Assembly: GCA_016791045.1 (NCBI GenBank)
Contig: JAEUNO010000005.1
Coordinates: 84,823-148,822, forward strand
Direction of reading: 5' to 3'
DNA: 64,000 nucleotides
Origin: Methyloversatilis sp.
GTDB taxonomy: Bacteria > Pseudomonadota > Gammaproteobacteria > Burkholderiales > Rhodocyclaceae
In this document: piece after piece, positions 1 to 64,000 of the stretch
Layout of the letters: every line of letters begins with the position of its first letter
Position numbering within the stretch: the stretch's first letter is position 1
Translations under genes and position numbers: made by a program
Notes under the pieces: model-generated
The model's input: the letters and a program-made list of their open reading frames with translations, nothing else
The model's database searches: none
What the model was told of the DNA's origin: nothing

Positions 1-490
1 GTGCCGCATCCGGCGACAGCAAGCCGGGTGCGATGGACGCCGCCACGACACCGACCAGCGCACAACCCTCGCGCACCGCGACCAGCCGGGTGCCGAGGGC
101 CGGCGTCGCCGACAGTTCGGCACCCCAGGCGTAATAGTTGATGCTGCTGATGCTGTAACCGGCATAGACCAGCGCCAGCGCACCGATCAGCCAGAACACC
201 GGGTCGGTGCCTTCGGCCGGACGCACCAGTGCGAGCAGCCCGAGCGCCAGCGGCAGCAAGCCCATCCACACGAGGCGACGACGGCCCCGCGCGCGATCAC
301 TGGCGGCGCCGATCAGCGGGTCGACCAGGGCGTCCAGCAGACGCGCTGCGAACAGCACGATGCCGAGCACGGTCAGCGATACACCGAAGCTGTCGGCGTA
401 CAGCTTCGGAATGTGTACGTAGATGGGCAGTGCCGCGGCGGCCAGCGGCGCGCCGAGCACGCCATAGGCAAACAGGCGCGCCGGTCTCAA
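1..490 (-). CDS. MFS transporter, GPH/sugar-cation symporter type (partial)
   Basis: Only the N-terminal ~163 residues are in the window; the gene runs off the left edge. The visible protein is a series of Leu/Ala-rich membrane helices. Around residues 51-71 it has LLDALVDPLIGAASDRARG followed by more Arg, the acidic helix and basic cytoplasmic loop typical of the GPH (MFS_2) branch of major facilitators. I start it at a TTG whose last bases overlap the TGA of the upstream gene (TTGA), the same stop/start coupling used by the other genes of this leftward cluster. It is therefore probably the distal gene of the lipid operon. The substrate cannot be read from sequence; a lipid-related or sugar substrate are both possible. 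Confidence 0.75.
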   Translation of the reverse strand, partial: MRPARLFAYGVLGAPLAAAALPIYVHIPKLYADSFGVSLTVLGIVLFAARLLDALVDPLIGAASDRARGRRRLVWMGLLPLALGLLALVRPAEGTDPVFWLIGALALVYAGYSISSINYYAWGAELSATPALGTRLVAVREGCALVGVVAASIAPGLLSPDAA

Positions 491-1011
491 CTGGAAGGGA
501 GCGATTCGGCCAGCAGACGGGCGCGCAGCTTCGGCTCGCGGGTGCGGGCGTCAAGCCAGATGGCGAAGAAGGCATCGGACAGCGCCCTGTCTTCGATGGC
601 CGGCAGTTCTGCGCCCTGATGGAAGAAGCGCGCGCTGCCGTCCGGCATCTTCACGCCGGTCAGCACATCGCCTTCCTTCACGTCGGGAAACACACCCGTC
701 AGGATGTCCTTCCAGCGAGCCAGACGCTTCTTGTCGCGCTCGCCCAGCCGCTTGATCTCGTCGATGCTGGCTTCCGCCAGCTTGTAGCCGTCGAACGAAC
801 GCGCATAGCGGATGCTCAGCGCAAAACCGCCGTCCGGCGAATACGTGCCGCCGCTGGCCCACAGCGAGGCGTCGTACAGCTTGAAGCCGAACCAGCGCAT
901 TTCACCCTTGCCGAGCGGCTTCAGGTCGGGCAGTACGTCGCCGGCCCCCGCCAGAGGCTGGGCGGAAGCGATGCCGGCGACCATCAACAACAAGGCAAGC
1001 ATTCGGCGCAT
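487..1011 (-). CDS. Chalcone isomerase-like secreted protein
   Basis: This is a 174-residue protein with an N-terminal signal peptide (MRRMLALLLMVAGIASAQ). The body resembles the bacterial chalcone-isomerase-like family: a G-x-x-x-x-R-W-F-G-F-K-L-Y-D-A-S-L-W stretch near residues 35-52 and an R-Y-A-R segment after it. In plants this fold isomerises flavonoids or binds fatty acids. The bacterial secreted members are of unknown function and fatty-acid binding is a reasonable guess. Its ATG overlaps the TGA of the Cfa-like gene upstream, so it is translationally coupled to the lipid-modification genes. The initiating Met could also be the fourth residue. Confidence 0.8.
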   Translation of the reverse strand: MRRMLALLLMVAGIASAQPLAGAGDVLPDLKPLGKGEMRWFGFKLYDASLWASGGTYSPDGGFALSIRYARSFDGYKLAEASIDEIKRLGERDKKRLARWKDILTGVFPDVKEGDVLTGVKMPDGSARFFHQGAELPAIEDRALSDAFFAIWLDARTREPKLRARLLAESLPSS

Positions 1012-2225
1012 CAGGTTTTCTCCAGATGAAATTGATGAACGTCGATCGAACCGGCACGGAAACCGGCTTCGCAATACGCCAGATAGAAGCGCCACAGCCG
1101 CTGGAAGCGACGATCGAAACCCAGCGCGCGCAAGGCGTCGGTGCGCGCTTCGAAGGTGGCGCGCCAGCGTGCCAGCGTCAGGGCGTAATCAAGCCCGAAG
1201 CGGAAATCGTCGCGCACCTGCAAGCCGACTTTTTCCGCCTGCTGCACGAACACGCTGGGCGAGGGCAACATGCCGCCCGGGAAAATATACTGCTGGATGA
1301 AGTCAGTACCTTTACGGTAACGCGCAAACAGGTCGTCGGCGATGCTGATCGTCTGGATCACCGCCTGCCCGCCGGACGCCAGCAGGCTGTCGAGCCTGGC
1401 GAAATAGGTCGGCCACCAGCGCTCGCCGACGGCTTCGAGCATTTCGATCGATACGATGTGCGACGCCTTGCCGCGCAGATCCCGGTAATCACGCAATTCG
1501 CAGGTCGCGCGGTCGGCGTAGCCGCCGCGCTCGGCGCGCTGCCGTGCCCACGCAAGCTGTGCGGGAGACAGGGTCACACCATGCACGCGCGCACCGGCAC
1601 GCTGCGCCGCGACTTCTGCAAACCCCCCCCAGCCGCAACCGATCTCGATCACGCTGTCGTCGGCCGACAAACCCATCACGCGCGCGATGCGCTGGTACTT
1701 GGCGAGCTGCGCCGTTTCCAGGTCACGTCGGGTATCGCCCTCATACAGCGCGCTCGAATAGGTCATGCTGCCGTCCAGCCACAGACCGTAGAACTCGTTG
1801 CCCAGATCGTAGTGGGCGACGATGTTCCGGCGGCTGCCTCGTCGTGTGTTCGCACGGCCAAGGTGACGCATGCGCGCAAACACCAGCGCCAGCAGGTTGC
1901 CGTGCACCGCGCGCTGCAACGCGTCGCGGTTCTGCGCGAACAGCGTCAGCACGCGGCCGAGTTCGTCGGTGTCCCACAGGCCGTCGAACCAGGCTTCGCC
2001 GAGGCCGATGTCGCCGCGTGCGATCACGCGGTCGAACACGCCCCAGTCGAGGACGCGCATTTCGACCGGCTCGCCGCGGCCGCCGAAAGACACCATTTCG
2101 CCATCCGGCAGCGACATCATCAGCCAGCCGTGCTCGATGCGCTCAAGCAGTTTGAATACATGGCGCGCGGCCGATGGAAGCTTTCCGTGTCGCGCAAGCG
2201 CGAGCATCGCATCCGGTTGGTTCAT
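1011..2225 (-). CDS. Cyclopropane-fatty-acid synthase family methyltransferase
   Basis: The protein is 404 residues, close to the usual length of Cfa-type enzymes. The N-terminal ~120 residues form the variable lipid-side domain; the SAM-binding motif VIEIGCGWGG lies at about residues 192-201. EMLEAVG (about 261-267) is the conserved acidic segment that lines the active site in Cfa enzymes. The family transfers a methyl or methylene group from SAM to unsaturated acyl chains in membrane phospholipids. Association with an FAD oxidoreductase and a DUF1365 protein rather than standing alone suggests the stress-regulated branch, to which the UfaM methylase of Rhodobacter furan fatty acid synthesis belongs; that assignment is inference. 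Both ends overlap neighbouring genes by stop/start coupling. Confidence 0.88.
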   Translation of the reverse strand: MNQPDAMLALARHGKLPSAARHVFKLLERIEHGWLMMSLPDGEMVSFGGRGEPVEMRVLDWGVFDRVIARGDIGLGEAWFDGLWDTDELGRVLTLFAQNRDALQRAVHGNLLALVFARMRHLGRANTRRGSRRNIVAHYDLGNEFYGLWLDGSMTYSSALYEGDTRRDLETAQLAKYQRIARVMGLSADDSVIEIGCGWGGFAEVAAQRAGARVHGVTLSPAQLAWARQRAERGGYADRATCELRDYRDLRGKASHIVSIEMLEAVGERWWPTYFARLDSLLASGGQAVIQTISIADDLFARYRKGTDFIQQYIFPGGMLPSPSVFVQQAEKVGLQVRDDFRFGLDYALTLARWRATFEARTDALRALGFDRRFQRLWRFYLAYCEAGFRAGSIDVHQFHLEKT

Positions 2226-2992
2226 CGGGTCAATTCCTGTACTGGAGGAGCCGGTTTTCTGAAAAAGGGCACATTCGCCCGCCACAGGTGAAAAGCCTGG
2301 ATGTGTATGCGCGCAATCACACCCAGCGTCATCAGCGGGAAAGCCGCCAGCGCACGCCACGCGACAGCACGACTCATCGGCACGGCGCGCCCTGAGACAC
2401 GGGTACGCAGCTGCCGTTCCGCGCCTTCGAAATAATCGATCGCCACCGCATGCTGGCTGCCGCGCTGGTCGAACCGGAAGCGGTAGCGACCGCTGACCGG
2501 AAAGAAGGGCGACACGTGAAACACCTTGCGTGTCTCCAGCCATTCGCCGTTCAGGATGGGCCGGCGGTCGTCATGCGACACCAGGTAGGCATGGCGTTCG
2601 CCGAAGGTGTTGCTCACCTCGCACAGCACGGCGCGCAAGGCACCGCCCGCGTCGTGACAGAACCAGAAGCTGACCGGGTTGAACACATAGCCGAACAGCC
2701 GCGGCATGGTTTGCAGCACCACGTCTCCGTCAACGCCGGCCAGCCCCTCCTGCGCCAGCAATGCGCGTATCCACGGCAGCGGATGCGATCCGTCGCGGGC
2801 GCCGTGGTCGCGGTAGTGCAACGACAACGGTGCCCAGCGGTTCAGCGCCAGCATCGGAATTTTTGATGCGCCCAGCGTATCGAGACGAAAGCGCATGAAA
2901 AACAACTGATAGGCGAAGCGACGACGAACCCGTGCGGTCCGCTCGTGCATCACCGCGCCGCGGCACAGGCTGACATCGCTGACGGCCCTCAT
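2222..2992 (-). CDS. DUF1365 domain-containing protein
   Basis: This 256-residue protein matches the DUF1365 family, shown by the early RRRFAYQLFFMRFRLDTL stretch and the central PRLFGYVFNPVSFWFCHD motif near residues 95-113. The family has no established biochemical role. It is nearly always found between an FAD-dependent amine-oxidase-like protein and a Cfa-family methylase, as here, so a role in modifying or handling acyl chains is likely. The start ATG overlaps the TGA of the FAD gene and the stop TGA overlaps the next ATG. Confidence 0.88.
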   Translation of the reverse strand: MRAVSDVSLCRGAVMHERTARVRRRFAYQLFFMRFRLDTLGASKIPMLALNRWAPLSLHYRDHGARDGSHPLPWIRALLAQEGLAGVDGDVVLQTMPRLFGYVFNPVSFWFCHDAGGALRAVLCEVSNTFGERHAYLVSHDDRRPILNGEWLETRKVFHVSPFFPVSGRYRFRFDQRGSQHAVAIDYFEGAERQLRTRVSGRAVPMSRAVAWRALAAFPLMTLGVIARIHIQAFHLWRANVPFFRKPAPPVQELTR

Positions 2993-4272
2993 GCAGCCAG
3001 CACCGGCTCACTGCGTTGCCAGGGCACGTCGGCACCGAGTTGCCGCGCCACGCGCACTGCGGATGACAGGCCGTCCTCGTGAAAACCGTAGCCCGTCCAG
3101 GCGCCGCAGTACCAGATACGATCGCGGCCCTGGATCTCCGGCAGCCGCTGCTGGGCATCGATCGCGGGACCATCGAACAGCGGGTGCGCGTACTCGATGC
3201 GTGCGATCACGCTGGCTGGATCAGGTTCTATGAACGGGTTCAGCGTCACCACGACAGGCTGTCGGAACGGCAGCGGCTGAAGGCGGTTCATCAGATAGGA
3301 CACGCTGACCGGCCGTTCGTCGGGCGCGCCTTCACCCGCCAGGTAATTCCACGCCGACCAGACGCGCCGGTTGCGCGGCAACAACCGTGTGTCGGTGTGC
3401 AGCACTGCATGATTGGGCTGATAGCGTATCGCACCGAGCAGTCTCCGTTCCGCTTGCGTCGCAGCGTCGCCAAGCAAGGCCAGCGACTCATCCGAGTGGC
3501 TGGCCATCACGATCTGATCGAAGCATTGAGACGCGTCGCCCGTATCGATCCATACGCCTTCTTCCGCCCGGCGCACACGGGTCACGGCCTCGCCACGCCG
3601 CACATCCGACAGCAATGCAGCCAGCTTTTTCACATACTCGCGCGAGCCGCCGCGCACGGTAAGCCACTGCGGCCGGTCATTCACGCGCAGCAACCCGTGG
3701 TTGTGGCAGAAGCGGGCAAACGTGGCGAGCGGGTAAGCCATCATCGTGCGCGTCGGGCAGGACCAGATCGCCGCCGCCATCGGCAGCAGATACCAGTCCC
3801 GGAAAGCCTCGCTGTAACGATGCTTGACCAGGAACTCGCCGAGCGACATATGTTCGGCGCTGCCATTGGCCGCCCGCTCGGTCACTTCGCTGTTGAAGCG
3901 CATGATGTCCTGCAGCATCCGCCAGAATCTCGGCCGGGCCAGGTTGGCCGGTTGGGCGAACACCGTAGCCAGACTGCTGCCGCTCCACTCGATGCCGGAG
4001 TCCTGCAGGCTGACGCCGAAACTCATTTCGCTGTCCGCAATGTCCACGCCGAGATGAGCGAACAGACCGCACAGGTGCGGATAGGTCGCCCTGTTGAACA
4101 CAATGAAGCCGGTGTCGACCGGGTGGCGTACGCCACCCAGTTCGACATCCAGCGTGTTCGAGTGGCCGCCAAGGCGACCGTTCTGTTCGAACAGCGTGAC
4201 CTGGTGTTCACGCGACAGCAGCCATGCGGCTGCGAGTCCGGAGATTCCGGAACCCACGACTGCAATCCTCAT
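2989..4272 (-). CDS. FAD-dependent oxidoreductase (amine-oxidase fold)
   Basis: This 427-residue flavoprotein opens with the dinucleotide motif VVGSGISGLAAAW (residues 5-17) and the R-L-G-G-H-S-N-T segment typical of the amine-oxidase/phytoene-desaturase fold. It ends with WYCGAWTGYGFHEDGLSSA, the C-terminal FAD-contact region. Homologues beside Cfa-type methylases include the Rhodobacter desaturase UfaD, which oxidises a methylated acyl chain; whether this protein is that enzyme or a relative is not decided by sequence alone. The start has a good ribosome site (AGGAG). A 105-bp gap separates it from the glutathione peroxidase stop. That gap holds two TTGACAC motifs on the + strand, so an extra promoter is possible. 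Confidence 0.88.
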   Translation of the reverse strand: MRIAVVGSGISGLAAAWLLSREHQVTLFEQNGRLGGHSNTLDVELGGVRHPVDTGFIVFNRATYPHLCGLFAHLGVDIADSEMSFGVSLQDSGIEWSGSSLATVFAQPANLARPRFWRMLQDIMRFNSEVTERAANGSAEHMSLGEFLVKHRYSEAFRDWYLLPMAAAIWSCPTRTMMAYPLATFARFCHNHGLLRVNDRPQWLTVRGGSREYVKKLAALLSDVRRGEAVTRVRRAEEGVWIDTGDASQCFDQIVMASHSDESLALLGDAATQAERRLLGAIRYQPNHAVLHTDTRLLPRNRRVWSAWNYLAGEGAPDERPVSVSYLMNRLQPLPFRQPVVVTLNPFIEPDPASVIARIEYAHPLFDGPAIDAQQRLPEIQGRDRIWYCGAWTGYGFHEDGLSSAVRVARQLGADVPWQRSEPVLAA

Positions 4273-4377
4273 AATTCTCCTGGAAACCGCATTGGATGAT
4301 GTGCGGCCGGACCATCCCGCCGCATCAAGCGTAACTTTACCTTGACACCACCCGAGACCGGCAAATTGACACTTGCT

Positions 4378-4926
4378 TCAGCGCGCCAGCGCAGCCTCTA
4401 TCGCAGCGATCATTTCTGGCGATTCCGGCGCCACATTGCTAGGAAACGACGTGATCGTGCTGCCATCTCTCGCGATCAGGTACTTGTGGAAATTCCATCC
4501 AGGTTCGACACCCGTCAGGCGCGTGAGGTCTGCGTAAAACGGATGACGCTGCGCCCCTCTCACGGCCGTCTTCGAGAACATCGGAAACTTGACGCCGTAG
4601 GTCATGCTGCAGAACTCCGCGATGTCCTTGTCGCTACCCGGCTCCTGATTGCCGAAATCGTTCGACGGAAAACCGAGCACGGTGAGGCCGCGCGCACCGA
4701 AGCGCGCCTGCAGTTTTTCCAGCCCTTCGTACTGCCGGGTGAAACCACAGCGGCTCGCGGTATTGACGACCAGCAGCACCCTGCCGCTGAACTCGCACAG
4801 TGATTTCTGCTTGCCGTCGAGCAGCCCGGGCAGCGAACGGTCAAGCAGGGTCGGGCAGGATTCGGCCATGGCAGCTCCGGTCGTCAATGTGAGGACGGCG
4901 GCGAACAGCCAGTCAGCGCGACGCAC
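4378..4926 (-). CDS. Secreted glutathione peroxidase
   Basis: The protein is 182 residues: an N-terminal signal peptide (ending near GAAMAES) followed by a complete glutathione-peroxidase domain. The peroxidatic cysteine is Cys60 in VNTASRCGFT. The second signature GFPSNDFGNQEPG supplies the conserved Gln, and EPGWNFHKYL supplies the Trp/Asn. It should reduce hydroperoxides, probably lipid peroxides, on the periplasmic side, using thioredoxin-like or other donors. It overlaps the end of the small secreted protein upstream by 14 bp, so the two are co-translated. Its place ahead of the lipid-modification genes fits singlet-oxygen or light stress defence. Confidence 0.92.
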   Translation of the reverse strand: MRRADWLFAAVLTLTTGAAMAESCPTLLDRSLPGLLDGKQKSLCEFSGRVLLVVNTASRCGFTRQYEGLEKLQARFGARGLTVLGFPSNDFGNQEPGSDKDIAEFCSMTYGVKFPMFSKTAVRGAQRHPFYADLTRLTGVEPGWNFHKYLIARDGSTITSFPSNVAPESPEMIAAIEAALAR

Positions 4927-5185
4927 GGCTGGGCTCGCAACAGCGCACCGTCGTTTCGGAAAACGCCGGTGGCAGGAAATGGATGCCCGTCACCGCGCGA
5001 TGCAGGTGAATGAGCGTTTCATTGGGCGTCAGCTTGTGCGCGGCAACTGCCTGGACGGCCAGCGCAACCTGCGCAGGCTTTGCCGCGGCCGACGGCTCGT
5101 CCGCACCCGGCATGCGTGCCAGACACGCACTGCTGAAGGCACCCATTCCGGCGAAAAACAAACCCGCGACAGCAGCGTGCTTCAT
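4913..5185 (-). CDS. Small secreted protein of unknown function, first gene of the operon
   Basis: This 90-residue protein begins MKHAAVAGLFFAGMGAFSSA, a clear signal peptide, then an Ala-rich linker. It is followed by a conserved-looking core (TPNETLIHLHRAVTGIHFLPP) and a C-terminal Cys-Cys pair (VRCCEPS). I do not recognise a family. It is supported by its position: a strong promoter points into it, and its end overlaps the glutathione peroxidase start by 14 bp. It lies directly downstream of the palindromic operator, so it is expected to be the most strongly regulated member of the cluster. A His-x-His and two Cys could bind a metal or heme, but this is speculation. Confidence 0.6.
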   Translation of the reverse strand: MKHAAVAGLFFAGMGAFSSACLARMPGADEPSAAAKPAQVALAVQAVAAHKLTPNETLIHLHRAVTGIHFLPPAFSETTVRCCEPSRASR

Positions 5186-5199
5186 GACTGACCCCCCAA

Positions 5200-5216
5200 T
5201 TTTGTCCTGGACAAAA
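5200..5216. promoter_or_regulatory. Palindromic operator site 1 (TTTTGTCC-T-GGACAAAA)
   Basis: A perfect inverted repeat with 8-bp arms around one central base lies between the divergent small secreted protein and the MerR gene. It overlaps the proposed -35 (TGGACA, 5208-5213) of the rightward promoter and lies just downstream of the leftward start point. It shares the core TTGTCC/GGACAA with site 2, so both are probably bound by the adjacent B12-binding MerR protein. Confidence 0.7.
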
Positions 5217-5236
5217 CCATCTATGGCTCTTAATCT
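5208..5236 (+). promoter_or_regulatory. Candidate promoter of the MerR gene
   Basis: TGGACA (5208-5213) and TAATCT (5231-5236) are 17 bp apart and point toward the regulator. The -35 lies inside palindrome 1 and palindrome 2 lies in the leader next to the start codon, which implies autoregulation. Confidence 0.4.
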
Positions 5237-5260
5237 AGGGCGCATTGAACGCCGTGTCAA
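5232..5260 (-). promoter_or_regulatory. Candidate promoter of the leftward lipid/peroxidase operon
   Basis: On the minus strand a perfect TTGACA (5260-5255) is followed after exactly 17 bp by TAGATT (5237-5232). Palindrome 2 ends 4 bp upstream of the -35 and palindrome 1 lies about 10-25 bp downstream of the expected start point. The promoter is therefore bracketed by the two sites. Confidence 0.6.
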
Positions 5261-5264
5261 TGGT

Positions 5265-5277
5265 TTGTCCAGGACAA
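5265..5277. promoter_or_regulatory. Palindromic operator site 2 (TTGTCC-A-GGACAA)
   Basis: A perfect 6-bp-arm inverted repeat around one central base ends 1 bp before the MerR start codon. Its centre is 63 bp from that of site 1, about six helical turns, so two regulator dimers or tetramer halves would face the same side of the DNA. It also contains the AGGA that would serve as the ribosome site. Confidence 0.7.
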
Positions 5278-5278
5278 T

Positions 5279-6229
5279 ATGAAACATGATGCCAACGGCT
5301 TCGGTCGAATGACGATCAGCGCCGTCGAACGCGAAACAGGCCTTCCCAAAGACACGTTGCGCGTGTGGGAAAGGCGTTACGGATTTCCTCAGCCGGTCCG
5401 CGACGAAGCGGGCGAGCGTCTGTATACGCTGGAAGACGTCAATCGGTTGCGCCTGATCCGCAGATTGATCGACCAGGGCTGGCGACCGGGCAAGCTGCTG
5501 GCCGCCAGCGAGGCGGAGCTGCAGCGGATCGTCGAGGCAGAACGTGGCGCAGGCGCGCCAGTGAGGCCGGATGGTGGCGTGCCGACCGATGAGGTACTCG
5601 CGGCGATACGGCGCCACGATGTACCCGCACTGCGCGACCTGTTCCAGCGCAGCCTGCTCGAACGGGGACTGCAGGCCCTGGTGTCGGATCTGGTGGCGCC
5701 GCTCAACGTGGTCATCGGCGAAGCCTGGATACGCGGCGAACTGGGCGTTCCGGAAGAACACTTCTATACCGAGCAGGTGCAGAGCTTTCTGCGCGGCACC
5801 CTCGCCAGTTACACCCGGCCGGCCGCGCCGCCGCGCGTCCTGCTCACCACACTGCCGGAAGAGGAACATGGCCTCGGTTTACTGATGGTGGAGGTGATGC
5901 TGGCGTCAGAAGGCGCGCAATGCTGTTCGCTCGGGCCCCGCATGCCGCTGACCGACATCCGCACATCGGCATTGACCTCGGCAGCCGACATCGTGGCGCT
6001 CTCCTTCAGCGCCGCTTATCCGCTGCGCCAGGCACTCGCCGGCGTTCGTACCCTGCGCGATTCCCTGCCGGACACGGTGGACATCTGGGTTGGTGGCGCG
6101 GGCGCGCACGAGCGACTGGCGGGCATCCCGGGCGTATCCGTCATCGGTGCCATCCGCACCGTCCCCGACGCATTGGCCGAGTGGCGTGCGGCCCGGCTGC
6201 CGGCTGCATCCGTCGCCGCCCTCAACTGA
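5279..6229 (+). CDS. MerR-family regulator with cobalamin-binding domain (CarH/LitR type)
   Basis: The protein is 316 residues. Residues ~11-80 are a MerR winged helix (ISAVERETGLPKDTLRVWERRYGFPQP). They are followed by a helical cap domain and a B12-binding Rossmann domain. Trp150 and Glu160-His161 reproduce the Trp, Glu and His that contact the upper face of adenosylcobalamin in CarH, with the same 10-residue spacing. His197 in EEHGLG is the ExHxxG lower-ligand histidine. CarH/LitR proteins bind DNA in the dark as B12-bound oligomers and release it in light. All the key residues are present, so I predict a photosensor rather than only a B12 sensor. It is divergent from the lipid/peroxidase operon, with paired palindromes between. 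Confidence 0.9.
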   Translation: MKHDANGFGRMTISAVERETGLPKDTLRVWERRYGFPQPVRDEAGERLYTLEDVNRLRLIRRLIDQGWRPGKLLAASEAELQRIVEAERGAGAPVRPDGGVPTDEVLAAIRRHDVPALRDLFQRSLLERGLQALVSDLVAPLNVVIGEAWIRGELGVPEEHFYTEQVQSFLRGTLASYTRPAAPPRVLLTTLPEEEHGLGLLMVEVMLASEGAQCCSLGPRMPLTDIRTSALTSAADIVALSFSAAYPLRQALAGVRTLRDSLPDTVDIWVGGAGAHERLAGIPGVSVIGAIRTVPDALAEWRAARLPAASVAALN

Positions 6230-6445
6230 CGCACCGACTCAGCCGGCGGATGCCAACCGGCCGGGATTTTCTCCTGAAATATGCCCCGGGCACACCGCTC
6301 ACGTTCGATAGCACCCTTTTCATCCGCCTATTTCATTTACCGGCTGCGGGCTGAACGTGGTTTGATCTGATCGGTCGTATCAGTGCAGCATTCATCATGC
6401 TGACTTGTACTTGCGTAAAATGGCGTTTTCCCGAGGAGCCCGCCC

Positions 6446-7276
6446 ATGCTCTACCCCGAACTGTTCAGGTCACTCGAATCCGCCCGCTGGGACATGGACA
6501 AAGACGTGCCTTGGGACGGTTTCGATGCGTCGCTGCTGTCGGACGAACAGGCGCTGACCATCAAGATGAATGCCATCACCGAGTGGTCGGCGCTGCCGGC
6601 AACCGAAATGTTCCTGCGCGACAACCGCGACGACTCCGACTTCTGCGCCTTCATGTCGGTGTGGTTCTACGAGGAACAGAAGCATTCGCTGGTGCTGCTC
6701 GAATACCTGCGCCGCTTCCGGCCCGACCTGTCACCGACCGAACAGGAACTGCACGAAGTGCGCTTCGAGTTCGATCCCGCACCGGCACTGGAAACGCTGA
6801 TGCTGCACTTCTGCGGTGAAGTGCGGCTGACCCAGTGGTACCGCCGTGCGTCGGAATGGCACACCGAGCCGGTCATCAAGCATATTTATGGCCTGCTGTC
6901 GCGCGACGAGGCGCGGCACGGCGGGGCCTATCTGAAGTACATGAAGCGTGCGATCGAGCGCACCGGCGACACCGCGCGGGCAGCGTTTTCCAAAATCGGC
7001 ATGCTGATGGCGGCCAGCGGACGCGCCGGCAAGCCGCTGCATCCGACCAATCTGCACGTCAGCAAGACGCTGTATCCGCGCGACACCATCCAGTCCCGCC
7101 TGCCCGACCCTGACTGGCTGGAACACTGGCTGGACCAGCAGATCCGTTTCGACAAGGACTGCGAGGCGCGCGTCATCGGCGGCATCCTGCGCAATCTCAG
7201 TTCGCTGTTCGGCGAAAGTTTCAAGACCATCAGCGACCTGAACCGCTTCCGCAAGCAGTTCGCCACAGCAGCCTGA
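6446..7276 (+). CDS. Ferritin-like diiron protein, acyl-ACP desaturase-related
   Basis: This 276-residue helical protein has a full set of diiron carboxylate ligands: Glu46 (EWSALP), Glu77 and His80 in EEQKH, Glu125 (CGEVRL), and Glu155 and His158 in DEARH. The paired ExxH pattern is that of the soluble acyl-ACP desaturase/ferritin-like superfamily. It probably activates oxygen to desaturate or hydroxylate an acyl substrate, but the substrate is not evident. The 216-bp leader contains a small inverted repeat CTGAT-N7-ATCAG (6367-6383) and a TAAAAT -10-like box (6416-6421). It overlaps the next start by one base, so it is co-translated with rfaE2. Confidence 0.75.
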
Positions 7277-7764
7277 TGCAGGGCGGGATCCCGGCTTTCG
7301 AGGCCAAACTGTGCGCGCCGGCCGACCTGCCGGCGCGTGCTGCCGATCTTCCCGGGCCGCGTGTATTCACCAACGGCTGCTTCGACATCCTGCATCGCGG
7401 TCACGTAACCTGCCTGGCACAGGCGCGCGCCCTTGGCGGCGCGCTGATCGTGGCGTTGAACTCCGATGCCTCGGTACGCCGGCTCGGCAAGGGCGATGAT
7501 CGCCCGGTCAATCCGCTGGAAGACCGCGCCGCCGTGATCGCGGCACTGGGATCGGTCAGTCTGGTCACCTGGTTCGACACCGATACCCCGCTCGACCTCA
7601 TTCTTGCCTGTCGTCCCGAAGTGCTGGTCAAGGGCGGCGACTGGCCGATTGACCGCATCGTCGGTGCGCGCGAAGTGCTGGCGTGGGGCGGCCGGGTTGA
7701 ATCCATCGCCTTCGAGCACGAGCGCTCGACCACCGCGCTGCTGCACAAGATCCGCCGCCTCTGA
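7276..7764 (+). CDS. rfaE2: D-glycero-beta-D-manno-heptose 1-phosphate adenylyltransferase
   Basis: The 162-residue protein is a stand-alone nucleotidyltransferase domain. [13 protein letters not shown] (about residues 33-45) contains the HxGH catalytic motif, and [13 protein letters not shown] near the C-terminus is the ISTT-like nucleotide-binding motif. It activates heptose 1-phosphate with ATP to make ADP-heptose for the LPS inner core. In Enterobacteria the domain is fused in HldE; a separate gene is usual in betaproteobacteria. Its ATG uses the last base of the upstream TGA. Confidence 0.9.
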
Positions 7765-7907
7765 TCACGTCGGCCGGCACACGGCATCGCACCATAACCG
7801 TGCATACCGGGGCGCGCCCCTTATCATCCGGTTTGATCGCCTCCCGTCTGCCCGCCCCGCCCGTTCCGATGAAACAACTGCTTGAACCCCGCCCTGTCCG
7901 TCTGCCG

Positions 7908-8618
7908 ATGAAGCGCCTGCTGCTCACCTGCTGCGCCGTGCTGTCCTTTTCGGCACTTGCCGCGCCGGTCGTCGAAGACACGATGGCGCAGCGCGTACTC
8001 GCCTGTACCGGCTGTCACGGCGCCGAAGGTCGCGCCGGCCCGGACGGCTACTACCCGCGCATCGCCGGCAAGCCGGCCGGCTACCTGCACAACCAGCTGC
8101 TGAATTTCCGCGACGGTCGCCGTCAGTACCCCCTGATGTCCGAACTGCTGCAGACGCTGGGCGACGACTACCTGCGCGACATGGCCGACCACTTCGCCGC
8201 ACTCGACCTGCCCTACCCGGCCGTGCGCGCCACCGGCCCCAGCGCCGCACTGGGGCGCGGCGAAAAACTGGTGCGCGAAGGCGACGCCGCGCGTGACCTG
8301 CCAGCCTGCGCCAGCTGCCATGGCGACACACTGATGGGTGTCGCGCCCGCGATTCCGGGGCTGATCGGCCTGCCGCGCGACTATCTGGCCGCCCAGCTGA
8401 GCGCCTGGAAAAGCGGCATCCGACAGGCGCATGCACCGGACTGCATGGCACAGATCGTCAAGCAACTGAGCGCGGACGACATCGGCGCGGTATCGCAATG
8501 GCTGGCTGCGCAAACCGTGCCGGCCGGCGCCAAACCCGCTGCCATGCCGACGCGCGCGCTGCCGTTGCGCTGCGGTGGCGTGCCCGCCTCGCAGACGGCC
8601 GGGGACGTCGCACGATGA
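7908..8618 (+). CDS. Diheme c-type cytochrome (cytochrome c4-like)
   Basis: The precursor has a signal peptide MKRLLLTCCAVLSFSALA and two heme attachment sites, CTGCH and CASCH, about 100 residues apart, each in a cytochrome-c domain with a downstream Met ligand region (YPLMSELL in the first). This two-domain layout is that of cytochrome c4-like periplasmic carriers. I start at 7908 because the signal peptide begins there; an in-frame ATG at 7869 is also possible. The stop overlaps the ATG of the triheme cytochrome (ATGA), so the two work together, probably passing electrons from a periplasmic dehydrogenase to a terminal oxidase. Confidence 0.85.
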   Translation: MKRLLLTCCAVLSFSALAAPVVEDTMAQRVLACTGCHGAEGRAGPDGYYPRIAGKPAGYLHNQLLNFRDGRRQYPLMSELLQTLGDDYLRDMADHFAALDLPYPAVRATGPSAALGRGEKLVREGDAARDLPACASCHGDTLMGVAPAIPGLIGLPRDYLAAQLSAWKSGIRQAHAPDCMAQIVKQLSADDIGAVSQWLAAQTVPAGAKPAAMPTRALPLRCGGVPASQTAGDVAR

Positions 8619-9898
8619 AGCGCGCCGCCCTGATCCTTCCGCTGCTCGCGCTGCTGGCGGCGCTGGTCTGGTGGTCGACCGGTCCCGACACCGGCGCCGA
8701 CACACTGCCGGTCGCCGACGCCTCCCGCTCCGCCGCTTCGCCGGCCGAACGCGTCGCACGCGGCGCGTATCTGGCGCGTGCAGGCAACTGCATGGCCTGC
8801 CACAGCGCGCGCGGCGGCACGCCATGGGCCGGCGGGCGCGCCATCGACACCGCGTTCGGCACCTTCTACACCAGCAATCTCACCCCCGACCCCGACACCG
8901 GCCTGGGCCGCTGGACGGCCGACGATTTCTGGCGGGCGCTGCACGAAGGTCGCTCGCGCGACGGTCGGCTGCTCTATCCGGCCTTTCCCTACACGAGCTA
9001 CACCCATGTCACACGCGAAGATTCCGATGCGCTGTGGGCCTATCTGCAGACGCTGCCCGCGACCCGGCAAGCCAGCCGGCCGCATGTGCTGCGTTTCCCG
9101 TACGACTCGCAGGCCGCGCTGGCCGCCTGGCGCACGCTGTATTTCAAGCCGGCCGTATTTCAGGCCGACGCGTCGCAGTCGGCGGCCTGGAACCGCGGTG
9201 CCTATCTGGTGCAGGGGCTCGGCCACTGCAGCGCGTGCCACGCGCCGCGCAACGCGCTGGGCGCCAGCGAAGACGCGGACAAGCTGGCCGGCGGGTTGAT
9301 GGCCGGCCAGAACTGGTATGCGCCGTCGCTGGGCTCACCGCACGAGGCAGGCGTGCAGGACTGGAAACGCGAAGCGGTCATCGCGCTGCTGCGCGACGGC
9401 ATTTCGCACAGTGCGTCGGTCGCCGGTCCCATGGCCGAGGTGGTATTCGGCAGCACGCAATATCTGTCCGCCAGCGATCTGGACGCGATGGCGACCTATC
9501 TGCAGGCGTTGCCTGCGACACCTCCGGTGGCAGTCACCGGCAGGGTCGTCGCGCTCGACGATGCGCAGCGCGCCCGCGCCGCGCAGTTGTACGCCGACCA
9601 CTGCGCCGGCTGCCATGGTGAAAACGGCGAAGGATCCGGCAACATCTACCCGGCGCTCGACGGCAACCGTGCGGTGACGCTGGACCCGCCGGCCAATCCG
9701 CTGCGCATCGTGCTTGGCGGCGGCTTTGCCCCGGCCACGAAAGGCAACCCGCGCCCCTTCGGCATGCCGCCGTTCGCCGCCAGTCTCAGCGACGAGGACA
9801 TCGCGCTGGTCGTGTCGCATATCCGCGGCAGCTGGCGCAACACGGCAAGCCCGGTCAGCGTGATCGACGTTCAGCGCTACCGCGGCAACCTGCGCTGA
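8615..9898 (+). CDS. Triheme c-type cytochrome, dehydrogenase subunit-like
   Basis: This 427-residue protein has an N-terminal membrane anchor (ILPLLALLAALVWW) and three CxxCH hemes: CMACH, CSACH and CAGCH. The architecture matches the cytochrome subunit of membrane alcohol/aldehyde or gluconate dehydrogenases (AdhB-like). The segment GTFYTSNLTPDPDTGLG after the first heme is characteristic of that group. No flavin or PQQ dehydrogenase subunit is present next door, so its partner must be encoded elsewhere or it serves as a carrier. It is translationally coupled to the upstream diheme cytochrome. Confidence 0.88.
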   Translation: MKRAALILPLLALLAALVWWSTGPDTGADTLPVADASRSAASPAERVARGAYLARAGNCMACHSARGGTPWAGGRAIDTAFGTFYTSNLTPDPDTGLGRWTADDFWRALHEGRSRDGRLLYPAFPYTSYTHVTREDSDALWAYLQTLPATRQASRPHVLRFPYDSQAALAAWRTLYFKPAVFQADASQSAAWNRGAYLVQGLGHCSACHAPRNALGASEDADKLAGGLMAGQNWYAPSLGSPHEAGVQDWKREAVIALLRDGISHSASVAGPMAEVVFGSTQYLSASDLDAMATYLQALPATPPVAVTGRVVALDDAQRARAAQLYADHCAGCHGENGEGSGNIYPALDGNRAVTLDPPANPLRIVLGGGFAPATKGNPRPFGMPPFAASLSDEDIALVVSHIRGSWRNTASPVSVIDVQRYRGNLR

Positions 9899-9935
9899 TC
9901 CAGCTGCCCGGGCGACATGCATATCCGCAGCAGCC

Positions 9936-10494
9936 ATCGCGAGCAGGGCTCGCTCCTACAAAAACCGCGCCGCACCTGTAGGAGCGACCCCCGGTCGCGA
10001 TCGGCGCGTTGATCAAGCGCCGGCGCGTGTTCAGAGTACGCAATCGCGAGCAGGGCTCGCTCCTACAAAAACCGCGCCGCCCCTGTAGGAGCGACCCCCG
10101 GTCGCGATCGGTGCGTCGATCAAGCGCCGGCGCGTGTTCAGAGGGCGGGATCGCGAGCGGGGCTCGCTCCTACAAAAACCGCGCTGCCCCTGTAGGAGCG
10201 ACCCCCGGTCGCGATCGGTGCGTCGATCATGCGCCGGTGCGTATTCGGAGGGTGGAATCGCGAGCAGGGCTCGCTCCTACAAGAACCGCGCTGCCCCTGT
10301 AGGAGCGACCCCCGGTCGCGATTGGCGCGTTGATCGCGCGCCGGCGCGTGTTCAGAGGGTGGAATCGCGAGCGGGGCTCGCTCCTACAAGAACCACGCTG
10401 CCCCTGTAGGAGCGACCCCCGGTCGCGATTGGCGCGTTGATCGTGTGTCGCTGCCTGTTCGAAGGGCGGAATCGCGAGCGGGGCTCGCGCCTGC
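9936..10494. repeat. Tandem array of 107-bp REPIN-like units (array 1)
   Basis: Six copies of a left module (ATCGCGAGC...CTCGCTCCTAC; starts 9936, 10043, 10150, 10257, 10364, 10471) are spaced at exactly 107 bp; the last is degenerate. Five copies of an inverted right module (GTAGGAGCGACCCCCGGTCG plus CGAT; starts 9978, 10085, 10192, 10299, 10406) alternate with them. Left and right modules are near reverse complements, so each unit folds into a long hairpin. The linkers (CGGCGCGTTGATCAAGCGCC-type) are also conserved. The array fills the gap between two convergent genes; nothing else is seen in 9899-10566. Confidence 0.9.
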
Positions 10495-10566
10495 GGCACG
10501 ACCTTGGCGACACACGAACCGGGCGGCCCTGAAGGATGAAATGCCGTCGGTCGGTTCAGTGACCGA

Positions 10567-11601
10567 TCAGCTGTTGCGGATGCGCGCGACCAGGGCATCG
10601 GTGTAATGCTTCGTCGTCGCCTTGCCACCCAGATCGCCGGTGCGCACATCATCGATGTTGAGCGTATCCGACACCGCCTTGCGGATGATGTCGCCCTTGT
10701 CCTGCAGTTTCACGTGGTCGAGCATCAGCGCCGACGCCAGCACCAGCGCGGTCGGATTGGCGATGCCCTTGCCTGCGATGTCCGGCGCCGAGCCATGCAC
10801 CGCCTCGAAGATCGCCGCGTCGGCGCCGATGTTGGAGCCCGGCGCCATGCCCAGGCCGCCGACCAGGCCGGCGGTCAGGTCGGACAGGATGTCGCCGAAC
10901 AGGTTGGTGGTGACCAGCACGTCGAACTGCCAGGGGTTCATCACCAGCTTCATGCAGCAGGCGTCGACGATGACCTGTTCGAACTGGATGCGGCCCTTGT
11001 AACGCTCTTCGAACATCTGTTCGGCGGTTTCCAGGAAGATGCCGGTCAGCGCCTTCATGATGTTGGCCTTGTGCACCACGGTCACCTTCTTGCGGCCGAG
11101 CGCGATCGCGTGCTCGAACGCATATTCGAGGATGTGGCGCGCGCCCTGGCGGGTGTTCACGCCGGTCGACATGGCCACCGCGTGCGGGTCGCCCTCGATC
11201 GGGATGAAGTGCTCGTAGCCCATGTACAGGCCTTCGAGATTTTCGCGGCAGACGATGAGGTCGATGTTGTCGTAGCGGCCGCCGGGGATCAGCGTGCGCG
11301 CCGGACGGATGTTGGCGTACAGCTTGAACGCCTCGCGCAGGCGCACGTTGATCGAGCGGAAGCCGCCGCCGACCGGCGTCTCCAGCGGGCCCTTCAGGCC
11401 GAGCCGGGTGCGGCGGATGCTTTCCAGCGTCGCCTCCGGCAACGGATCGCCATGCGTCTTGAGCGCGCCCATGCCGGCCGGCTGGGTATCCCATTCGAAC
11501 GGCGCACCGACGGCGTCCAGCGCGGCCAGCGCGGCGTCCATGATTTCGGGGCCGATACCGTCGCCGGGTATCAGGGTGGCGGGAATTTTCTGCGCACTCA
11601 T
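10567..11601 (-). CDS. NAD-dependent isocitrate dehydrogenase family protein
   Basis: This 344-residue enzyme belongs to the isocitrate/isopropylmalate dehydrogenase family. It opens with ATLIPGDGIGPEI, carries the substrate-binding ANIRPARTL segment (Arg), and has TTNLFGDILSDLTAGLVGGLG for metal Asp and dinucleotide contacts. HGSAPDIAGKGIANPTA near residue 275 is the NAD-type cofactor loop. The single-subunit short form, with SINVRLREAF, fits NAD-dependent isocitrate or homoisocitrate dehydrogenase rather than LeuB. It would decarboxylate isocitrate to 2-oxoglutarate. It lies 134 bp downstream of dnaQ on the same strand and points into the repeat array. Confidence 0.8.
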   Translation of the reverse strand: MSAQKIPATLIPGDGIGPEIMDAALAALDAVGAPFEWDTQPAGMGALKTHGDPLPEATLESIRRTRLGLKGPLETPVGGGFRSINVRLREAFKLYANIRPARTLIPGGRYDNIDLIVCRENLEGLYMGYEHFIPIEGDPHAVAMSTGVNTRQGARHILEYAFEHAIALGRKKVTVVHKANIMKALTGIFLETAEQMFEERYKGRIQFEQVIVDACCMKLVMNPWQFDVLVTTNLFGDILSDLTAGLVGGLGMAPGSNIGADAAIFEAVHGSAPDIAGKGIANPTALVLASALMLDHVKLQDKGDIIRKAVSDTLNIDDVRTGDLGGKATTKHYTDALVARIRNS

Positions 11602-11735
11602 TCGGGGTCTCCTGTCATGGTTATGCATCGCCGTACGTCAGCGCCGGGTTGGCGCAGCGTCCGGAAATGTGGGAAGGCCGAAGCAAGAAACCTGCCCCGG
11701 CAGGGTCTGGCGGCACGCACCGGCAGACCCCATGT

Positions 11736-12455
11736 TCATGCCGGCGTGACCGGCTCGATGGCGCGCCATACCGTGGCGCCGCCGCTGGCCTTGTCGATCT
11801 CCGCCAGCACGCGTTCGTGCTCCGAACGCTCGGCGTCACTCGCCTGCACGCGGCGCAATGCACCGGAAACGCGCGTCGGCGCGGCACTGCGCACCGCTGC
11901 GGCATCCGGCTCGAGATCGATGATCAGGCTTTCCTGACCACGCGTCATCGCCAGATAGACTTCCACCAGCAGTTCGGCATCGCGCAGCGCGCCATGGAAT
12001 TCACGGTGCGTGTTGTCGATGCCGAAGCGCTCGCACAATGCATCGAGGTTGGCACGCTTGCCGGGGAACATGTCGCGCGCCATACGAACGGTGTCGATCG
12101 GCGGACCGCTGGTGATCGTGCGCAGCAGCGGCAGTCCGATCAGGTTGAGTTCGTTGTCAATGAATCCGACGTCGAAGGCGGCGTTGTGGATGACCAGTTC
12201 GGCGTCGCGCAAGAAATCGACGAATTCCGCCGCCACATCGCGGAATTTCGGCTTGTCGGCGAGAAACTCGGTCGTGATGCCGTGGATCGCGACTGCGCCT
12301 TCCGGCACGTCGCGCTCCGGATTGACGAAGCGATGCAGTTGCCGGCCAGTGCGCTTGCGACCGACCATTTCGACGCAGCCGATTTCGATCAACCGGTCGC
12401 CGTTCTGCCATTCCAGTCCGGTCGTTTCGGTATCGAGGATGATCTGGCGTTTCAT
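11736..12455 (-). CDS. dnaQ: DNA polymerase III epsilon subunit (3'-5' proofreading exonuclease)
   Basis: The protein is 239 residues, the normal length for DnaQ. It carries the DEDDh exonuclease motifs: ILDTETTGLEW at the N-terminus (Exo I), HNAAFDVGFIDNEL (Exo II), and HGALRDAELL (Exo III, catalytic His and Asp). It supplies proofreading in the replicative core with DnaE and theta. It follows rnhA on the same strand, as is usual in beta- and gammaproteobacteria, where dnaQ and rnhA are neighbours. Confidence 0.95.
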   Translation of the reverse strand: MKRQIILDTETTGLEWQNGDRLIEIGCVEMVGRKRTGRQLHRFVNPERDVPEGAVAIHGITTEFLADKPKFRDVAAEFVDFLRDAELVIHNAAFDVGFIDNELNLIGLPLLRTITSGPPIDTVRMARDMFPGKRANLDALCERFGIDNTHREFHGALRDAELLVEVYLAMTRGQESLIIDLEPDAAAVRSAAPTRVSGALRRVQASDAERSEHERVLAEIDKASGGATVWRAIEPVTPA

Positions 12456-12519
12456 GGAAGGGAAAGTCCGGGAACAGGTCGGGCCACTGCGCGGCGCATT
12501 CTACAGCCAGCCGTCGCGC

Positions 12520-12957
12520 TCACGCACCGCGCACGGGAATCGCGTCGCGCGCCAGACGGTCGACGCGCTCGTTCTCCGGATGGCCGGCATGGCCCTTGAC
12601 CCACTTCCACTCGACTTCATGCACACGTGCCGCCGCATCAAGCGCCTGCCACAGGTCGACATTCTTCACCGGGTCGCCCCCCGCCGTCTTCCAGCCCTTG
12701 CGCTTCCAGCCGTGTATCCACTCGCTGATGCCCTTCTGCACATACTGCGAATCGGTGTAGACCACGGCACGTACCGGCTTCTTCAACGCGTTGAGCGCCT
12801 CGATCACCGCCATCAGTTCCATGCGGTTGTTCGTGGTCGCGCGCTCGCCGCCCGACAGTTCGCGTTCGACGGCGCCGCACTTGAGCAGCGCGCCCCAGCC
12901 GCCCGGGCCCGGGTTGCCGCTGCAGGCACCGTCGGTATAGATGATCACGTCGTCCAA
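12520..12957 (-). CDS. rnhA: Ribonuclease HI
   Basis: This 145-residue protein is RNase [20 protein letters not shown] gives the first catalytic Asp, [12 protein letters not shown] the Glu, VVYTDSQYV the second Asp, and NERVDRLAR the final Asp. It removes RNA from RNA/DNA hybrids. There is no suitable ATG; a TTG at 12957 preceded by GGAG six bases upstream gives the right N-terminus, with an internal GTG four codons later as the alternative. It lies 14 bp after the methyltransferase stop and upstream of dnaQ. Confidence 0.95.
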
Positions 12958-12971
12958 GACTTGCTCCAGGT

Positions 12972-13718
12972 TCAGGTGCCGAACTTGCGGTCCGGCACGG
13001 TATTGCGACGAGCGCTGCCGACGCTGGCCACGGCCCGCGCGGCGGCGCGGCGGTCGCTCCATTTCGGCGTGATGAGGCGCATGCCATGCACCCGCTTGAC
13101 ACCCTGCAGCACGTAGGTGCCGCCCAGGAAGGGCCACCAGCGGTCTCCGGCGGATTCGATGAAACTCCACCGCGCCAGCCATTTTTCGCTGCAAACCGGC
13201 GGGCGGTAGCAACCGAAACAGCCCGCCTGGGTGTCCAGGCTGAGCAGCTTGAACCAGTCGCGCAGGCGCGGCACCGACAGCCAGTCGCCATTCCACGGGA
13301 AGGGCTCGCGTTCCTGCAGCCGCCGCCGCGCACCCCACAGGCTGAACGGGTTGAAGCCGGTCACCAGCACCTGCCCTTCCGGTACCAGCACGCGCTCCAC
13401 CTCGCGCAGCACGGCGTGCGGGTCGGCGGCAAATTCAAGCACATGCGGCAGCACCACCAGATCGACGCTGGTGGCTGGAAACGGCAGATGCACCGGATCG
13501 CACACCAGCGCCGGCATCGGACCCGGGCGCGCATCGTCGCTGTACAGCTTGAACGGCATCCGGTTGGCGCGCAGATAGTCGTGCTGCAGCAGGCCGATCT
13601 GTACCGCGTTGTAACCGAACACGTCGGCCACCATCTGGTCCACCTGTGCGTGTTCCCAGCGCTGGACGTACTGTCCCTGCGGGGTATCCAGCCATTCGTG
13701 CAAACCGGGAATCGACAT
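12972..13718 (-). CDS. SAM-dependent methyltransferase of the gloB-rnhA neighbourhood
   Basis: The 248-residue protein is a class I methyltransferase of the type conserved next to gloB and rnhA. The acidic motif and [20 protein letters not shown] (helix/strand 4 region) near residues 87-106, then [20 protein letters not shown], are characteristic. The canonical glycine-rich motif I is weak, as in other members. The substrate is unknown. It is divergent from gloB with a 77-bp shared promoter region and probably forms one transcript with rnhA and dnaQ. Confidence 0.85.
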
Positions 13719-13795
13719 GTTTTACGGGGCGGTGGATCGTCACGCGTGACGCCGACGCATTGTCATTGCGTCAGCGTCACGCCAGAATCGGGCGG

Positions 13796-14557
13796 ATGAA
13801 GATATATCCGATACCCGCGTTTGGCGACAATTATCTTTGGCTGGTCGCAAAAGGAACGCGCGCGCTGGCGGTCGACCCGGGTGACGCCACGCCGGTACTC
13901 GCGGCACTCGACCGGCACCACCTGACGCTCGACACCATCCTGATCACGCACCATCACGGCGACCACATCGGCGGCGTCGCCGAACTGGTGCATCGCACCG
14001 GCGCACGCGTCTACGGACCCGCGGACGAGCGCATTGCCGAAGTGACCGATCCGGTGGCGGAGGGCCGGCGCATCGACCTGCCCTGGCTGGGCGTCGCCCT
14101 GACCGTGCTCGAAGTGCCCGGCCACACGCGCAGCCACATTGCCTGGTACGGCGGCGATGCACTCTTTTGCGGCGACACGCTGTTTGCCGCCGGCTGCGGC
14201 AGGCTGTTCGAAGGCACGGCGGAACAGATGTGGCACTCGCTGTCGCGCATCGCCTCGTTGCCGCTGCACACGCGCATCCACTGCGCGCACGAGTACACCG
14301 AATCCAATCTGCGCTTCGCACTGGCGGTCGAACCGGACAACCAGGCGCTGATCGCACGCGCCCGCCGCGTCGCGAAGCTCCGGGCGGCCGATCAGCCCAG
14401 CGTGCCGTTCGCGCTGGCCGAAGAACTGGCGACCAACCCCTTCCTGCGCGTGCGCGAGGCAGCCATCATCGGCGCCGCAGAGGCACACGCCGGCCGCAGA
14501 CTGCAAAGCCCGGTCGAGGTGTTCGCGGTACTGCGGGAATGGAAGAACGGGTTTTAG
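13796..14557 (+). CDS. gloB: Hydroxyacylglutathione hydrolase (glyoxalase II)
   Basis: The protein is 253 residues. The metallo-beta-lactamase metal motif THHHGDHIGG lies near residues 52-61, and LFCGDTLFAAGCGRLFEG supplies the bridging Asp and the glutathione-binding region. The C-terminal half has NPFLRVRE, typical of GloB. It hydrolyses S-D-lactoylglutathione to D-lactate and glutathione in methylglyoxal detoxification. It is divergent from the methyltransferase-rnhA-dnaQ genes. Confidence 0.95.
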   Translation: MKIYPIPAFGDNYLWLVAKGTRALAVDPGDATPVLAALDRHHLTLDTILITHHHGDHIGGVAELVHRTGARVYGPADERIAEVTDPVAEGRRIDLPWLGVALTVLEVPGHTRSHIAWYGGDALFCGDTLFAAGCGRLFEGTAEQMWHSLSRIASLPLHTRIHCAHEYTESNLRFALAVEPDNQALIARARRVAKLRAADQPSVPFALAEELATNPFLRVREAAIIGAAEAHAGRRLQSPVEVFAVLREWKNGF

Positions 14558-14690
14558 CGCGACGCGGAACGGCCGGATGGTTCAGCCGATCGAGTTCGGA
14601 TCCTGGCCGGGCCTCAGGTTCGCCAGGCAAGTCTTTGTCTTCGAATCGAAACCGGCTTTCCGAACCGATCAATTCGGATTCATGCGGCGA

Positions 14691-16640
14691 TCACCGTCTG
14701 CGCCGGGCCAGCCCGGCAATCACCAGAAGCCCTGCTCCGTAAAGCCAGGCGGCAGGCGGCAGAGGCACGGCAGTGACTGAATTGACGTAGAACCGGCGGC
14801 CGTCGGTTTCGCCCTCGATCACCGCCAGGTCGCTGAAGACATGGACCGTCAGCGGTGCAAGACCGACGAATGGCGGGTCGGCGACCAGCCATTCGAACAC
14901 GTCGCCCTGATCGGGAACGAAGCCACTGATGAAACGCAGGTTCACGATGCTGTCAACAAGATCTGCCTGACCCAGAACGACCAGCTGGTCATACTCGATG
15001 CCCGCGAGGCGGCCGCCGATTTCGATGTCGAAGATCGTGCCACGGGCCTCCAGATTGCCGTCGATGGTCAGGGTGCCGGGCGAGTTGCCCGGCCCGATGG
15101 TGACGGCGCCCGTCGAAATCAGGCTGCTGAAACCGCCCGAGCCATAGCCGATCGTACCGGTGCCGCCGAGCGTGCCGCCGAGAAATTCGATCTCGTCTCC
15201 GGTCAGCCTGCCATTGACCACCGTATCGCCCTCGATCTGGCTGAAGCTGCCGACGCGCAGCTCACCATCCGCGTCGATCACCAGTTCAGGGGTGTTGAAC
15301 AGCGTGGCGACGCCCTGACGATTCTGGGTGAAGGCGTCGGCGTCCACCACCGTCGCGAGCCCGGTGAGCGGGTCGACAATCCCGGGTACGCGCACGCGGC
15401 CGGCGTTCTCGAACACGCCGACGGCGTTGTAATCGGAGGCGTTGTCAGGAAAAAGCGGATCGTCTGCCGGCACCGGAAGAAAGGTCATTTCGCCCCCCCG
15501 CGCGTTGTGGACGTTGATCACGCAGGTGTCGCCGAATCGATCGTTCGAACAGGGGCCGGAGTTGTGGCTGCCCAGCAACACGCCCGAGAAAGCGCCTTCG
15601 TTGATCAGTTGGCCGCGACCCGGAGTAGCGAGTGGCGACGACCCTGCCCCCATCGCCACCAACGCACCACCGCCCGCCGTCACCAATGATCCGGTGTTGC
15701 GCAGCGTCGCATCGGGCCCGATCTCGATGCGGCTCTGAAACCCGTCGATGAGAAAGACGGCGTGCTGTCGCCACTCGCCGACATCAAAGTTCCCGCCTCG
15801 CACCAGAGCGATGCGGCTGCGCTGGTTCAGCAGCAGACCACCGGTCTCCGTCGTGGTGATACCGGTGAACACATGGGAGCCCGCGAAGGAAATGCCGTAG
15901 GTGTTCGTGTTTCCGCCAAGCCCGTCGGCATAAAAGGTGGCGCTATCGTGATATCCACCGGCGGCCAGGTGAAGCGTGCCCGACCATGTCTCGAACTTTC
16001 CGCCATCGTGTTGCACCGGCAGCGCAAACACGCTCGTTCCGGTACCGGACGCCTTGATGACCGACCCGCTCCGATTCACGAAGGACGACCGTGCAAGATC
16101 GGAGGTTCGCACCATGCCCAGATCGTTCTGGATCCAGTACGTCGAAAAAACATCATTGACGAAACGCGCGCCGCCACCCAGGGTAAGTTGGCCGTTGCCC
16201 GTCTGGAAAAACTGTCCCTTGTTGATCGCATCGAGCGGAAACGTGTTCTCCGCGTCGCTGGCCGCGATGTACATGCCGTCGGTCGGGAAAGCAGGCCCGA
16301 AGCTCGCGCCCGGGACGGCGGTGTCTCCGCGGAATTCGATCCGGGCCGGGTAACCGGCGGCGGAAATCCAGCCATTGGCGAGCACAGCGTTTGTTGCGGT
16401 TGCGGGTCCCTCGAAACCGTCCCGAAAAATGATCGTGCCGCCTTCCATCGACAGCACGCCCAGATCGACGGCTCCGTACTTGTCGACCTGCTGACCACTT
16501 GGCACGGTCGTCTGCGCCGTCGCCGACGTCCACGCCACAGCGCCGCACACAAGCAGCGCCAACGCTGCAGAACGTCCTGACCGCAGAGTGTGGTGACGGC
16601 GATGTGACCGAACGACTCGGTTCGAAAAGCAGGCACCCAT
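14691..16640 (-). CDS. VPLPA-CTERM (PEP-CTERM-type) exported surface protein
   Basis: The protein has ~649 residues. After a basic N-terminus there is a signal peptide (ALALLVCGAVAWTSATAQ). The body is a long low-complexity beta-type region rich in Gly, Asn and Thr, with repeats such as GGTLGGTGTIGYGSGG and TIGPGNSPGTLTIDG, resembling autotransporter/beta-helix stalks. The C-terminus VPLPPAAWLYGAGLLVIAGL followed by RRRR is the VPLPA-CTERM sorting signal recognised by exosortase, so it should be processed and delivered to the outer surface or matrix. No exosortase is in the window. I chose the ATG at 16640 because a GGAG lies about nine bases upstream. Confidence 0.85.
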   Translation of the reverse strand: MGACFSNRVVRSHRRHHTLRSGRSAALALLVCGAVAWTSATAQTTVPSGQQVDKYGAVDLGVLSMEGGTIIFRDGFEGPATATNAVLANGWISAAGYPARIEFRGDTAVPGASFGPAFPTDGMYIAASDAENTFPLDAINKGQFFQTGNGQLTLGGGARFVNDVFSTYWIQNDLGMVRTSDLARSSFVNRSGSVIKASGTGTSVFALPVQHDGGKFETWSGTLHLAAGGYHDSATFYADGLGGNTNTYGISFAGSHVFTGITTTETGGLLLNQRSRIALVRGGNFDVGEWRQHAVFLIDGFQSRIEIGPDATLRNTGSLVTAGGGALVAMGAGSSPLATPGRGQLINEGAFSGVLLGSHNSGPCSNDRFGDTCVINVHNARGGEMTFLPVPADDPLFPDNASDYNAVGVFENAGRVRVPGIVDPLTGLATVVDADAFTQNRQGVATLFNTPELVIDADGELRVGSFSQIEGDTVVNGRLTGDEIEFLGGTLGGTGTIGYGSGGFSSLISTGAVTIGPGNSPGTLTIDGNLEARGTIFDIEIGGRLAGIEYDQLVVLGQADLVDSIVNLRFISGFVPDQGDVFEWLVADPPFVGLAPLTVHVFSDLAVIEGETDGRRFYVNSVTAVPLPPAAWLYGAGLLVIAGLARRRR

Positions 16641-16837
16641 GATTACCACTCCATGATCAAGTCACCGCCTGAACCGTAGCAGCCGCTGCGAACCGCAACC
16701 ACCTCGCCCGCGGCATCGGCCGAGAAAAATGTCATGGTGCCCCCGTGGATGACGTCGCCCGTGCGTAGGCGACGGTTCAGTTTGACCTGCAATATGGATG
16801 GCGCCGTGCCCCCCCGAGACGGGCGCAACGCCCCCAA

Positions 16838-17794
16838 TCACTCCACGGCGACTTCCGGCACCTTGAAGCCGACGCGATCGCGCCCGCCGGACTTGGCGGC
16901 GTAGAGCGCAAAGTCGGCTTCCGCGAGCAGACTTTGCGGACCGCCGCTTTCCTGGCCGGGTGTCGTGCTGGCGACGCCGACGCTGATGGTCAGCGTGCCG
17001 CCCGATACCGCGCGATGTTCGATGCCGAGCGCCCGGATCGAGTCGCACAGGCCCTCGCCGACCCGGCGCGCACCGCTCAGATCGGTTTCCGGCAGTACCA
17101 GCGCGAATTCCTCGCCGCCGTAGCGCGCGACCAGATCGCTGGGTCGGCGCGACACCGCGAGCAATGCATTGGCAACACTTTTCAGGCACTCGTCGCCGGC
17201 GATGTGACCGTAGGTGTCGTTGTACTGCTTGAAGTTGTCCACATCGACCAGCGCCAGCGCGATCGGCCGCTTGTAGCGTGCCGCGCGACGCCATTCGCGC
17301 ATGATGGTTTCGTCGAGCTGGCGGCGGTTGGCCAGCCCGGTCAGTCCGTCGAGCGAACTCAGCCGCGTCAGTTCCTGGTTGGCCGCATCGAGCTTGCGCG
17401 TCAGCACCACCAGCGAATAACGCATCTGCAGGATGCGCTGCATGGCGCGCACCTTGGCCGCCAGCACGACTTCACTGACCGGTTTGAACAGGTAATCGTC
17501 ACCGCCCGCGGTGATGCCCTGGACCAGGTCGGTGTCGGCGGTACGGGCGGTCAGAAAGAGGATGGGTGTCCATTCGCCGGACTGTTCGATGGCGCGGATG
17601 CGTCGCGCGACCTCGTAGCCGTCGATGCCCGGCAGCACCACGTCGAGCAGCACGATGTCCGGGTTGTGTTCGCGAAAGGCGGCAATGCCGGCTTCACCGT
17701 CGGTGGCGGCGATGGGCAGAATGCCCATCCGCTCGAGATGCTGACTGATGACGGCGAGCCCCGTCTGGGAATCTTCAATGATCAGCGCTTTCAT
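16838..17794 (-). CDS. Response regulator with GGDEF domain (diguanylate cyclase, PleD-like)
   Basis: This 318-residue protein has an N-terminal receiver domain (Asp51 in LLDVVLPGIDGYE as the phosphoacceptor, TAGGDDYLFKPV with the conserved Lys). A C-terminal GGDEF domain follows. The active site reads RYGGEEFALV and is preceded by R-P-S-D, an RxxD product-inhibition site. It should make cyclic di-GMP when phosphorylated. The start is the second of two close ATGs, with AAGGG seven bases upstream. No sensor kinase is adjacent. It lies next to the exosortase-substrate gene, so it may tune surface or biofilm functions. Confidence 0.92.
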   Translation of the reverse strand: MKALIIEDSQTGLAVISQHLERMGILPIAATDGEAGIAAFREHNPDIVLLDVVLPGIDGYEVARRIRAIEQSGEWTPILFLTARTADTDLVQGITAGGDDYLFKPVSEVVLAAKVRAMQRILQMRYSLVVLTRKLDAANQELTRLSSLDGLTGLANRRQLDETIMREWRRAARYKRPIALALVDVDNFKQYNDTYGHIAGDECLKSVANALLAVSRRPSDLVARYGGEEFALVLPETDLSGARRVGEGLCDSIRALGIEHRAVSGGTLTISVGVASTTPGQESGGPQSLLAEADFALYAAKSGGRDRVGFKVPEVAVE

Positions 17795-17992
17795 GGACAT
17801 ACCCTTTTTTTTCGCATCATAAGCCACGTGCGCGCCGCGCGTGCGGGTGTCTGACGAAACGAAACTAACCGTTGCCCGCGCGGTCCGTCACCGGTCTCTT
17901 CATCGGTTCATCAACGCCGGCAGCGTCCGCAATCAGGTTTGACGCTGCATGCTCCGGATGGCTAGCATTCGGGGTTTGGCTCTTTCGCAGCA

Positions 17993-19495
17993 ATGCCGCC
18001 TCTCATCGACTCCCTCCTGCGCCGCGCCGCGATCCTGCTGTCGGGCCTGCTGCTCGCCGGCTGCGCGGCCACCGGCGTGGTCAGCGAGAATGCCGGCGAC
18101 GCGCCCGTTGCACGGTCGTCCGTCAGCACGCCGGATCGCAGCCGGGTCACGAAGAAGCCGGGGGACACCAGCCGTACGCCGGGCATCAAACCGGGCAAGG
18201 CCGAACCCATCCCCTTCCCGGAACCGACCGAAATCGTCCGGGCACCGGAAGACGAAATCAAGCCGGTTGATCTCACCCTGGCGCCGGATGACCTGTGGGA
18301 GCGCATCCGCAAGGGCTTCGGCATGGCGGACCTCGACCACCCGCTGGTCGCCGAGCACCAGGCCTGGTACCTGAACCGCCCGGACTACTTCCGCCGCATG
18401 TCGGAACGGGGCCGGCGCTACATGTTCCACATCGTCGAAGAGATCGAGCGGCGCGGACTGCCGACCGAACTGGCGCTGCTGCCGATGGTGGAAAGCGCCT
18501 ACAACCCCGAGGCGCTGTCGGTCGCCAAGGCGTCCGGCCTCTGGCAGTTCATCCCGTCCACCGGCAAGCTTTACGGGCTCGAGCAGAATGCACAGCGCGA
18601 CGACCGGCGCGATATCGTTGCGTCGACCCAGGCGGCGCTCGAATACCTGCAGAAGATCTACGAAATGCACGGCGACTGGCATCTGGCGCTGGCCTCCTAC
18701 AACTGGGGCGAAGGCGCGGTCGGGCGCGCCGTGCTGCGCAACCAGGCGGCCGGCCTGCCGACCGACTATGCCTCGCTGAACATGCCGGCCGAAACACGCC
18801 ATTACGTACCCAAGCTGCAGGCGCTGAAGAACATCATCGCGCAGCCCGAACTGTTCGGAATCGAACTCGAGTCGGTCGAAAACAAGCCCTATTTCGCCCA
18901 GGTCGCCGAAGCGCCATCGATGGACCTGGCCACGGCCGCCCGGCTGGCCGACGTGCCGGTGGCCGAAATCAAGGCGCTCAACCCGCAGCACAAGCGACCG
19001 GTCATCCGGACCGGCAAGGGCGGTGCGCAGCTGGTGCTGCCTGCGCACGCCGTCGACACCTTCATGGCCAATCTGGACAACCGCAACCCGGACGCCGCAC
19101 CGACCGCCGGCGCGCCGTGGCGGACCTACACGCTGGGCCCGAAGGAAACACTGGCGACGGTGATCCGCCGCTTCGGCGTCAGCGAATGGCGGCTGCGCCG
19201 CTTCAACGGCCTGTCGCCGACCGTGCGCATCGGCCCGGGCAGCACGCTGCTGGTGCCGGACGAGAACAGCAGCCTGTCGCTCGACGGCGGCAATGCCGAA
19301 GAAGCACCGCGGCTCGGCGTGGACAAGCCGAAATACAAGCGCGTGAAACGCAACGGCCGCTGGGTGAATGTACCGGTCACACCCGCCGCCGGCAGCAAGG
19401 CCGTGAAGCCGGGGGTGCAGAAGAGGAAGGTCAGCGCGCCGCCGGCACGGAAGAAGACGGTGATTCCGGCTGGAAAGTCAGCGACGGGAAAGTAG
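17993..19495 (+). CDS. mltD: Membrane-bound lytic murein transglycosylase D-like
   Basis: The protein is 500 residues: a lipoprotein signal peptide with lipobox LLAGC (Cys24), then an SLT domain, then LysM-type repeats. The SLT catalytic Glu is in LPMVESAYNPEALS, followed by GLWQFIPSTGKLYGL and LASYNWGEGAV, the standard MltD motifs. The C-terminal part contains at least one LysM-like repeat (YTLGPKETLATVIRRFGVS) and a Lys/Arg-rich tail. It cleaves glycan strands, making 1,6-anhydromuropeptides. The gene is usually found close to gloB in related bacteria; here two inserted genes separate them. Confidence 0.93.
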   Translation: MPPLIDSLLRRAAILLSGLLLAGCAATGVVSENAGDAPVARSSVSTPDRSRVTKKPGDTSRTPGIKPGKAEPIPFPEPTEIVRAPEDEIKPVDLTLAPDDLWERIRKGFGMADLDHPLVAEHQAWYLNRPDYFRRMSERGRRYMFHIVEEIERRGLPTELALLPMVESAYNPEALSVAKASGLWQFIPSTGKLYGLEQNAQRDDRRDIVASTQAALEYLQKIYEMHGDWHLALASYNWGEGAVGRAVLRNQAAGLPTDYASLNMPAETRHYVPKLQALKNIIAQPELFGIELESVENKPYFAQVAEAPSMDLATAARLADVPVAEIKALNPQHKRPVIRTGKGGAQLVLPAHAVDTFMANLDNRNPDAAPTAGAPWRTYTLGPKETLATVIRRFGVSEWRLRRFNGLSPTVRIGPGSTLLVPDENSSLSLDGGNAEEAPRLGVDKPKYKRVKRNGRWVNVPVTPAAGSKAVKPGVQKRKVSAPPARKKTVIPAGKSATGK

Positions 19496-19733
19496 CGGTC
19501 GGGCCTGCAACCTGTGGGGCTGTCCTTGTGGGCGCGGCGGCCCCGCCGCGCTACGCACTCTGCACAACGATGGTCACGGCTCCATCGCGGCGAGGGCGGC
19601 GCGGGGGTTTCGGCGAGCACTGCTCGCCGCCCGCAGAGCCGGCTGGCCATGCAGGGCCAGCCGTGGATTGCCGCTCCCACAAAACCTTCGCTCCGCTCCC
19701 CAAAGCATCGCCGTGCAGTTCGCCGCGAAGCGT

Positions 19734-21754
<2,021 letters not shown>

Positions 21755-21758
<4 letters not shown>

Positions 21759-23200
21759 GCTGCCACCTTCTTCAGGATGCGCCGCGCGCGCCACTGGAAG
21801 CGCGGATCGAAGGCGTCGCGCACCGCGTCGGCGAACAGGTTGGCTGCCAGCACCAGCGCCAGCATCAGTACGAAGGCGGCGGCGAGCGACCACCACACGA
21901 CCGGCTCGCGCGACAGCTCCAGACGCGCGGCATTGATCATCGTGCCGAAGCTGTTCATCGAACTGTCGACGCCGATGCCGATGTAGGACAGCACGGCTTC
22001 GGACAGCACCAGACCGGAGAAATCCATCACCAGCGCGATCAGCACGATGTGCATCAGATTGGGCAGGATGTGGCGGGCCATGATGCGTGCGTCGCCGACG
22101 CCGAAGGCGCGTGCCGCCTGCACGTAATCGAGTTCGCGCAGCTTCAGCGTCTCGGCGCGCAGCAGCCGGCACAGGCCGGTCCATGAGGTGAGGCCGAGGA
22201 TGAAGCACAGCGCCAGCAGCCGGGCGTCGGCGCGTTCGGCGGCGGTTTCGAACCATTCGGGGTGGGTATCGATGATGACCTGCATCATCAGCACCATGGC
22301 GGCAATCAGCAGCACGCCGGGGATGGAGTTGAGCACGGTGTAGAGGTACTGGATCGCGTCGTCCCACCAGCCGCCACGAAAGCCCGCGATCAGGCCGAGC
22401 GCGACCGCCAGCGGCAGCGTCACCAGCGTGGTCAGGGTGCCGATCAGCAGCGCGGTGCGCACCGATTTCAGCGACAGGTAGAGCACGTCCTGCCCGACCT
22501 TGTCGGTGCCGAACACGTGGTAACCCGCGGCCCAGGCTGCGGTGACGCCGCCGATCACGCACAGCACGGCCAGCGTCACGAACACGGCGCGCCAGGCGAT
22601 CGGCCGGGTCGTCGCGGTGTCCGGCCGCCACACGGTGCGGCAGGTGGCGCCGTAGGGTGCACCGCGCGCGAGCGCCATCCATCCGACCGCCACACCGACC
22701 ACCACCGCCCACAGCAGCAGGCCGTAGAACGCACCGCTCGCGGCGCGACGCGCGAGATCGCTGTCGCGTCCGGCCACCTCTTCAAGGTGCGCGCCACCCC
22801 ACTTCAGCCGCGGGTAGTCGCGCGTCTGCACGCCGTCGCGCTCCATCGTTTCCTTCGCGAAGGCGTGCGTGGCCAGCGGCGCGGAGTAGGTCTTTTCCTT
22901 GTTCAGCCGCAGGTCGGCCACCAGCGCGTCGAGCGCCGACAGTACCTCGGGCGCGTACTGCACTTCGCTGCTGCCTTCCTGAGCCGGCAACCGTGGCTGG
23001 TAGTGCAGGGAATCGAGCAGGCCGACACTGACGAAGGCCGCCAGTATCGTCGCCGACGCCATCGCCACGCCCGACTCACCCACCCGCCGCCAGGCGCGGC
23101 GCAGGTAATCCTGCCGACGGCAGTAGACGGCGAGCGCAATGCAGCCGGCCACCATCGCCCACAGCAGGATGTCGGACCACAGGAAAACCGGGCGGAACAT
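21755..23200 (-). CDS. Oligopeptide ABC transporter permease (YejE/DppC-like)
   Basis: The protein is 481 residues, much longer than the usual ~300-340. Two N-terminal membrane segments flank an extra ~130-residue extracytoplasmic region (with SSEVQYAPEVLSALDALVAD). The canonical six-helix permease follows, starting at VFGTDKVGQDVLYLSL. The coupling loop is RAFGVGDARIMARHILPN. GTG or later starts are possible but the ATG at 23200 has GAGGAT eight bases upstream. The extension may help dock the substrate-binding lipoprotein. It is coupled to the ATPase gene downstream. Confidence 0.9.
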
Positions 23201-23375
23201 CAATGCGGCATCCTCCGCACAGTCGCGGCCGCGCCGCCCGCAGGGCCGCCCCAAGGGCGAGCGCAGCCCCCTCGGCGGGGGTGAGGCCGGGGTTGCGCAG
23301 CGCATGCGCTGCGCCGGCCGAACGGGCCGGCTTCGCAAAGCCGGCCCTGTGCGAACGCAGTGAGCGTGGGGGCCG

Positions 23376-24353
23376 TCATTTCAGCCTCACCCGCGGATCG
23401 ACCAGCGTGTAGGAAATGTCGGTCAGCAGCAGACCGACGATGTAGAGCACCGAGCCGATGAACACCATGGAGCGCACCACGGCGAAATCCTGCGAGCCGA
23501 TGGCGTCGATGGTGTAGCTGCCCAGCCCCGGAATGCCGAAAAAGCTCTCGAGCAGCAGCGAACCCATGAACAGCAGCGGAATGACCACCACCACGCCGGT
23601 CAGGATGGGGATCATCGCGTTCTTCAGCACATGCCGGAACAGCACGTGCAGTTCCGACAGGCCCTTGGCGCGCGCCGTGCGCACGTAGTCCTTGTTGATC
23701 TCTTCGAGGAACAGCGTGCGGTACCAGCGCGCCGACGCCCCGATGCCGCCGACCACGCTGATCAGCACCGGCAGGATGAGGAACTTGCCGGCGTCCAGCC
23801 CGCCGCTGTAGCCGGAAATCGGCACCAGATTCCACACCTTGCTGACCAGATACTGGCCGCCGATGATGTAGAACAGCCCGGAAATGGACATCGCCGCCAC
23901 GCACAGCACCACACCGCCGACATCCAGCGCGGTGTTGCGGAAGAACACCAGCAGCAGCGCGAAACTGACGGTGACGAACAGACCGAGGATGAAGGTCGGA
24001 ATCGCGATGGCGAGGCTGGGCCCCATGCGGCTCCTGATTTCCAGCGCGATGTCGCGGCCGTCGTCGGCGCGACCGAAGTCCAGCGCGAACATGCGCACCG
24101 ACTTGTCGAACAGGATGGTGTCGGTCGCCTTCGCCACACCCGGCGCGGCGGCATTCCACACCAGCGGCTTGTCATAGCCGCGCTCGGCCTTCCACTTCTC
24201 GATCGCCTCCGGCGTCACCCGCTTCGCACCCAGCTGCATGCGCGCGATGTCGTCCGGCGAATTGACGACGAAGAACAGCAGGAAGGTGATCAGGTTCACC
24301 CCGATCAGGATGGGAATGGCATAGAGCAGCCGGCGGATGATGTAGGCGATCAT
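23376..24353 (-). CDS. Oligopeptide ABC transporter permease (YejB/DppB-like)
   Basis: The 325-residue membrane protein begins MIAYIIRRLLYAIPILIGVN, the typical DppB/YejB N-terminal helix. The coupling loop ARAKGLSELHVLFRHVLKNA is near residue 220, and ESFFGIPGLGSYTIDAI is near the end. It forms the heterodimeric channel with the YejE-like subunit. It follows the binding protein after a 200-bp gap with a large inverted repeat, which may lower its expression relative to the binding protein. A 175-bp GC-rich gap with small hairpins separates it from the next permease. Confidence 0.92.
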   Translation of the reverse strand: MIAYIIRRLLYAIPILIGVNLITFLLFFVVNSPDDIARMQLGAKRVTPEAIEKWKAERGYDKPLVWNAAAPGVAKATDTILFDKSVRMFALDFGRADDGRDIALEIRSRMGPSLAIAIPTFILGLFVTVSFALLLVFFRNTALDVGGVVLCVAAMSISGLFYIIGGQYLVSKVWNLVPISGYSGGLDAGKFLILPVLISVVGGIGASARWYRTLFLEEINKDYVRTARAKGLSELHVLFRHVLKNAMIPILTGVVVVIPLLFMGSLLLESFFGIPGLGSYTIDAIGSQDFAVVRSMVFIGSVLYIVGLLLTDISYTLVDPRVRLK

Positions 24354-24431
24354 CGGGTCAGCCTCCTGCAGTCGCAGGCGAGGCCCGCGATGCGCAAGGC
24401 AGCGCCCGCAGCATCGTCGATCGACGCGCTG

Positions 24432-24507
24432 TCGCCTGCAGGGCAGGCTCCTGCGAAAACCCTGCAGCTTTCGGCACGCCTGTCGCAGGAGCCTGCCCTG
24501 CAGGCGA
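24432..24507. repeat. Perfect 25-bp inverted repeat (REPIN-like hairpin)
   Basis: Arms at 24432-24456 (TCGCCTGCAGGGCAGGCTCC plus TGCGA) and 24483-24507 are exact reverse complements around a 26-base loop. It lies inside the ABC operon between the binding protein and the first permease. The arm sequence G-C-AGGAGC...GGCGA resembles the GTAGGAGC...TCGCGAT modules of the 107-bp arrays, so it may be a diverged member of the same repeat family. In mRNA it would form a very stable stem that could protect the upstream message. Confidence 0.85.
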
Positions 24508-24552
24508 TCCCGGCGGACAATCCCGTGACACCAGCCCGGGCCAGCGACGTCC

Positions 24553-26733
24553 TCATGCCGCCGCCCCCACGGCGCGCGCCTGTTCCGAGCGCTTCCAGTG
24601 ACGCCACGCCGGCCACACCAGTGCAAGCAGCAGCAGCGCGCCGGCGAACAGAGGCCAGCGCACCGGGCGGTTCCATTCGGCGCGCTTCGCTTCGCGCAGC
24701 GCCGGGTCGATGCGGGTGTATTTCATCGTGTTGTTGGCCACGGTCGACGGTTTGCGGTTGAACACCCAGCTGTGTTCCAGGCCGTAGCTCTTCGGGTGGA
24801 AGCCCCACACCCAGGGTGCGTCGTGCTGCAGGATGGCCAGCATGCGGTCAAGGATGGCCTGCCGCTCCGGGCTGTTGTCCATCGCCTTCATCTTCTCGAA
24901 CAGGCGGTCGAATTCGGCGTTCTCGTAATTTGCCGCATTTTCGCCCTGCACCTTCACCTTCGACTGCGGGCCGTAGAGCAGGAACAGGAAATTCTCCGGG
25001 TCCGGGTAGTCGGCGTTCCAGCCCCAGAAGAAAAGTTGGGCGGCGCCCTTGCGCACCTTTTCCTGGAAGCGGTTGTAGTCGGTGCTGCGCACCACGAGCT
25101 GCACGCCCAGACGTTCGAACTGCTTGGTCAGCCAGTCGATGCGCGCCTTGCTGCCCAGACCGGTGCCGGTGGTGTCGAGATTGACCACCAGTGCTTCGCC
25201 GGTCTTCGCGTCACGACCGTTCGGCCAGCCCGCTTCGGCCAGCAACCGCTTCGCATCATCGATCGGCTTGCGCTGTGGCGCGTTGCCCACCCACGTGTAC
25301 ATCTGCGGATTCATGCCTTCGCGACCGTCGCGGTAACCGAAGATGCCCGGCGGCAGCGGCGACTGGGCCGGCAGGCCGCGGCCGTTCTGGAAGATGGAAA
25401 TGAACTCCTCCTGGTCGAGCGCAATGCCGATGGCCTGACGCAGCTTGCGGCCGCGCTCTGCCATGCCGCCGACCACCGGGTCGAGCATGTTGAAGCCCAT
25501 GTACATCGTGGACGTGGATACCGAGGTCTGCAGCCGGATGCCCTGCGCCCGCATGCTGTCGCTCAGGCTGACCTCGCCGGTCTGGCCGAACTGCACCGCC
25601 TGGTCGAAGGAATCGGAACTGATGCCGGACGCGTCGTAATAGCCCTGCAGGAACTTGTTCCAGTACGGAATCTGTTCCTTTTCGCGCGTGAATACGATCT
25701 GTTCCACGAGCGGCAGGCGCTTGCCGCAGTCGGCCAGCAGGCCGGCTTCGCGGTCGCCCTCCTCGCCCTCGCACGGATAGGCTTCTTCGCGGAAATTCGG
25801 GTTGCGCGTCAGCACCATGCGCGCGTTCGGATTGTTCTCGCTGAGCATGTAGGGGCCGGTGCCGATCGGATACCAGTCGAGCGTGAGATTGCGTTCGGCC
25901 ATGCCGGGCTGGGCGTGGAACAGGTCGGCCTCCCACGGCACCGGCGCGAAGAAGGGCATGGCGAGCCAGTACAGGAACTGCGGGTACTTGCCCTTCAGGC
26001 GGATGCGGTAGGTGTGGCGGTCGATCACCTCGACGCCCGGCAGCGCGTGCTGGCGCAGGTCCAGCCAGGCGCCGGGCGGCAATGTCTTCGCGGCATCCTT
26101 CAGCGTGTCGCCGAACTCCTTCAGGCCGACGATGTAGTCGCTCATCAGGCCGAAAATCGGCGAATGCAGGCCCGGATGGGCCAGCCGCTTGATCTGGTAG
26201 GCGTAGTCGGCGGCTTCGAGCTCGCGCGAGCCGGTCTGTTCGAAGTCGTACAGCGTCAGCCGCGGGCCCGGGCCACCCGAGTGGTAGAGGTAACGGCCGG
26301 CTTCGTCGCGCGCCAGCGCCGGATGCGGCTGATAGCGGATGCCCGGCCTGATGCGGATGTCGTACACCGACTCGGCGATGTCGGCCGCCGGCGCATCGGC
26401 GGACAGCTCGCGGCCGTCGCGGTCGTAGAAGCGCGGCTGCGGCATCGCCTCGGCCGTGGCGGTGGTCAGTTCGAACGGTCGCTTGAGGTAGTGATACTGC
26501 AGCGGCGCCTCGTAGATCTGCGCCGTGAAGGTGATTTCGTTTTCGCTGTAGGACTGCACCGGATCAAGGTGCTTGGGCGGGTCGGTGAAGGCCGTATACA
26601 GAATGTTTCGACCCGTCTCCGCCGCCGGATAAGGATTGTTCCAGACCTCGCCGCAGCCACTGAGCAGCATGGAAGCCATGGACGCGGCCAGCAGTCGGCA
26701 CAGGGAGCGATGCAGCGGTCGCAGTCGGATCAT
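24553..26733 (-). CDS. Oligopeptide ABC transporter substrate-binding lipoprotein
   Basis: This 726-residue protein is an SBP_bac_5 family binding protein. A signal peptide with lipobox LLSGC ends near residue 27, and the mature protein begins with YTAFTDPPKHLDPVQSYSEN. It is longer than DppA/YejA (~530-600). Unusually it ends with a hydrophobic helix (WPLFAGALLLLALVWPAW) and a basic tail, so it may be tethered at both ends. It is the first gene of the leftward operon SBP - permease - permease - double ATPase. The upstream gene is divergent. Confidence 0.9.
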   Translation of the reverse strand: MIRLRPLHRSLCRLLAASMASMLLSGCGEVWNNPYPAAETGRNILYTAFTDPPKHLDPVQSYSENEITFTAQIYEAPLQYHYLKRPFELTTATAEAMPQPRFYDRDGRELSADAPAADIAESVYDIRIRPGIRYQPHPALARDEAGRYLYHSGGPGPRLTLYDFEQTGSRELEAADYAYQIKRLAHPGLHSPIFGLMSDYIVGLKEFGDTLKDAAKTLPPGAWLDLRQHALPGVEVIDRHTYRIRLKGKYPQFLYWLAMPFFAPVPWEADLFHAQPGMAERNLTLDWYPIGTGPYMLSENNPNARMVLTRNPNFREEAYPCEGEEGDREAGLLADCGKRLPLVEQIVFTREKEQIPYWNKFLQGYYDASGISSDSFDQAVQFGQTGEVSLSDSMRAQGIRLQTSVSTSTMYMGFNMLDPVVGGMAERGRKLRQAIGIALDQEEFISIFQNGRGLPAQSPLPPGIFGYRDGREGMNPQMYTWVGNAPQRKPIDDAKRLLAEAGWPNGRDAKTGEALVVNLDTTGTGLGSKARIDWLTKQFERLGVQLVVRSTDYNRFQEKVRKGAAQLFFWGWNADYPDPENFLFLLYGPQSKVKVQGENAANYENAEFDRLFEKMKAMDNSPERQAILDRMLAILQHDAPWVWGFHPKSYGLEHSWVFNRKPSTVANNTMKYTRIDPALREAKRAEWNRPVRWPLFAGALLLLALVWPAWRHWKRSEQARAVGAAA

Positions 26734-26902
26734 GGGCGGATTGTAGGCGGCGGGGTCCGCTCTATGAGCGGGCCGGCGGAAAAAGGTTTCCCGTGATGCC
26801 CGGCTGACGGGCCTGACGGTCAGGGCTGTCGGTCAACTCGGCGAACCGACGGTGCGACGATCGGTCTAGGATGCAGATGATGTGTCACCGTGCCGCCCGC
26901 CG

Positions 26903-27817
26903 ATGAATCTGGTCCGTCCCCATGTCCGTCCCCGTATCCGCGCCCTGAAGGCGCTGCTGCCCGCGTTCGCCGTTGCGCTCGCGCTCACCGGCTGCAGCTT
27001 CGTGCAGATGGGCTACAACCAGCTCGACCGCCTGATCGCCTGGCGGCTCGACGACTACCTGCCGATGTATTCGGCGCAGCGTGCAGTGGTCGAGCCGGCG
27101 GTCGCGCGGCTCGTCAACTGGCACTGCGCGACCCAGCTTCCTGCATACTCGGCCTGGCTGCGTACGGTCGATGCCGACATGCGCAACGGTCTGAGCGTGG
27201 CGCGTGCGAATGCGCACATCGGCCAGGCCCTGGGGTTCGGCCACGACATCGCCCGCCGCGCGGCGCGCGAAGTCGGGCCGCTCATGGTGGGCGCCACACC
27301 GGCGCAGATCGAGGCATTCAACAAGCGGATGAAGAAGAGCAACCGTGACTATGTCGAAGATTGGGTCGAACCCCCGCGCGACGAACTCGTGCGCGAGCGC
27401 GCCAAGCGCATGAAGAAGCGCAGCGAGGCCTGGCTGGGCAAGCTCACGCCGGCGCAGCTGACGCTGATCGACGACTGGGCACGCGACGTGCGCAGCAATG
27501 GCGACGATGGCATCGAGACCCGCCGCCGCTGGCAGACGGCGCTGGCAGACGTGCTGGCGCGCCGCAATGCCGAACGCGACGCCGTAATCAGCGACCTCGA
27601 AACACTTTTCGTGTCGCCTGGCGCCGTCTTCACACCGGGCTATGCCGCCGCCTTCGATGCCAACCGTGCCCGCGCGGCCGAGGCGCTGTCTGCGCTGTCG
27701 ACGTCGCTCACGCCAGCGCAGCGCAAGCACCTGCAGAACGAAGCCGCCTCGCTCATCGCCGATATCGAACAGATCGCCTGCCGCCGCAGCGAATCCAGCC
27801 TACAGGCCCGCTCATGA
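26903..27817 (+). CDS. DUF6279 family lipoprotein
   Basis: The 304-residue protein has a lipoprotein signal with lipobox LALTGC and then the DUF6279 hallmark YNQLDRLIAWRLDDYLPM. The rest is all helical with many charged residues (KRMKKRSEAWLGKLTPAQ). Members are predicted outer-membrane or periplasmic lipoproteins of unknown function. The stop overlaps the ATG of the Lon-N gene. A GTG seven codons upstream is an alternative start but lacks a better ribosome site. Confidence 0.8.
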   Translation: MNLVRPHVRPRIRALKALLPAFAVALALTGCSFVQMGYNQLDRLIAWRLDDYLPMYSAQRAVVEPAVARLVNWHCATQLPAYSAWLRTVDADMRNGLSVARANAHIGQALGFGHDIARRAAREVGPLMVGATPAQIEAFNKRMKKSNRDYVEDWVEPPRDELVRERAKRMKKRSEAWLGKLTPAQLTLIDDWARDVRSNGDDGIETRRRWQTALADVLARRNAERDAVISDLETLFVSPGAVFTPGYAAAFDANRARAAEALSALSTSLTPAQRKHLQNEAASLIADIEQIACRRSESSLQARS

Positions 27818-28440
27818 CATCCTCACTCTCTCCCGACGCCATCCCGCTGTTTCCGCTCGGCGTCGTGCTGTTTCCGGACGGCATGCTGCCGCTGCGCATC
27901 TTCGAGGTGCGCTATCTGACGATGATCAAGCAGTGCCACAAGACCGGAAAGCCGTTCGGCGTGGTGGCCCTGACCCAGGGCCAGGACGTGCAGCGCCCCG
28001 GCCCGGCGCCGGGCGAGCGCTTTCACGCCATCGGCACGCTGGCCGAAATCATCGATTACCAGACCCCGCAGCGCGGGCTGATCGAAATCGTCACCCGCGG
28101 CACGTCGCGCTTCAAGGTGACGGCCAGCGAGCAGACACCGCATGGTCTGTGGATGGCCGACATCGACGTGCTGCCGGCCGACCCGCACGTCAAGGTGCCG
28201 TCGGATCTGGCCTATGTCGCGGCCAATCTGGTCCGCATGCTCGAAGTGTTCGAATCGGCCGAGGTGTCGCCCATCCTCGAACCGCGCCGCTTCGACGCCG
28301 CAGGCTGGGTGGCCAACCGCTGGTGCGAACTGCTGCCGGTACCGGCCGAAGACCGCCAGCGCATGATGGAAATGACCGATCCGCTGCTGCGTCTGGAATT
28401 GATCAGCGATCTGCTGGACATGACCGAATTCGGTCGCTGA
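27814..28440 (+). CDS. Lon N-terminal (substrate-binding) domain protein
   Basis: The 208-residue protein has only the N-terminal LON domain: IPLFPLGVVLFPDGMLPLRI followed by FEVRYLTMI at the start, with no ATPase or protease domain. Family members of this length are found alone in many proteobacteria and are thought to bind unfolded protein segments or act as adaptors; the role is not established. It is translationally coupled to the DUF6279 lipoprotein upstream and convergent with the TauE gene. Confidence 0.85.
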   Translation: MTSSLSPDAIPLFPLGVVLFPDGMLPLRIFEVRYLTMIKQCHKTGKPFGVVALTQGQDVQRPGPAPGERFHAIGTLAEIIDYQTPQRGLIEIVTRGTSRFKVTASEQTPHGLWMADIDVLPADPHVKVPSDLAYVAANLVRMLEVFESAEVSPILEPRRFDAAGWVANRWCELLPVPAEDRQRMMEMTDPLLRLELISDLLDMTEFGR

Positions 28441-28449
28441 ACGCACACG

Positions 28450-29226
28450 TCAGCGGTCGATGGCGAGCCTGATCAGCCACAGCGCGGTCAGTGCCATCAT
28501 CAGGGCGAACAGCCGGCGCATGCGCTGCTCCGGCAGGCGGTGCGCCAGCGCCACACCGGCCGATACGGTGAGCAGGCCGCCGGCCGCGAGGGGCAGTCCG
28601 GTCATCCAGTCCACCCGCTGTGCGCCGGCATAGCTGGCCAGCGCAACCAGTGCGCTCGGCGTGACGAGCGCCAGCGCGAGGCTCTGCGCCGTCGTCTGGT
28701 GCTGACCGAACAGACGCGCGAACAGCGGCGTCGACACCAGGCCACCCCCCACGCCCAGAAGACCCATGCTGCTGCCGCCGACCACCCCGACAAAGGGCAT
28801 CCATCGCAGGTCCAGCGGCCCGGCGGCCACCGGGTCGCGCGCGGCCGTGCGACGCATCAGCGATGCCGCGAGCAGCAGAAGGAATCCGGCGAACACGGCG
28901 CGCAGCAGCAGCGGGTCCAGTCGCGCCGCGTAATGCGCCGACACCGCCGTGCTGACTGTCGCGACCGTCGCAATCGCCAGCAGGCGACCGGGCGGCACCG
29001 GGTGGCGCTGCTGGTAGCGCCACCAGCCGACGAGCAGGTTGGGCACCATCATGACCAGCGCCGTGCCCTGGGCAAGTGCCTGATCCATGCCGAACACGAG
29101 CGCCAGCATCGGAATCGCGATGATGCCGCCACCGATGCCGAACAGGCCGCCGAAAAAGCCGAGCGCGGCACCGAGCGCGATCAGGGCAAGCAGGTACGGC
29201 ACGGCGTTCAGCAGGGACGCGGTCAT
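28450..29226 (-). CDS. TauE/SafE family anion exporter
   Basis: This 258-residue protein has about eight membrane helices and the TauE/SafE pseudo-repeat: LGFFGGLFGIGGGIIAIPML near the N-terminus and GLLGVGGGLVSTPLFARLFG in the middle. Family members export sulfite, sulfoacetate or related anions. It is divergent from a LysR regulator, with a palindromic motif between them, so the LysR protein probably controls it. Confidence 0.88.
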   Translation of the reverse strand: MTASLLNAVPYLLALIALGAALGFFGGLFGIGGGIIAIPMLALVFGMDQALAQGTALVMMVPNLLVGWWRYQQRHPVPPGRLLAIATVATVSTAVSAHYAARLDPLLLRAVFAGFLLLLAASLMRRTAARDPVAAGPLDLRWMPFVGVVGGSSMGLLGVGGGLVSTPLFARLFGQHQTTAQSLALALVTPSALVALASYAGAQRVDWMTGLPLAAGGLLTVSAGVALAHRLPEQRMRRLFALMMALTALWLIRLAIDR

Positions 29227-29272
29227 CGGGCGACGGGAGGGCGAACGGATCGTCCATGCTATTCATCTCATG

Positions 29273-29294
29273 AATTACTACAATGGCCGTAATT
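29273..29294. promoter_or_regulatory. Inverted repeat AATTAC-N10-GTAATT, candidate LysR site
   Basis: A dyad with 6-bp arms lies in the AT-rich gap between the divergent tauE-like and LysR genes, about 30 bp from the regulator start. Its half-site spacing and location match the recognition site of LysR-type regulators. Confidence 0.5.
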
Positions 29295-29323
29295 TCAATT
29301 CATTCTGAAGTTCACGATCAATA

Positions 29324-30247
29324 ATGAATTCAGGCACCGATCTGGCTTTCTTCAGCACGCTGGCGCGCCAGCCCAGTCTGGCGGCCGCCGCGCAGGCACT
29401 CGGCGTCACGCCGCCTGCGGTCAGCCGCCGGCTGGCGGCGCTGGAAGCCCGACTGGGCGTACGGCTGCTGAACCGCACGACCCGCCGGCTCGGCCTGACC
29501 GCCAGCGGCGTGCGCTATCTGGAAGACGGCGAACGCATCCTGCGCGATATCGACACCCTCGAGCGTTCGCTGGCCACCGGCCAGGCGGTGCCGAGCGGAC
29601 TGCTGCGCGTCAACGCGAGTTTCGGCTTCGGCCGGCGCCAGCTCGCACCCGCGGTATCGGACTTCGTCCGCCGGTATCCCGAGGTCGACGTGGTGCTGCA
29701 ATTGACCGATCGCGCACTCGATCTCGACACGCACGGCCTCGACGTCGGCATCCGTTTCGGCTTGGCGCCCGACGCGCGCGTGCTGGCGCGCTGCATTGCC
29801 GGCAACCGCCGGCTGCTGTGCGCCGCGCCCGACTACCTCGCGGCCAACGGCCCGCCGGCGACACCGCGCGATCTGATGCAGCACCGCTGCATCGTCATCC
29901 GCGAGAACGAGGACGCGTTCAACACCTGGGTACTGTCCGACGGGAACCAGCAGGTCAAGGTGAAGGTGGGCGGACCGCTCGCCACCAACCACGGCGAGAT
30001 TGCCGTTGACTGGGCGCTGGCCGGGCACGGCATCCTGCTGCGTTCGGAATGGGACATCGCCGCCAGCCTGCGCAGCGGCGCGCTGGTGCGCGTGCTCGAA
30101 CCGTGGGCCGGCACGGCGGCCGACATTCACGCCGTCTATCCGCCGCATCACCAGCTGTCGGCGCGGGTGTGCGCCTTCGTCGACTTTCTCGCCGAGCGCT
30201 TCCGCGACTTCCGCCCGGACGGGTCGCAAACGGATACACGATGGTGA
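29324..30247 (+). CDS. LysR-family transcriptional regulator
   Basis: The protein is 307 residues with an N-terminal winged helix (LARQPSLAAAAQALGVTPPAVSRRLAALEARLGVRL begins at residue 13) and an effector-binding domain. The sequence from RVNASFGFGRRQLAPAVSDF on belongs to the branch that often controls a neighbouring transporter or enzyme. It is divergent from the TauE-type exporter; sulfite or a related anion could be the effector, but this is inference. Confidence 0.9.
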   Translation: MNSGTDLAFFSTLARQPSLAAAAQALGVTPPAVSRRLAALEARLGVRLLNRTTRRLGLTASGVRYLEDGERILRDIDTLERSLATGQAVPSGLLRVNASFGFGRRQLAPAVSDFVRRYPEVDVVLQLTDRALDLDTHGLDVGIRFGLAPDARVLARCIAGNRRLLCAAPDYLAANGPPATPRDLMQHRCIVIRENEDAFNTWVLSDGNQQVKVKVGGPLATNHGEIAVDWALAGHGILLRSEWDIAASLRSGALVRVLEPWAGTAADIHAVYPPHHQLSARVCAFVDFLAERFRDFRPDGSQTDTRW

Positions 30248-30307
30248 TCATCGGCGCCGGACTGGAGTGCTACGCTCGGCCCACTCCCGCATGACGCACT
30301 GCCGCAC

Positions 30308-31447
30308 GTGACCCCCACCCCCCTGCCCCTGCTCGACCAGCTGATCCGGCGCCGCCGGCGCATTCCGGTGACACTGACGCTGATCGGGCTCAATGTCGGC
30401 GTGTTCGCGCTGATGCTGCTGTACGGCGCCGGCCTGTGGCACTCCTCGAGCGACGTGCAGTTCGCCTGGGGCGCCAATTTCGGTCCGGCGACCAAGGACG
30501 GCGAATGGTGGCGGCTGGGCAGCGCGCTGTTCCTGCACTTCGGGCTGTTCCATCTGGGCATGAACATGCTGTCGCTGTGGGACGGCGGCCGGCTGGTCGA
30601 ACGCATGTTCGGTCCGGTGCGCTTCATCGCGATCTATCTGGTGAGCGGTCTGGCCGGCAATCTGCTGTCGCTGATCGCGCAGGGCGACCGGGCGGTGTCG
30701 GGCGGCGCATCGGGCGCCATCTTCGGCGTGTATGGCGCGTTGCTGAGCTTTCTGTGGCAGCAGCGCGACACGCTGGAGCGCCGCGAATTCACCCGCCTGT
30801 TCTGGGGAGCCTGCCTGTTCGCGGCCATCACCATCTTTCTCGGCTTCCAGATCCCGGGCATCGACAACGGTGCGCACATCGGCGGCTTCATCGCCGGCGT
30901 GCTGGCCGGTGCCGCGCTGGCGCAACCGCTGGGCGACAGCGCAAAACCGCTGCTTGGCCGCTATCGCACGCGGACCGCCTCGGCCGGGCAGTGGCTGGCT
31001 GGCTTCACGCTGGTGACCGCGCTGGTCCTGCTGGTCATCGGCATTCCGTCGCCGCGCTATCGCTGGAGCGAAGAGGTGATGGCACGCGGCGAGATTCGTG
31101 AGTTCATCGGCGAAGACAAGCGCATCGCCGACCGCTGGACGCAGCTGATCGGCGACGCGCAATCGTCCGGTGCATCCTTCGACGAACTGGCCGGGCGGAT
31201 CGAAACCGAGGTGGCCGACGCCTATCAGCAAAGCTTCGACGAACTGACCGACCTGCGCCTCAGCCCGGAAGCACCGTCGGCGCCGACGCTGGAAAGCCTG
31301 CGCCGCTACGCCGAACGGCGGCTCGACGCCTCGCGCGCGCTGGTCGACGGCCTGCGTGCGCATGACATCGAGCGCGTGCGCGAGGCGCTGGAACAGGCCA
31401 GCCAGCCACCCCCGCGGGTCAAGCCGCAAAGCAGCAAACCGAACTGA
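30308..31447 (+). CDS. Rhomboid family intramembrane serine protease
   Basis: The 379-residue protein has a six-helix rhomboid core with Ser135 in GGASGAIFGVYG and His190 in NGAHIGGFIAG as the catalytic dyad, and the helix-2 LHFGLFHLGMNMLSLW motif. A C-terminal region of ~150 residues after an extra membrane helix is charged and helical. It should cleave membrane protein substrates within the bilayer. A GTG start is used; no better ATG is upstream. Confidence 0.9.
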   Translation: MTPTPLPLLDQLIRRRRRIPVTLTLIGLNVGVFALMLLYGAGLWHSSSDVQFAWGANFGPATKDGEWWRLGSALFLHFGLFHLGMNMLSLWDGGRLVERMFGPVRFIAIYLVSGLAGNLLSLIAQGDRAVSGGASGAIFGVYGALLSFLWQQRDTLERREFTRLFWGACLFAAITIFLGFQIPGIDNGAHIGGFIAGVLAGAALAQPLGDSAKPLLGRYRTRTASAGQWLAGFTLVTALVLLVIGIPSPRYRWSEEVMARGEIREFIGEDKRIADRWTQLIGDAQSSGASFDELAGRIETEVADAYQQSFDELTDLRLSPEAPSAPTLESLRRYAERRLDASRALVDGLRAHDIERVREALEQASQPPPRVKPQSSKPN

Positions 31448-31457
31448 GCGGACTGCG

Positions 31458-32651
31458 ATGCCGCGCCGCTGGATCGCCCATCTGGACATGGACGCCTTCT
31501 TCGCCTCGGTCGAGCTGCTGCGCTACCCCGAGCTGCGTGGCCTGCCGATGGTGGTGGGCGGCGGCGCGCGGCATCAGCCCGAACGGCTGCCCGACGGTAC
31601 ACGCCGCTTCGCCCGGCTGCGCGACTATGCCGGCCGCGGCGTTGCCACCACGGCCACCTACGAAGCGCGCGCCTTCGGGGTGCATTCCGGCATCGGCCTG
31701 ATGAAGGCCGCCGCGCTCGCGCCGGACACCGTGCTGCTGCCGGTCGACTTCGAGGCCTATCGACACCATTCGCGGCTGTTCAAGGCCGCCGTGGCCGAAC
31801 ATGCGCCGCTGATCGAGGACCGCGGCATCGACGAAATCTACATGGACCTGACCGACCTGCCAGGCGCGCAGGAGGTCGTCGGCGACGATCCGCACGGCGG
31901 CGTACGCGCCATTGCGCGGCGCATCCAGCAGGCCGTGCACGCGGCAACCGGACTCAGCTGCTCGATCGGCATCACGCCGAACAAGCTGCTGTCCAAACTG
32001 GCGTCCGACCTGCACAAGCCGCACGGCATCACGCTGCTGACCGAAGCCGATCTGCCGTCGGTCATCTGGCCGCTGCCGGCCCGACGCATCAACGGCATCG
32101 GCCCGAAAGCCAATGCGAAACTCGAGGCACTTGGCATCTGCAGCATCGGCGAACTGGCGGCGGCCGAACCGCACGGGCTGATCGAACAGTTCGGCCAGAG
32201 CTACGGCCGCTGGCTGACCGAAGCGGCGCACGGCCGCGATGACCGGCCGCTGGTGACCGCGCGCGAGGCGAAGTCGCTCAGCCGCGAAACCACTTTCGAG
32301 CGCGATCTGCATGCGCGCCACGACCGCGCCGAACTGGGCGCCATCTTCACCCGTCTGTGCGAGCGGCTCGCTGACGACCTGCAGCGCAAGGGCTATGTCG
32401 CGAAATCCATCGGCGTGAAGATGAGGCGCGACGACTTCAGCATCCTGACCCGCGAGCTGACGCTGCCTGTATACATATGCGATGCGCCTGCGATCCGTCA
32501 TCACGCAGGCCTGTGCGTCAAGCGCATGCCGCTCGACCGGCGCTTCCGCCTGCTCGGCGTGCGTGCCGGCCACCTGATGCGGGCCGACGCGCTGCCGGCA
32601 TCGGGTAGCTCGCCCGGCAAGGACGAAGGGCAGCTCGCGCTGCCCTTCTGA
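31458..32651 (+). CDS. dinB: DNA polymerase IV (Y-family), with loop insertion
   Basis: The 397-residue Y-family polymerase has catalytic Asp10 (HLDMDAFFASVE) and the acidic pair Asp125-Glu126. The steric gate is Phe14/15. The C-terminal QLALPF is a beta-clamp binding motif. Two features are unusual. About 20 extra residues (38-57, Arg-rich) lie between the second strand and the fingers. The usual SLDEAYLD is changed to GIDEIYMD, keeping the metal ligands. It performs translesion synthesis and lacks an obvious LexA box in the 10 bp before it. Confidence 0.92.
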   Translation: MPRRWIAHLDMDAFFASVELLRYPELRGLPMVVGGGARHQPERLPDGTRRFARLRDYAGRGVATTATYEARAFGVHSGIGLMKAAALAPDTVLLPVDFEAYRHHSRLFKAAVAEHAPLIEDRGIDEIYMDLTDLPGAQEVVGDDPHGGVRAIARRIQQAVHAATGLSCSIGITPNKLLSKLASDLHKPHGITLLTEADLPSVIWPLPARRINGIGPKANAKLEALGICSIGELAAAEPHGLIEQFGQSYGRWLTEAAHGRDDRPLVTAREAKSLSRETTFERDLHARHDRAELGAIFTRLCERLADDLQRKGYVAKSIGVKMRRDDFSILTRELTLPVYICDAPAIRHHAGLCVKRMPLDRRFRLLGVRAGHLMRADALPASGSSPGKDEGQLALPF

Positions 32652-32726
32652 ACCGGCGTGATCGACGACGCCGCGCTTGTGGGAGCGGCGACGGCTCCGG
32701 TCAACGCCCGCAGCCTTCCCGCGCGA

Positions 32727-33344
32727 TCAACCTTCCTGCTTGCGCCGGCGCGCGGCCAGCGTGATCAGGCCGAGGCCGGCCAGCAGCAGCGCGTAGGTTT
32801 CGGGCTCGGGCACGGCGGCGACCGGACTGGTCAGCGCAAAACCCAACTGGGCGCCGCCCAGATCGGGAATGCCGAGAAAGCTGACGAGCGCGTCGCCCGC
32901 CGGCTCGGACAGGAAGAGGTTGAAACCGCTCAACGTGAACAACGGGACGTCATTGAGCACCGTCGCCCCGACCGTCACCTGACCGAAAATGGTGTCCTGC
33001 GCCAGCGTGGTGTCGATGACGAAATTTTCCAGATCGACATCGGTGCCTGCGCGCGACAGCCGCAGCCCGCTGCCGGCGTGCTGGACCATTGCATTGGACA
33101 AGTCCGGATCGAGATAGCCGCCGGTGATCGGAAACAGGCCGACCGCATTGCCCGACGCATCGAAACTGAGCGATCCGAGGCCCAGCGCACTGACGGACAC
33201 GCCTGCGCCCACCAGCGCGGGAGTTGCGGTCAGCACTGTCACCGTAGGTCCGATGGGTTCGATCGGCATGGCCGCGCTGACCGTCATCGGGGAAGCGGCC
33301 AGGGCCGCGAGTGCTGCAGTTGCTGCAATCTTCCTGATCATCAT
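32727..33344 (-). CDS. PEP-CTERM exported protein
   Basis: The 205-residue protein has a signal peptide (MMIRKIAATAALAALAAS) and a C-terminal sorting signal: AVPEPETYALLLAGLGLITL followed by a basic ARRRK. The middle is a plain beta-rich region with no recognised domain. It is a substrate for an exosortase/EpsH system encoded elsewhere in the genome. It is convergent with dinB, with a short GTGGGAGCGGC repeat relic between. Confidence 0.88.
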   Translation of the reverse strand: MMIRKIAATAALAALAASPMTVSAAMPIEPIGPTVTVLTATPALVGAGVSVSALGLGSLSFDASGNAVGLFPITGGYLDPDLSNAMVQHAGSGLRLSRAGTDVDLENFVIDTTLAQDTIFGQVTVGATVLNDVPLFTLSGFNLFLSEPAGDALVSFLGIPDLGGAQLGFALTSPVAAVPEPETYALLLAGLGLITLAARRRKQEG

Positions 33345-33538
33345 GGGTACGCTCCTGAATGGATAGAGTGGTCATGGGCCGGTGGGCCGGCCTTGTGTCG
33401 ATGTCGTATCGCTCTCGCGTCTATCCTCCCTGTGCACGCGGACCGGATGCGTTGCATCACGCGCACGGCTCCGTCCAGGGACGAAGCAGTGGATAGAAGC
33501 TTCGTGCGCTATGAAGTTCCCCCGTGTCACGCGAACAT

Positions 33539-33567
33539 CACGCAATCGTCACGCAATCGTCACGCAG
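33539..33567. repeat. Short tandem repeat CACGCAATCGT
   Basis: Two perfect 11-bp copies (33539-33549, 33550-33560) and a partial third (CACGCAGG) lie upstream of the HNH gene, next to another CACGCGAACAT. Phase-matched repeats of this length, close to one helical turn, could be a binding site. Confidence 0.65.
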
Positions 33568-33619
33568 GTGCGCCGGACGCCCGGAACCGCATGGGGTCAC
33601 GCCGGGTCACTGGGTGGCC

Positions 33620-33955
33620 ATGTCACGCAACCCGGACTCGACCCTCTTGGACGGCGGCCGCACACGCCTGTGTGAAGACGCGCCCTGCCCGCTGTGCGGG
33701 CGTCCGATGCGCGCCGGATCAGTGGTGGATCAGCACCATCTGGTACCGAAGTCGAAGGGCGGTCGTGTCACGGTTCTGATGCATCGCATCTGCCACCGCA
33801 AGCTGCACACCGTACTGAGCGAGGACGAACTGGCGCGTGACTACGCCTCGCCGGAGCGATTGCGCGAACACCCCGACATCGCCGCCTTCATCCGCTGGAT
33901 ACGCCGCCGACCGCCGGAATTCGATGACCGGCACCGGCGGCCGCGACGCGCGTGA
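33620..33955 (+). CDS. HNH endonuclease-like protein
   Basis: The 111-residue protein has a compact HNH domain: CPLC for zinc, VVDQHHLVPKSKGG with the catalytic His, and HRICHRKLHTVLSEDELA completing the metal site. No partner modification or defence gene is beside it. Such small solitary HNH proteins are common housekeeping-like genes of unknown substrate. The ATG at 33620 is chosen because the domain starts shortly after; upstream in-frame starts read through the 11-bp repeats. Confidence 0.75.
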   Translation: MSRNPDSTLLDGGRTRLCEDAPCPLCGRPMRAGSVVDQHHLVPKSKGGRVTVLMHRICHRKLHTVLSEDELARDYASPERLREHPDIAAFIRWIRRRPPEFDDRHRRPRRA

Positions 33956-36594
<2,639 letters not shown>

Positions 36595-36597
36595 CGC

Positions 36598-36679
36598 CGT
36601 CCGCCGCGCCCGCGCAACCGCAAGGGTTTGCGCGGGCGCGGCGGACGCTCCGATCACGGGCCAGGCCCTGTGATCGGAG
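36598..36679. terminator. Two adjacent hairpins between katG and a convergent LysR gene
   Basis: The first is a perfect 20-bp stem (CGTCCGCCGCGCCCGCGCAA at 36598-36617 and its complement at 36628-36647, 10-base loop). The second follows at once: 10-bp arms CTCCGATCAC (36648-36657) and its complement at 36670-36679. Neither has a clear U-tract. They probably stop or pause transcription in both directions. Confidence 0.7.
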
Positions 36680-36783
36680 CGGCGTTCTCCTTGTGGGCGC
36701 TTGCCCCTCTGGGAGCCGCGCGCCTGCAATCGCCGACCGCGGGCGGTTCTCCCGCACAGCGTATCCGGCCATCCGTCGCCGGC

Positions 36784-37665
36784 TCAGGTGGCCAGCAGAT
36801 GCGCCTTGAACGCACGCGCCAGCGGCGACAGTTTCTTGCCGCCCGGATGCACGATGTGCCAGTTCGACAGCACCGGAAATCCGTCGACATCGATCACGCT
36901 CACCCCATGCTCGCCATCCAGACCGTGCAGCGCATGGCGCGACAGCACGGCGATGCCGAGGCCGCCGGCGACGGCTTCCTTGATCGCCTCGTTGCTGCCC
37001 AGTTCGAGCCGGATGTCGGGCCGGAAGCGGTGGCTGCGGAAATGCTGGTCGGCCGCCATGCGGGTGCCGGAGCCGCGCTCGCGCAGGATGAAGCGGTGGC
37101 TGCGCAGCGCGTCCAGCGGTATCGCTGACCGGCTGGCGAGCGCATCGTCGGCCGATCCCACGACGACGATGGGATTGGTCATGAAGATGTCGTCGCTCAG
37201 GTCCATGTCGGCCGGCGGCATCGACATGATGTAGAGATCATCCATGTTTTCGCGCAGGCGCTGCACCACGCCGTCGCGGTTGAGCACTTCGAGGGACACG
37301 TCGATCGCCGGATGCCGGGCACAGAAACTGCCGAGCAGGCGCGGCATGAAGTACTGCGCGGTGCTGACGACCGCCACCCTGAGCTTGCCTCTCGTGAGGC
37401 CGCGGGCACCGTCGGCCTCCTGCTCGAAGGCGTCCCATGACTGCGCGATCGCGCGCGCGGTCTTGGCCAGTTCCTGGCCGATGTCGGTCAGATACACCTT
37501 CTTCGCCACTACTTCGTACAGCGGCAGCCCCACGGCTTCGCTCATGTCCTTCAGCTGCATGGAGGCGGTGGGCTGCGTCACGTGTAGCGCCCGCGCCGCG
37601 CCGCTCACGCTGCCGGTTTCGGCCAGAGCCAGAAAGAGCCGCAACTGCCTGAAGGTGATATTCAT
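36784..37665 (-). CDS. LysR-family regulator, CbbR-like, beside sbtA
   Basis: This 293-residue LysR protein has the N-terminal FRQLRLFLALAETGSVSGAARALHVTQPTASMQLKDM helix-turn-helix region (from residue 5) and an effector domain. The wording of the N-terminus is typical of CbbR-type regulators of carbon fixation or CO2-responsive genes. It is divergent from a sodium-dependent bicarbonate transporter, which supports a link to inorganic carbon. The promoter gap contains two TTTTACC direct repeats. Confidence 0.9.
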   Translation of the reverse strand: MNITFRQLRLFLALAETGSVSGAARALHVTQPTASMQLKDMSEAVGLPLYEVVAKKVYLTDIGQELAKTARAIAQSWDAFEQEADGARGLTRGKLRVAVVSTAQYFMPRLLGSFCARHPAIDVSLEVLNRDGVVQRLRENMDDLYIMSMPPADMDLSDDIFMTNPIVVVGSADDALASRSAIPLDALRSHRFILRERGSGTRMAADQHFRSHRFRPDIRLELGSNEAIKEAVAGGLGIAVLSRHALHGLDGEHGVSVIDVDGFPVLSNWHIVHPGGKKLSPLARAFKAHLLAT

Positions 37666-37707
37666 AGGGTTTTACCTATGTTGCGAGACACAAAAATCGA
37701 TTTTACC
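37664..37707. promoter_or_regulatory. Paired TTTTACC motifs in the LysR/sbtA divergent gap
   Basis: TTTTACC occurs at 37670-37676 and 37701-37707, 31 bp apart (three helical turns). The first lies within a dyad ATAGG-N6-CCTAT (37664-37679) that covers the regulator start codon; the second is within ATCG-N8-CGAT. They look like the two half-sites of a LysR-type operator. Confidence 0.5.
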
Positions 37708-37753
37708 CGATGATCCGAACACCCTAGCATCCGGGGCGAAAGGAGATACCCTC

Positions 37754-38764
37754 ATGCACACACTGCTCGATCCCGCGATCCTGTTCTTCGTGTTCGGCGT
37801 TCTTGCCGGCGCGCTGCGCTCCAATCTCGACATTCCGGAGCCGATCAAGAAATTCCTGTCGCTCTACCTGCTGATGGCACTCGGTCTCAAGGGTGGCTTC
37901 GCCCTCGCGCAATCCGGCATGAATCCCGGTGTGGCCGCCGGCCTGGCGGCCGCTGTCTTCATGGCCTTTCTGGTGCCGTCAATCGGCTATCTGCTGCTGC
38001 GCCGGGTGGCGTCGCGCTTCGACGCAGCGGCCGTGGCCGCCTCCTACGGCTCGGTCAGCGCAGTCACGTTCGTCACGGCCACGCAATATCTGGACAATGC
38101 CGGTACCGACTTCGGCGGCCACATGACCGCCGCCATGGTGCTGATGGAATCACCCGCCATCATCATGGCCGTGCTGCTGGCGAATGCGGCGCGTCAGGCG
38201 GTGAGCGCACCCGCCGTGGTGGCCTCCGGCGGCGGCGCGGCGGTGATGACCGCAGGCGCGGGCGCGCCGGGTACGCCGATCGGCCGCATCCTGCACGAGT
38301 CCTTCACCGACGGCGCGCAGCTGCTGCTGATCGGCGCCATGTTCATCGGCTACTTCAGCGGCGAAGCCGGCAAGGCCGTGATGCAGCCCTTCGCCGGCGA
38401 CCTGTTCAAGGGCATGCTGGCCTTCTTCCTGCTGGACATGGGTCTGATGGTGGCGCGCAATTTCGATCTGGCGCGCAAGGCGTCGCGCTGGCTGCTGGTC
38501 TACGCCACCGTGGCGCCGGTCGTGCATGCCGCGATTGCCCTGGCGCTCGCTGCCGCGCTGGGCATGGGCGCAGGCGACGCCACCCTGCTGATGGTGCTGT
38601 CGGCCAGCGCGTCCTACATCGTGGTACCTGCGGTATTGCGTACCGCCATACCGGAAGCCAACCCGGCCCTCTATTTCGGGCTCAGTCTGGGCGTCACCTT
38701 CCCGCTCAACCTGCTCATCGGCATACCGGTGTATGCAGCGGCGGCGGCGCGGGTGCTGGGCTGA
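37754..38764 (+). CDS. sbtA: Sodium-dependent bicarbonate transporter, SbtA family
   Basis: The 336-residue protein has about ten membrane helices and belongs to the SbtA (DUF897) family: LDPAILFFVFGVLAGALRSN at the N-terminus, LYLLMALGLKGGFAL, and SYGSVSAVTFVTATQYLDN in the middle. SbtA imports bicarbonate with sodium. No SbtB PII-like partner lies next to it. Good ribosome site AAAGGAGATACC. The LysR neighbour is probably its regulator. In a heterotroph it may feed carboxylases. Confidence 0.85.
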   Translation: MHTLLDPAILFFVFGVLAGALRSNLDIPEPIKKFLSLYLLMALGLKGGFALAQSGMNPGVAAGLAAAVFMAFLVPSIGYLLLRRVASRFDAAAVAASYGSVSAVTFVTATQYLDNAGTDFGGHMTAAMVLMESPAIIMAVLLANAARQAVSAPAVVASGGGAAVMTAGAGAPGTPIGRILHESFTDGAQLLLIGAMFIGYFSGEAGKAVMQPFAGDLFKGMLAFFLLDMGLMVARNFDLARKASRWLLVYATVAPVVHAAIALALAAALGMGAGDATLLMVLSASASYIVVPAVLRTAIPEANPALYFGLSLGVTFPLNLLIGIPVYAAAAARVLG

Positions 38765-38858
38765 GATCCGTGCGGACACTGGAGCGCGCAACGCGGTCCG
38801 TGGCCCGCACGCTGCATACCCGGACGGCGCGCGTCATGCGATTGAATGCCGGCAGACC

Positions 38859-39410
38859 TTAGCGCCGCCGCCCGGGCACCGGCGCCGGCTTGTCCGGCAG
38901 GCCGAGCGCGGCACGCGACAGGCGGTCGGCGTCGCGGTTGCGGTGGCGCGGCACCCATTCCAGGCTGACCGATTCGAAGCGGGCGAGCAGCGCTTCGGTG
39001 CGCACGACCAGTTCGAGCAGCGGCGCGATGGCGGTGCGCTGTTCGCCGCGCAGGTGGCGGACCACGAAGTCGCTGTCGCCGCGTATACATATATGGCGGG
39101 CGCCGAGACCACCGGCATGTTCGAGTGCGGCGCACAGTGCAATCAGCTCGGCCTCGTTGCTGCAGCCACTGCGCCCGGCCGGGCTGGACAGCTCGATGCG
39201 CTTGCCCTGGGGCGACACCAGCAGCGCGCCCAGACCGATGCGGCCCGGGTTGGGCAGCGCGCAGCCATCGAACCAGATCTGCCAGGTCGATGAGGGCGCG
39301 GGTCCGGCCGGACGTTCCGGCGAAGGTTCGGGCGAGAGAGGGGCGGAGGTCGGCACCGGCAGATGGTGCCATGCGGCACTCGCGTGCGGGCGAAGCGCTG
39401 CGCGCGCCAT
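38859..39410 (-). CDS. RNase H-like (reverse-transcriptase-type RNase HI) protein
   Basis: The 183-residue protein has a short Pro-rich N-terminal tail, then an RNase H fold: [20 protein letters not shown] (first Asp), [15 protein letters not shown] (Glu), [16 protein letters not shown] (second Asp), and [17 protein letters not shown] (final Asp). All four acidic residues are present, so it may be active. It is a paralogue of rnhA at 12.5 kb and probably acts in other RNA/DNA processing. Confidence 0.85.
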
Positions 39411-39465
39411 CCCCTATAATCCGCCCTCCCCCAACCGGCGCGATGCCGGATCTCTGGAGACGCAC

Positions 39466-40251
39466 ATGGGCTTTCTCGCCGGCAAGAAAATACTGATCAC
39501 CGGACTGTTGTCCAACCGCTCGATCGCCTACGGCATCGCCCAGGCCTGTCACCGCGAAGGCGCGGAACTGGCGTTCACCTACCAGAACGAGCGCTTCACC
39601 GATCGCGTCACCAAGATGGCGGGGGACTTTGGATCATCGATGGTATTCGCCTGCGACGTGGCCGACGACGCGCAGATCGCCGCACTGTTCGAACAGCTGG
39701 GCTCGGCCTGGGACGGACTGGACGGCCTGGTGCACTCGATCGCCTTTGCCCCCGGCGAGGCGCTCGACGGCGACTTTCTCGACGGCCTTTCGCGCGAAGC
39801 CTTCCGCACGGCGCATGAAGTCAGCGCCTACAGCTTCCCGGCGCTGGCGAAGGCGGCGCGCCCGATGATGCAGGGGCGCAATGGCGCGGTGCTGACGCTG
39901 TCCTACCTCGGCGCGGTGCGTGCCTTGCCCAATTACAACGTGATGGGGCTGGCCAAGGCCAGCCTTGAAGCATCCGTACGCTACCTCGCTGCCTGCCTCG
40001 GTCCGCAGGGCATCCGCGCGAACGCCGTGTCGGCCGGTCCGATCAAGACGCTCGCGGCGTCGGGTATCGGCAACTTCGGCAAGCTGCTCGCCTATAACGA
40101 AAAAGTGGCCCCGCTGCGCCGGAACGTGACCATCCAGGAAGTGGGCAATGTCGCCGCCTTCCTGCTGTCGGATCTCGCCAGCGGCGTGACCGGCGAGGTC
40201 ACCTACGTCGACGCCGGCTTCAGCCAGACTGCGCTGGGCGCCGTCGACTGA
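39466..40251 (+). CDS. fabI: Enoyl-[acyl-carrier-protein] reductase (NADH)
   Basis: The 261-residue protein matches Fab[21 protein letters not shown] at the start (NADH motif), [11 protein letters not shown] in the middle, and the catalytic Tyr-x6-Lys in [28 protein letters not shown] near residue 190 is diagnostic. It reduces trans-2-enoyl-ACP in the last step of each fatty-acid elongation cycle. A perfect TATAAT (39415-39420) lies upstream but without a clear -35. Confidence 0.97.
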
Positions 40252-40268
40252 GTCCGGGCCCAACATGC

Positions 40269-40346
40269 GGGAGCGGCGGCCTTGCCGCGATGGATGCCGC
40301 GATGATCGTTGATCAACGTGCCAATCGCGGCGGGGCCGCCGCTCCC
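40269..40346. repeat. REPIN-like inverted repeat
   Basis: Arms at 40269-40291 (GGGAGCGGCGGCCTTGCCGC plus GAT) and 40324-40346 are reverse complements except for two positions, with a 32-base loop. The outline GGGAGCG...CGCGAT is like that of the 107-bp array modules, suggesting one repeat family. It sits in the 191-bp gap between fabI and lemA. Confidence 0.75.
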
Positions 40347-40442
40347 CACAGCACGCGTCGTCACATCCAGCCTGTATCCTGCTTGCATCCGGGGCATTCG
40401 CCCCCAACTACCGCGATGTTCAAACGGTTCCGGAGGCAGGCT

Positions 40443-41066
40443 ATGCGCAAGTTGTGGATGTCACTGTTGGCTCTCATCACCGTCACCCTGCTGTCGGGCT
40501 GCGGCTACAACACGCTGCAGTCGGGCGACGAACAGGTGAAGGCGGCGTGGTCGGAGGTGCTGAACCAGTATCAGCGCCGCGCCGATCTCATCCCGAATCT
40601 GGTCAATACGGTGAAGGGCTTCGCCGAACAGGAAAAGGACATCCTGATCCGCGTGACCGAAGCGCGTGCCAAGGTCGGTGCCATCCAGGCCACCCCGGAA
40701 CTGATCAACGATCCACAGGCATTCGCGAAATTCCAGGCCGCCCAGGGCGAAATGGGCAGCGCGCTGTCGCGCCTGCTGGTGGTCGCCGAAAACTACCCGC
40801 AGCTCAAGTCGGACGCCAACTTCCGCGACCTGCAGGCGCAGCTCGAAGGCACGGAAAACCGCATCACCGTGGCGCGCAACCGCTACATCAAATCGGTGCA
40901 GGACTACAACGTGACGGTGCGCTCCTTCCCGAGCAACCTGACCGCCATGGTGTTCGGGCATGACGTGAAGCCGAACTTCACGGTCGAGAACGAGGCCGAG
41001 ATTGCCCGCCCGCCGACGGTGGATTTCGGCACCGCACCGGCGAAACCGGCGGGCGCCACGCAGTGA
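40443..41066 (+). CDS. lemA: LemA family lipoprotein
   Basis: This 207-residue LemA protein has a signal peptide with lipobox LLSGC and the helical core NQYQRRADLIPNLVNTVKGF near residue 43. Function is unclear; members occur with TPM-domain (YgcG) proteins, as here, and are linked to membrane stress or protein quality control. GGAGG is placed well ahead of the ATG. Confidence 0.92.
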   Translation: MRKLWMSLLALITVTLLSGCGYNTLQSGDEQVKAAWSEVLNQYQRRADLIPNLVNTVKGFAEQEKDILIRVTEARAKVGAIQATPELINDPQAFAKFQAAQGEMGSALSRLLVVAENYPQLKSDANFRDLQAQLEGTENRITVARNRYIKSVQDYNVTVRSFPSNLTAMVFGHDVKPNFTVENEAEIARPPTVDFGTAPAKPAGATQ

Positions 41067-41082
41067 GCCCGCAGTGAACCTG

Positions 41083-41919
41083 ATGTCCGGCCTGCGCGCC
41101 GCTTGCGGCGCGTTGCTGCTGTTCGCCACGCTGGTCTTCGCGCAGCTGGCGGTACCGCCGCTGACCGCGCGCGTCACCGACCAGACCGGCACGCTGAGCA
41201 CGGCCACGACGGCCGCGCTCGAACAGTCCCTGGCGGCCTTCGAGGCGCGCAAGGGCAGCCAGATCGCGGTGCTCGTCGTGTCGACGACCGCGCCGGAAAC
41301 GATCGAGCAGTACGCACTGCGCGTCGCCGAAACCTGGAAGCTCGGCCGCCAGGGCGTCGATGATGGCGCGCTCTTGCTGGTGGCCAGGGACGATCGCGCG
41401 CTGCGCATCGAGGTCGGGTACGGGCTGGAAGGCGCGCTGAGCGACATCACGGCCAAGCGGATCATTGCCGAGATCATCACGCCGCGCTTTCGCGAAGGCG
41501 ACTTCGACGGTGGCGTGCGCGCCGGCGTCGAACGCATGGTGTCGGTGATCGACGGCGAGCCGCTGCCGGCCGTGTCGCCGAAGGCGGGTCAATCGGCAGG
41601 CGACATCGAAGGCTATGTGCCGGTGCTGTTCGTCATTGCGCTGGCCATGGGCGGCATCCTGCGCTCGGTGCTGGGCCGCCTGCCCGGCGCTCTGGTGACC
41701 GGCGGCGCAGTCGGCTTCGTCGCCTGGCTGATGGTGGGTGCGCTGGGGATCGCCATCGCCGCCGGCATCATCGCGCTGCTGGTCACGCTGTTCGGTGGTG
41801 GCGGGCGCGGGCTCGGCGGCATGGGCGGCGGCGGGCGGGGTGGCGGCTTCGGTGGAGGCGGCGGCTTCGGCGGCGGTGGCGGCGGTTTTGGCGGCGGCGG
41901 CGCATCGGGTCGATGGTGA
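41083..41919 (+). CDS. TPM domain (YgcG family) membrane protein with Gly-rich tail
   Basis: The 278-residue protein has a signal peptide, then the TPM fold (VTDQTGTLS, QIAVLVVSTTAPETIEQYALRV). Two membrane helices follow near 190-250. It ends in a Gly-rich tail (repeats of GGGG with Phe). The tail is typical of YgcG proteins. It follows lemA by 16 bp, so the two are an operon. A GTG three codons upstream is also possible. Confidence 0.88.
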   Translation: MSGLRAACGALLLFATLVFAQLAVPPLTARVTDQTGTLSTATTAALEQSLAAFEARKGSQIAVLVVSTTAPETIEQYALRVAETWKLGRQGVDDGALLLVARDDRALRIEVGYGLEGALSDITAKRIIAEIITPRFREGDFDGGVRAGVERMVSVIDGEPLPAVSPKAGQSAGDIEGYVPVLFVIALAMGGILRSVLGRLPGALVTGGAVGFVAWLMVGALGIAIAAGIIALLVTLFGGGGRGLGGMGGGGRGGGFGGGGGFGGGGGGFGGGGASGRW

Positions 41920-41968
41920 GAAAACCCATGAGCCAGCGGACGGACGAGCAAGTGAACGGAGGGAGGCC

Positions 41969-42466
41969 ATGACCGTGCTGCGCATGCTCAAGCATGCCTT
42001 CCATCTGCCCTGGCAGATGCGCCGCGCCTTTCCGGCGGAGACGCTGCGCGCCATCGAACAGGCGATCACGGCCAGCGAAACGCGTCACGCCGGTGAGCTG
42101 CGTTTCGTGGTCGAGGGTGCGCAGGCTCCGCTGGCAGTGTGGCGCGGCCAGACCGCACGCGAGCGCGCGATCGAGGTGTTCTCGCTGTTGCGCATCTGGG
42201 ACACGGCGCACAACAACGGCGTGCTGGTCTACCTGCAGATGGCCGACCACGACATCGAAATCGTCGCCGACCGCGGCATCCGCGCCCGCGTTGGCGACGC
42301 CGAATGGGCGGTGCTGTGCCAGCAGCTCGAAGCGCGCTTCGCCCGCGGCGAATTCCGCGCCGGCGCGCTGGAGTGCGTCGAGGCGGTCACGCAGGCACTG
42401 GCGCGCCACTTCCCGCCCGACGGCCACCCGCACAACGAACTGCCGGACCGGGTGGTTCTGCTGTAG
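41969..42466 (+). CDS. Second TPM domain protein, cytoplasmic-type
   Basis: The 165-residue protein is TPM-like: TARERAIEVFSLLRIWDTAHNNGVL and DIEIVADRGIRARVGDAEW match the second half of the domain. It has no signal peptide or Gly-rich tail, unlike the gene before it. GGAGGGAGG precedes the ATG. It completes a LemA-TPM-TPM set. Unknown function. Confidence 0.82.
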   Translation: MTVLRMLKHAFHLPWQMRRAFPAETLRAIEQAITASETRHAGELRFVVEGAQAPLAVWRGQTARERAIEVFSLLRIWDTAHNNGVLVYLQMADHDIEIVADRGIRARVGDAEWAVLCQQLEARFARGEFRAGALECVEAVTQALARHFPPDGHPHNELPDRVVLL

Positions 42467-42599
42467 ACGCCGGCCGGCACCCGCCGGCGCAACCAACCCG
42501 TCGATCCGTTGCCCAAGCGCGGACTGTCACCCCCGGCCGGGTAAAATCCGCCCTTCGGGCCTGTACGGCGCACCCTTGCAGCCCCTCTCGGAGAAAGAT

Positions 42600-44477
42600 T
42601 TGCTGAGCTATTTCGAACGACGGGTCGATCCGTATCCGGACGGCACGCCGCCCTCGCCGCCCAAAGGCCTGTTCGCCTTCCTGTGGAGCGGCACCGAAGG
42701 CATGCGCGGGCTGATCCTGCTGATGACCGCGTGTACCGCTCTGATCGGCGTGTTCGAAGCCATGCTGTTCGCCATGCTGGGCAACATCGTCGACTGGCTG
42801 GGCAAGATCGAGCCGGCACAGCTTTGGGTGGAGGAGCGCACCCACCTGCTGATGCTGGGCGGCATCCTGCTGGCCAGCCCGCTGCTGATCGCCCTGCAGA
42901 CGCTGATCAAGCACCAGTCGCTGGCGGGCAACTTCCCGATGCGGCTGCGCTGGAACTTCCACCGGCACATGCTCGACCAGAGCATGAGTTTCTATCAGGA
43001 CGAATTCGCCGGCCGCATCGCCGCCAAGGTGATGCAGACCGCGCTGGCCGTGCGCGACACCTGGATGATCGTGGCCGACATCCTGGTGTTCGTCGTCATC
43101 TACTTCGTCACCATGGTGGCCGTGGTCGGCAGTTTCGACCTGTGGCTGCTGCTGCCTTTCGCCGGTTGGCTGTCGCTGTACGTGGCGGCCATGGTCTACT
43201 TCGTGCCGCGGCTGGGCAAGGTGGCGCAGTCGCAGGCGGACGCCCGCTCGCTGATGACCGGCCGCATCACCGACGCGTATACCAATATCGCGACCGTCAA
43301 GCTGTTTTCGCATTCGGCGCGCGAAGCGCTGTTCGCGCGCGACGCGATGCGAGAATTCATGGTGCCGGTGTACGCACAGAGCCGGCTGGTCACCGGCTTC
43401 GAAATCGTCAATCACATCCTGAGCATGGGACTGATCGCGAGCACTGCCGGTACCACCCTGTGGCTGTGGATGCACGGCCAGGTCGGCGTCGGCGCGGTGG
43501 CCGCGGCCACCGCCATGGCGCTGCGCCTGAACGGCATTTCGCACTGGGTGATGTGGGAACTGGCGTCGCTGTTCGAACAGATCGGTACCGTGCGCGACGG
43601 CATCAACACGCTTTCGCGGCCGCGGCTGGTGAATGACCGTGCCGACGCGCAGCCGCTGCAGGTGACGCGCGGCGACATCCGCTTCGAGCATGTCACGTTC
43701 GATTACGGCAATGGACATGGCAGCGGCGAGCGGGTGATCGACGACCTGTCGCTGCACATCCGGCCGGGCGAAAAGATCGGTCTGGTCGGCCGCTCCGGCG
43801 CCGGCAAGTCGACGCTGATCAACCTGCTGCTGCGCTTTCACGACGTCGAGGGCGGCCGCATCCTGATCGACGGTCAGGACGTTTCGCTCGGCACCCAGGA
43901 CAGCCTGCGCGCGCAGATCGGCATGGTCACGCAGGACACCTCGCTGCTGCACCGCTCGGTGCGCGACAACATCCTGTACGGCCGTCCGGACGCCGACGAT
44001 GCCGACATGATCGCCGCCGCCGAACGCGCGGAAGCCGACGAATTCATCGCCGACCTGGTCGATCCGAAGGGCCGGCGCGGCTACGATGCCCATGTCGGCG
44101 AACGCGGCGTGAAGCTGTCGGGCGGGCAGCGGCAGCGGGTGGCGATCGCCCGCGTCATGCTGAAGGACGCCCCCATCCTGCTGCTCGACGAGGCGACCAG
44201 TGCGCTTGATTCGGAAGTGGAAGCCGCGATCCAGGCCAGCCTGTACCGGCTGATGACCGGCAAGACCGTGGTCGCGATCGCGCACCGCTTGTCGACCATC
44301 GCCGCGATGGACCGCCTGATCGTGCTCGATCGCGGCCGCATCGTCGAGGAAGGCGACCACGCGACGCTGCTGGCCCGCGGCGGGCTGTACGCACGGCTGT
44401 GGGCGCACCAGAGCGGCGGCTTCCTCGGCGAGGATGTCGATGAGCCGGCGGAAGCGGCCACTGCCGCCGTGGCCTGA
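42600..44477 (+). CDS. ABC exporter (fused permease-ATPase, MsbA/multidrug type)
   Basis: The protein is 625 residues: six membrane helices (about 40-330) followed by an ATPase domain with GLVGRSGAGKSTLINLLLR, the signature LSGGQRQRVAIARVML and ILLLDEATSALDS. It works as a homodimer or heterodimer exporting a lipid or drug. The start is a TTG at 42600 with GGAG six bases upstream; the next codons LSYFERRVDPYPDGTPP match related proteins. TAAAAT at 42542 is a possible -10. Confidence 0.9.
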   Translation: MLSYFERRVDPYPDGTPPSPPKGLFAFLWSGTEGMRGLILLMTACTALIGVFEAMLFAMLGNIVDWLGKIEPAQLWVEERTHLLMLGGILLASPLLIALQTLIKHQSLAGNFPMRLRWNFHRHMLDQSMSFYQDEFAGRIAAKVMQTALAVRDTWMIVADILVFVVIYFVTMVAVVGSFDLWLLLPFAGWLSLYVAAMVYFVPRLGKVAQSQADARSLMTGRITDAYTNIATVKLFSHSAREALFARDAMREFMVPVYAQSRLVTGFEIVNHILSMGLIASTAGTTLWLWMHGQVGVGAVAAATAMALRLNGISHWVMWELASLFEQIGTVRDGINTLSRPRLVNDRADAQPLQVTRGDIRFEHVTFDYGNGHGSGERVIDDLSLHIRPGEKIGLVGRSGAGKSTLINLLLRFHDVEGGRILIDGQDVSLGTQDSLRAQIGMVTQDTSLLHRSVRDNILYGRPDADDADMIAAAERAEADEFIADLVDPKGRRGYDAHVGERGVKLSGGQRQRVAIARVMLKDAPILLLDEATSALDSEVEAAIQASLYRLMTGKTVVAIAHRLSTIAAMDRLIVLDRGRIVEEGDHATLLARGGLYARLWAHQSGGFLGEDVDEPAEAATAAVA

Positions 44478-44513
44478 ACGGGCGGCAGGCCCCGCCGGGG
44501 CCTGCCTGACAGG

Positions 44514-45185
44514 TCAGCCGGCGGAGCGGCGGTCCGGAAAGTCGATGAGCACGCGGTTGCGCCGACGGTCGACGATCGGCGCAGCCGTTCCTTCATTCAT
44601 CGGCTGCACGCCGACCAGACTGGCCATGCCGGCGCGCGCGAGATCGAGCGCTGCCACATAGTCACGCGCCAGTCGCAGGATGCGCGCGCTGTTCGGCGCG
44701 CCGAGCGGGCGGCGCACCACCGAGCGCGCAGGCGCCGCATCGCCATCGTCGGACGGCGTGCGCCGCTCGCGCATTTCTCCGCGCGCCACGTCAGTCACCT
44801 CGTTCTGCATGCGGAACAGCCGCTCGCGCAGGGACACGAGCGAGGTCGTCAGGCGGACCACGGTGGCCATGGTCGGCGGTTCGTTCGCGGCATCCGGACC
44901 CGCCGCGCGCGATGCATTCGAGGTGCTGCGCAACCGGGAGAAGTGCGTCTCCCACACGCAGGCATCCCACTCGCTGTCGACATTGCCGCCGGCCGCCTGC
45001 CAGGCGGCGACGACATCGAGTTCGCGCTCCCAAGCCATGCCGAAGCCGGCATTCTCCGCCTGCAGCACATCAACGGGCGGGAGGAATTCGGCTGCGATGT
45101 CCTCCCTGGGTCCGGCACCAGCCCTCGCCTCGCGTCCGGTCGTCGAACAAGGGTCAGGGTCGGGAGTCTTTCCTGCACGTTTCAT
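44514..45185 (-). CDS. Hypothetical protein, possibly helical
   Basis: The 223-residue protein is not recognised. It is hydrophilic with no signal peptide. The middle section (FLPPVDVLQAENAGFGMAWE; ATVVRLTTSLVSLRERLF) is mostly helical. GGAGG eight bases ahead of the ATG supports the start. It is convergent with the ABC exporter and divergent from a methyltransferase. Confidence 0.65.
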   Translation of the reverse strand: MKRAGKTPDPDPCSTTGREARAGAGPREDIAAEFLPPVDVLQAENAGFGMAWERELDVVAAWQAAGGNVDSEWDACVWETHFSRLRSTSNASRAAGPDAANEPPTMATVVRLTTSLVSLRERLFRMQNEVTDVARGEMRERRTPSDDGDAAPARSVVRRPLGAPNSARILRLARDYVAALDLARAGMASLVGVQPMNEGTAAPIVDRRRNRVLIDFPDRRSAG

Positions 45186-45445
45186 GACGGTCTCCTCCAT
45201 CTGTCGTGACACTTCACCCGCTGCGGCGGGTGGCCGCACGAGTGAAGATTGCCAGGTTCGTTTCCAGCGTCGGCGCCCGCACGGCGCGGGCCTCGGGCGC
45301 CGCCGGGCATGATCGTCTGCCGGCCGGTTATTCGAATATTGTTGGATGGCAGGGCGGGCGCAGCTTTACAGCGTAGAGGTTTTCGCGCAGGTTTCCCGCT
45401 GCACTGCAGCGATGTCGTCCTGACCCCACCATGAAAGCGCACCGC

Positions 45446-46078
45446 ATGTCCGAAACGCCCGACGATGCAGACCTGATCACCCGCTCCACGCTGGGCCACT
45501 ACGATCGCCATGCCGAGGACTACTGGCAGGGGACGCGCGACCACGATGTGAGCCAGAACATCGCCGCCCTGCTGTCATTCATCGAAGCCGAGCCGCCATT
45601 CGAGCTGCTGGATTTCGGCTGCGGACCCGGCCGCGACCTGAAGGCGCTGAAGGACATGGGCCACCGCCCGACCGGGCTCGAAGGCGCCGCGCTTCCGGCC
45701 GCGATGGCACGCGCGTTCAGCGGCTGCACGGTCCTGGAACAGAATTTCCTCGAGCTCGACCTGCCACCGGCGCGTTTCGACGGCGTCTTCGCCAATGCCT
45801 CGCTGTTCCATGTCCCGTCGCGTCTGCTGCCCGGGGTGCTGGGCAAGCTGTTCGCCGCACTCAAGCCCGGGGGCGTGCTGTTCAGTTCGAATCCGCGTGG
45901 CAACGGACAGGAGGGGTGGAATGGCGAACGCTACGGCAGTTACCACGACCTCGACGGCTGGCGCCGCTATCTGAGCGGCGCCGGCTTCGTCGAACTGACC
46001 CACTACTACCGCCCGCCCGGCCTGCCGCGCGAACAGCAGAACTGGCTGGCCAGCGTGTGGCGCCGGCCGGCCGACTGA
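45446..46078 (+). CDS. SAM-dependent methyltransferase
   Basis: The ~210-residue protein is a class I methyltransferase: LLDFGCGPGRDLKAL (motif I, near residue 56), VFANASLFHVPSRLLP and LKPGGVLFSSNPRG. It resembles the Methyltransf_11 group, often a tellurite-resistance-like protein. Substrate unknown. An ATG 15 bases upstream (45431) is also possible. Confidence 0.85.
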   Translation: MSETPDDADLITRSTLGHYDRHAEDYWQGTRDHDVSQNIAALLSFIEAEPPFELLDFGCGPGRDLKALKDMGHRPTGLEGAALPAAMARAFSGCTVLEQNFLELDLPPARFDGVFANASLFHVPSRLLPGVLGKLFAALKPGGVLFSSNPRGNGQEGWNGERYGSYHDLDGWRRYLSGAGFVELTHYYRPPGLPREQQNWLASVWRRPAD

Positions 46079-46145
46079 GCGGGCCGGATGACTGCGCGGC
46101 CGGACGTGTTGCCGGACACGCCACAGCGCGTGATCAGAGGGTGGA

Positions 46146-46596
46146 ATCGCGAGCGCGGCTCGCTCCTGCAGGAACCGCGCCGCCCGTGTAGGAGCGACCC
46201 CCGGTCGTGATCGGCGCGTCGATCGTGCGCCAGCGCGTGTTCGGAGGGTTGAATCGCGAGCGGGGCTCGCTCCTACAAAAACCGTGCCGCGCCTGTAGGA
46301 GCGACCCCCGGTCGCGAGCCGCGCGTCGATCGTGCGCTGGCGCGTGTTCGGAGGGTGGAATCGCGAGCGGGGCTCGCTCCTACAAGAACGTGCCTCCGCT
46401 GTAGGAGCGACCCCCGGTCGCGATCCGCGCGTCGATCGTGCGCCGGTGCGTGTTCGGAGGGTTGAATCGCGAGCGGGGCTCGGTCCTGCAAAAACCGTGC
46501 TGCCCCTGTAGGAGCGACCCCCGGTCGCGATCCGCGCGTTGATCAAGCACCGGCGCGTATTCGGAGGGCGGCATCGGCGAGCCGTGCTCGCCGAAT
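46146..46596. repeat. Tandem array of 107-bp REPIN-like units (array 2)
   Basis: Four left modules start at 46146, 46253, 46360 and 46466, with a degenerate fifth at 46573. Right modules start at 46188, 46295, 46401 and 46508. The period is 107 bp except one 106-bp step. The modules and linkers are the same as in the array at 9.9 kb, including the CGCGTGTTCGGAGGGT linker. It fills the gap between a methyltransferase and a convergent gene; nothing else is seen in 46079-46621. Confidence 0.9.
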
Positions 46597-46621
46597 CCCC
46601 GGTTCCGTTCCTGCGGGCGCG

Positions 46622-47398
46622 TCAGCGTGACCAGGCCTGCATCGCGCGGCCTTCCGGCAATTCGGTTTCGCCGGCCGGATTCAGCGGCCAATGCCAGGTG
46701 TCGTGCTGCAGCCAGCCGGACGCGGCAAGGCGCGCCGGCAGGCCGGGCAGCAGGGGCATGTCGGCAGGCCCGGGCGGCGGATGCGTCTGCGCGTATTCGA
46801 TGATCAGGCAGGCATGCGCCGCCTGCTGAAGTGCCTCGACATGCGCCTGCTGGATGGCACGGCCGCGCCGCTCGACCTCGGGTTCGGCCATGCCCTGCCG
46901 CAACCACGCGGCGCAGGGCAGCAGCGGCAACTGGCTCAGCAGGTTGACCGATGCGCACCAGGCGTCACCGGGCAGGGGCGGCAATGCTTCGGACGGATTC
47001 CGCAAGGACGCACCGGACGGATCGGCCATCAGTCCGGTCACGTCCTGCATCACACAGGCCACGCGCCCGGGATAACGGCGCGCCGCCTCACGCGCCGCCG
47101 GCGCGAAGGCGACGTCGACCAGATCGATGCGTTCGAAGCAGTCGAGCAGGTCTTTGAGCGGCACGTCGTGCAGCAATCCGGCGCCCATGACCCAGCCCCT
47201 TTTCGGCGCATCGCGCGCCTCGGCCGCCTGCCGGGCGGATGCCCGCAGCGCGGCACGCGTGTGCGCGAGATGGTCGGCCCAGTGATCGCGCAGGCGCCGG
47301 TGGCGCACGACGAGCGCCGCCGCTTCGCGCCGGTAACCCAGGCGCCGGGCCGCTGGCAGACAGTCGATGCGCCACCAGGCGAGCAGTTCGGCGATCAC
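46622..47398 (-). CDS. Unknown protein with methyltransferase-like fold
   Basis: The 258-residue protein begins at a GTG that overlaps the mtfA TGA (GTGA). The segment VMGAGLLHDVPLKDLLDCF near residue 70, then a hydrophobic strand with acidic end (IDLVDVAF) and VACVMQDVTGLM, has the strand-loop-helix rhythm of a Rossmann methyltransferase. No catalytic motif is certain and no substrate is implied. It is co-translated with mtfA. Confidence 0.7.
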   Translation of the reverse strand: MIAELLAWWRIDCLPAARRLGYRREAAALVVRHRRLRDHWADHLAHTRAALRASARQAAEARDAPKRGWVMGAGLLHDVPLKDLLDCFERIDLVDVAFAPAAREAARRYPGRVACVMQDVTGLMADPSGASLRNPSEALPPLPGDAWCASVNLLSQLPLLPCAAWLRQGMAEPEVERRGRAIQQAHVEALQQAAHACLIIEYAQTHPPPGPADMPLLPGLPARLAASGWLQHDTWHWPLNPAGETELPEGRAMQAWSR

Positions 47399-48189
47399 GT
47401 TGCGGCGCCGCCACCCGGGGCGTGCAGCGCACGGGCGCGCGGCGCCGGATCCTGCCGATAGAACAGCGCCAGCTGCGCATAGAGATCCGGCCACACGTCC
47501 TGGATCAGATCGGGAATTTCGAAGAAGCATTCCGACATGACGGCGAAGAACTCGGCCGGGCTTTCCGCGGCGTAGTCGTCGATGCCGGTTTCGACACCGG
47601 CTTCGATGTCGGCGCAGAAGCGCTGGTAGGCGTCGGACCACACCCCGGCCCAGCGCGCCACGCTCATGCCTTCGTGCAGCGGCGGCAGGCCGTCGGCGTC
47701 GCCATTGCGCATGTCGAGCTTGTGCGCGAATTCGTGGATGACGACATTCACGCCGTCAGCCGCGTGATCGTCCGGCTGCCAGGACAGCAGCACCGGGCCG
47801 CCGGCCCAGGCTTCGCCGATCAGCGGCTCCTTGTACTCATGCACCACGCCGGCGTCGTCCACGCTCTGCCGCGGCACCAGGAAGTCGCCCGGATAGAGCA
47901 CCACGCCGACCCAGTCGTCGTACCAGTCCAGCCCCAGCCGGAGGATGGGCAGACAGGCCTGCAGCGCGATCTCGAGCAGCTGGTCGTCGTGCAGCACCAT
48001 GTCGTGCGCGCCGTGGAACTGCCGGCTGGCGATGAACTGGCGCGCCAGTTCGCGCAGCAGCGGCCGGTCGGCCGGGTCGAGGTAGTCGAGAAAGGGCAGC
48101 CGCGCCTCGATGCGCGCCCAGGTGTCCGGCGCCACATCGGGCAGGTCGGCTTCGGCCGGCGCAAGCGCGCGTCTGAGCCAGTGAAACAT
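47395..48189 (-). CDS. mtfA: Zinc-dependent peptidase MtfA (M90 family)
   Basis: The 264-residue protein has the HExxH metal site: His152-Glu153 and His156 in IHEFAHKLDMR. The third ligand is probably in AAESPAEFFAVM. In E. coli MtfA binds the Mlc repressor and has peptidase activity affecting glucose uptake. No ptsG or mlc is in this window. The gene stops in an overlap with the next start. Confidence 0.9.
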   Translation of the reverse strand: MFHWLRRALAPAEADLPDVAPDTWARIEARLPFLDYLDPADRPLLRELARQFIASRQFHGAHDMVLHDDQLLEIALQACLPILRLGLDWYDDWVGVVLYPGDFLVPRQSVDDAGVVHEYKEPLIGEAWAGGPVLLSWQPDDHAADGVNVVIHEFAHKLDMRNGDADGLPPLHEGMSVARWAGVWSDAYQRFCADIEAGVETGIDDYAAESPAEFFAVMSECFFEIPDLIQDVWPDLYAQLALFYRQDPAPRARALHAPGGGAAT

Positions 48190-48206
48190 TTGGCAATGGT
48201 CCTTGC

Positions 48207-48235
48207 TTGCGTAAGGTCGGGGGCGCGCCTATCGT
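48207..48235 (+). promoter_or_regulatory. Candidate promoter of the small secreted peptide
   Basis: TTGCGT (48207-48212) and TATCGT (48230-48235) are 17 bp apart and point at the 42-codon gene 36 bp downstream. Confidence 0.45.
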
Positions 48236-48270
48236 ACTGGCTCCGCAACCATGAAAGGAGGTGATCCGTG

Positions 48271-48399
48271 ATGAAACGTCTCGCGATCCTGTTGGGGCTG
48301 GCGATGTTTGCGTCGTCCAGCGTTGTCATTGCATGCCCGGGCGAAAAGCACGGCGACGCCAAACCCCAGAGCTCCCAACCGGACAAGCCGAAGACCTGA
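48271..48399 (+). CDS. 42-residue secreted peptide of unknown function
   Basis: The peptide has a signal sequence MKRLAILLGLAMFASSSVVI ending AC, then a hydrophilic Lys/Pro/Gln-rich tail (EKHGDAKPQSSQPDKPKT). The Cys in VIAC may be a lipobox-like acylation site. Its leader is exceptional: GAAAGGAGGTGATCC (48253-48267), 15 bases complementary to the 3' end of 16S rRNA. A promoter-like pair is upstream and a clear terminator follows, so it is a complete stand-alone unit. A short frame MKGGDP ends at the start codon (TGATG). Confidence 0.7.
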   Translation: MKRLAILLGLAMFASSSVVIACPGEKHGDAKPQSSQPDKPKT

Positions 48400-48431
48400 T
48401 TCGGGACAACTGTCGTGAGACAGATGTCAGC

Positions 48432-48462
48432 GGGGCGGCCGAGTGATCGGTCGCCCCTTTTT
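48432..48462 (+). terminator. Rho-independent terminator
   Basis: GGGGCGGCCG (48432-48441) pairs with CGGTCGCCCC (48448-48457) with one G-U; the loop is AGTGAT and TTTTT follows. It ends the small secreted peptide transcript before relA. Confidence 0.85.
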
Positions 48463-48547
48463 GTTTCCGCCCCCGGCATCCCCGCCGCATCCGCCCATGC
48501 TGCTGCGCCGCAAGCCCCCGCGTCCCTGATCAGCGATAATCCCGAAC

Positions 48548-50746
48548 ATGGTTTCCGTCGTCCATTCCCTCGTCAGCGCAGATACTGCCCGCACCACGCT
48601 CGAACTGCTGGCCGACGGTCTGGGTGACGCCGAGGCCGCCACGTTGCGGGCCGCCCACGACCGCGTGGCGACGCTGTACGCGGGTCGTACGCTCGGCACC
48701 GGCGAGCCGATGCATGAACACGTGGTGGGTCAGGCGCTGATCTGCGCCTCGCTGCGGCTCGACCTCGAAACCCGTCTGGCGGCGCTTCTTTTCCCGCTGC
48801 ACGAAGTCATCGACGACGCCGATCAGCAGATCGCAGAACAGTACGGCCAGTCGGTCAGCGAGCTGGTGTCCGGCCTGCAGCGGCTTGATCATCTGCGCCT
48901 GATCACCCGCTCGCACGCCACCAAGAGCACCACCGGTGCAGAGATCGGCAACCAGGCCGAAGTGCTGCGCAAGATGGTGCTGGCCATGGTGGCGGACGTC
49001 CGTGTCGTCATGCTGCGACTGGCGTCGCGCGTGCAGAGCCTGCGCTGGCTCACGGTCAATCCGAACGAGCAGCGCATCGACATGGCGCGCGAATCGCTCG
49101 ACATCTATGCGCCGCTCGCCAACCGGCTCGGCGTGTGGCAGCTGAAGTGGGAGCTGGAAGACCTGTCCTTCCGCTTTCTCGAACCGGACACCTACAAGCG
49201 CATCGCGAAGCAGCTCGACGAGAAGCGCCTCGAACGTGAAGCGTTCATCGCCGATTCGATGGCGCGGCTGCGGGCCGAGCTGGCCGGCGCCGGCATCAAG
49301 GCGGAAATCCAGGGCAGGCCGAAGCACATCTACAGCATCTGGAACAAGATGCGCGCCAAGCGCATCGAGTTCGCCGAGGTGTACGACGTGCGCGCGCTGC
49401 GCGTGCTGGTCGACGAGGTGCGCGACTGCTACGCCGCGCTCGGCGTGGTGCACCAGCTGTGGCAACCGCTGCCGCGTGAGTTCGACGACTACATCGCGCA
49501 TCCGAAGGGCAACAACTACCGCTCGCTGCACACCGCGGTCGTGGCGCCGGACGGCCGTTCGCTCGAGGTGCAGATCCGCACGCGCGAGATGCACCAGCAC
49601 GCCGAGATGGGCGTGGCGGCGCACTGGCGCTACAAGGAAGGTTCGGGTCAGGACAAGGATTACGACGACAAGATCGCCTGGCTGCGCCAGCTGCTGTCGT
49701 GGCGCGACGAAATCGCCGACCACTCGGAGTGGGTGGAGCAGTTCAAGCGTGCCGCGCTCGACGACACGCTGTACGTGCTCACGCCGCAGGGCAAGGTGAT
49801 CGACCTGCCGCAGGGTGCAACGCCGATCGACTTCGCCTACCGGCTGCACACCGATCTGGGCCACCGCTGCCGCGGTGCGCGTGTGAACGGCCAGCTGGTA
49901 CCGCTCAATACGCCGCTCGACAACGGACAGCGGGTCGAAATCATCGCCGCCAAGCAGGGCGGGCCGTCACGCGACTGGCTGAACCCGCAGCAGGGCTACA
50001 TCGCGACCCATCAGGCTCGCGTGAAGGTGCGCCGCTGGTTCGCCCAGATCGAGGAAGGCGAAACGCTGGCGCAGGGCCGCAACTGGCTCGTGCGCGAGCT
50101 GTCGCGCGAAGGCGCGACGCAGACCAATCTGGACGAACTGGCACAGAAGCTGGGCTACAACAGCGTGGACGCCATGCTGATCGCGTGCGCGCACGGCGAG
50201 GTCGGACCGCGCGCGATTCATGTTGCGCTCAAGGGTGAGGAGCCGCTCCCGGACGAACCGCTGATCAAGCCACGCGCACCGCGTGCCGTGGGGGAACGCG
50301 GCGTGCTGGTGGAAGGTGTCGGCAAGCTGCTGACCCAGCTCGGTCGCTGCTGCAAGCCGGCCCCGCCGGATCCGATATCGGGCTTCGTCACGCGCGGACG
50401 CGGTGTAGCGGTCCACCGCAGCGACTGCCCGAACTACATCAACATGGTGGCGCGCAACCCGGAGCGCGTGGTCGACGCGCAGTGGGGCGAAATCGCCAGC
50501 CAGGATCCGGAATCGCGCTTCGCCGCCGACCTGCTGGTCGAAGCGCATGACCGGCAGGGTTTGCTGCGCGACATCTCCGAACTGCTGTCGCGCGAGCGCA
50601 TCAATGTGACGGCGGTGAGCACGCTTTCGAAGGCCGACATGGCACGCATGAGCTTCACGGTTGAAATCGCCAGCGTCGGCCAGATCCAGAAGATACTGAC
50701 ACTGCTGCGCGACGTCGACGGCGTGGTCGAGGCGCGGCGGGGCTGA
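48548..50746 (+). CDS. relA: GTP pyrophosphokinase RelA ((p)ppGpp synthetase)
   Basis: The 732-residue protein has the RelA/SpoT layout: pseudo-hydrolase domain, synthetase, TGS (DDTLYVLTPQGKVIDLPQG), and ACT near the C-terminus (DRQGLLRDISELL). Residues 82-90 read FPLHEVIDD instead of the HDxxED of active hydrolases, so the HD domain is inactive. EFDD at 311-314 is the acidic EXDD motif of RelA-type synthetases. It therefore makes the alarmone in response to starved ribosomes and does not degrade it. GATAAT lies just upstream. Confidence 0.95.
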   Translation: MVSVVHSLVSADTARTTLELLADGLGDAEAATLRAAHDRVATLYAGRTLGTGEPMHEHVVGQALICASLRLDLETRLAALLFPLHEVIDDADQQIAEQYGQSVSELVSGLQRLDHLRLITRSHATKSTTGAEIGNQAEVLRKMVLAMVADVRVVMLRLASRVQSLRWLTVNPNEQRIDMARESLDIYAPLANRLGVWQLKWELEDLSFRFLEPDTYKRIAKQLDEKRLEREAFIADSMARLRAELAGAGIKAEIQGRPKHIYSIWNKMRAKRIEFAEVYDVRALRVLVDEVRDCYAALGVVHQLWQPLPREFDDYIAHPKGNNYRSLHTAVVAPDGRSLEVQIRTREMHQHAEMGVAAHWRYKEGSGQDKDYDDKIAWLRQLLSWRDEIADHSEWVEQFKRAALDDTLYVLTPQGKVIDLPQGATPIDFAYRLHTDLGHRCRGARVNGQLVPLNTPLDNGQRVEIIAAKQGGPSRDWLNPQQGYIATHQARVKVRRWFAQIEEGETLAQGRNWLVRELSREGATQTNLDELAQKLGYNSVDAMLIACAHGEVGPRAIHVALKGEEPLPDEPLIKPRAPRAVGERGVLVEGVGKLLTQLGRCCKPAPPDPISGFVTRGRGVAVHRSDCPNYINMVARNPERVVDAQWGEIASQDPESRFAADLLVEAHDRQGLLRDISELLSRERINVTAVSTLSKADMARMSFTVEIASVGQIQKILTLLRDVDGVVEARRG

Positions 50747-50775
50747 GCCGCCCGCCCCCCGCGCACCGGCCACAC

Positions 50776-51984
50776 TCAGAAAAGTTCGACTTCGCCGGTC
50801 GACATGGCCGTCTGGCTGACCGCATTCACGCTCATCACCCGCGTGGCGGCTTCGGCGTCGGCCAGCAGGCGCGACAACACCTCGTTGCGCTGGGTCACCC
50901 GCGACACGCCGTCGCGCTGCTCGAGGTCGCGGTGCGCGTCGAACACGCCATTCACGTAGTGCGCCATCAGTTGCGACTGTTCGCGCACGCGCGCCAGCAC
51001 CTGATTCACCATGTCCTCGAACTGCATCGACACGATGCTCTGCATCACCGTGTCGTGGATGGCACCCGACAGCTCGTTCACGCGATCGGCCTGCAGGGCG
51101 GCGTGACGGTTGATGTCCTCCATCCGGCGCCGCAGCTGTTCCGCGTTTGCCTCGGCCGCGCGCGCCGAACCGATGTCGGTGCTGGCCGACTGCGTCACCA
51201 CCTGACCGGTTTCGACGATGGATTCGTTCACGTGCTTGAGCAGCGTACCGATTTCGTGGCTGAAGGATTCCGTGCGTTGCGCGAGCTTGCGCACTTCATC
51301 GGCGACCACCGCGAAGCCGCGCCCCGCCTCGCCGGCGCGCGCCGCTTCGATTGCCGCATTCAACGCAAGCAGTGAGGTCTGGCGGTTGATCTCGTTGACC
51401 TGGCCGATCAGGCCACGCACCTGATCGAGCTGGCCGCGCACGCCCTGAAAACGTTCGGCGATGACGATGCTGTCGGCGCCGAGTTTTTCCGCCGTGGCGA
51501 CGAAGGCCGACAGGGCCGTCCGGGTGTCCTGCGCAAAGCGTTCGATGTCGGCCCTGCGCTGCGCCTGTTCTTCGTCGGCCGCGAGTGCCTGCAGCTGTTC
51601 GACCATCGCACGCAGCGTGTCCTGCCCGCTGCTTTCGCGCAGCCTGCTCGCGGCGCCCGACACGATGCCCTGGCTGTGCTCGAGCGAACCCTGCAGGCGC
51701 TGGAACTGTTCGCGGCTGCCGGTGGCCAGCGCCGAACACAGTTCGTCATAGCGACCGACGCTGTGGTCGATCTCCGCCATGCGGGCGGCCTGACGGGCCG
51801 CATGATGCCGACGTGCCCGCCGGCTCAGCACCTGCGACGCGATCAGGCTGGCGATCGCTGCCGCCAGCAAAGCGTGGATCCATCCTGTCGCCAGCCCGCC
51901 CGCCGACAGTCCTGCCGCGATGCCACTCAAAACCAGACCTGCCCATACCGCGACGTCGTCGCCCCGCATCGACCGCATGCCCAT
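50776..51984 (-). CDS. Methyl-accepting chemotaxis-like protein
   Basis: The 402-residue protein has two N-terminal membrane helices with almost no periplasmic loop, a helical linker and no recognisable HAMP or sensor domain. It then has the MCP signalling tip: [20 protein letters not shown] followed by [18 protein letters not shown]. It signals to CheA/CheW, or to a related system; the short periplasmic part suggests it senses an internal or membrane cue. Confidence 0.85.
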
Positions 51985-52131
51985 GATTGCCCGTGTCCTG
52001 TCTGTTGGAAATGTTTGACGTGAGCTTAATCGGCCGATCTGGACCCAGTCTTGAACCGGCAATCGTGCGAATTGACCGGGTCGGGCAGGAATGGCGGGCG
52101 GACAAGACGGAGGGGCGGGCGCGGACGGTGC

Positions 52132-52206
52132 TGGTGGCCCCAACAGGAATCGAACCTGTACCTACCCCTTAGGAGGGGGTTGTTGTATCCATTCAACTAT
52201 GGAGCC
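52132..52206 (-). tRNA. tRNA-Arg (anticodon CCT)
   Basis: On the minus strand the 75-base molecule folds as a full cloverleaf. The acceptor stem GGCTCCA pairs with TGGGGCC (one G-U), the anticodon stem ACCCC/GGGGT encloses the loop CTCCTAA, and the T-arm contains GGTTCGATTCC. The CCA end is encoded. It reads the rare AGG codon. Confidence 0.95.
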
Positions 52207-52288
52207 GGCGGCCGCGATTGTACCCGGGTGACCGGCTTGCTGCGGTGCGGCGATATACTGCTGCGCCGCTCCACTTCCCGTGTTCCCC

Positions 52289-54172
52289 ATGCCACTGATC
52301 ACCCTCGATGACGCCTGCCTTGCTTTCGGCGACGTGCCGCTGCTCGACCACACCGCGCTGGTGGTCGAACCCGGCGAGCGGCTGGCACTGATCGGACGCA
52401 ATGGCACCGGCAAATCCAGCCTGCTGAAGATTCTCGCCGGCGACGCCGCGCTCGACGACGGCACGTTCTGGCGCCAGCCCGGCATGAAGCTGGCCTATGT
52501 GTCGCAGGAACCGAAATTCGAACCCGGTGCACGCGTATTCGACGCCATCGCGCAGGGACTGGGCGAACTGGCGCAACTGCTGATCGACTATCACGATGTG
52601 GCCGACGCGATGGCGCACGGCGACGAAACCGTGTTCGACCGCATGTCGGAACTGCAGGATGCGCTCGAACATCATCAGGCCTGGCGCTTCGAGCAGCGCA
52701 TCGAACAGGCGCTGGAGCGGCTGGCGCTGCCGGGCGACGCGAAGGTGGAATCGCTGTCCGGCGGCATGCTCAAGCGCGTGGCGCTGGCGCGCGCGCTGGT
52801 GGCCGAACCGGACATGCTGCTGCTCGACGAACCGACCAACCACCTCGACCTCGACGGCATTGCCTGGCTGGAAGCGCTGTTGAACGACTTCCGTGGCGCC
52901 AGCCTGGTGATCACCCACGACCGGCGCTTCCTCGACAGCTTCGCCAGCCGCATCCTCGAACTGGATCGTGGGCAGCTGCGCAGCTACCCCGGCCGCTACG
53001 CCGAATACGTGGCGCGCAAGGCCGACGAACTGTCGGCCGAGGCGCTCGAATCGGCGCGCGCCGACAAGTTGCTGGCGCAGGAAGAGGTGTGGATACGCAA
53101 GGGTGTCGAGGCGCGGCGCACGCGCGCCCAGTTCCGCGTCAAGCGACTCGACGAGTTGCGCGCCCGGCGCGAAGCGCGCCGTGACCAGATGGGCCGGGCA
53201 CGCATCGAGGTCGATCGCGGCGAAGCGTCGGGCCAGCTGGTGGCCGAACTGGAAGACGTCAGCAAGCGCTTCGGCGAAAAGGTGGTCGTGCGCAACTTCA
53301 CGGCGCGCATCGTGCGCGGCGACAAGGTCGGCTTCATCGGCCCGAACGGTGCCGGCAAGACCACGCTGCTCAAGCTCATCCTCGGTCAGCTGCAGGCCGA
53401 CAGCGGTGTGGTGCGCAACGGCACGCGCATCGAGGTCGCCTATTTCGACCAGTTCCGCAGCCAGCTCGACGATTCGGCCACGCTGGCCGAGGTGATCAGC
53501 CCGGGGTCGGACTTCGTCGAGATCGCCGGCAAGCGCACGCATGTGATCGGCTATCTGGGCGACTTCCTGTTCCCGCCGCAGCGCGCGCGCGCCAAGGTCG
53601 AATCGCTGTCCGGCGGCGAGCGCAACCGCCTGCTGCTGGCACGGCTGTTCGCCCGCCCGGCCAATGTGCTGGTGCTCGACGAACCGACCAACGATCTCGA
53701 CATGGAAACGCTGGATCTGCTCGAACAGCTGCTGCAGGACTACGACGGCACCGTGCTGCTGGTGTCGCACGACCGCGCCTTCCTCGACGCCGTGGTCACG
53801 CAGACCGTTGCCTACGAAGGCGACGGACGCTGGCGCGAATACATCGGCGGCTACACCGACTGGGTGGCGCAGCGCGCCACGGTGCAGGCGGCCGCCAGTG
53901 CGGCAGCGAAAGTCACCGTCGCGCCGGCGGTGAAAGGCGACAAGCCGGTCGCCGCCGCTGCGAAGTCGAAGCTCAGTTTCAAGGAACAGAAGGAACTGGA
54001 CGGACTGCCCGATCTGATCTCCAGGCTGGAAGCCGAACAGACAACGCTCACCGACCGCCTGTCGGCCGGCACGGGTACCGATGCGGCGAAGGTATCGGCG
54101 CGCCTGGGCGAACTGGCCACTCTGATCGATCAGGCGATGGTGCGCTGGGAGGCGCTGGAAGCACGCCGCTGA
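52289..54172 (+). CDS. uup: ABC-F ATPase, Uup-like
   Basis: The 627-residue protein has two ABC domains without membrane segments: GRNGTGKSSLLKIL with SLSGGMLKRVALARAL and LLLDEPTNHLD, and GPNGAGKTTLLKLI with SLSGGERNRLLLARL and LVLDEPTNDLD. It has the ABC-F interdomain linker (RTRAQFRVKRLDELRARREA) and a C-terminal coiled-coil typical of Uup. It binds the ribosome or DNA structures and affects precise excision. The ATG at 52289 follows tRNA-Arg. Confidence 0.93.
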   Translation: MPLITLDDACLAFGDVPLLDHTALVVEPGERLALIGRNGTGKSSLLKILAGDAALDDGTFWRQPGMKLAYVSQEPKFEPGARVFDAIAQGLGELAQLLIDYHDVADAMAHGDETVFDRMSELQDALEHHQAWRFEQRIEQALERLALPGDAKVESLSGGMLKRVALARALVAEPDMLLLDEPTNHLDLDGIAWLEALLNDFRGASLVITHDRRFLDSFASRILELDRGQLRSYPGRYAEYVARKADELSAEALESARADKLLAQEEVWIRKGVEARRTRAQFRVKRLDELRARREARRDQMGRARIEVDRGEASGQLVAELEDVSKRFGEKVVVRNFTARIVRGDKVGFIGPNGAGKTTLLKLILGQLQADSGVVRNGTRIEVAYFDQFRSQLDDSATLAEVISPGSDFVEIAGKRTHVIGYLGDFLFPPQRARAKVESLSGGERNRLLLARLFARPANVLVLDEPTNDLDMETLDLLEQLLQDYDGTVLLVSHDRAFLDAVVTQTVAYEGDGRWREYIGGYTDWVAQRATVQAAASAAAKVTVAPAVKGDKPVAAAAKSKLSFKEQKELDGLPDLISRLEAEQTTLTDRLSAGTGTDAAKVSARLGELATLIDQAMVRWEALEARR

Positions 54173-54186
54173 ACCGGATCATGCGT

Positions 54187-55056
54187 TCAGGGTTGCTGAG
54201 GCTCGTCCGGCTGCGGCGGCGTGGGGGGCGGCGAGCCATCCATCGGCAACCCAAGCCGGCGGAGCAGGGTTTCGTGGCTGACGCGCAACAGCGCCTCGAT
54301 CGCCGCGAAGTCGTCCGGCAATGCCGGATCGTCCCACCCCTTGGCGCTGTGACGCGCCAGATTCACGGCAAGCGATACGTTGCGGGTGCGCGGCGTGGCC
54401 GCCCGGCTGTCGTCCATCAGTTCGACCAGCAGCGAGGGCAGCTTCCAGGCCCGCACCAGCGCGAGCTGGAGTTCGTGCGCGGTGACGTTGAACACCGCCT
54501 TCTGCGCCGCCGCCGTGCGCATGCCGGGGTTGGCGCGCAGCAGGTCGCGCAGGTCCAGCGAAAGTTTCGGCGCAAACACCCAGCACAGCACTTCGGCGAC
54601 GTCATGCAGCAGCGTGGCGACGGTGATTTCATCCACGTCCATGTCGTGCCGCATGATCGCCCACTCGCGCGCCCAGCTGGTCGCGCGGCGCGCACGCGCA
54701 ATCACGCGCATGACGCCGAGCAGCGCCTGCGGATGGCCGTGCAGGTGGTCTTCCAGCGTCGGCAGGCCGTCGAAATGGTTGAAGAAGGGCGTGATGCCGA
54801 TCATCATCAGCGCCCGTTCGATGGTCGTGATGTCGTGATGCTGGCTGTGGCGATTGCGTGATTCGATGAAGGCGAGCACCCGCAAGGTCATCAGCGGATC
54901 GTGCAGCACGACCTGGGCGATGCTGCGTGCGCTGACCGAGTTCTCCTTTTCCCGCAGCACCGCAAGTTCACGCACGGTGCGAGCAAGAACCGGCAGGGGC
55001 TTGTCCCCCATGTACGCCACCCAGCCGTCAAGGGTGGCGATCGAAACATCACGCAT
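54187..55056 (-). CDS. HDOD domain protein
   Basis: The 289-residue protein is a stand-alone HDOD domain: LPVLARTVRELAVLRE near the start, IAQVVLHDPLMTLRVLAFIE and ALMMIGITPFFNHFDG in the middle, and TVATLLHDVAEVLCW. The HD residues are partly retained. HDOD proteins are signalling adaptors for motility, chemotaxis or c-di-GMP circuits. No other domain is present. Confidence 0.87.
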   Translation of the reverse strand: MRDVSIATLDGWVAYMGDKPLPVLARTVRELAVLREKENSVSARSIAQVVLHDPLMTLRVLAFIESRNRHSQHHDITTIERALMMIGITPFFNHFDGLPTLEDHLHGHPQALLGVMRVIARARRATSWAREWAIMRHDMDVDEITVATLLHDVAEVLCWVFAPKLSLDLRDLLRANPGMRTAAAQKAVFNVTAHELQLALVRAWKLPSLLVELMDDSRAATPRTRNVSLAVNLARHSAKGWDDPALPDDFAAIEALLRVSHETLLRRLGLPMDGSPPPTPPQPDEPQQP

Positions 55057-55131
55057 GATTCAGGTCCTTCGTTCAGATGACCTGTTTACGGCCGGGATGG
55101 ACGCCGGCTGAATGGTGCCTGCGCTGCGTGT

Positions 55132-55338
55132 TCAGTCCTCTTCGTCGTCGATTGCCGCGTCGCCGGCCCAGTCATCATTGTCGGCCTCGCCATCGGCTTC
55201 GGCAACCAGCGCCATCGCATTGATCTGCGCAATCTGGTCGAGCAGGCTCGGCATCGGCGGGATGTCTTCGCCGGCCTGCAGGGTGCGGTGGGTGTGGCGA
55301 AAACCGAGTGCTTCGGACGTCGGACGCTGCATGGGCAT
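55132..55338 (-). CDS. Small acidic protein of unknown function
   Basis: The 68-residue protein has an N-terminal part MPMQRPTSEALGFRHTHRTL, a helix SLLDQIAQINAMALVAEADG and a very acidic end DDWAGDAAIDDEED. AAGGAG precedes the ATG by seven bases. It is on the same strand as the HDOD gene, ahead of it by 75 bp. Not recognised. Confidence 0.6.
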   Translation of the reverse strand: MPMQRPTSEALGFRHTHRTLQAGEDIPPMPSLLDQIAQINAMALVAEADGEADNDDWAGDAAIDDEED

Positions 55339-55423
55339 GACTGGACTCCTTGAGCAGGCAGGTAATGACGGATGATGTCGAATACTTCTCCCTTTACGAC
55401 GAACGGATTCAGGACTTGAAGGC

Positions 55424-56587
55424 ATGTCGCACCCTGTCACGCAAGATTCATCACGGAAGCCGTCGCTGACCCGGCGCAGCGCCGACCTGTTCTGCCGCGT
55501 CATCGACAACTTCGGCGATATCGGCGTGTGCTGGCGTCTGGCGCGCTGCCTGGCGCGCGACCAGGGCTGGCATGTCAGGCTGTGGGTCGATGCGCCGGAT
55601 GCGCTGGCGCGCATCAAGCCGCGCGGCGCGGCGGAGCCGGGCATCGAGGTCAGGCAATGGAATGACGACACCACGACCTGCGAACCGGCCGGCTGCGTCA
55701 TCGAGGCCTTCGCCTGCGAACTGCCGCCGGCCTTCGTGACGGCCATGTCACGGCAACACCCGCCGCCAACCTGGATCAATCTGGAATATCTCAGTGCCGA
55801 ACCCTGGGTGGAAGGCTGCCACGGGCTGCCTTCGCACGACGCGGCGAGCGGGCTGACCAAGCACTTCTTCTTTCCCGGTTTCACGGCACGCACCGGCGGC
55901 CTGCTGCGCGAGCGTGATCTGTCGGCGCAGCGCGACGCCTGGCTGGCCGATGCCGCGGCCCGCACACACGATCTGGAGCGACTCGGCATGGCCGTCGATG
56001 CCGGGGCGCTGCAGCTTTCCCTGTTCGGCTACGAAAGCCCATCGATCGCGACGCTGATCGAAGCCCTCTCGGCGCATGCGCAACCGGTGCAGCTGTGGGT
56101 ACCGGAAGGCCGGTCGCTGACGGTGGCGGCCGAGGCACTCGGTCGGACGTTGCGCCCCCGGGAGGTCGTACGGCGCGGCGCGCTCTCGCTGCACGTACTT
56201 GCCTTCATGGACCAGGATGACTACGACCGGCTGTTGTGGCAGTGCGACCTGAACATCGTCCGTGGCGAGGATTCATTCGTGCGCGCCCAGTGGGCCGCGC
56301 GGCCCATGCTGTGGCACATCTACCCTCAGGAGGAAGGCGCTCACCTGACCAAGCTGGACGCCTTCCTCGACCGCCATGCGGAGGGGCTGGCCACGGAGGT
56401 GGCGACACGCCTGCGCGCGCTTCATCGTGGCTGGAACAGCGCAAACGCGGTGCCGGTGCAGGACTGGCAGGCCCTGCTCGGTGACCTGCCACATCTGGCG
56501 TCGCACGCACGCCAGCGGGCGCTCGCGCTGGCGTCTCAGGACGACCTCGCGACACAGCTTGTGATGTTTAATCAACCACCTATATAA
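55424..56587 (+). CDS. earP: EF-P arginine rhamnosyltransferase EarP
   Basis: The 387-residue protein is EarP: CRVIDNFGDIGVCWRLARCL has the catalytic Asp region (Asp28, Asp32), and DLNIVRGEDSFVRAQWAARP near residue 275 is the dTDP-rhamnose binding signature. It transfers rhamnose to Arg32 of EF-P, which the adjacent efp provides. The efp promoter is inside its last codons. Confidence 0.95.
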   Translation: MSHPVTQDSSRKPSLTRRSADLFCRVIDNFGDIGVCWRLARCLARDQGWHVRLWVDAPDALARIKPRGAAEPGIEVRQWNDDTTTCEPAGCVIEAFACELPPAFVTAMSRQHPPPTWINLEYLSAEPWVEGCHGLPSHDAASGLTKHFFFPGFTARTGGLLRERDLSAQRDAWLADAAARTHDLERLGMAVDAGALQLSLFGYESPSIATLIEALSAHAQPVQLWVPEGRSLTVAAEALGRTLRPREVVRRGALSLHVLAFMDQDDYDRLLWQCDLNIVRGEDSFVRAQWAARPMLWHIYPQEEGAHLTKLDAFLDRHAEGLATEVATRLRALHRGWNSANAVPVQDWQALLGDLPHLASHARQRALALASQDDLATQLVMFNQPPI

Positions 56588-56588
56588 T
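56559..56588 (+). promoter_or_regulatory. Promoter of efp
   Basis: TTGTGA (56559-56564) and a perfect TATAAT (56583-56588) are 18 bp apart, overlapping the end of earP, and point to efp 101 bp downstream. Confidence 0.7.
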
Positions 56589-56689
56589 GCCGGGTTTGCC
56601 GCGGCGGGCATTGCAACAGGGGTTGCAAAGGTTCGAGCTGTACATCGGCGGCTTTCAATCACAACCCTCCCCACAGGAACGAACCCTGC

Positions 56690-57247
56690 ATGAAAACCGC
56701 TCAGGAACTGCGCGCCGGCAACGTCGTGAAAATCGGCAACGAAGCCATGGTCGTGCTCAAGGCCGACTACAACAAATCCGGCCGCAACTCGGCTGTCGTC
56801 AAGCTGAAGATGAAGAACCTGCTGACCGGTTCCGGTCAGGAAACGGTCTATAAAGCCGATGACAAGTTCGACGTAGTCATCCTCGAGCGCCGCGAAGTCA
56901 CCTTCTCGTACTTCGCCGATCCGATGTACACCTTCATGGATGGCGACTACAACCAGTACGAAGTCGACGCCGAGAACATGGGCGACGCACTGAACTACGT
57001 CGAAGACGGCATGGCGTGCGAAGTGGTGTTCTACGAAGGCCGCGCGATTTCGGTCGAGTTGCCGAACTCGGTGGTGCGTGAAATCACCTACACCGAACCG
57101 GGCGTCAAGGGCGACACCTCCGGCAAGGTGCTCAAGCCGGCCAAGATCAACACCGGCTATGAAGTGTCGGTGCCGCTGTTCTGCGAGATCGGCGACAAGA
57201 TCGAAATCGACACCCGTACCGGCGAATACAAGAACCGCGTGAAGTAA
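56690..57247 (+). CDS. efp: Elongation factor P (Arg32 type)
   Basis: The 185-residue EF-P relieves ribosome stalling at polyproline. The modification site is Arg32 in [10 protein letters not shown], and it matches the EarP system encoded upstream rather than the lysine type modified by Epm[21 protein letters not shown] is replaced by [20 protein letters not shown] at the C-terminus as in related proteins. Followed by a strong terminator. Confidence 0.97.
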
Positions 57248-57271
57248 GCCGTTTCATCGCCGCTGTTCCGG

Positions 57272-57303
57272 AAAGCCCCGCCCGTGTGCGGGGCTTTTCT
57301 TTT
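57272..57303 (+). terminator. Rho-independent terminator after efp
   Basis: AAAGCCCCGC (57272-57281) pairs with GCGGGGCTTT (57288-57297) around loop CCGTGT and is followed by a TCTTTT-type tract. Confidence 0.9.
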
Positions 57304-57426
57304 GCAGCGTACCGCGTGCAAGCGGCGAAGATCCTGTGGGAGCGGGGATCGCCGTTTCCACAGCGGTGGCACTGACATTCCATGCAAGCCATGAAGTCCG
57401 GGCGACCGGCGGGGTACACTTGCGTG

Positions 57427-58431
57427 ATGTCCCTGCACATCGTTCTGCCCGGCCTGCTTTGGCCGTCATCCCCGCACCATCCACCCGCCCTGCAGTCGCT
57501 GAAGACGCCGGCACTGTCGCGTCTGGCCGGTTGCGGCAGCACGGTGCGACGGCCGGCGCTGGCGGCTGAATACCTGCTGGCGTCACTGTTCGGGCTCGAC
57601 GAGCGGGCACCGTTCGGCGCGCTGCGCCGTGCCGGCCAGGGCGAGGCGGTCAACAGCCGGCAGTGGCTGGCAGCCGACGCCGTACATCTGCGCTTCGCGC
57701 GCGATGCCCTGCTGCTGACCGATGCACCCGATGTGGCGCCCGACGCGGAAGAAGCCGCCGCGCTGTGCGCGTCGTGGAACGCGCATTTCGCCAATGTCGG
57801 CTGGCTCTACATGGGCGCCGGCGGTCACGGCCATCTGGCGCTGCATGAACCCGTCACCGTCGACACCACGCCGCCGGGCGGCGCGCTCGGACGCAAGATC
57901 GACGTACGCCTGCCATCCGGTCCGGATGGCGCGAAGGTGCGTCAGTGGATGAACGAAACCCAGATGCTGTTTCACAGCCACCCGGTGAACGCCGCGCGCG
58001 AAGAGGCGGGGCGCCCTGCCATCAACAGCCTGTGGTTCTGGGGCGCCGGCGTGGCGGTCGCACGCGCGCAGGCGCGACCGATCCAGGTGTGGTCCGACAA
58101 CGCGCTGGCACGCGGCATGGCACTGGCGGCCGGCGTGCGCACGGCGCCGCTGCCGGCACAGATCAACGTGGCGTTGTTGCCGGACAATCTCGTGGTGCTC
58201 GACGCCGCACTGGCCCCTTCGCTCTACCTCGACGCCGAAGCCTGGGCGCAGGCCGCGCTCATCCTCGAGCAGCACTGGATCGTACCGGCACTGGCAGCGC
58301 TCCGGCGTGGCGATGTGCAGACACTCACGCTGACGCTGAGCGGCGACGACGGCCGCGTCGATGTCACCGTGCAGCGGCGCGACCTGATGAAATTCTGGCG
58401 CCGCCCCTTTTCCGTCGTTGCGTCGCCCTGA
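57427..58431 (+). CDS. RpfE-like conserved protein upstream of recJ
   Basis: The 334-residue protein is of the conserved family preceding recJ, annotated RpfE in xanthomonads; it has a distant phosphoglycerate-mutase-like outline (HIVLPGLLWP at the start, LALHEPVTVDTTPPGGALGR, SLWFWGAGVAV). No catalytic residues are recognised. It lies 28 bp before recJ on the same strand and probably shares its transcript. Confidence 0.7.
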   Translation: MSLHIVLPGLLWPSSPHHPPALQSLKTPALSRLAGCGSTVRRPALAAEYLLASLFGLDERAPFGALRRAGQGEAVNSRQWLAADAVHLRFARDALLLTDAPDVAPDAEEAAALCASWNAHFANVGWLYMGAGGHGHLALHEPVTVDTTPPGGALGRKIDVRLPSGPDGAKVRQWMNETQMLFHSHPVNAAREEAGRPAINSLWFWGAGVAVARAQARPIQVWSDNALARGMALAAGVRTAPLPAQINVALLPDNLVVLDAALAPSLYLDAEAWAQAALILEQHWIVPALAALRRGDVQTLTLTLSGDDGRVDVTVQRRDLMKFWRRPFSVVASP

Positions 58432-58459
58432 TGCGCGACCCTTGCCTGCCGGAATTCCG

Positions 58460-60151
58460 ATGACCTGCATCAAGAACCGCCCCGTCCCGCTGCGCAGCAG
58501 CGAAATGCTCGCCCAGCAGGGCGTACACCCGCTGCTGGCCCGCCTGTACGCCGCGCGCGGCGTACAGGACCGCAGCCAGATCGACTACTCGCTCAAGGCG
58601 CTGCTGCCGCCGGATTCGATGCGCGGACTGGCCGACGCGGCGGTCATGCTGGCCGACGCGATCGAAGCCGACGCGCGCCTGCTGATCGTCGCCGACTACG
58701 ACTGCGACGGCGCCACCGCATGCGCCATCGGCATCCGGGCGCTGCGCGCCATGGGTGCCAACGTGAGCTATCTGGTACCGAACCGCTTCGAATACGGCTA
58801 CGGCCTGACGCCGGAAATCGTCGATCTGGCGGCGCATGCCGAACCGGACATGCTGATCACCGTGGACAACGGCATCGCCAGCGTCGAGGGGGTGGCGCGG
58901 GCGAACGAACTGGGCATGTCGGTGCTGGTGACCGACCACCACCTGCCGGGCGACGAATTGCCGGCAGCCGACGTCATCGTGAATCCGAATCAGCCGGGCT
59001 GCGACTTCCCGAGCAAGGCCATCGCCGGCTGCGGCGTCATGTTCTACGTCATGCTGGCGCTGCGCGCCGAACTGCGCAGCCGCGGCGCCTTCGACGGCCG
59101 GGAAGCACCGAACCTGGGCAATCTGCTCGATCTGGTGGCGCTCGGCACTGTGGCCGACGTGGTGAAGCTGGACCACAACAACCGCATTCTGGTCACCCAG
59201 GGCATGCAGCGCATCCGCGCCGGCAACATGGTGCCCGGGCTGCGCGCGCTGTTCGCAGCGGCCGGGCGCGAGCCGTCGCAGGCGCAATCGTTCGATCTGG
59301 GCTTCGCGCTCGGGCCGCGGCTGAACGCGGCCGGACGGCTGTCGGACATGTCGCTCGGCATCGAATGCCTGATCACCGACGACTTCGCGCGCGCGCTCGG
59401 TCTGGCGCAGCAGCTCGACGCGATCAACCGCGAGCGGCGCGAAATCGAACAGGGCATGCAGGAAGACGCCGAGGCGCAACTGGCCGGCATCGATATCGGC
59501 GAATCGAAATCGCTGTCGCTGTTCCACCCGGACTGGCACCAGGGCGTCATCGGCATCGTCGCCTCGCGCATCAAGGAGCGCGCACACCGACCGACCATCG
59601 CGTTTGCGCGCGGCCACGAAGGCGAGATCAAGGGCTCGGGCCGCTCGATTCCCGGCCTGCACCTGCGCGACGCACTCGATCTGGTGTCCAAGCGCGAACC
59701 CGGTCTCATCATCCGTTTCGGCGGACACGCCATGGCGGCCGGCCTGACGCTGCTCGAACACGACCTCGACCGCTTTCGAGCCGCCTTCGAACGGGCGGTC
59801 GCCGACATGGTGGAACCTTCCGCACTGACCCGCACCATAGAAACCGACGGTGCGCTGGAAGCGTCCCTGATGAACCTCAACGCGGCGACGCTGATCGAAG
59901 CTGAAACATGGGGCCAGGGTTTTCCGCCTCCGGTTTTTTCCGACCGCTTCGAAGTGCGCAACCAGCGCCTGCTGAAGGACAAGCACCTGAAGCTCGCGCT
60001 GGTGAAGGACGGCGCAAGCTTCGACGCCATCTGGTTCAACCGCGCGGAACCGCTGCCGGCGCGCGTGACCGCCGCCTACCGGCTGGACATCAACGAATAC
60101 CAGGGCGTACGCCGGATACAACTGATGGTCGAGCACGCCGAACCACTCTGA
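58460..60151 (+). CDS. recJ: Single-stranded-DNA-specific exonuclease RecJ
   Basis: The 563-residue DHH-family exonuclease has LIVADYDCDGATA (motif I), ITVDNGI, VLVTDHHLPG (DHH motif) and FGGHAMAAGLTL (DHHA1 domain). It degrades single-stranded DNA 5' to 3' in recombination and mismatch repair. It is coupled to the RpfE-like gene. Confidence 0.95.
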   Translation: MTCIKNRPVPLRSSEMLAQQGVHPLLARLYAARGVQDRSQIDYSLKALLPPDSMRGLADAAVMLADAIEADARLLIVADYDCDGATACAIGIRALRAMGANVSYLVPNRFEYGYGLTPEIVDLAAHAEPDMLITVDNGIASVEGVARANELGMSVLVTDHHLPGDELPAADVIVNPNQPGCDFPSKAIAGCGVMFYVMLALRAELRSRGAFDGREAPNLGNLLDLVALGTVADVVKLDHNNRILVTQGMQRIRAGNMVPGLRALFAAAGREPSQAQSFDLGFALGPRLNAAGRLSDMSLGIECLITDDFARALGLAQQLDAINRERREIEQGMQEDAEAQLAGIDIGESKSLSLFHPDWHQGVIGIVASRIKERAHRPTIAFARGHEGEIKGSGRSIPGLHLRDALDLVSKREPGLIIRFGGHAMAAGLTLLEHDLDRFRAAFERAVADMVEPSALTRTIETDGALEASLMNLNAATLIEAETWGQGFPPPVFSDRFEVRNQRLLKDKHLKLALVKDGASFDAIWFNRAEPLPARVTAAYRLDINEYQGVRRIQLMVEHAEPL

Positions 60152-60163
60152 AGGCAGCGCCTG

Positions 60164-60198
60164 ACCTTGCACCTTGCACCTTGCATCTTGCATCTTGA
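60164..60198. repeat. Five tandem heptamers (CACCTTG/CATCTTG)
   Basis: GACCTTG, CACCTTG, CACCTTG, CATCTTG and CATCTTG lie in a row in the gap between recJ and the M48 gene. Simple repeats of this kind can vary in copy number by slippage. Confidence 0.8.
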
Positions 60199-60283
60199 AT
60201 CTGAAACGATGTGTCGTCAGCGCCATGTCGCATCGAATCGTTGTGATGTCCGCGCAGACTGATGATCGAAAGGACCGAAACAC

Positions 60284-61627
60284 ATGTCACATGACCGCTA
60301 CTTCCGCCGCGAAATGTCGCGCCGCGACTTCCTCTGGTTGTCCGGCATCGCCGGCGCCGCGGTAACGCTGCCCCAGCTGACCGGCTGTGCGACCGACCCG
60401 ATCACCGGCAAGCAGGTCGTCGTCGGATTGTCCGAGGAGGGCGAACTGGGCATCGACCGCCAGCATTCGCCGAAGCAGTTCTCGGCCGACTACGGTGCGG
60501 TGCAGGACAACGCCCTGAACCGCTACGTGAACGATCTCGAGCTGTCGCTGGCAAGGAACACGCATCGGCCGGAGGTGCCGTACAACGCGCGCGTCGTGAA
60601 CGCCAACTACATCAACGCCTACACCTTCCCCGGCGGCAGCATGGCGGTCACGCGCGGCATCATGCTGGACATGGACAGCGAAGACGAACTGGCCGCCCTG
60701 CTCGGCCACGAGACAGGCCACGTCAATGCCCGGCACAGCGCCAAGCAGGCCGGCCGCTCGATGATCGCCCAGGCTGGCGCCACGGCGGTGAATGTCGCGG
60801 TGGCGATGTCCGACTACCGGGGCGCCGCACCGCTGGCCAACATCGCGACCCAGGTCGGCGCCAGTGCGCTGCTGGCCGGCTATTCGCGCAGCGACGAGCG
60901 CCAGGCGGATGCACTGGGCCTGGAATACATGACCAAGGCCGGCTACAACCCGGACGGCATGGTGAATCTGATGGACATGCTGCGCAGCCAGAACAAGGCC
61001 AAGCCCAGCCTGCTGCAGACCATGTTCTCGTCGCACCCGATGTCCGACGAGCGCTATGCCACCGCTGAGCGCGATGCGCAGGGCACTTATGGTTCGCTGC
61101 GCAACAAGAAGCTGTCGCGCGAACGCTACATGGACAACACGGCGTCGTTGCGTCGCATCGCGCCCGCCATCAAGGCGCAGCAGGACGGCGAATCGCTGAT
61201 GGCGAAGAAATCGATCGAAGAGGCGGAAGGCAACTTCGCGAAGGCGCTGAAGGTCGCGCCGGACGACTACTGCGGCAACGTGCTGATGGGCAAGTGCCTG
61301 ATCGCGCAGAAACAGTATGAAGATGCCGACCGGCACTTCGCACGTGCCGCGGAGGTCTATCCAGGCGAAGGTCAGGCGCTTTACCAGCGCGGCGTGTCCA
61401 AGCTGGCGCTGAACCGGCCGCAGGAAGCGCTGGCATCGTTCAACGCCTACGACCGCATCCTGCCGGGCAACCCGTCAACGCTGTTCCTGAAGGGTGTTGC
61501 CTACGAAACGATGCAGGACAAGCGCAACGCCAGCCAGCACTACGCGGCCTACATCCGAAGCGGCAGCAAGGACGCGCAGGCGCAATTCGCCTTTCAGCGA
61601 CTGCAGAACTGGGGCCTGGTGAAGTAA
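60284..61627 (+). CDS. M48 metalloprotease with TPR repeats, Tat-exported lipoprotein
   Basis: The 447-residue protein has a Tat-like signal (MSRRDFLWLSG) with lipobox LTGC (Cys35), then the peptidase: HETGH (His142, Glu143, His146) and DERQADALGLEY. The C-terminal third is TPR-like (FAKALKVAPDDYCGNVLMGK, YEDADRHFARAAEVYPGEGQ). It resembles BepA/YfgC, an outer-membrane quality-control protease. The Tat signal plus lipobox is unusual. Confidence 0.9.
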   Translation: MSHDRYFRREMSRRDFLWLSGIAGAAVTLPQLTGCATDPITGKQVVVGLSEEGELGIDRQHSPKQFSADYGAVQDNALNRYVNDLELSLARNTHRPEVPYNARVVNANYINAYTFPGGSMAVTRGIMLDMDSEDELAALLGHETGHVNARHSAKQAGRSMIAQAGATAVNVAVAMSDYRGAAPLANIATQVGASALLAGYSRSDERQADALGLEYMTKAGYNPDGMVNLMDMLRSQNKAKPSLLQTMFSSHPMSDERYATAERDAQGTYGSLRNKKLSRERYMDNTASLRRIAPAIKAQQDGESLMAKKSIEEAEGNFAKALKVAPDDYCGNVLMGKCLIAQKQYEDADRHFARAAEVYPGEGQALYQRGVSKLALNRPQEALASFNAYDRILPGNPSTLFLKGVAYETMQDKRNASQHYAAYIRSGSKDAQAQFAFQRLQNWGLVK

Positions 61628-61807
61628 GGAAACAGTAAGGCAGAAAATATACGGTGCGCCCGCCTGCGCAGCGACGCTGCACTGCGCCTTGTGGTGGCCG
61701 GTGCGCCGGGGTTAGCATCTCCGGGCGTCGTATCTGTACGGCACACGGCGAGCATTGCACCGCACAGCATGATGCGGTCACAACAACGACGATGAGGAGA
61801 GCAAGAC

Positions 61808-62935
61808 ATGTCCGAACAGAACAAACCCCAGTCAGCCCGCAGAAACTTCCTGGCCAGGGCCGCCGGCACGGCAGCCGGTACGGCGGCAGTGGCCTTTCCG
61901 AGCATTTCGGTCGCCCAGTCGCCGATCACGCTGCGCTTCCAGTCCACCTGGCCGGCGAAAGACATCTTTCACGAATTCGCCCAGGACTACGCCAAGCTGG
62001 TCAATGAAATGTCGGGGGGCCGGCTGAAGATCGACGTACTGCCCGCCGGCTCGGTGGTGAAGGCGTTCGACCTGCTGGATGCGGTCAACAAGGGCACGCT
62101 CGATGGCGGCCACGGCGTGATCGCCTACTGGTACGGCAAGAATTCCGCGCTCGCGCTGTGGGGCTCCGGTCCGGCCTTCGGCATGGACGCCAACATGTTG
62201 CTGGCGTGGCACGAATTCGGCGGCGGCAAGGCACTGCTGGACGAGATCTACAAGAGCCTCAACATGGATGTCGTGTCCTACATGTACGGCCCGATGCCGA
62301 CCCAGCCGCTCGGCTGGTTCAAGAAGCCGGTGTCGAAGGCGGAAGACATGAAGGGCCTGAAGTTCCGTACCGTCGGCCTGTCGATCGACGTGTTCACCGA
62401 CATGGGTGTGTCGGTCAATGCATTGCCTGGCGGCGAAATCGTGCCGGCGATGGACCGCGGCCTGCTCGATGCGGCCGAATTCAACAACGCATCCAGCGAC
62501 CAGGTGCTCGGTTTCCCCGATGTGGCCAAGGTGTGCATGCTGCAGAGCTTTCACCAGGCGTCGGAACAGTTCGAAATCCTGTTCAACAAGAAGCGCCTCG
62601 ACACGCTGGCGCCCGACCTGCGCGCCATCATCGCGTCGGCCGTTCCCGCTGCTTCGGCCGAAATGTCCTGGAAGGCGATCGACCGCTACTCGACCGCCTA
62701 CCAGGAAATGCGCGACAAGCAGGGCGTGAAGTTCTACAAGACGCCGGACCCGATCCTGAAGGCGCAGCTGGCCGCATGGGACAAGGTGACCGAGAAGAAG
62801 GCGTCGGAAAACCCGCTGTTCGCCAAGGTGCTCGAATCGCAGCGCACGTTTGCCAAGCGCGCCGCGGCCTGGCAGAACGACACCACCGTCAATTTCCGCA
62901 TGGCGTACGACCACTTCTTCTCGAAGAAGGGCTGA
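61808..62935 (+). CDS. dctP: TRAP transporter substrate-binding protein (DctP family)
   Basis: The 375-residue protein has a Tat signal (ARRNFLARAAGTAAG) and the DctP fold: FQSTWPAKDIFHEFAQDYAK, then LKFRTVGLSIDVFTDMG with the conserved Arg that binds the substrate carboxylate, and AEFNNASSDQVLGFPDV. It resembles the 2-oxo-acid/TakP-like branch; the exact substrate is not certain. A terminator-like hairpin follows. Confidence 0.9.
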   Translation: MSEQNKPQSARRNFLARAAGTAAGTAAVAFPSISVAQSPITLRFQSTWPAKDIFHEFAQDYAKLVNEMSGGRLKIDVLPAGSVVKAFDLLDAVNKGTLDGGHGVIAYWYGKNSALALWGSGPAFGMDANMLLAWHEFGGGKALLDEIYKSLNMDVVSYMYGPMPTQPLGWFKKPVSKAEDMKGLKFRTVGLSIDVFTDMGVSVNALPGGEIVPAMDRGLLDAAEFNNASSDQVLGFPDVAKVCMLQSFHQASEQFEILFNKKRLDTLAPDLRAIIASAVPAASAEMSWKAIDRYSTAYQEMRDKQGVKFYKTPDPILKAQLAAWDKVTEKKASENPLFAKVLESQRTFAKRAAAWQNDTTVNFRMAYDHFFSKKG

Positions 62936-62955
62936 GCCCCGGCGTCAGCCAACAG

Positions 62956-62987
62956 ACCGGCGCTACCGAACGGGGCGCCGGTTTTTT
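62956..62987 (+). terminator. Terminator/attenuator between dctP and dctQ
   Basis: ACCGGCGC (62956-62963) pairs with GCGCCGGT (62975-62982) and is followed by TTTTT. It lies inside the TRAP operon, and probably lets the binding protein be made in excess of the membrane subunits. Confidence 0.8.
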
Positions 62988-63032
62988 CATTGCAGGCATC
63001 GATGCGCGTGCCTGCCGGATCAGGAAACCGCC

Positions 63033-63635
63033 ATGCAACAACTGCTGCTGCGCATAGATCGATTCAACACCCTGGTCGGACACGCCTTCGCGTGGACCGT
63101 GGTGCTGCTGACACTGCTCATCACCTGGGAAGTGTTTTCCCGCTACGTGCTGAATTCGCCGCACGCCTGGGTGTTCGACGCCACCTACATGCTGTACGGC
63201 ACACTGTTCATGATGGCCGGCGCCTACACGCTGGCGGCGAGCGGCCATGTGCGCGGCGACGTGCTGTACGGCTTCTTCCGGCCGCGCACCCAGGCCACGC
63301 TGGACCTCATCCTGTACTTCGTGTTCTTCATTCCGGGCGTGCTGGCGCTGTGCTGGGCCGGCTGGGACTTCGCGTCCGAATCCTGGGTGATCAACGAACA
63401 TTCTTCGGTGTCGGCCGACGGCCCGCCGATCTATCCGTTCAAGGCCATCATTCCGCTGGCCGGTGCCTCGTTGATGCTGCAGGGCGTGGTCGAAATCCTG
63501 CGCTGCATCATCTGCATCCGCCAGGGTGAATGGCCGTCGCGCGTGCGCGACGTGGAGGAGGTCGACGTCGAAAAGCTGCGCCACATGGTGCACGCCGACC
63601 TGCCAGAAGAGGCGGCGGCCGGGAGCTCGAAATGA
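63033..63635 (+). CDS. dctQ: TRAP transporter small permease (DctQ family)
   Basis: The 200-residue protein has four membrane helices and the DctQ pattern: LLTLLITWEVFSRYVLNSPH at the start, SGHVRGDVLYGFF in the middle, and YPFKAIIPLAGASLMLQGVV later. It joins DctM to form the sodium-driven importer. Its TGA overlaps the ATG of dctM. Confidence 0.92.
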   Translation: MQQLLLRIDRFNTLVGHAFAWTVVLLTLLITWEVFSRYVLNSPHAWVFDATYMLYGTLFMMAGAYTLAASGHVRGDVLYGFFRPRTQATLDLILYFVFFIPGVLALCWAGWDFASESWVINEHSSVSADGPPIYPFKAIIPLAGASLMLQGVVEILRCIICIRQGEWPSRVRDVEEVDVEKLRHMVHADLPEEAAAGSSK

Positions 63636-64000
63636 GAAAGGAACTGCGTTTCGGCTTCGGCCTGATGGCGATCATCATCGCCGCCACGGCCATCCTGATG
63701 CCCGCGCCGTCGGAGTGGACGACCGGCCACCTCGGCCTGCTGATGCTGGCGCTGGTCGTGGTGGCCATCATGCTGGGCTTTCCGACCGCGTTCACGCTGA
63801 TGGGCATGGGCGTCATCTTCGCCTGGCTCGCCTACCGCTCGCAGAATCCGGACATCGCGACCCAGCAGACGCTTGACCTGATGGTGCAGCGCGCGTTTTC
63901 GGTCATGACCAACGACGTGCTGATCTCGATCCCGCTGTTCGTCTTCATGGGCTATCTGGTCGAACGCGCGAACCTGATCGACAAGCTGTTCCGCAGCCTG
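63632..64000 (+). CDS. dctM: TRAP transporter large permease (DctM family), partial
   Basis: Only the first 123 codons are in the window; the gene runs off the right edge. The visible part has several membrane helices (LLMLALVVVAIMLGFPTAFTL) and VLISIPLFVFMGYLVERAN, the DctM hallmark. It forms the main translocation channel and is translationally coupled to dctQ. Confidence 0.9.
   Translation, partial: MRKELRFGFGLMAIIIAATAILMPAPSEWTTGHLGLLMLALVVVAIMLGFPTAFTLMGMGVIFAWLAYRSQNPDIATQQTLDLMVQRAFSVMTNDVLISIPLFVFMGYLVERANLIDKLFRSL

Follow-up and report, generated by a model that had tools for sequence, protein, structure and literature searches.

In the photoreceptor CarH of Thermus thermophilus (TtCarH), W131 and E141 contact the adenosyl group of the cofactor adenosylcobalamin (AdoCbl), and H132 ligates cobalt after photolysis, giving a bis-His state. 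The two best-known CarH operators consist of three or four tandem 11-bp repeats of the form nnnnTnnACAn, one of which lies over a promoter element (PMC8156234, PMC9304148). In Myxococcus xanthus, the operator comprises two inverted repeats, a perfect one preceding the -35 element and an imperfect one over it; the authors of that work hold that the direct and not the inverted repeats are recognised, and in the Sorangiineae and Nannocystineae there are apparently two operators for divergent promoters (PMC9304148). The Myxococcus protein CarA binds B12 without needing it (PMC8156234). Within the class II LitR proteins, PmlR2 of Pseudomonas mendocina acts in vitro as a repressor on the promoter of an operon of the ufaM-phrB region that is induced by light, with one operator located at the -35 element and another after the start point but before the start codon (PMC9758184).

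Here, we analysed a regulator of this kind in a stretch of 64,000 nucleotides from Methyloversatilis sp., called the window in the following, which is part of an assembly of 3.54 Mb in 47 contigs (92% complete). In protein comparisons, the best named relatives are Methyloversatilis, with identities of 92-93%. The regulator (5279..6229, plus strand) has 316 amino acids and shows the architecture of the LitR/CarH family in the broad sense, a MerR helix-turn-helix domain (Pfam MerR_1, 6e-16) followed by a B12-binding_2 (2e-8) and a B12-binding domain (7.5e-7; 29.5 bits, slightly below the Pfam cut-off of 32.1). The alignment to CarH/LitR proteins proposed with the original prediction paired residues 8-287 with TtCarH (PDB 5c8d, E 2e-34), the closest relative of solved structure. 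An AlphaFold model, built from a 10-sequence alignment (pLDDT 82, pTM 0.66), likewise retrieved CarH as the first Foldseek match (E 4e-20). Its cobalamin domain superimposes on CarH with about 2.5 A over 199 columns and the full-length matches with an rmsd of about 15-20 A, which is expected if the placement of the domains differs between model and CarH. With 142.3 bits, the protein does not reach the cut-off of 400 of the NCBIfam CarH equivalog NF052513; since it also carries another residue at the H132 position, we refrain from classing it as a CarH equivalog. Our best reading is a LitR/CarH-family repressor which is probably an AdoCbl photoreceptor. More precisely, we put a probability of roughly 0.68 on the reading that both promoters of the locus are repressed in the dark by an AdoCbl-bound oligomer on one palindrome, Pal1, and on the array at a second, Pal2, and released by light. 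Its premises (CarH-type domain order, pocket, sites, promoter geometry, conservation and gene content) are read from sequence, and from them we infer which cofactor is used, that light is sensed, that an oligomer binds and loops the DNA, and what the operon produces.

For comparative analysis, 196 homologous loci were examined, of which 169 remained after dropping those more than 80% identical. The 146 loci with at least 38% identity are referred to as relatives and the 23 below as distant homologues, a line that was set after the first motif result. The collection covered a part of the homologues listed, with 87 taken as loci and 99 hand-picked from protein lists across genera, also after the first motif result; L002-L005 and L201 were excluded (weak hit, duplicates or pattern locus). 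Homologues at E 1e-20 or better occurred in 133 of the 399 sampled genomes of the order, the window's own included and some of them distant.

The original prediction of a B12 photoreceptor had pointed to Trp150, Glu160-His161 and His197 at CarH-like spacing, and these residues indeed align with W131, E141, H142 and H177 of TtCarH. GxxW, EH and the lower-ligand His are jointly kept in 143 of the 146 deduplicated relatives. The pocket residues therefore argue for AdoCbl as the cofactor, and the prediction stands as far as the CarH-type architecture and the intact cobalamin pocket are concerned. It has to be qualified at the position of H132, which is Ile151 in the regulator and His in a single one of the 146 relatives. 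As the histidine for bis-His ligation is replaced, the light step of the regulator cannot lead to the bis-His end state of TtCarH, and the release step should therefore be unlike that of TtCarH. A CarH/LitR branch that has the cobalamin pocket and lacks the His thought to drive tetramer release in light looks widespread. The published AdoCbl light signature comprises GxxW, EH, GxxH and GxxxP (PMC11796333). In the regulator, GxxW, EH and GxxxP are complete and GxxH retains its His; the motif set is incomplete because the Gly is replaced by Glu (E194). Among the 143 relatives with GxxW, EH and the His, the GxxH Gly is found in 39 and GxxxP in all 143. Cys215, which corresponds to Ala in TtCarH, is kept in 131 of the 146 relatives.

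Regarding cofactor supply, the window's assembly contains one cobalamin riboswitch, and neither of the adenosyltransferase families PF01923 and PF02572 had a match in this 92%-complete assembly. Of 18 same-family genomes tested, however, all but the window's own carry Cob(I)alamin adenosyltransferase PF01923 (17/18), and 12 carry PF02572. Because PF01923 is present in the 17 other genomes, we discarded the idea of a missing AdoCbl supply and regard the absence as probable incompleteness of the assembly.

The unit transcribed in divergent orientation on the minus strand starts with an ORF of 90 amino acids (4913..5185), taken from the ORF list, with a hydrophobic N-terminus as judged by eye and no Pfam family above the cut-off. 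It is followed by a glutathione-peroxidase-family protein (4378..4926; Pfam GSHPx, 1e-33), a UfaD-like NAD/FAD oxidoreductase (2989..4272; Pfam Amino_oxidase and NAD_binding_8, with phytoene-desaturase-family matches far under the cut-off), a DUF1365 protein of the UfaO family (2222..2992; Pfam DUF1365, 3e-74), a UfaM-like methyltransferase of the CMAS/cyclopropane-synthase type (1011..2225; Pfam CMAS, 2e-76) and, as the last gene, a chalcone-isomerase-like protein (487..1011; Pfam Chalcone_3, 2.7e-8). According to these coordinates, with the last two starts set by inspection, the last four genes run into one another, neighbouring starts and stops sharing one to four bases. UfaO contains DUF1365 and is linked to oxygen insertion into the furan ring, UfaD possesses an NAD-FAD domain, and UfaM belongs to the SAM methylases; together they produce a methylated furan fatty acid, which is lost on exposure to singlet oxygen (PMC7380195). 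The Pfam families of the three genes in the window match those of UfaD, UfaO and UfaM, a likeness at the level of family assignment, and the operon as a whole resembles a glutathione peroxidase gene combined with a set for furan-fatty-acid synthesis. In the 85 relatives whose upstream sequence covers at least 2.5 kb, matches were found to the UfaD-like protein in at least 60, to DUF1365 in at least 44, to the peroxidase in at least 28 and to the methyltransferase in at least 23, counts that are lower bounds because most loci end 3 kb upstream. All of these matches lie on the opposite strand, with zero same-strand cases for the UfaD-like protein. A few of the methyltransferase matches show no more than 27-28% identity and may represent other enzymes. 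The 90-aa ORF was matched in L011 alone. Downstream of the regulator, the window encodes a ferritin-like/diiron-type protein (6446-7276, plus strand; weak Pfam hits), and a match to it follows the regulator gene in at least 8 of the 85 relatives (64-94% identity in the aligned region), where the majority of loci extend about 300 bases beyond the gene.

Gene content and pocket bear on the question of what signal is sensed. A cobalamin-binding repressor of the same operon could respond to B12 status, oxygen or redox instead of light, and without H132 the photolysed protein would remain oligomeric and DNA-bound. The loss of H132 in 145 of the 146 relatives, the peroxidase-family protein in the operon and the conserved Cys215 are in line with such a sensor, as is the finding that the H132A variant of TtCarH stayed mostly tetrameric in light and thus mostly failed to dissociate, but an earlier study cited in the same paper saw H132A disassemble (PMC10442372). 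Furthermore, light still photolyses CtMerR, in which Arg occupies the H132 position (PMC11796333), the equivalents of the adenosyl-contacting residues W131 and E141 are kept, and the operon resembles genes known to be induced by light or singlet oxygen. We therefore consider a signal other than light unlikely, though it is the most serious competitor of the AdoCbl-dependent light switch. Clearly less probable is a repressor that works without B12, as CarA or class II LitR does, and that would be released by a partner such as a LOV photoreceptor or an antirepressor. Both precedents exist (PMC9758184, PMC8156234), and a light-induced operon of the ufaM region is likewise the target of a class II LitR (PMC9758184); the class II proteins, however, are without the second B12 domain that the regulator has at its C-terminus, and conservation of the pocket in nearly all relatives would be unexpected for a protein that does not need the cofactor. 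The class II site TGTACA-N12-TGTACA was found at none of the 169 loci (plus strand of each upstream stretch).

The sites assigned to the AdoCbl-dependent repressor lie in the 93-bp gap between the regulator gene and the divergent 90-aa ORF. As originally predicted, the gap holds two TTGTCC-N-GGACAA palindromes, and both are exact, conserved in relatives and 63 bp apart from start to start. Pal1 (TTGTCC-T-GGACAA) occupies 5202..5214 and Pal2 (TTGTCC-A-GGACAA) 5265..5277; Pal2 shares bases with the regulator gene's ribosome-binding site AGGA and ends 1 bp before its ATG. Exact copies expected in the gap by chance number 1.7e-5 under a first-order Markov model and 2e-6 from window statistics, and Pal1 and Pal2 are the only exact copies in the whole assembly. 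If up to two mismatches are allowed, the window total of 2 is at chance level (mean of shuffles 1.38; 39 of 100 reach 2), so that the evidence for the palindromes is carried by exactness, place and conservation. No description of a palindrome-type operator of this kind was found among the open-access literature matches listed.

One further site in the assembly, with a single mismatch, lies on contig C23 within an ORF that by eye encodes a response regulator. A wider regulon in the window's genome was not supported, as three places with at most one mismatch compare with 15 for the reversed-pattern control. The palindrome was also rarer than this control in 15 of 17 relatives' genomes and commoner in two (G489, 21 vs 10; G799, 9 vs 7), which may have a wider regulon. 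In G732, a genome of the same genus, no regulator match reached E 1e-20 (11 of the 18 candidates from a first look were scored), and five palindrome-like places with at most one mismatch are present. The photolyase/cryptochrome FAD domain is matched three times in the window's genome, by two neighbouring places (G000:C25:70944-73754) and by one at G000:C29:200839-201438; contigs C25 and C29 carry no palindrome with at most one mismatch. Elsewhere in the window, one 107-bp tandem repeat forms two arrays (9936-10492, 5.2 copies; 46126-46591, 4.4 copies), with inverted CGCTCCTAC / GTAGGAGCG words in each unit, by eye a REP-like element.

Between the palindromes, the promoter scan confirmed the minus-strand promoter TTGACA-17-TAGATT (P-minus, 5260-5232; 10/12), which is the only match in 5150-5320 and keeps its position in relatives. 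Pal1 lies downstream of P-minus, and Pal2 lies 4 bp upstream of its -35 element. It had further been proposed that the regulator's own -35 element is inside a palindrome. The sequence offers a candidate P-plus (TGGACA-17-TAATCT, 5208..5236, plus strand) whose -35 element TGGACA (5208-5213) does lie within Pal1 and whose -10 element TAATCT is at 5231-5236; the candidate is weak, however (8/12, below the scan threshold). In a raw count, the best plus-strand promoter-like site is found at the same Pal1 offset in 82 of 92 relatives with palindrome spacings of 62-64 or 74-76. The -10 elements of P-plus and P-minus overlap, and the predicted start points are near 5225 and 5243, placing Pal1 roughly at +11 to +23 in the transcript from the minus strand.

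Both the site and the pairing are widely conserved. A palindrome site scoring at least 9/12 was present in the 330 bases upstream of the regulator gene in 130 of the 146 relatives, compared to 37 of 146 equally long gene-body stretches, and a pair in 101 of 146 compared to 2 of 146 control stretches; 16 relatives had no upstream site at this threshold and 45 no pair. The spacings of the 101 pairs were 52-53 bp in 2 cases, 62-65 bp in 77 (57 of them exactly 63), 74-76 bp in 16 and 86 bp in one, so that 96 pairs fall into classes about 11 bp apart; the other five are 36, 58, 90, 116 and 122 bp. About 11 bp corresponds to one helical turn and also to one CarH repeat. Parsimony on a quick protein tree requires a minimum of 5 changes for the 63 and 74 classes and of 7 when the 52 class is included, and the latter is the useful number because spacings are inherited. 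In the 74-bp class, the distance from the -35 element of P-minus to Pal2 is 28 bases in 13 of 16 loci, as opposed to 17 bases in 57 of 76 loci of the 62-64 class, indicating that Pal2 has shifted outward by one 11-bp unit. Periods of 10, 10.5 and 11 give nearly equal phase strength (resultant 0.86-0.90, 99 spacings). The ladder would be explained by a bridged or looped complex on one face of the DNA or equally by the register of the repeats. The tie of the palindromes to this regulator family, the promoter between them and an autoregulatory geometry are supported by sequence. Many loci, among them L077, L081, L092 and L101, carry an additional palindrome of this type, the third, which lies at a variable distance of about 150-180 bp upstream of Pal1 and may serve another promoter; the window has none at 10/12 or better.

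A repeat structure of the CarH type is visible next to Pal2. On its minus strand, the window has two TnnACA repeats 11 bp apart (TGGACA at 5271, TTGACA at 5260) and not three; the second is the -35 element of P-minus, exactly 11 bp from the TGGACA of Pal2. In the 62-65-bp class, TnnACA peaks at offsets 6 and 17 (50 and 38 of 77 loci; mean of other offsets 0.25 loci), and in the 74-76-bp class at offsets 6, 17 and 28 (13, 7 and 10 of 16; mean of other offsets 0.07). Both repeats occur together in 24 of the 77 relatives of the former class and all three in 5 of the 16 of the latter. These offsets indicate that the Pal2 side is a short CarH-type array with an inverted-repeat cap, and that Pal1 is a second site past the promoters.

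The half-site TTGTCC had been suspected to represent a distinct specificity. Counted on both strands, T(G/A)GACA outnumbers T(G/A)TACA by 289 to 29 in the upstream stretches of the 146 relatives (46 and 13 in gene bodies), whereas the ratio is 7 to 53 in those of the 23 distant homologues (11 and 6 in gene bodies), the self-complementary TGTACA being counted twice. In 7 of the 23 distant homologues, TRTACA-type words stand 11 bp apart. The half-site thus differs from that of the distant homologues, but as it still fits the CarH core TnnACA, we regard it as a changed specificity inside the family and not as an unrelated one. It coincides with the -35 element. On the protein side, Lys24 in the presumed recognition helix is found in 143 of 146 relatives and in one of the 23 distant homologues. 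Asp42 is present in 138 relatives, with Thr at this position in 17 of the 23 distant homologues, and Glu46 in 115, with His in 18 of 23. Over all 169 loci, Lys24 and a site at 10/12 occur together in 119, Lys24 alone in 25, the site alone in 4 and neither in 21. Sites without Lys24 are seen at L044, L159, L172 and L022. L022, which at 36% identity is grouped with the distant homologues, has two 11/12 palindromes 42 bp apart; of the 23 distant homologues, 5 have a site at 9/12 and 2 at 10/12. The base-reading residue may be among these changes in recognition helix and wing. That another regulator binds the palindromes, which would merely adjoin this gene, is very improbable: binding is a prediction and 16 relatives are without a site at 9/12 or better, but the excess of sites over gene-body controls in relatives with the regulator, the position of the genome's sole exact pair beside its gene and the joint switch of half-site and recognition-helix types between relatives and distant homologues all argue against it.

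In the dark-repression reading that we favour, the AdoCbl-bound oligomer would occupy Pal1, Pal2 and the adjacent 11-bp repeat that forms the -35 element of P-minus. Pal1 and Pal2 would then be exposed on one face of the helix at a distance of six turns, straddling two overlapping promoters, and RNA polymerase would thereby be excluded from both the divergent operon and the regulator's own gene. In light, cleavage of the Co-C bond would cause the complex to lose its DNA affinity, and the genes for membrane photoprotection would be switched on. The main doubt about this reading comes from the missing H132; E194 in place of the GxxH Gly, the low NF052513 score, the unmatched adenosyltransferase, the relatives lacking a site or a pair and the B12 independence of CarA also weigh against it. 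As a broader picture, possible yet doubtful, we suggest a large betaproteobacterial branch of B12 photoreceptors in which the half-site changed from TRTACA to TRGACA and thereby merged the operator with the -35 element, phase-locked inverted sites hold a bidirectional promoter, a looped or bridged tetramer forms and release proceeds by a non-bis-His route. The change of half-site, for which few residues are candidates, amounts to a natural experiment on the specificity of MerR proteins and could provide an orthogonal green-light switch.

Compared with known systems, the regulator shares with TtCarH and class I LitR (PDB 5c8d, 5c8e) the domain order, the equivalents of W131, E141, H142 and H177, and the fold; with the TtCarH system it also shares the half-site core TnnACA, the 11-bp steps and a -35 element within one repeat (PMC8156234, PMC9304148). 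It differs from TtCarH by lacking H132 and the GxxH Gly and by Lys24 in the presumed recognition helix, its operator has two inverted repeats straddling promoters instead of three or four tandem repeats, and the targets are furan-fatty-acid-type instead of carotenoid genes. CtMerR, a CarH-like cobalamin domain, likewise has a cobalamin pocket without a bis-His partner; there the H132 position is Arg, here Ile, and CtMerR retains the GxxH Gly201 (PMC11796333). The operators of myxobacterial CarH and CarA are comparable in their plastic arrangement; their targets are carotenoid genes. At the locus described here, the conserved unit is the inverted repeat, with stepped spacing. Class II LitR proteins (PplR1-3 of Pseudomonas putida, PmlR1/2 of P. 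mendocina) are similar in being associated with light-induced ufaM and FAD oxidoreductase genes and in the placement of their two operators, and differ in the missing second B12 domain and, for PmlR2, in having a LOV partner (PMC9758184). In Rhodobacter sphaeroides, singlet oxygen and the loss of ChrR each elicit a response of the Ufa genes, and the portion of the published account considered here names no B12 regulator for them. The D-O-M gene order of the window, with the same enzyme families, is that of RPA2571-2570-2569 in Rhodopseudomonas palustris (PMC7380195).
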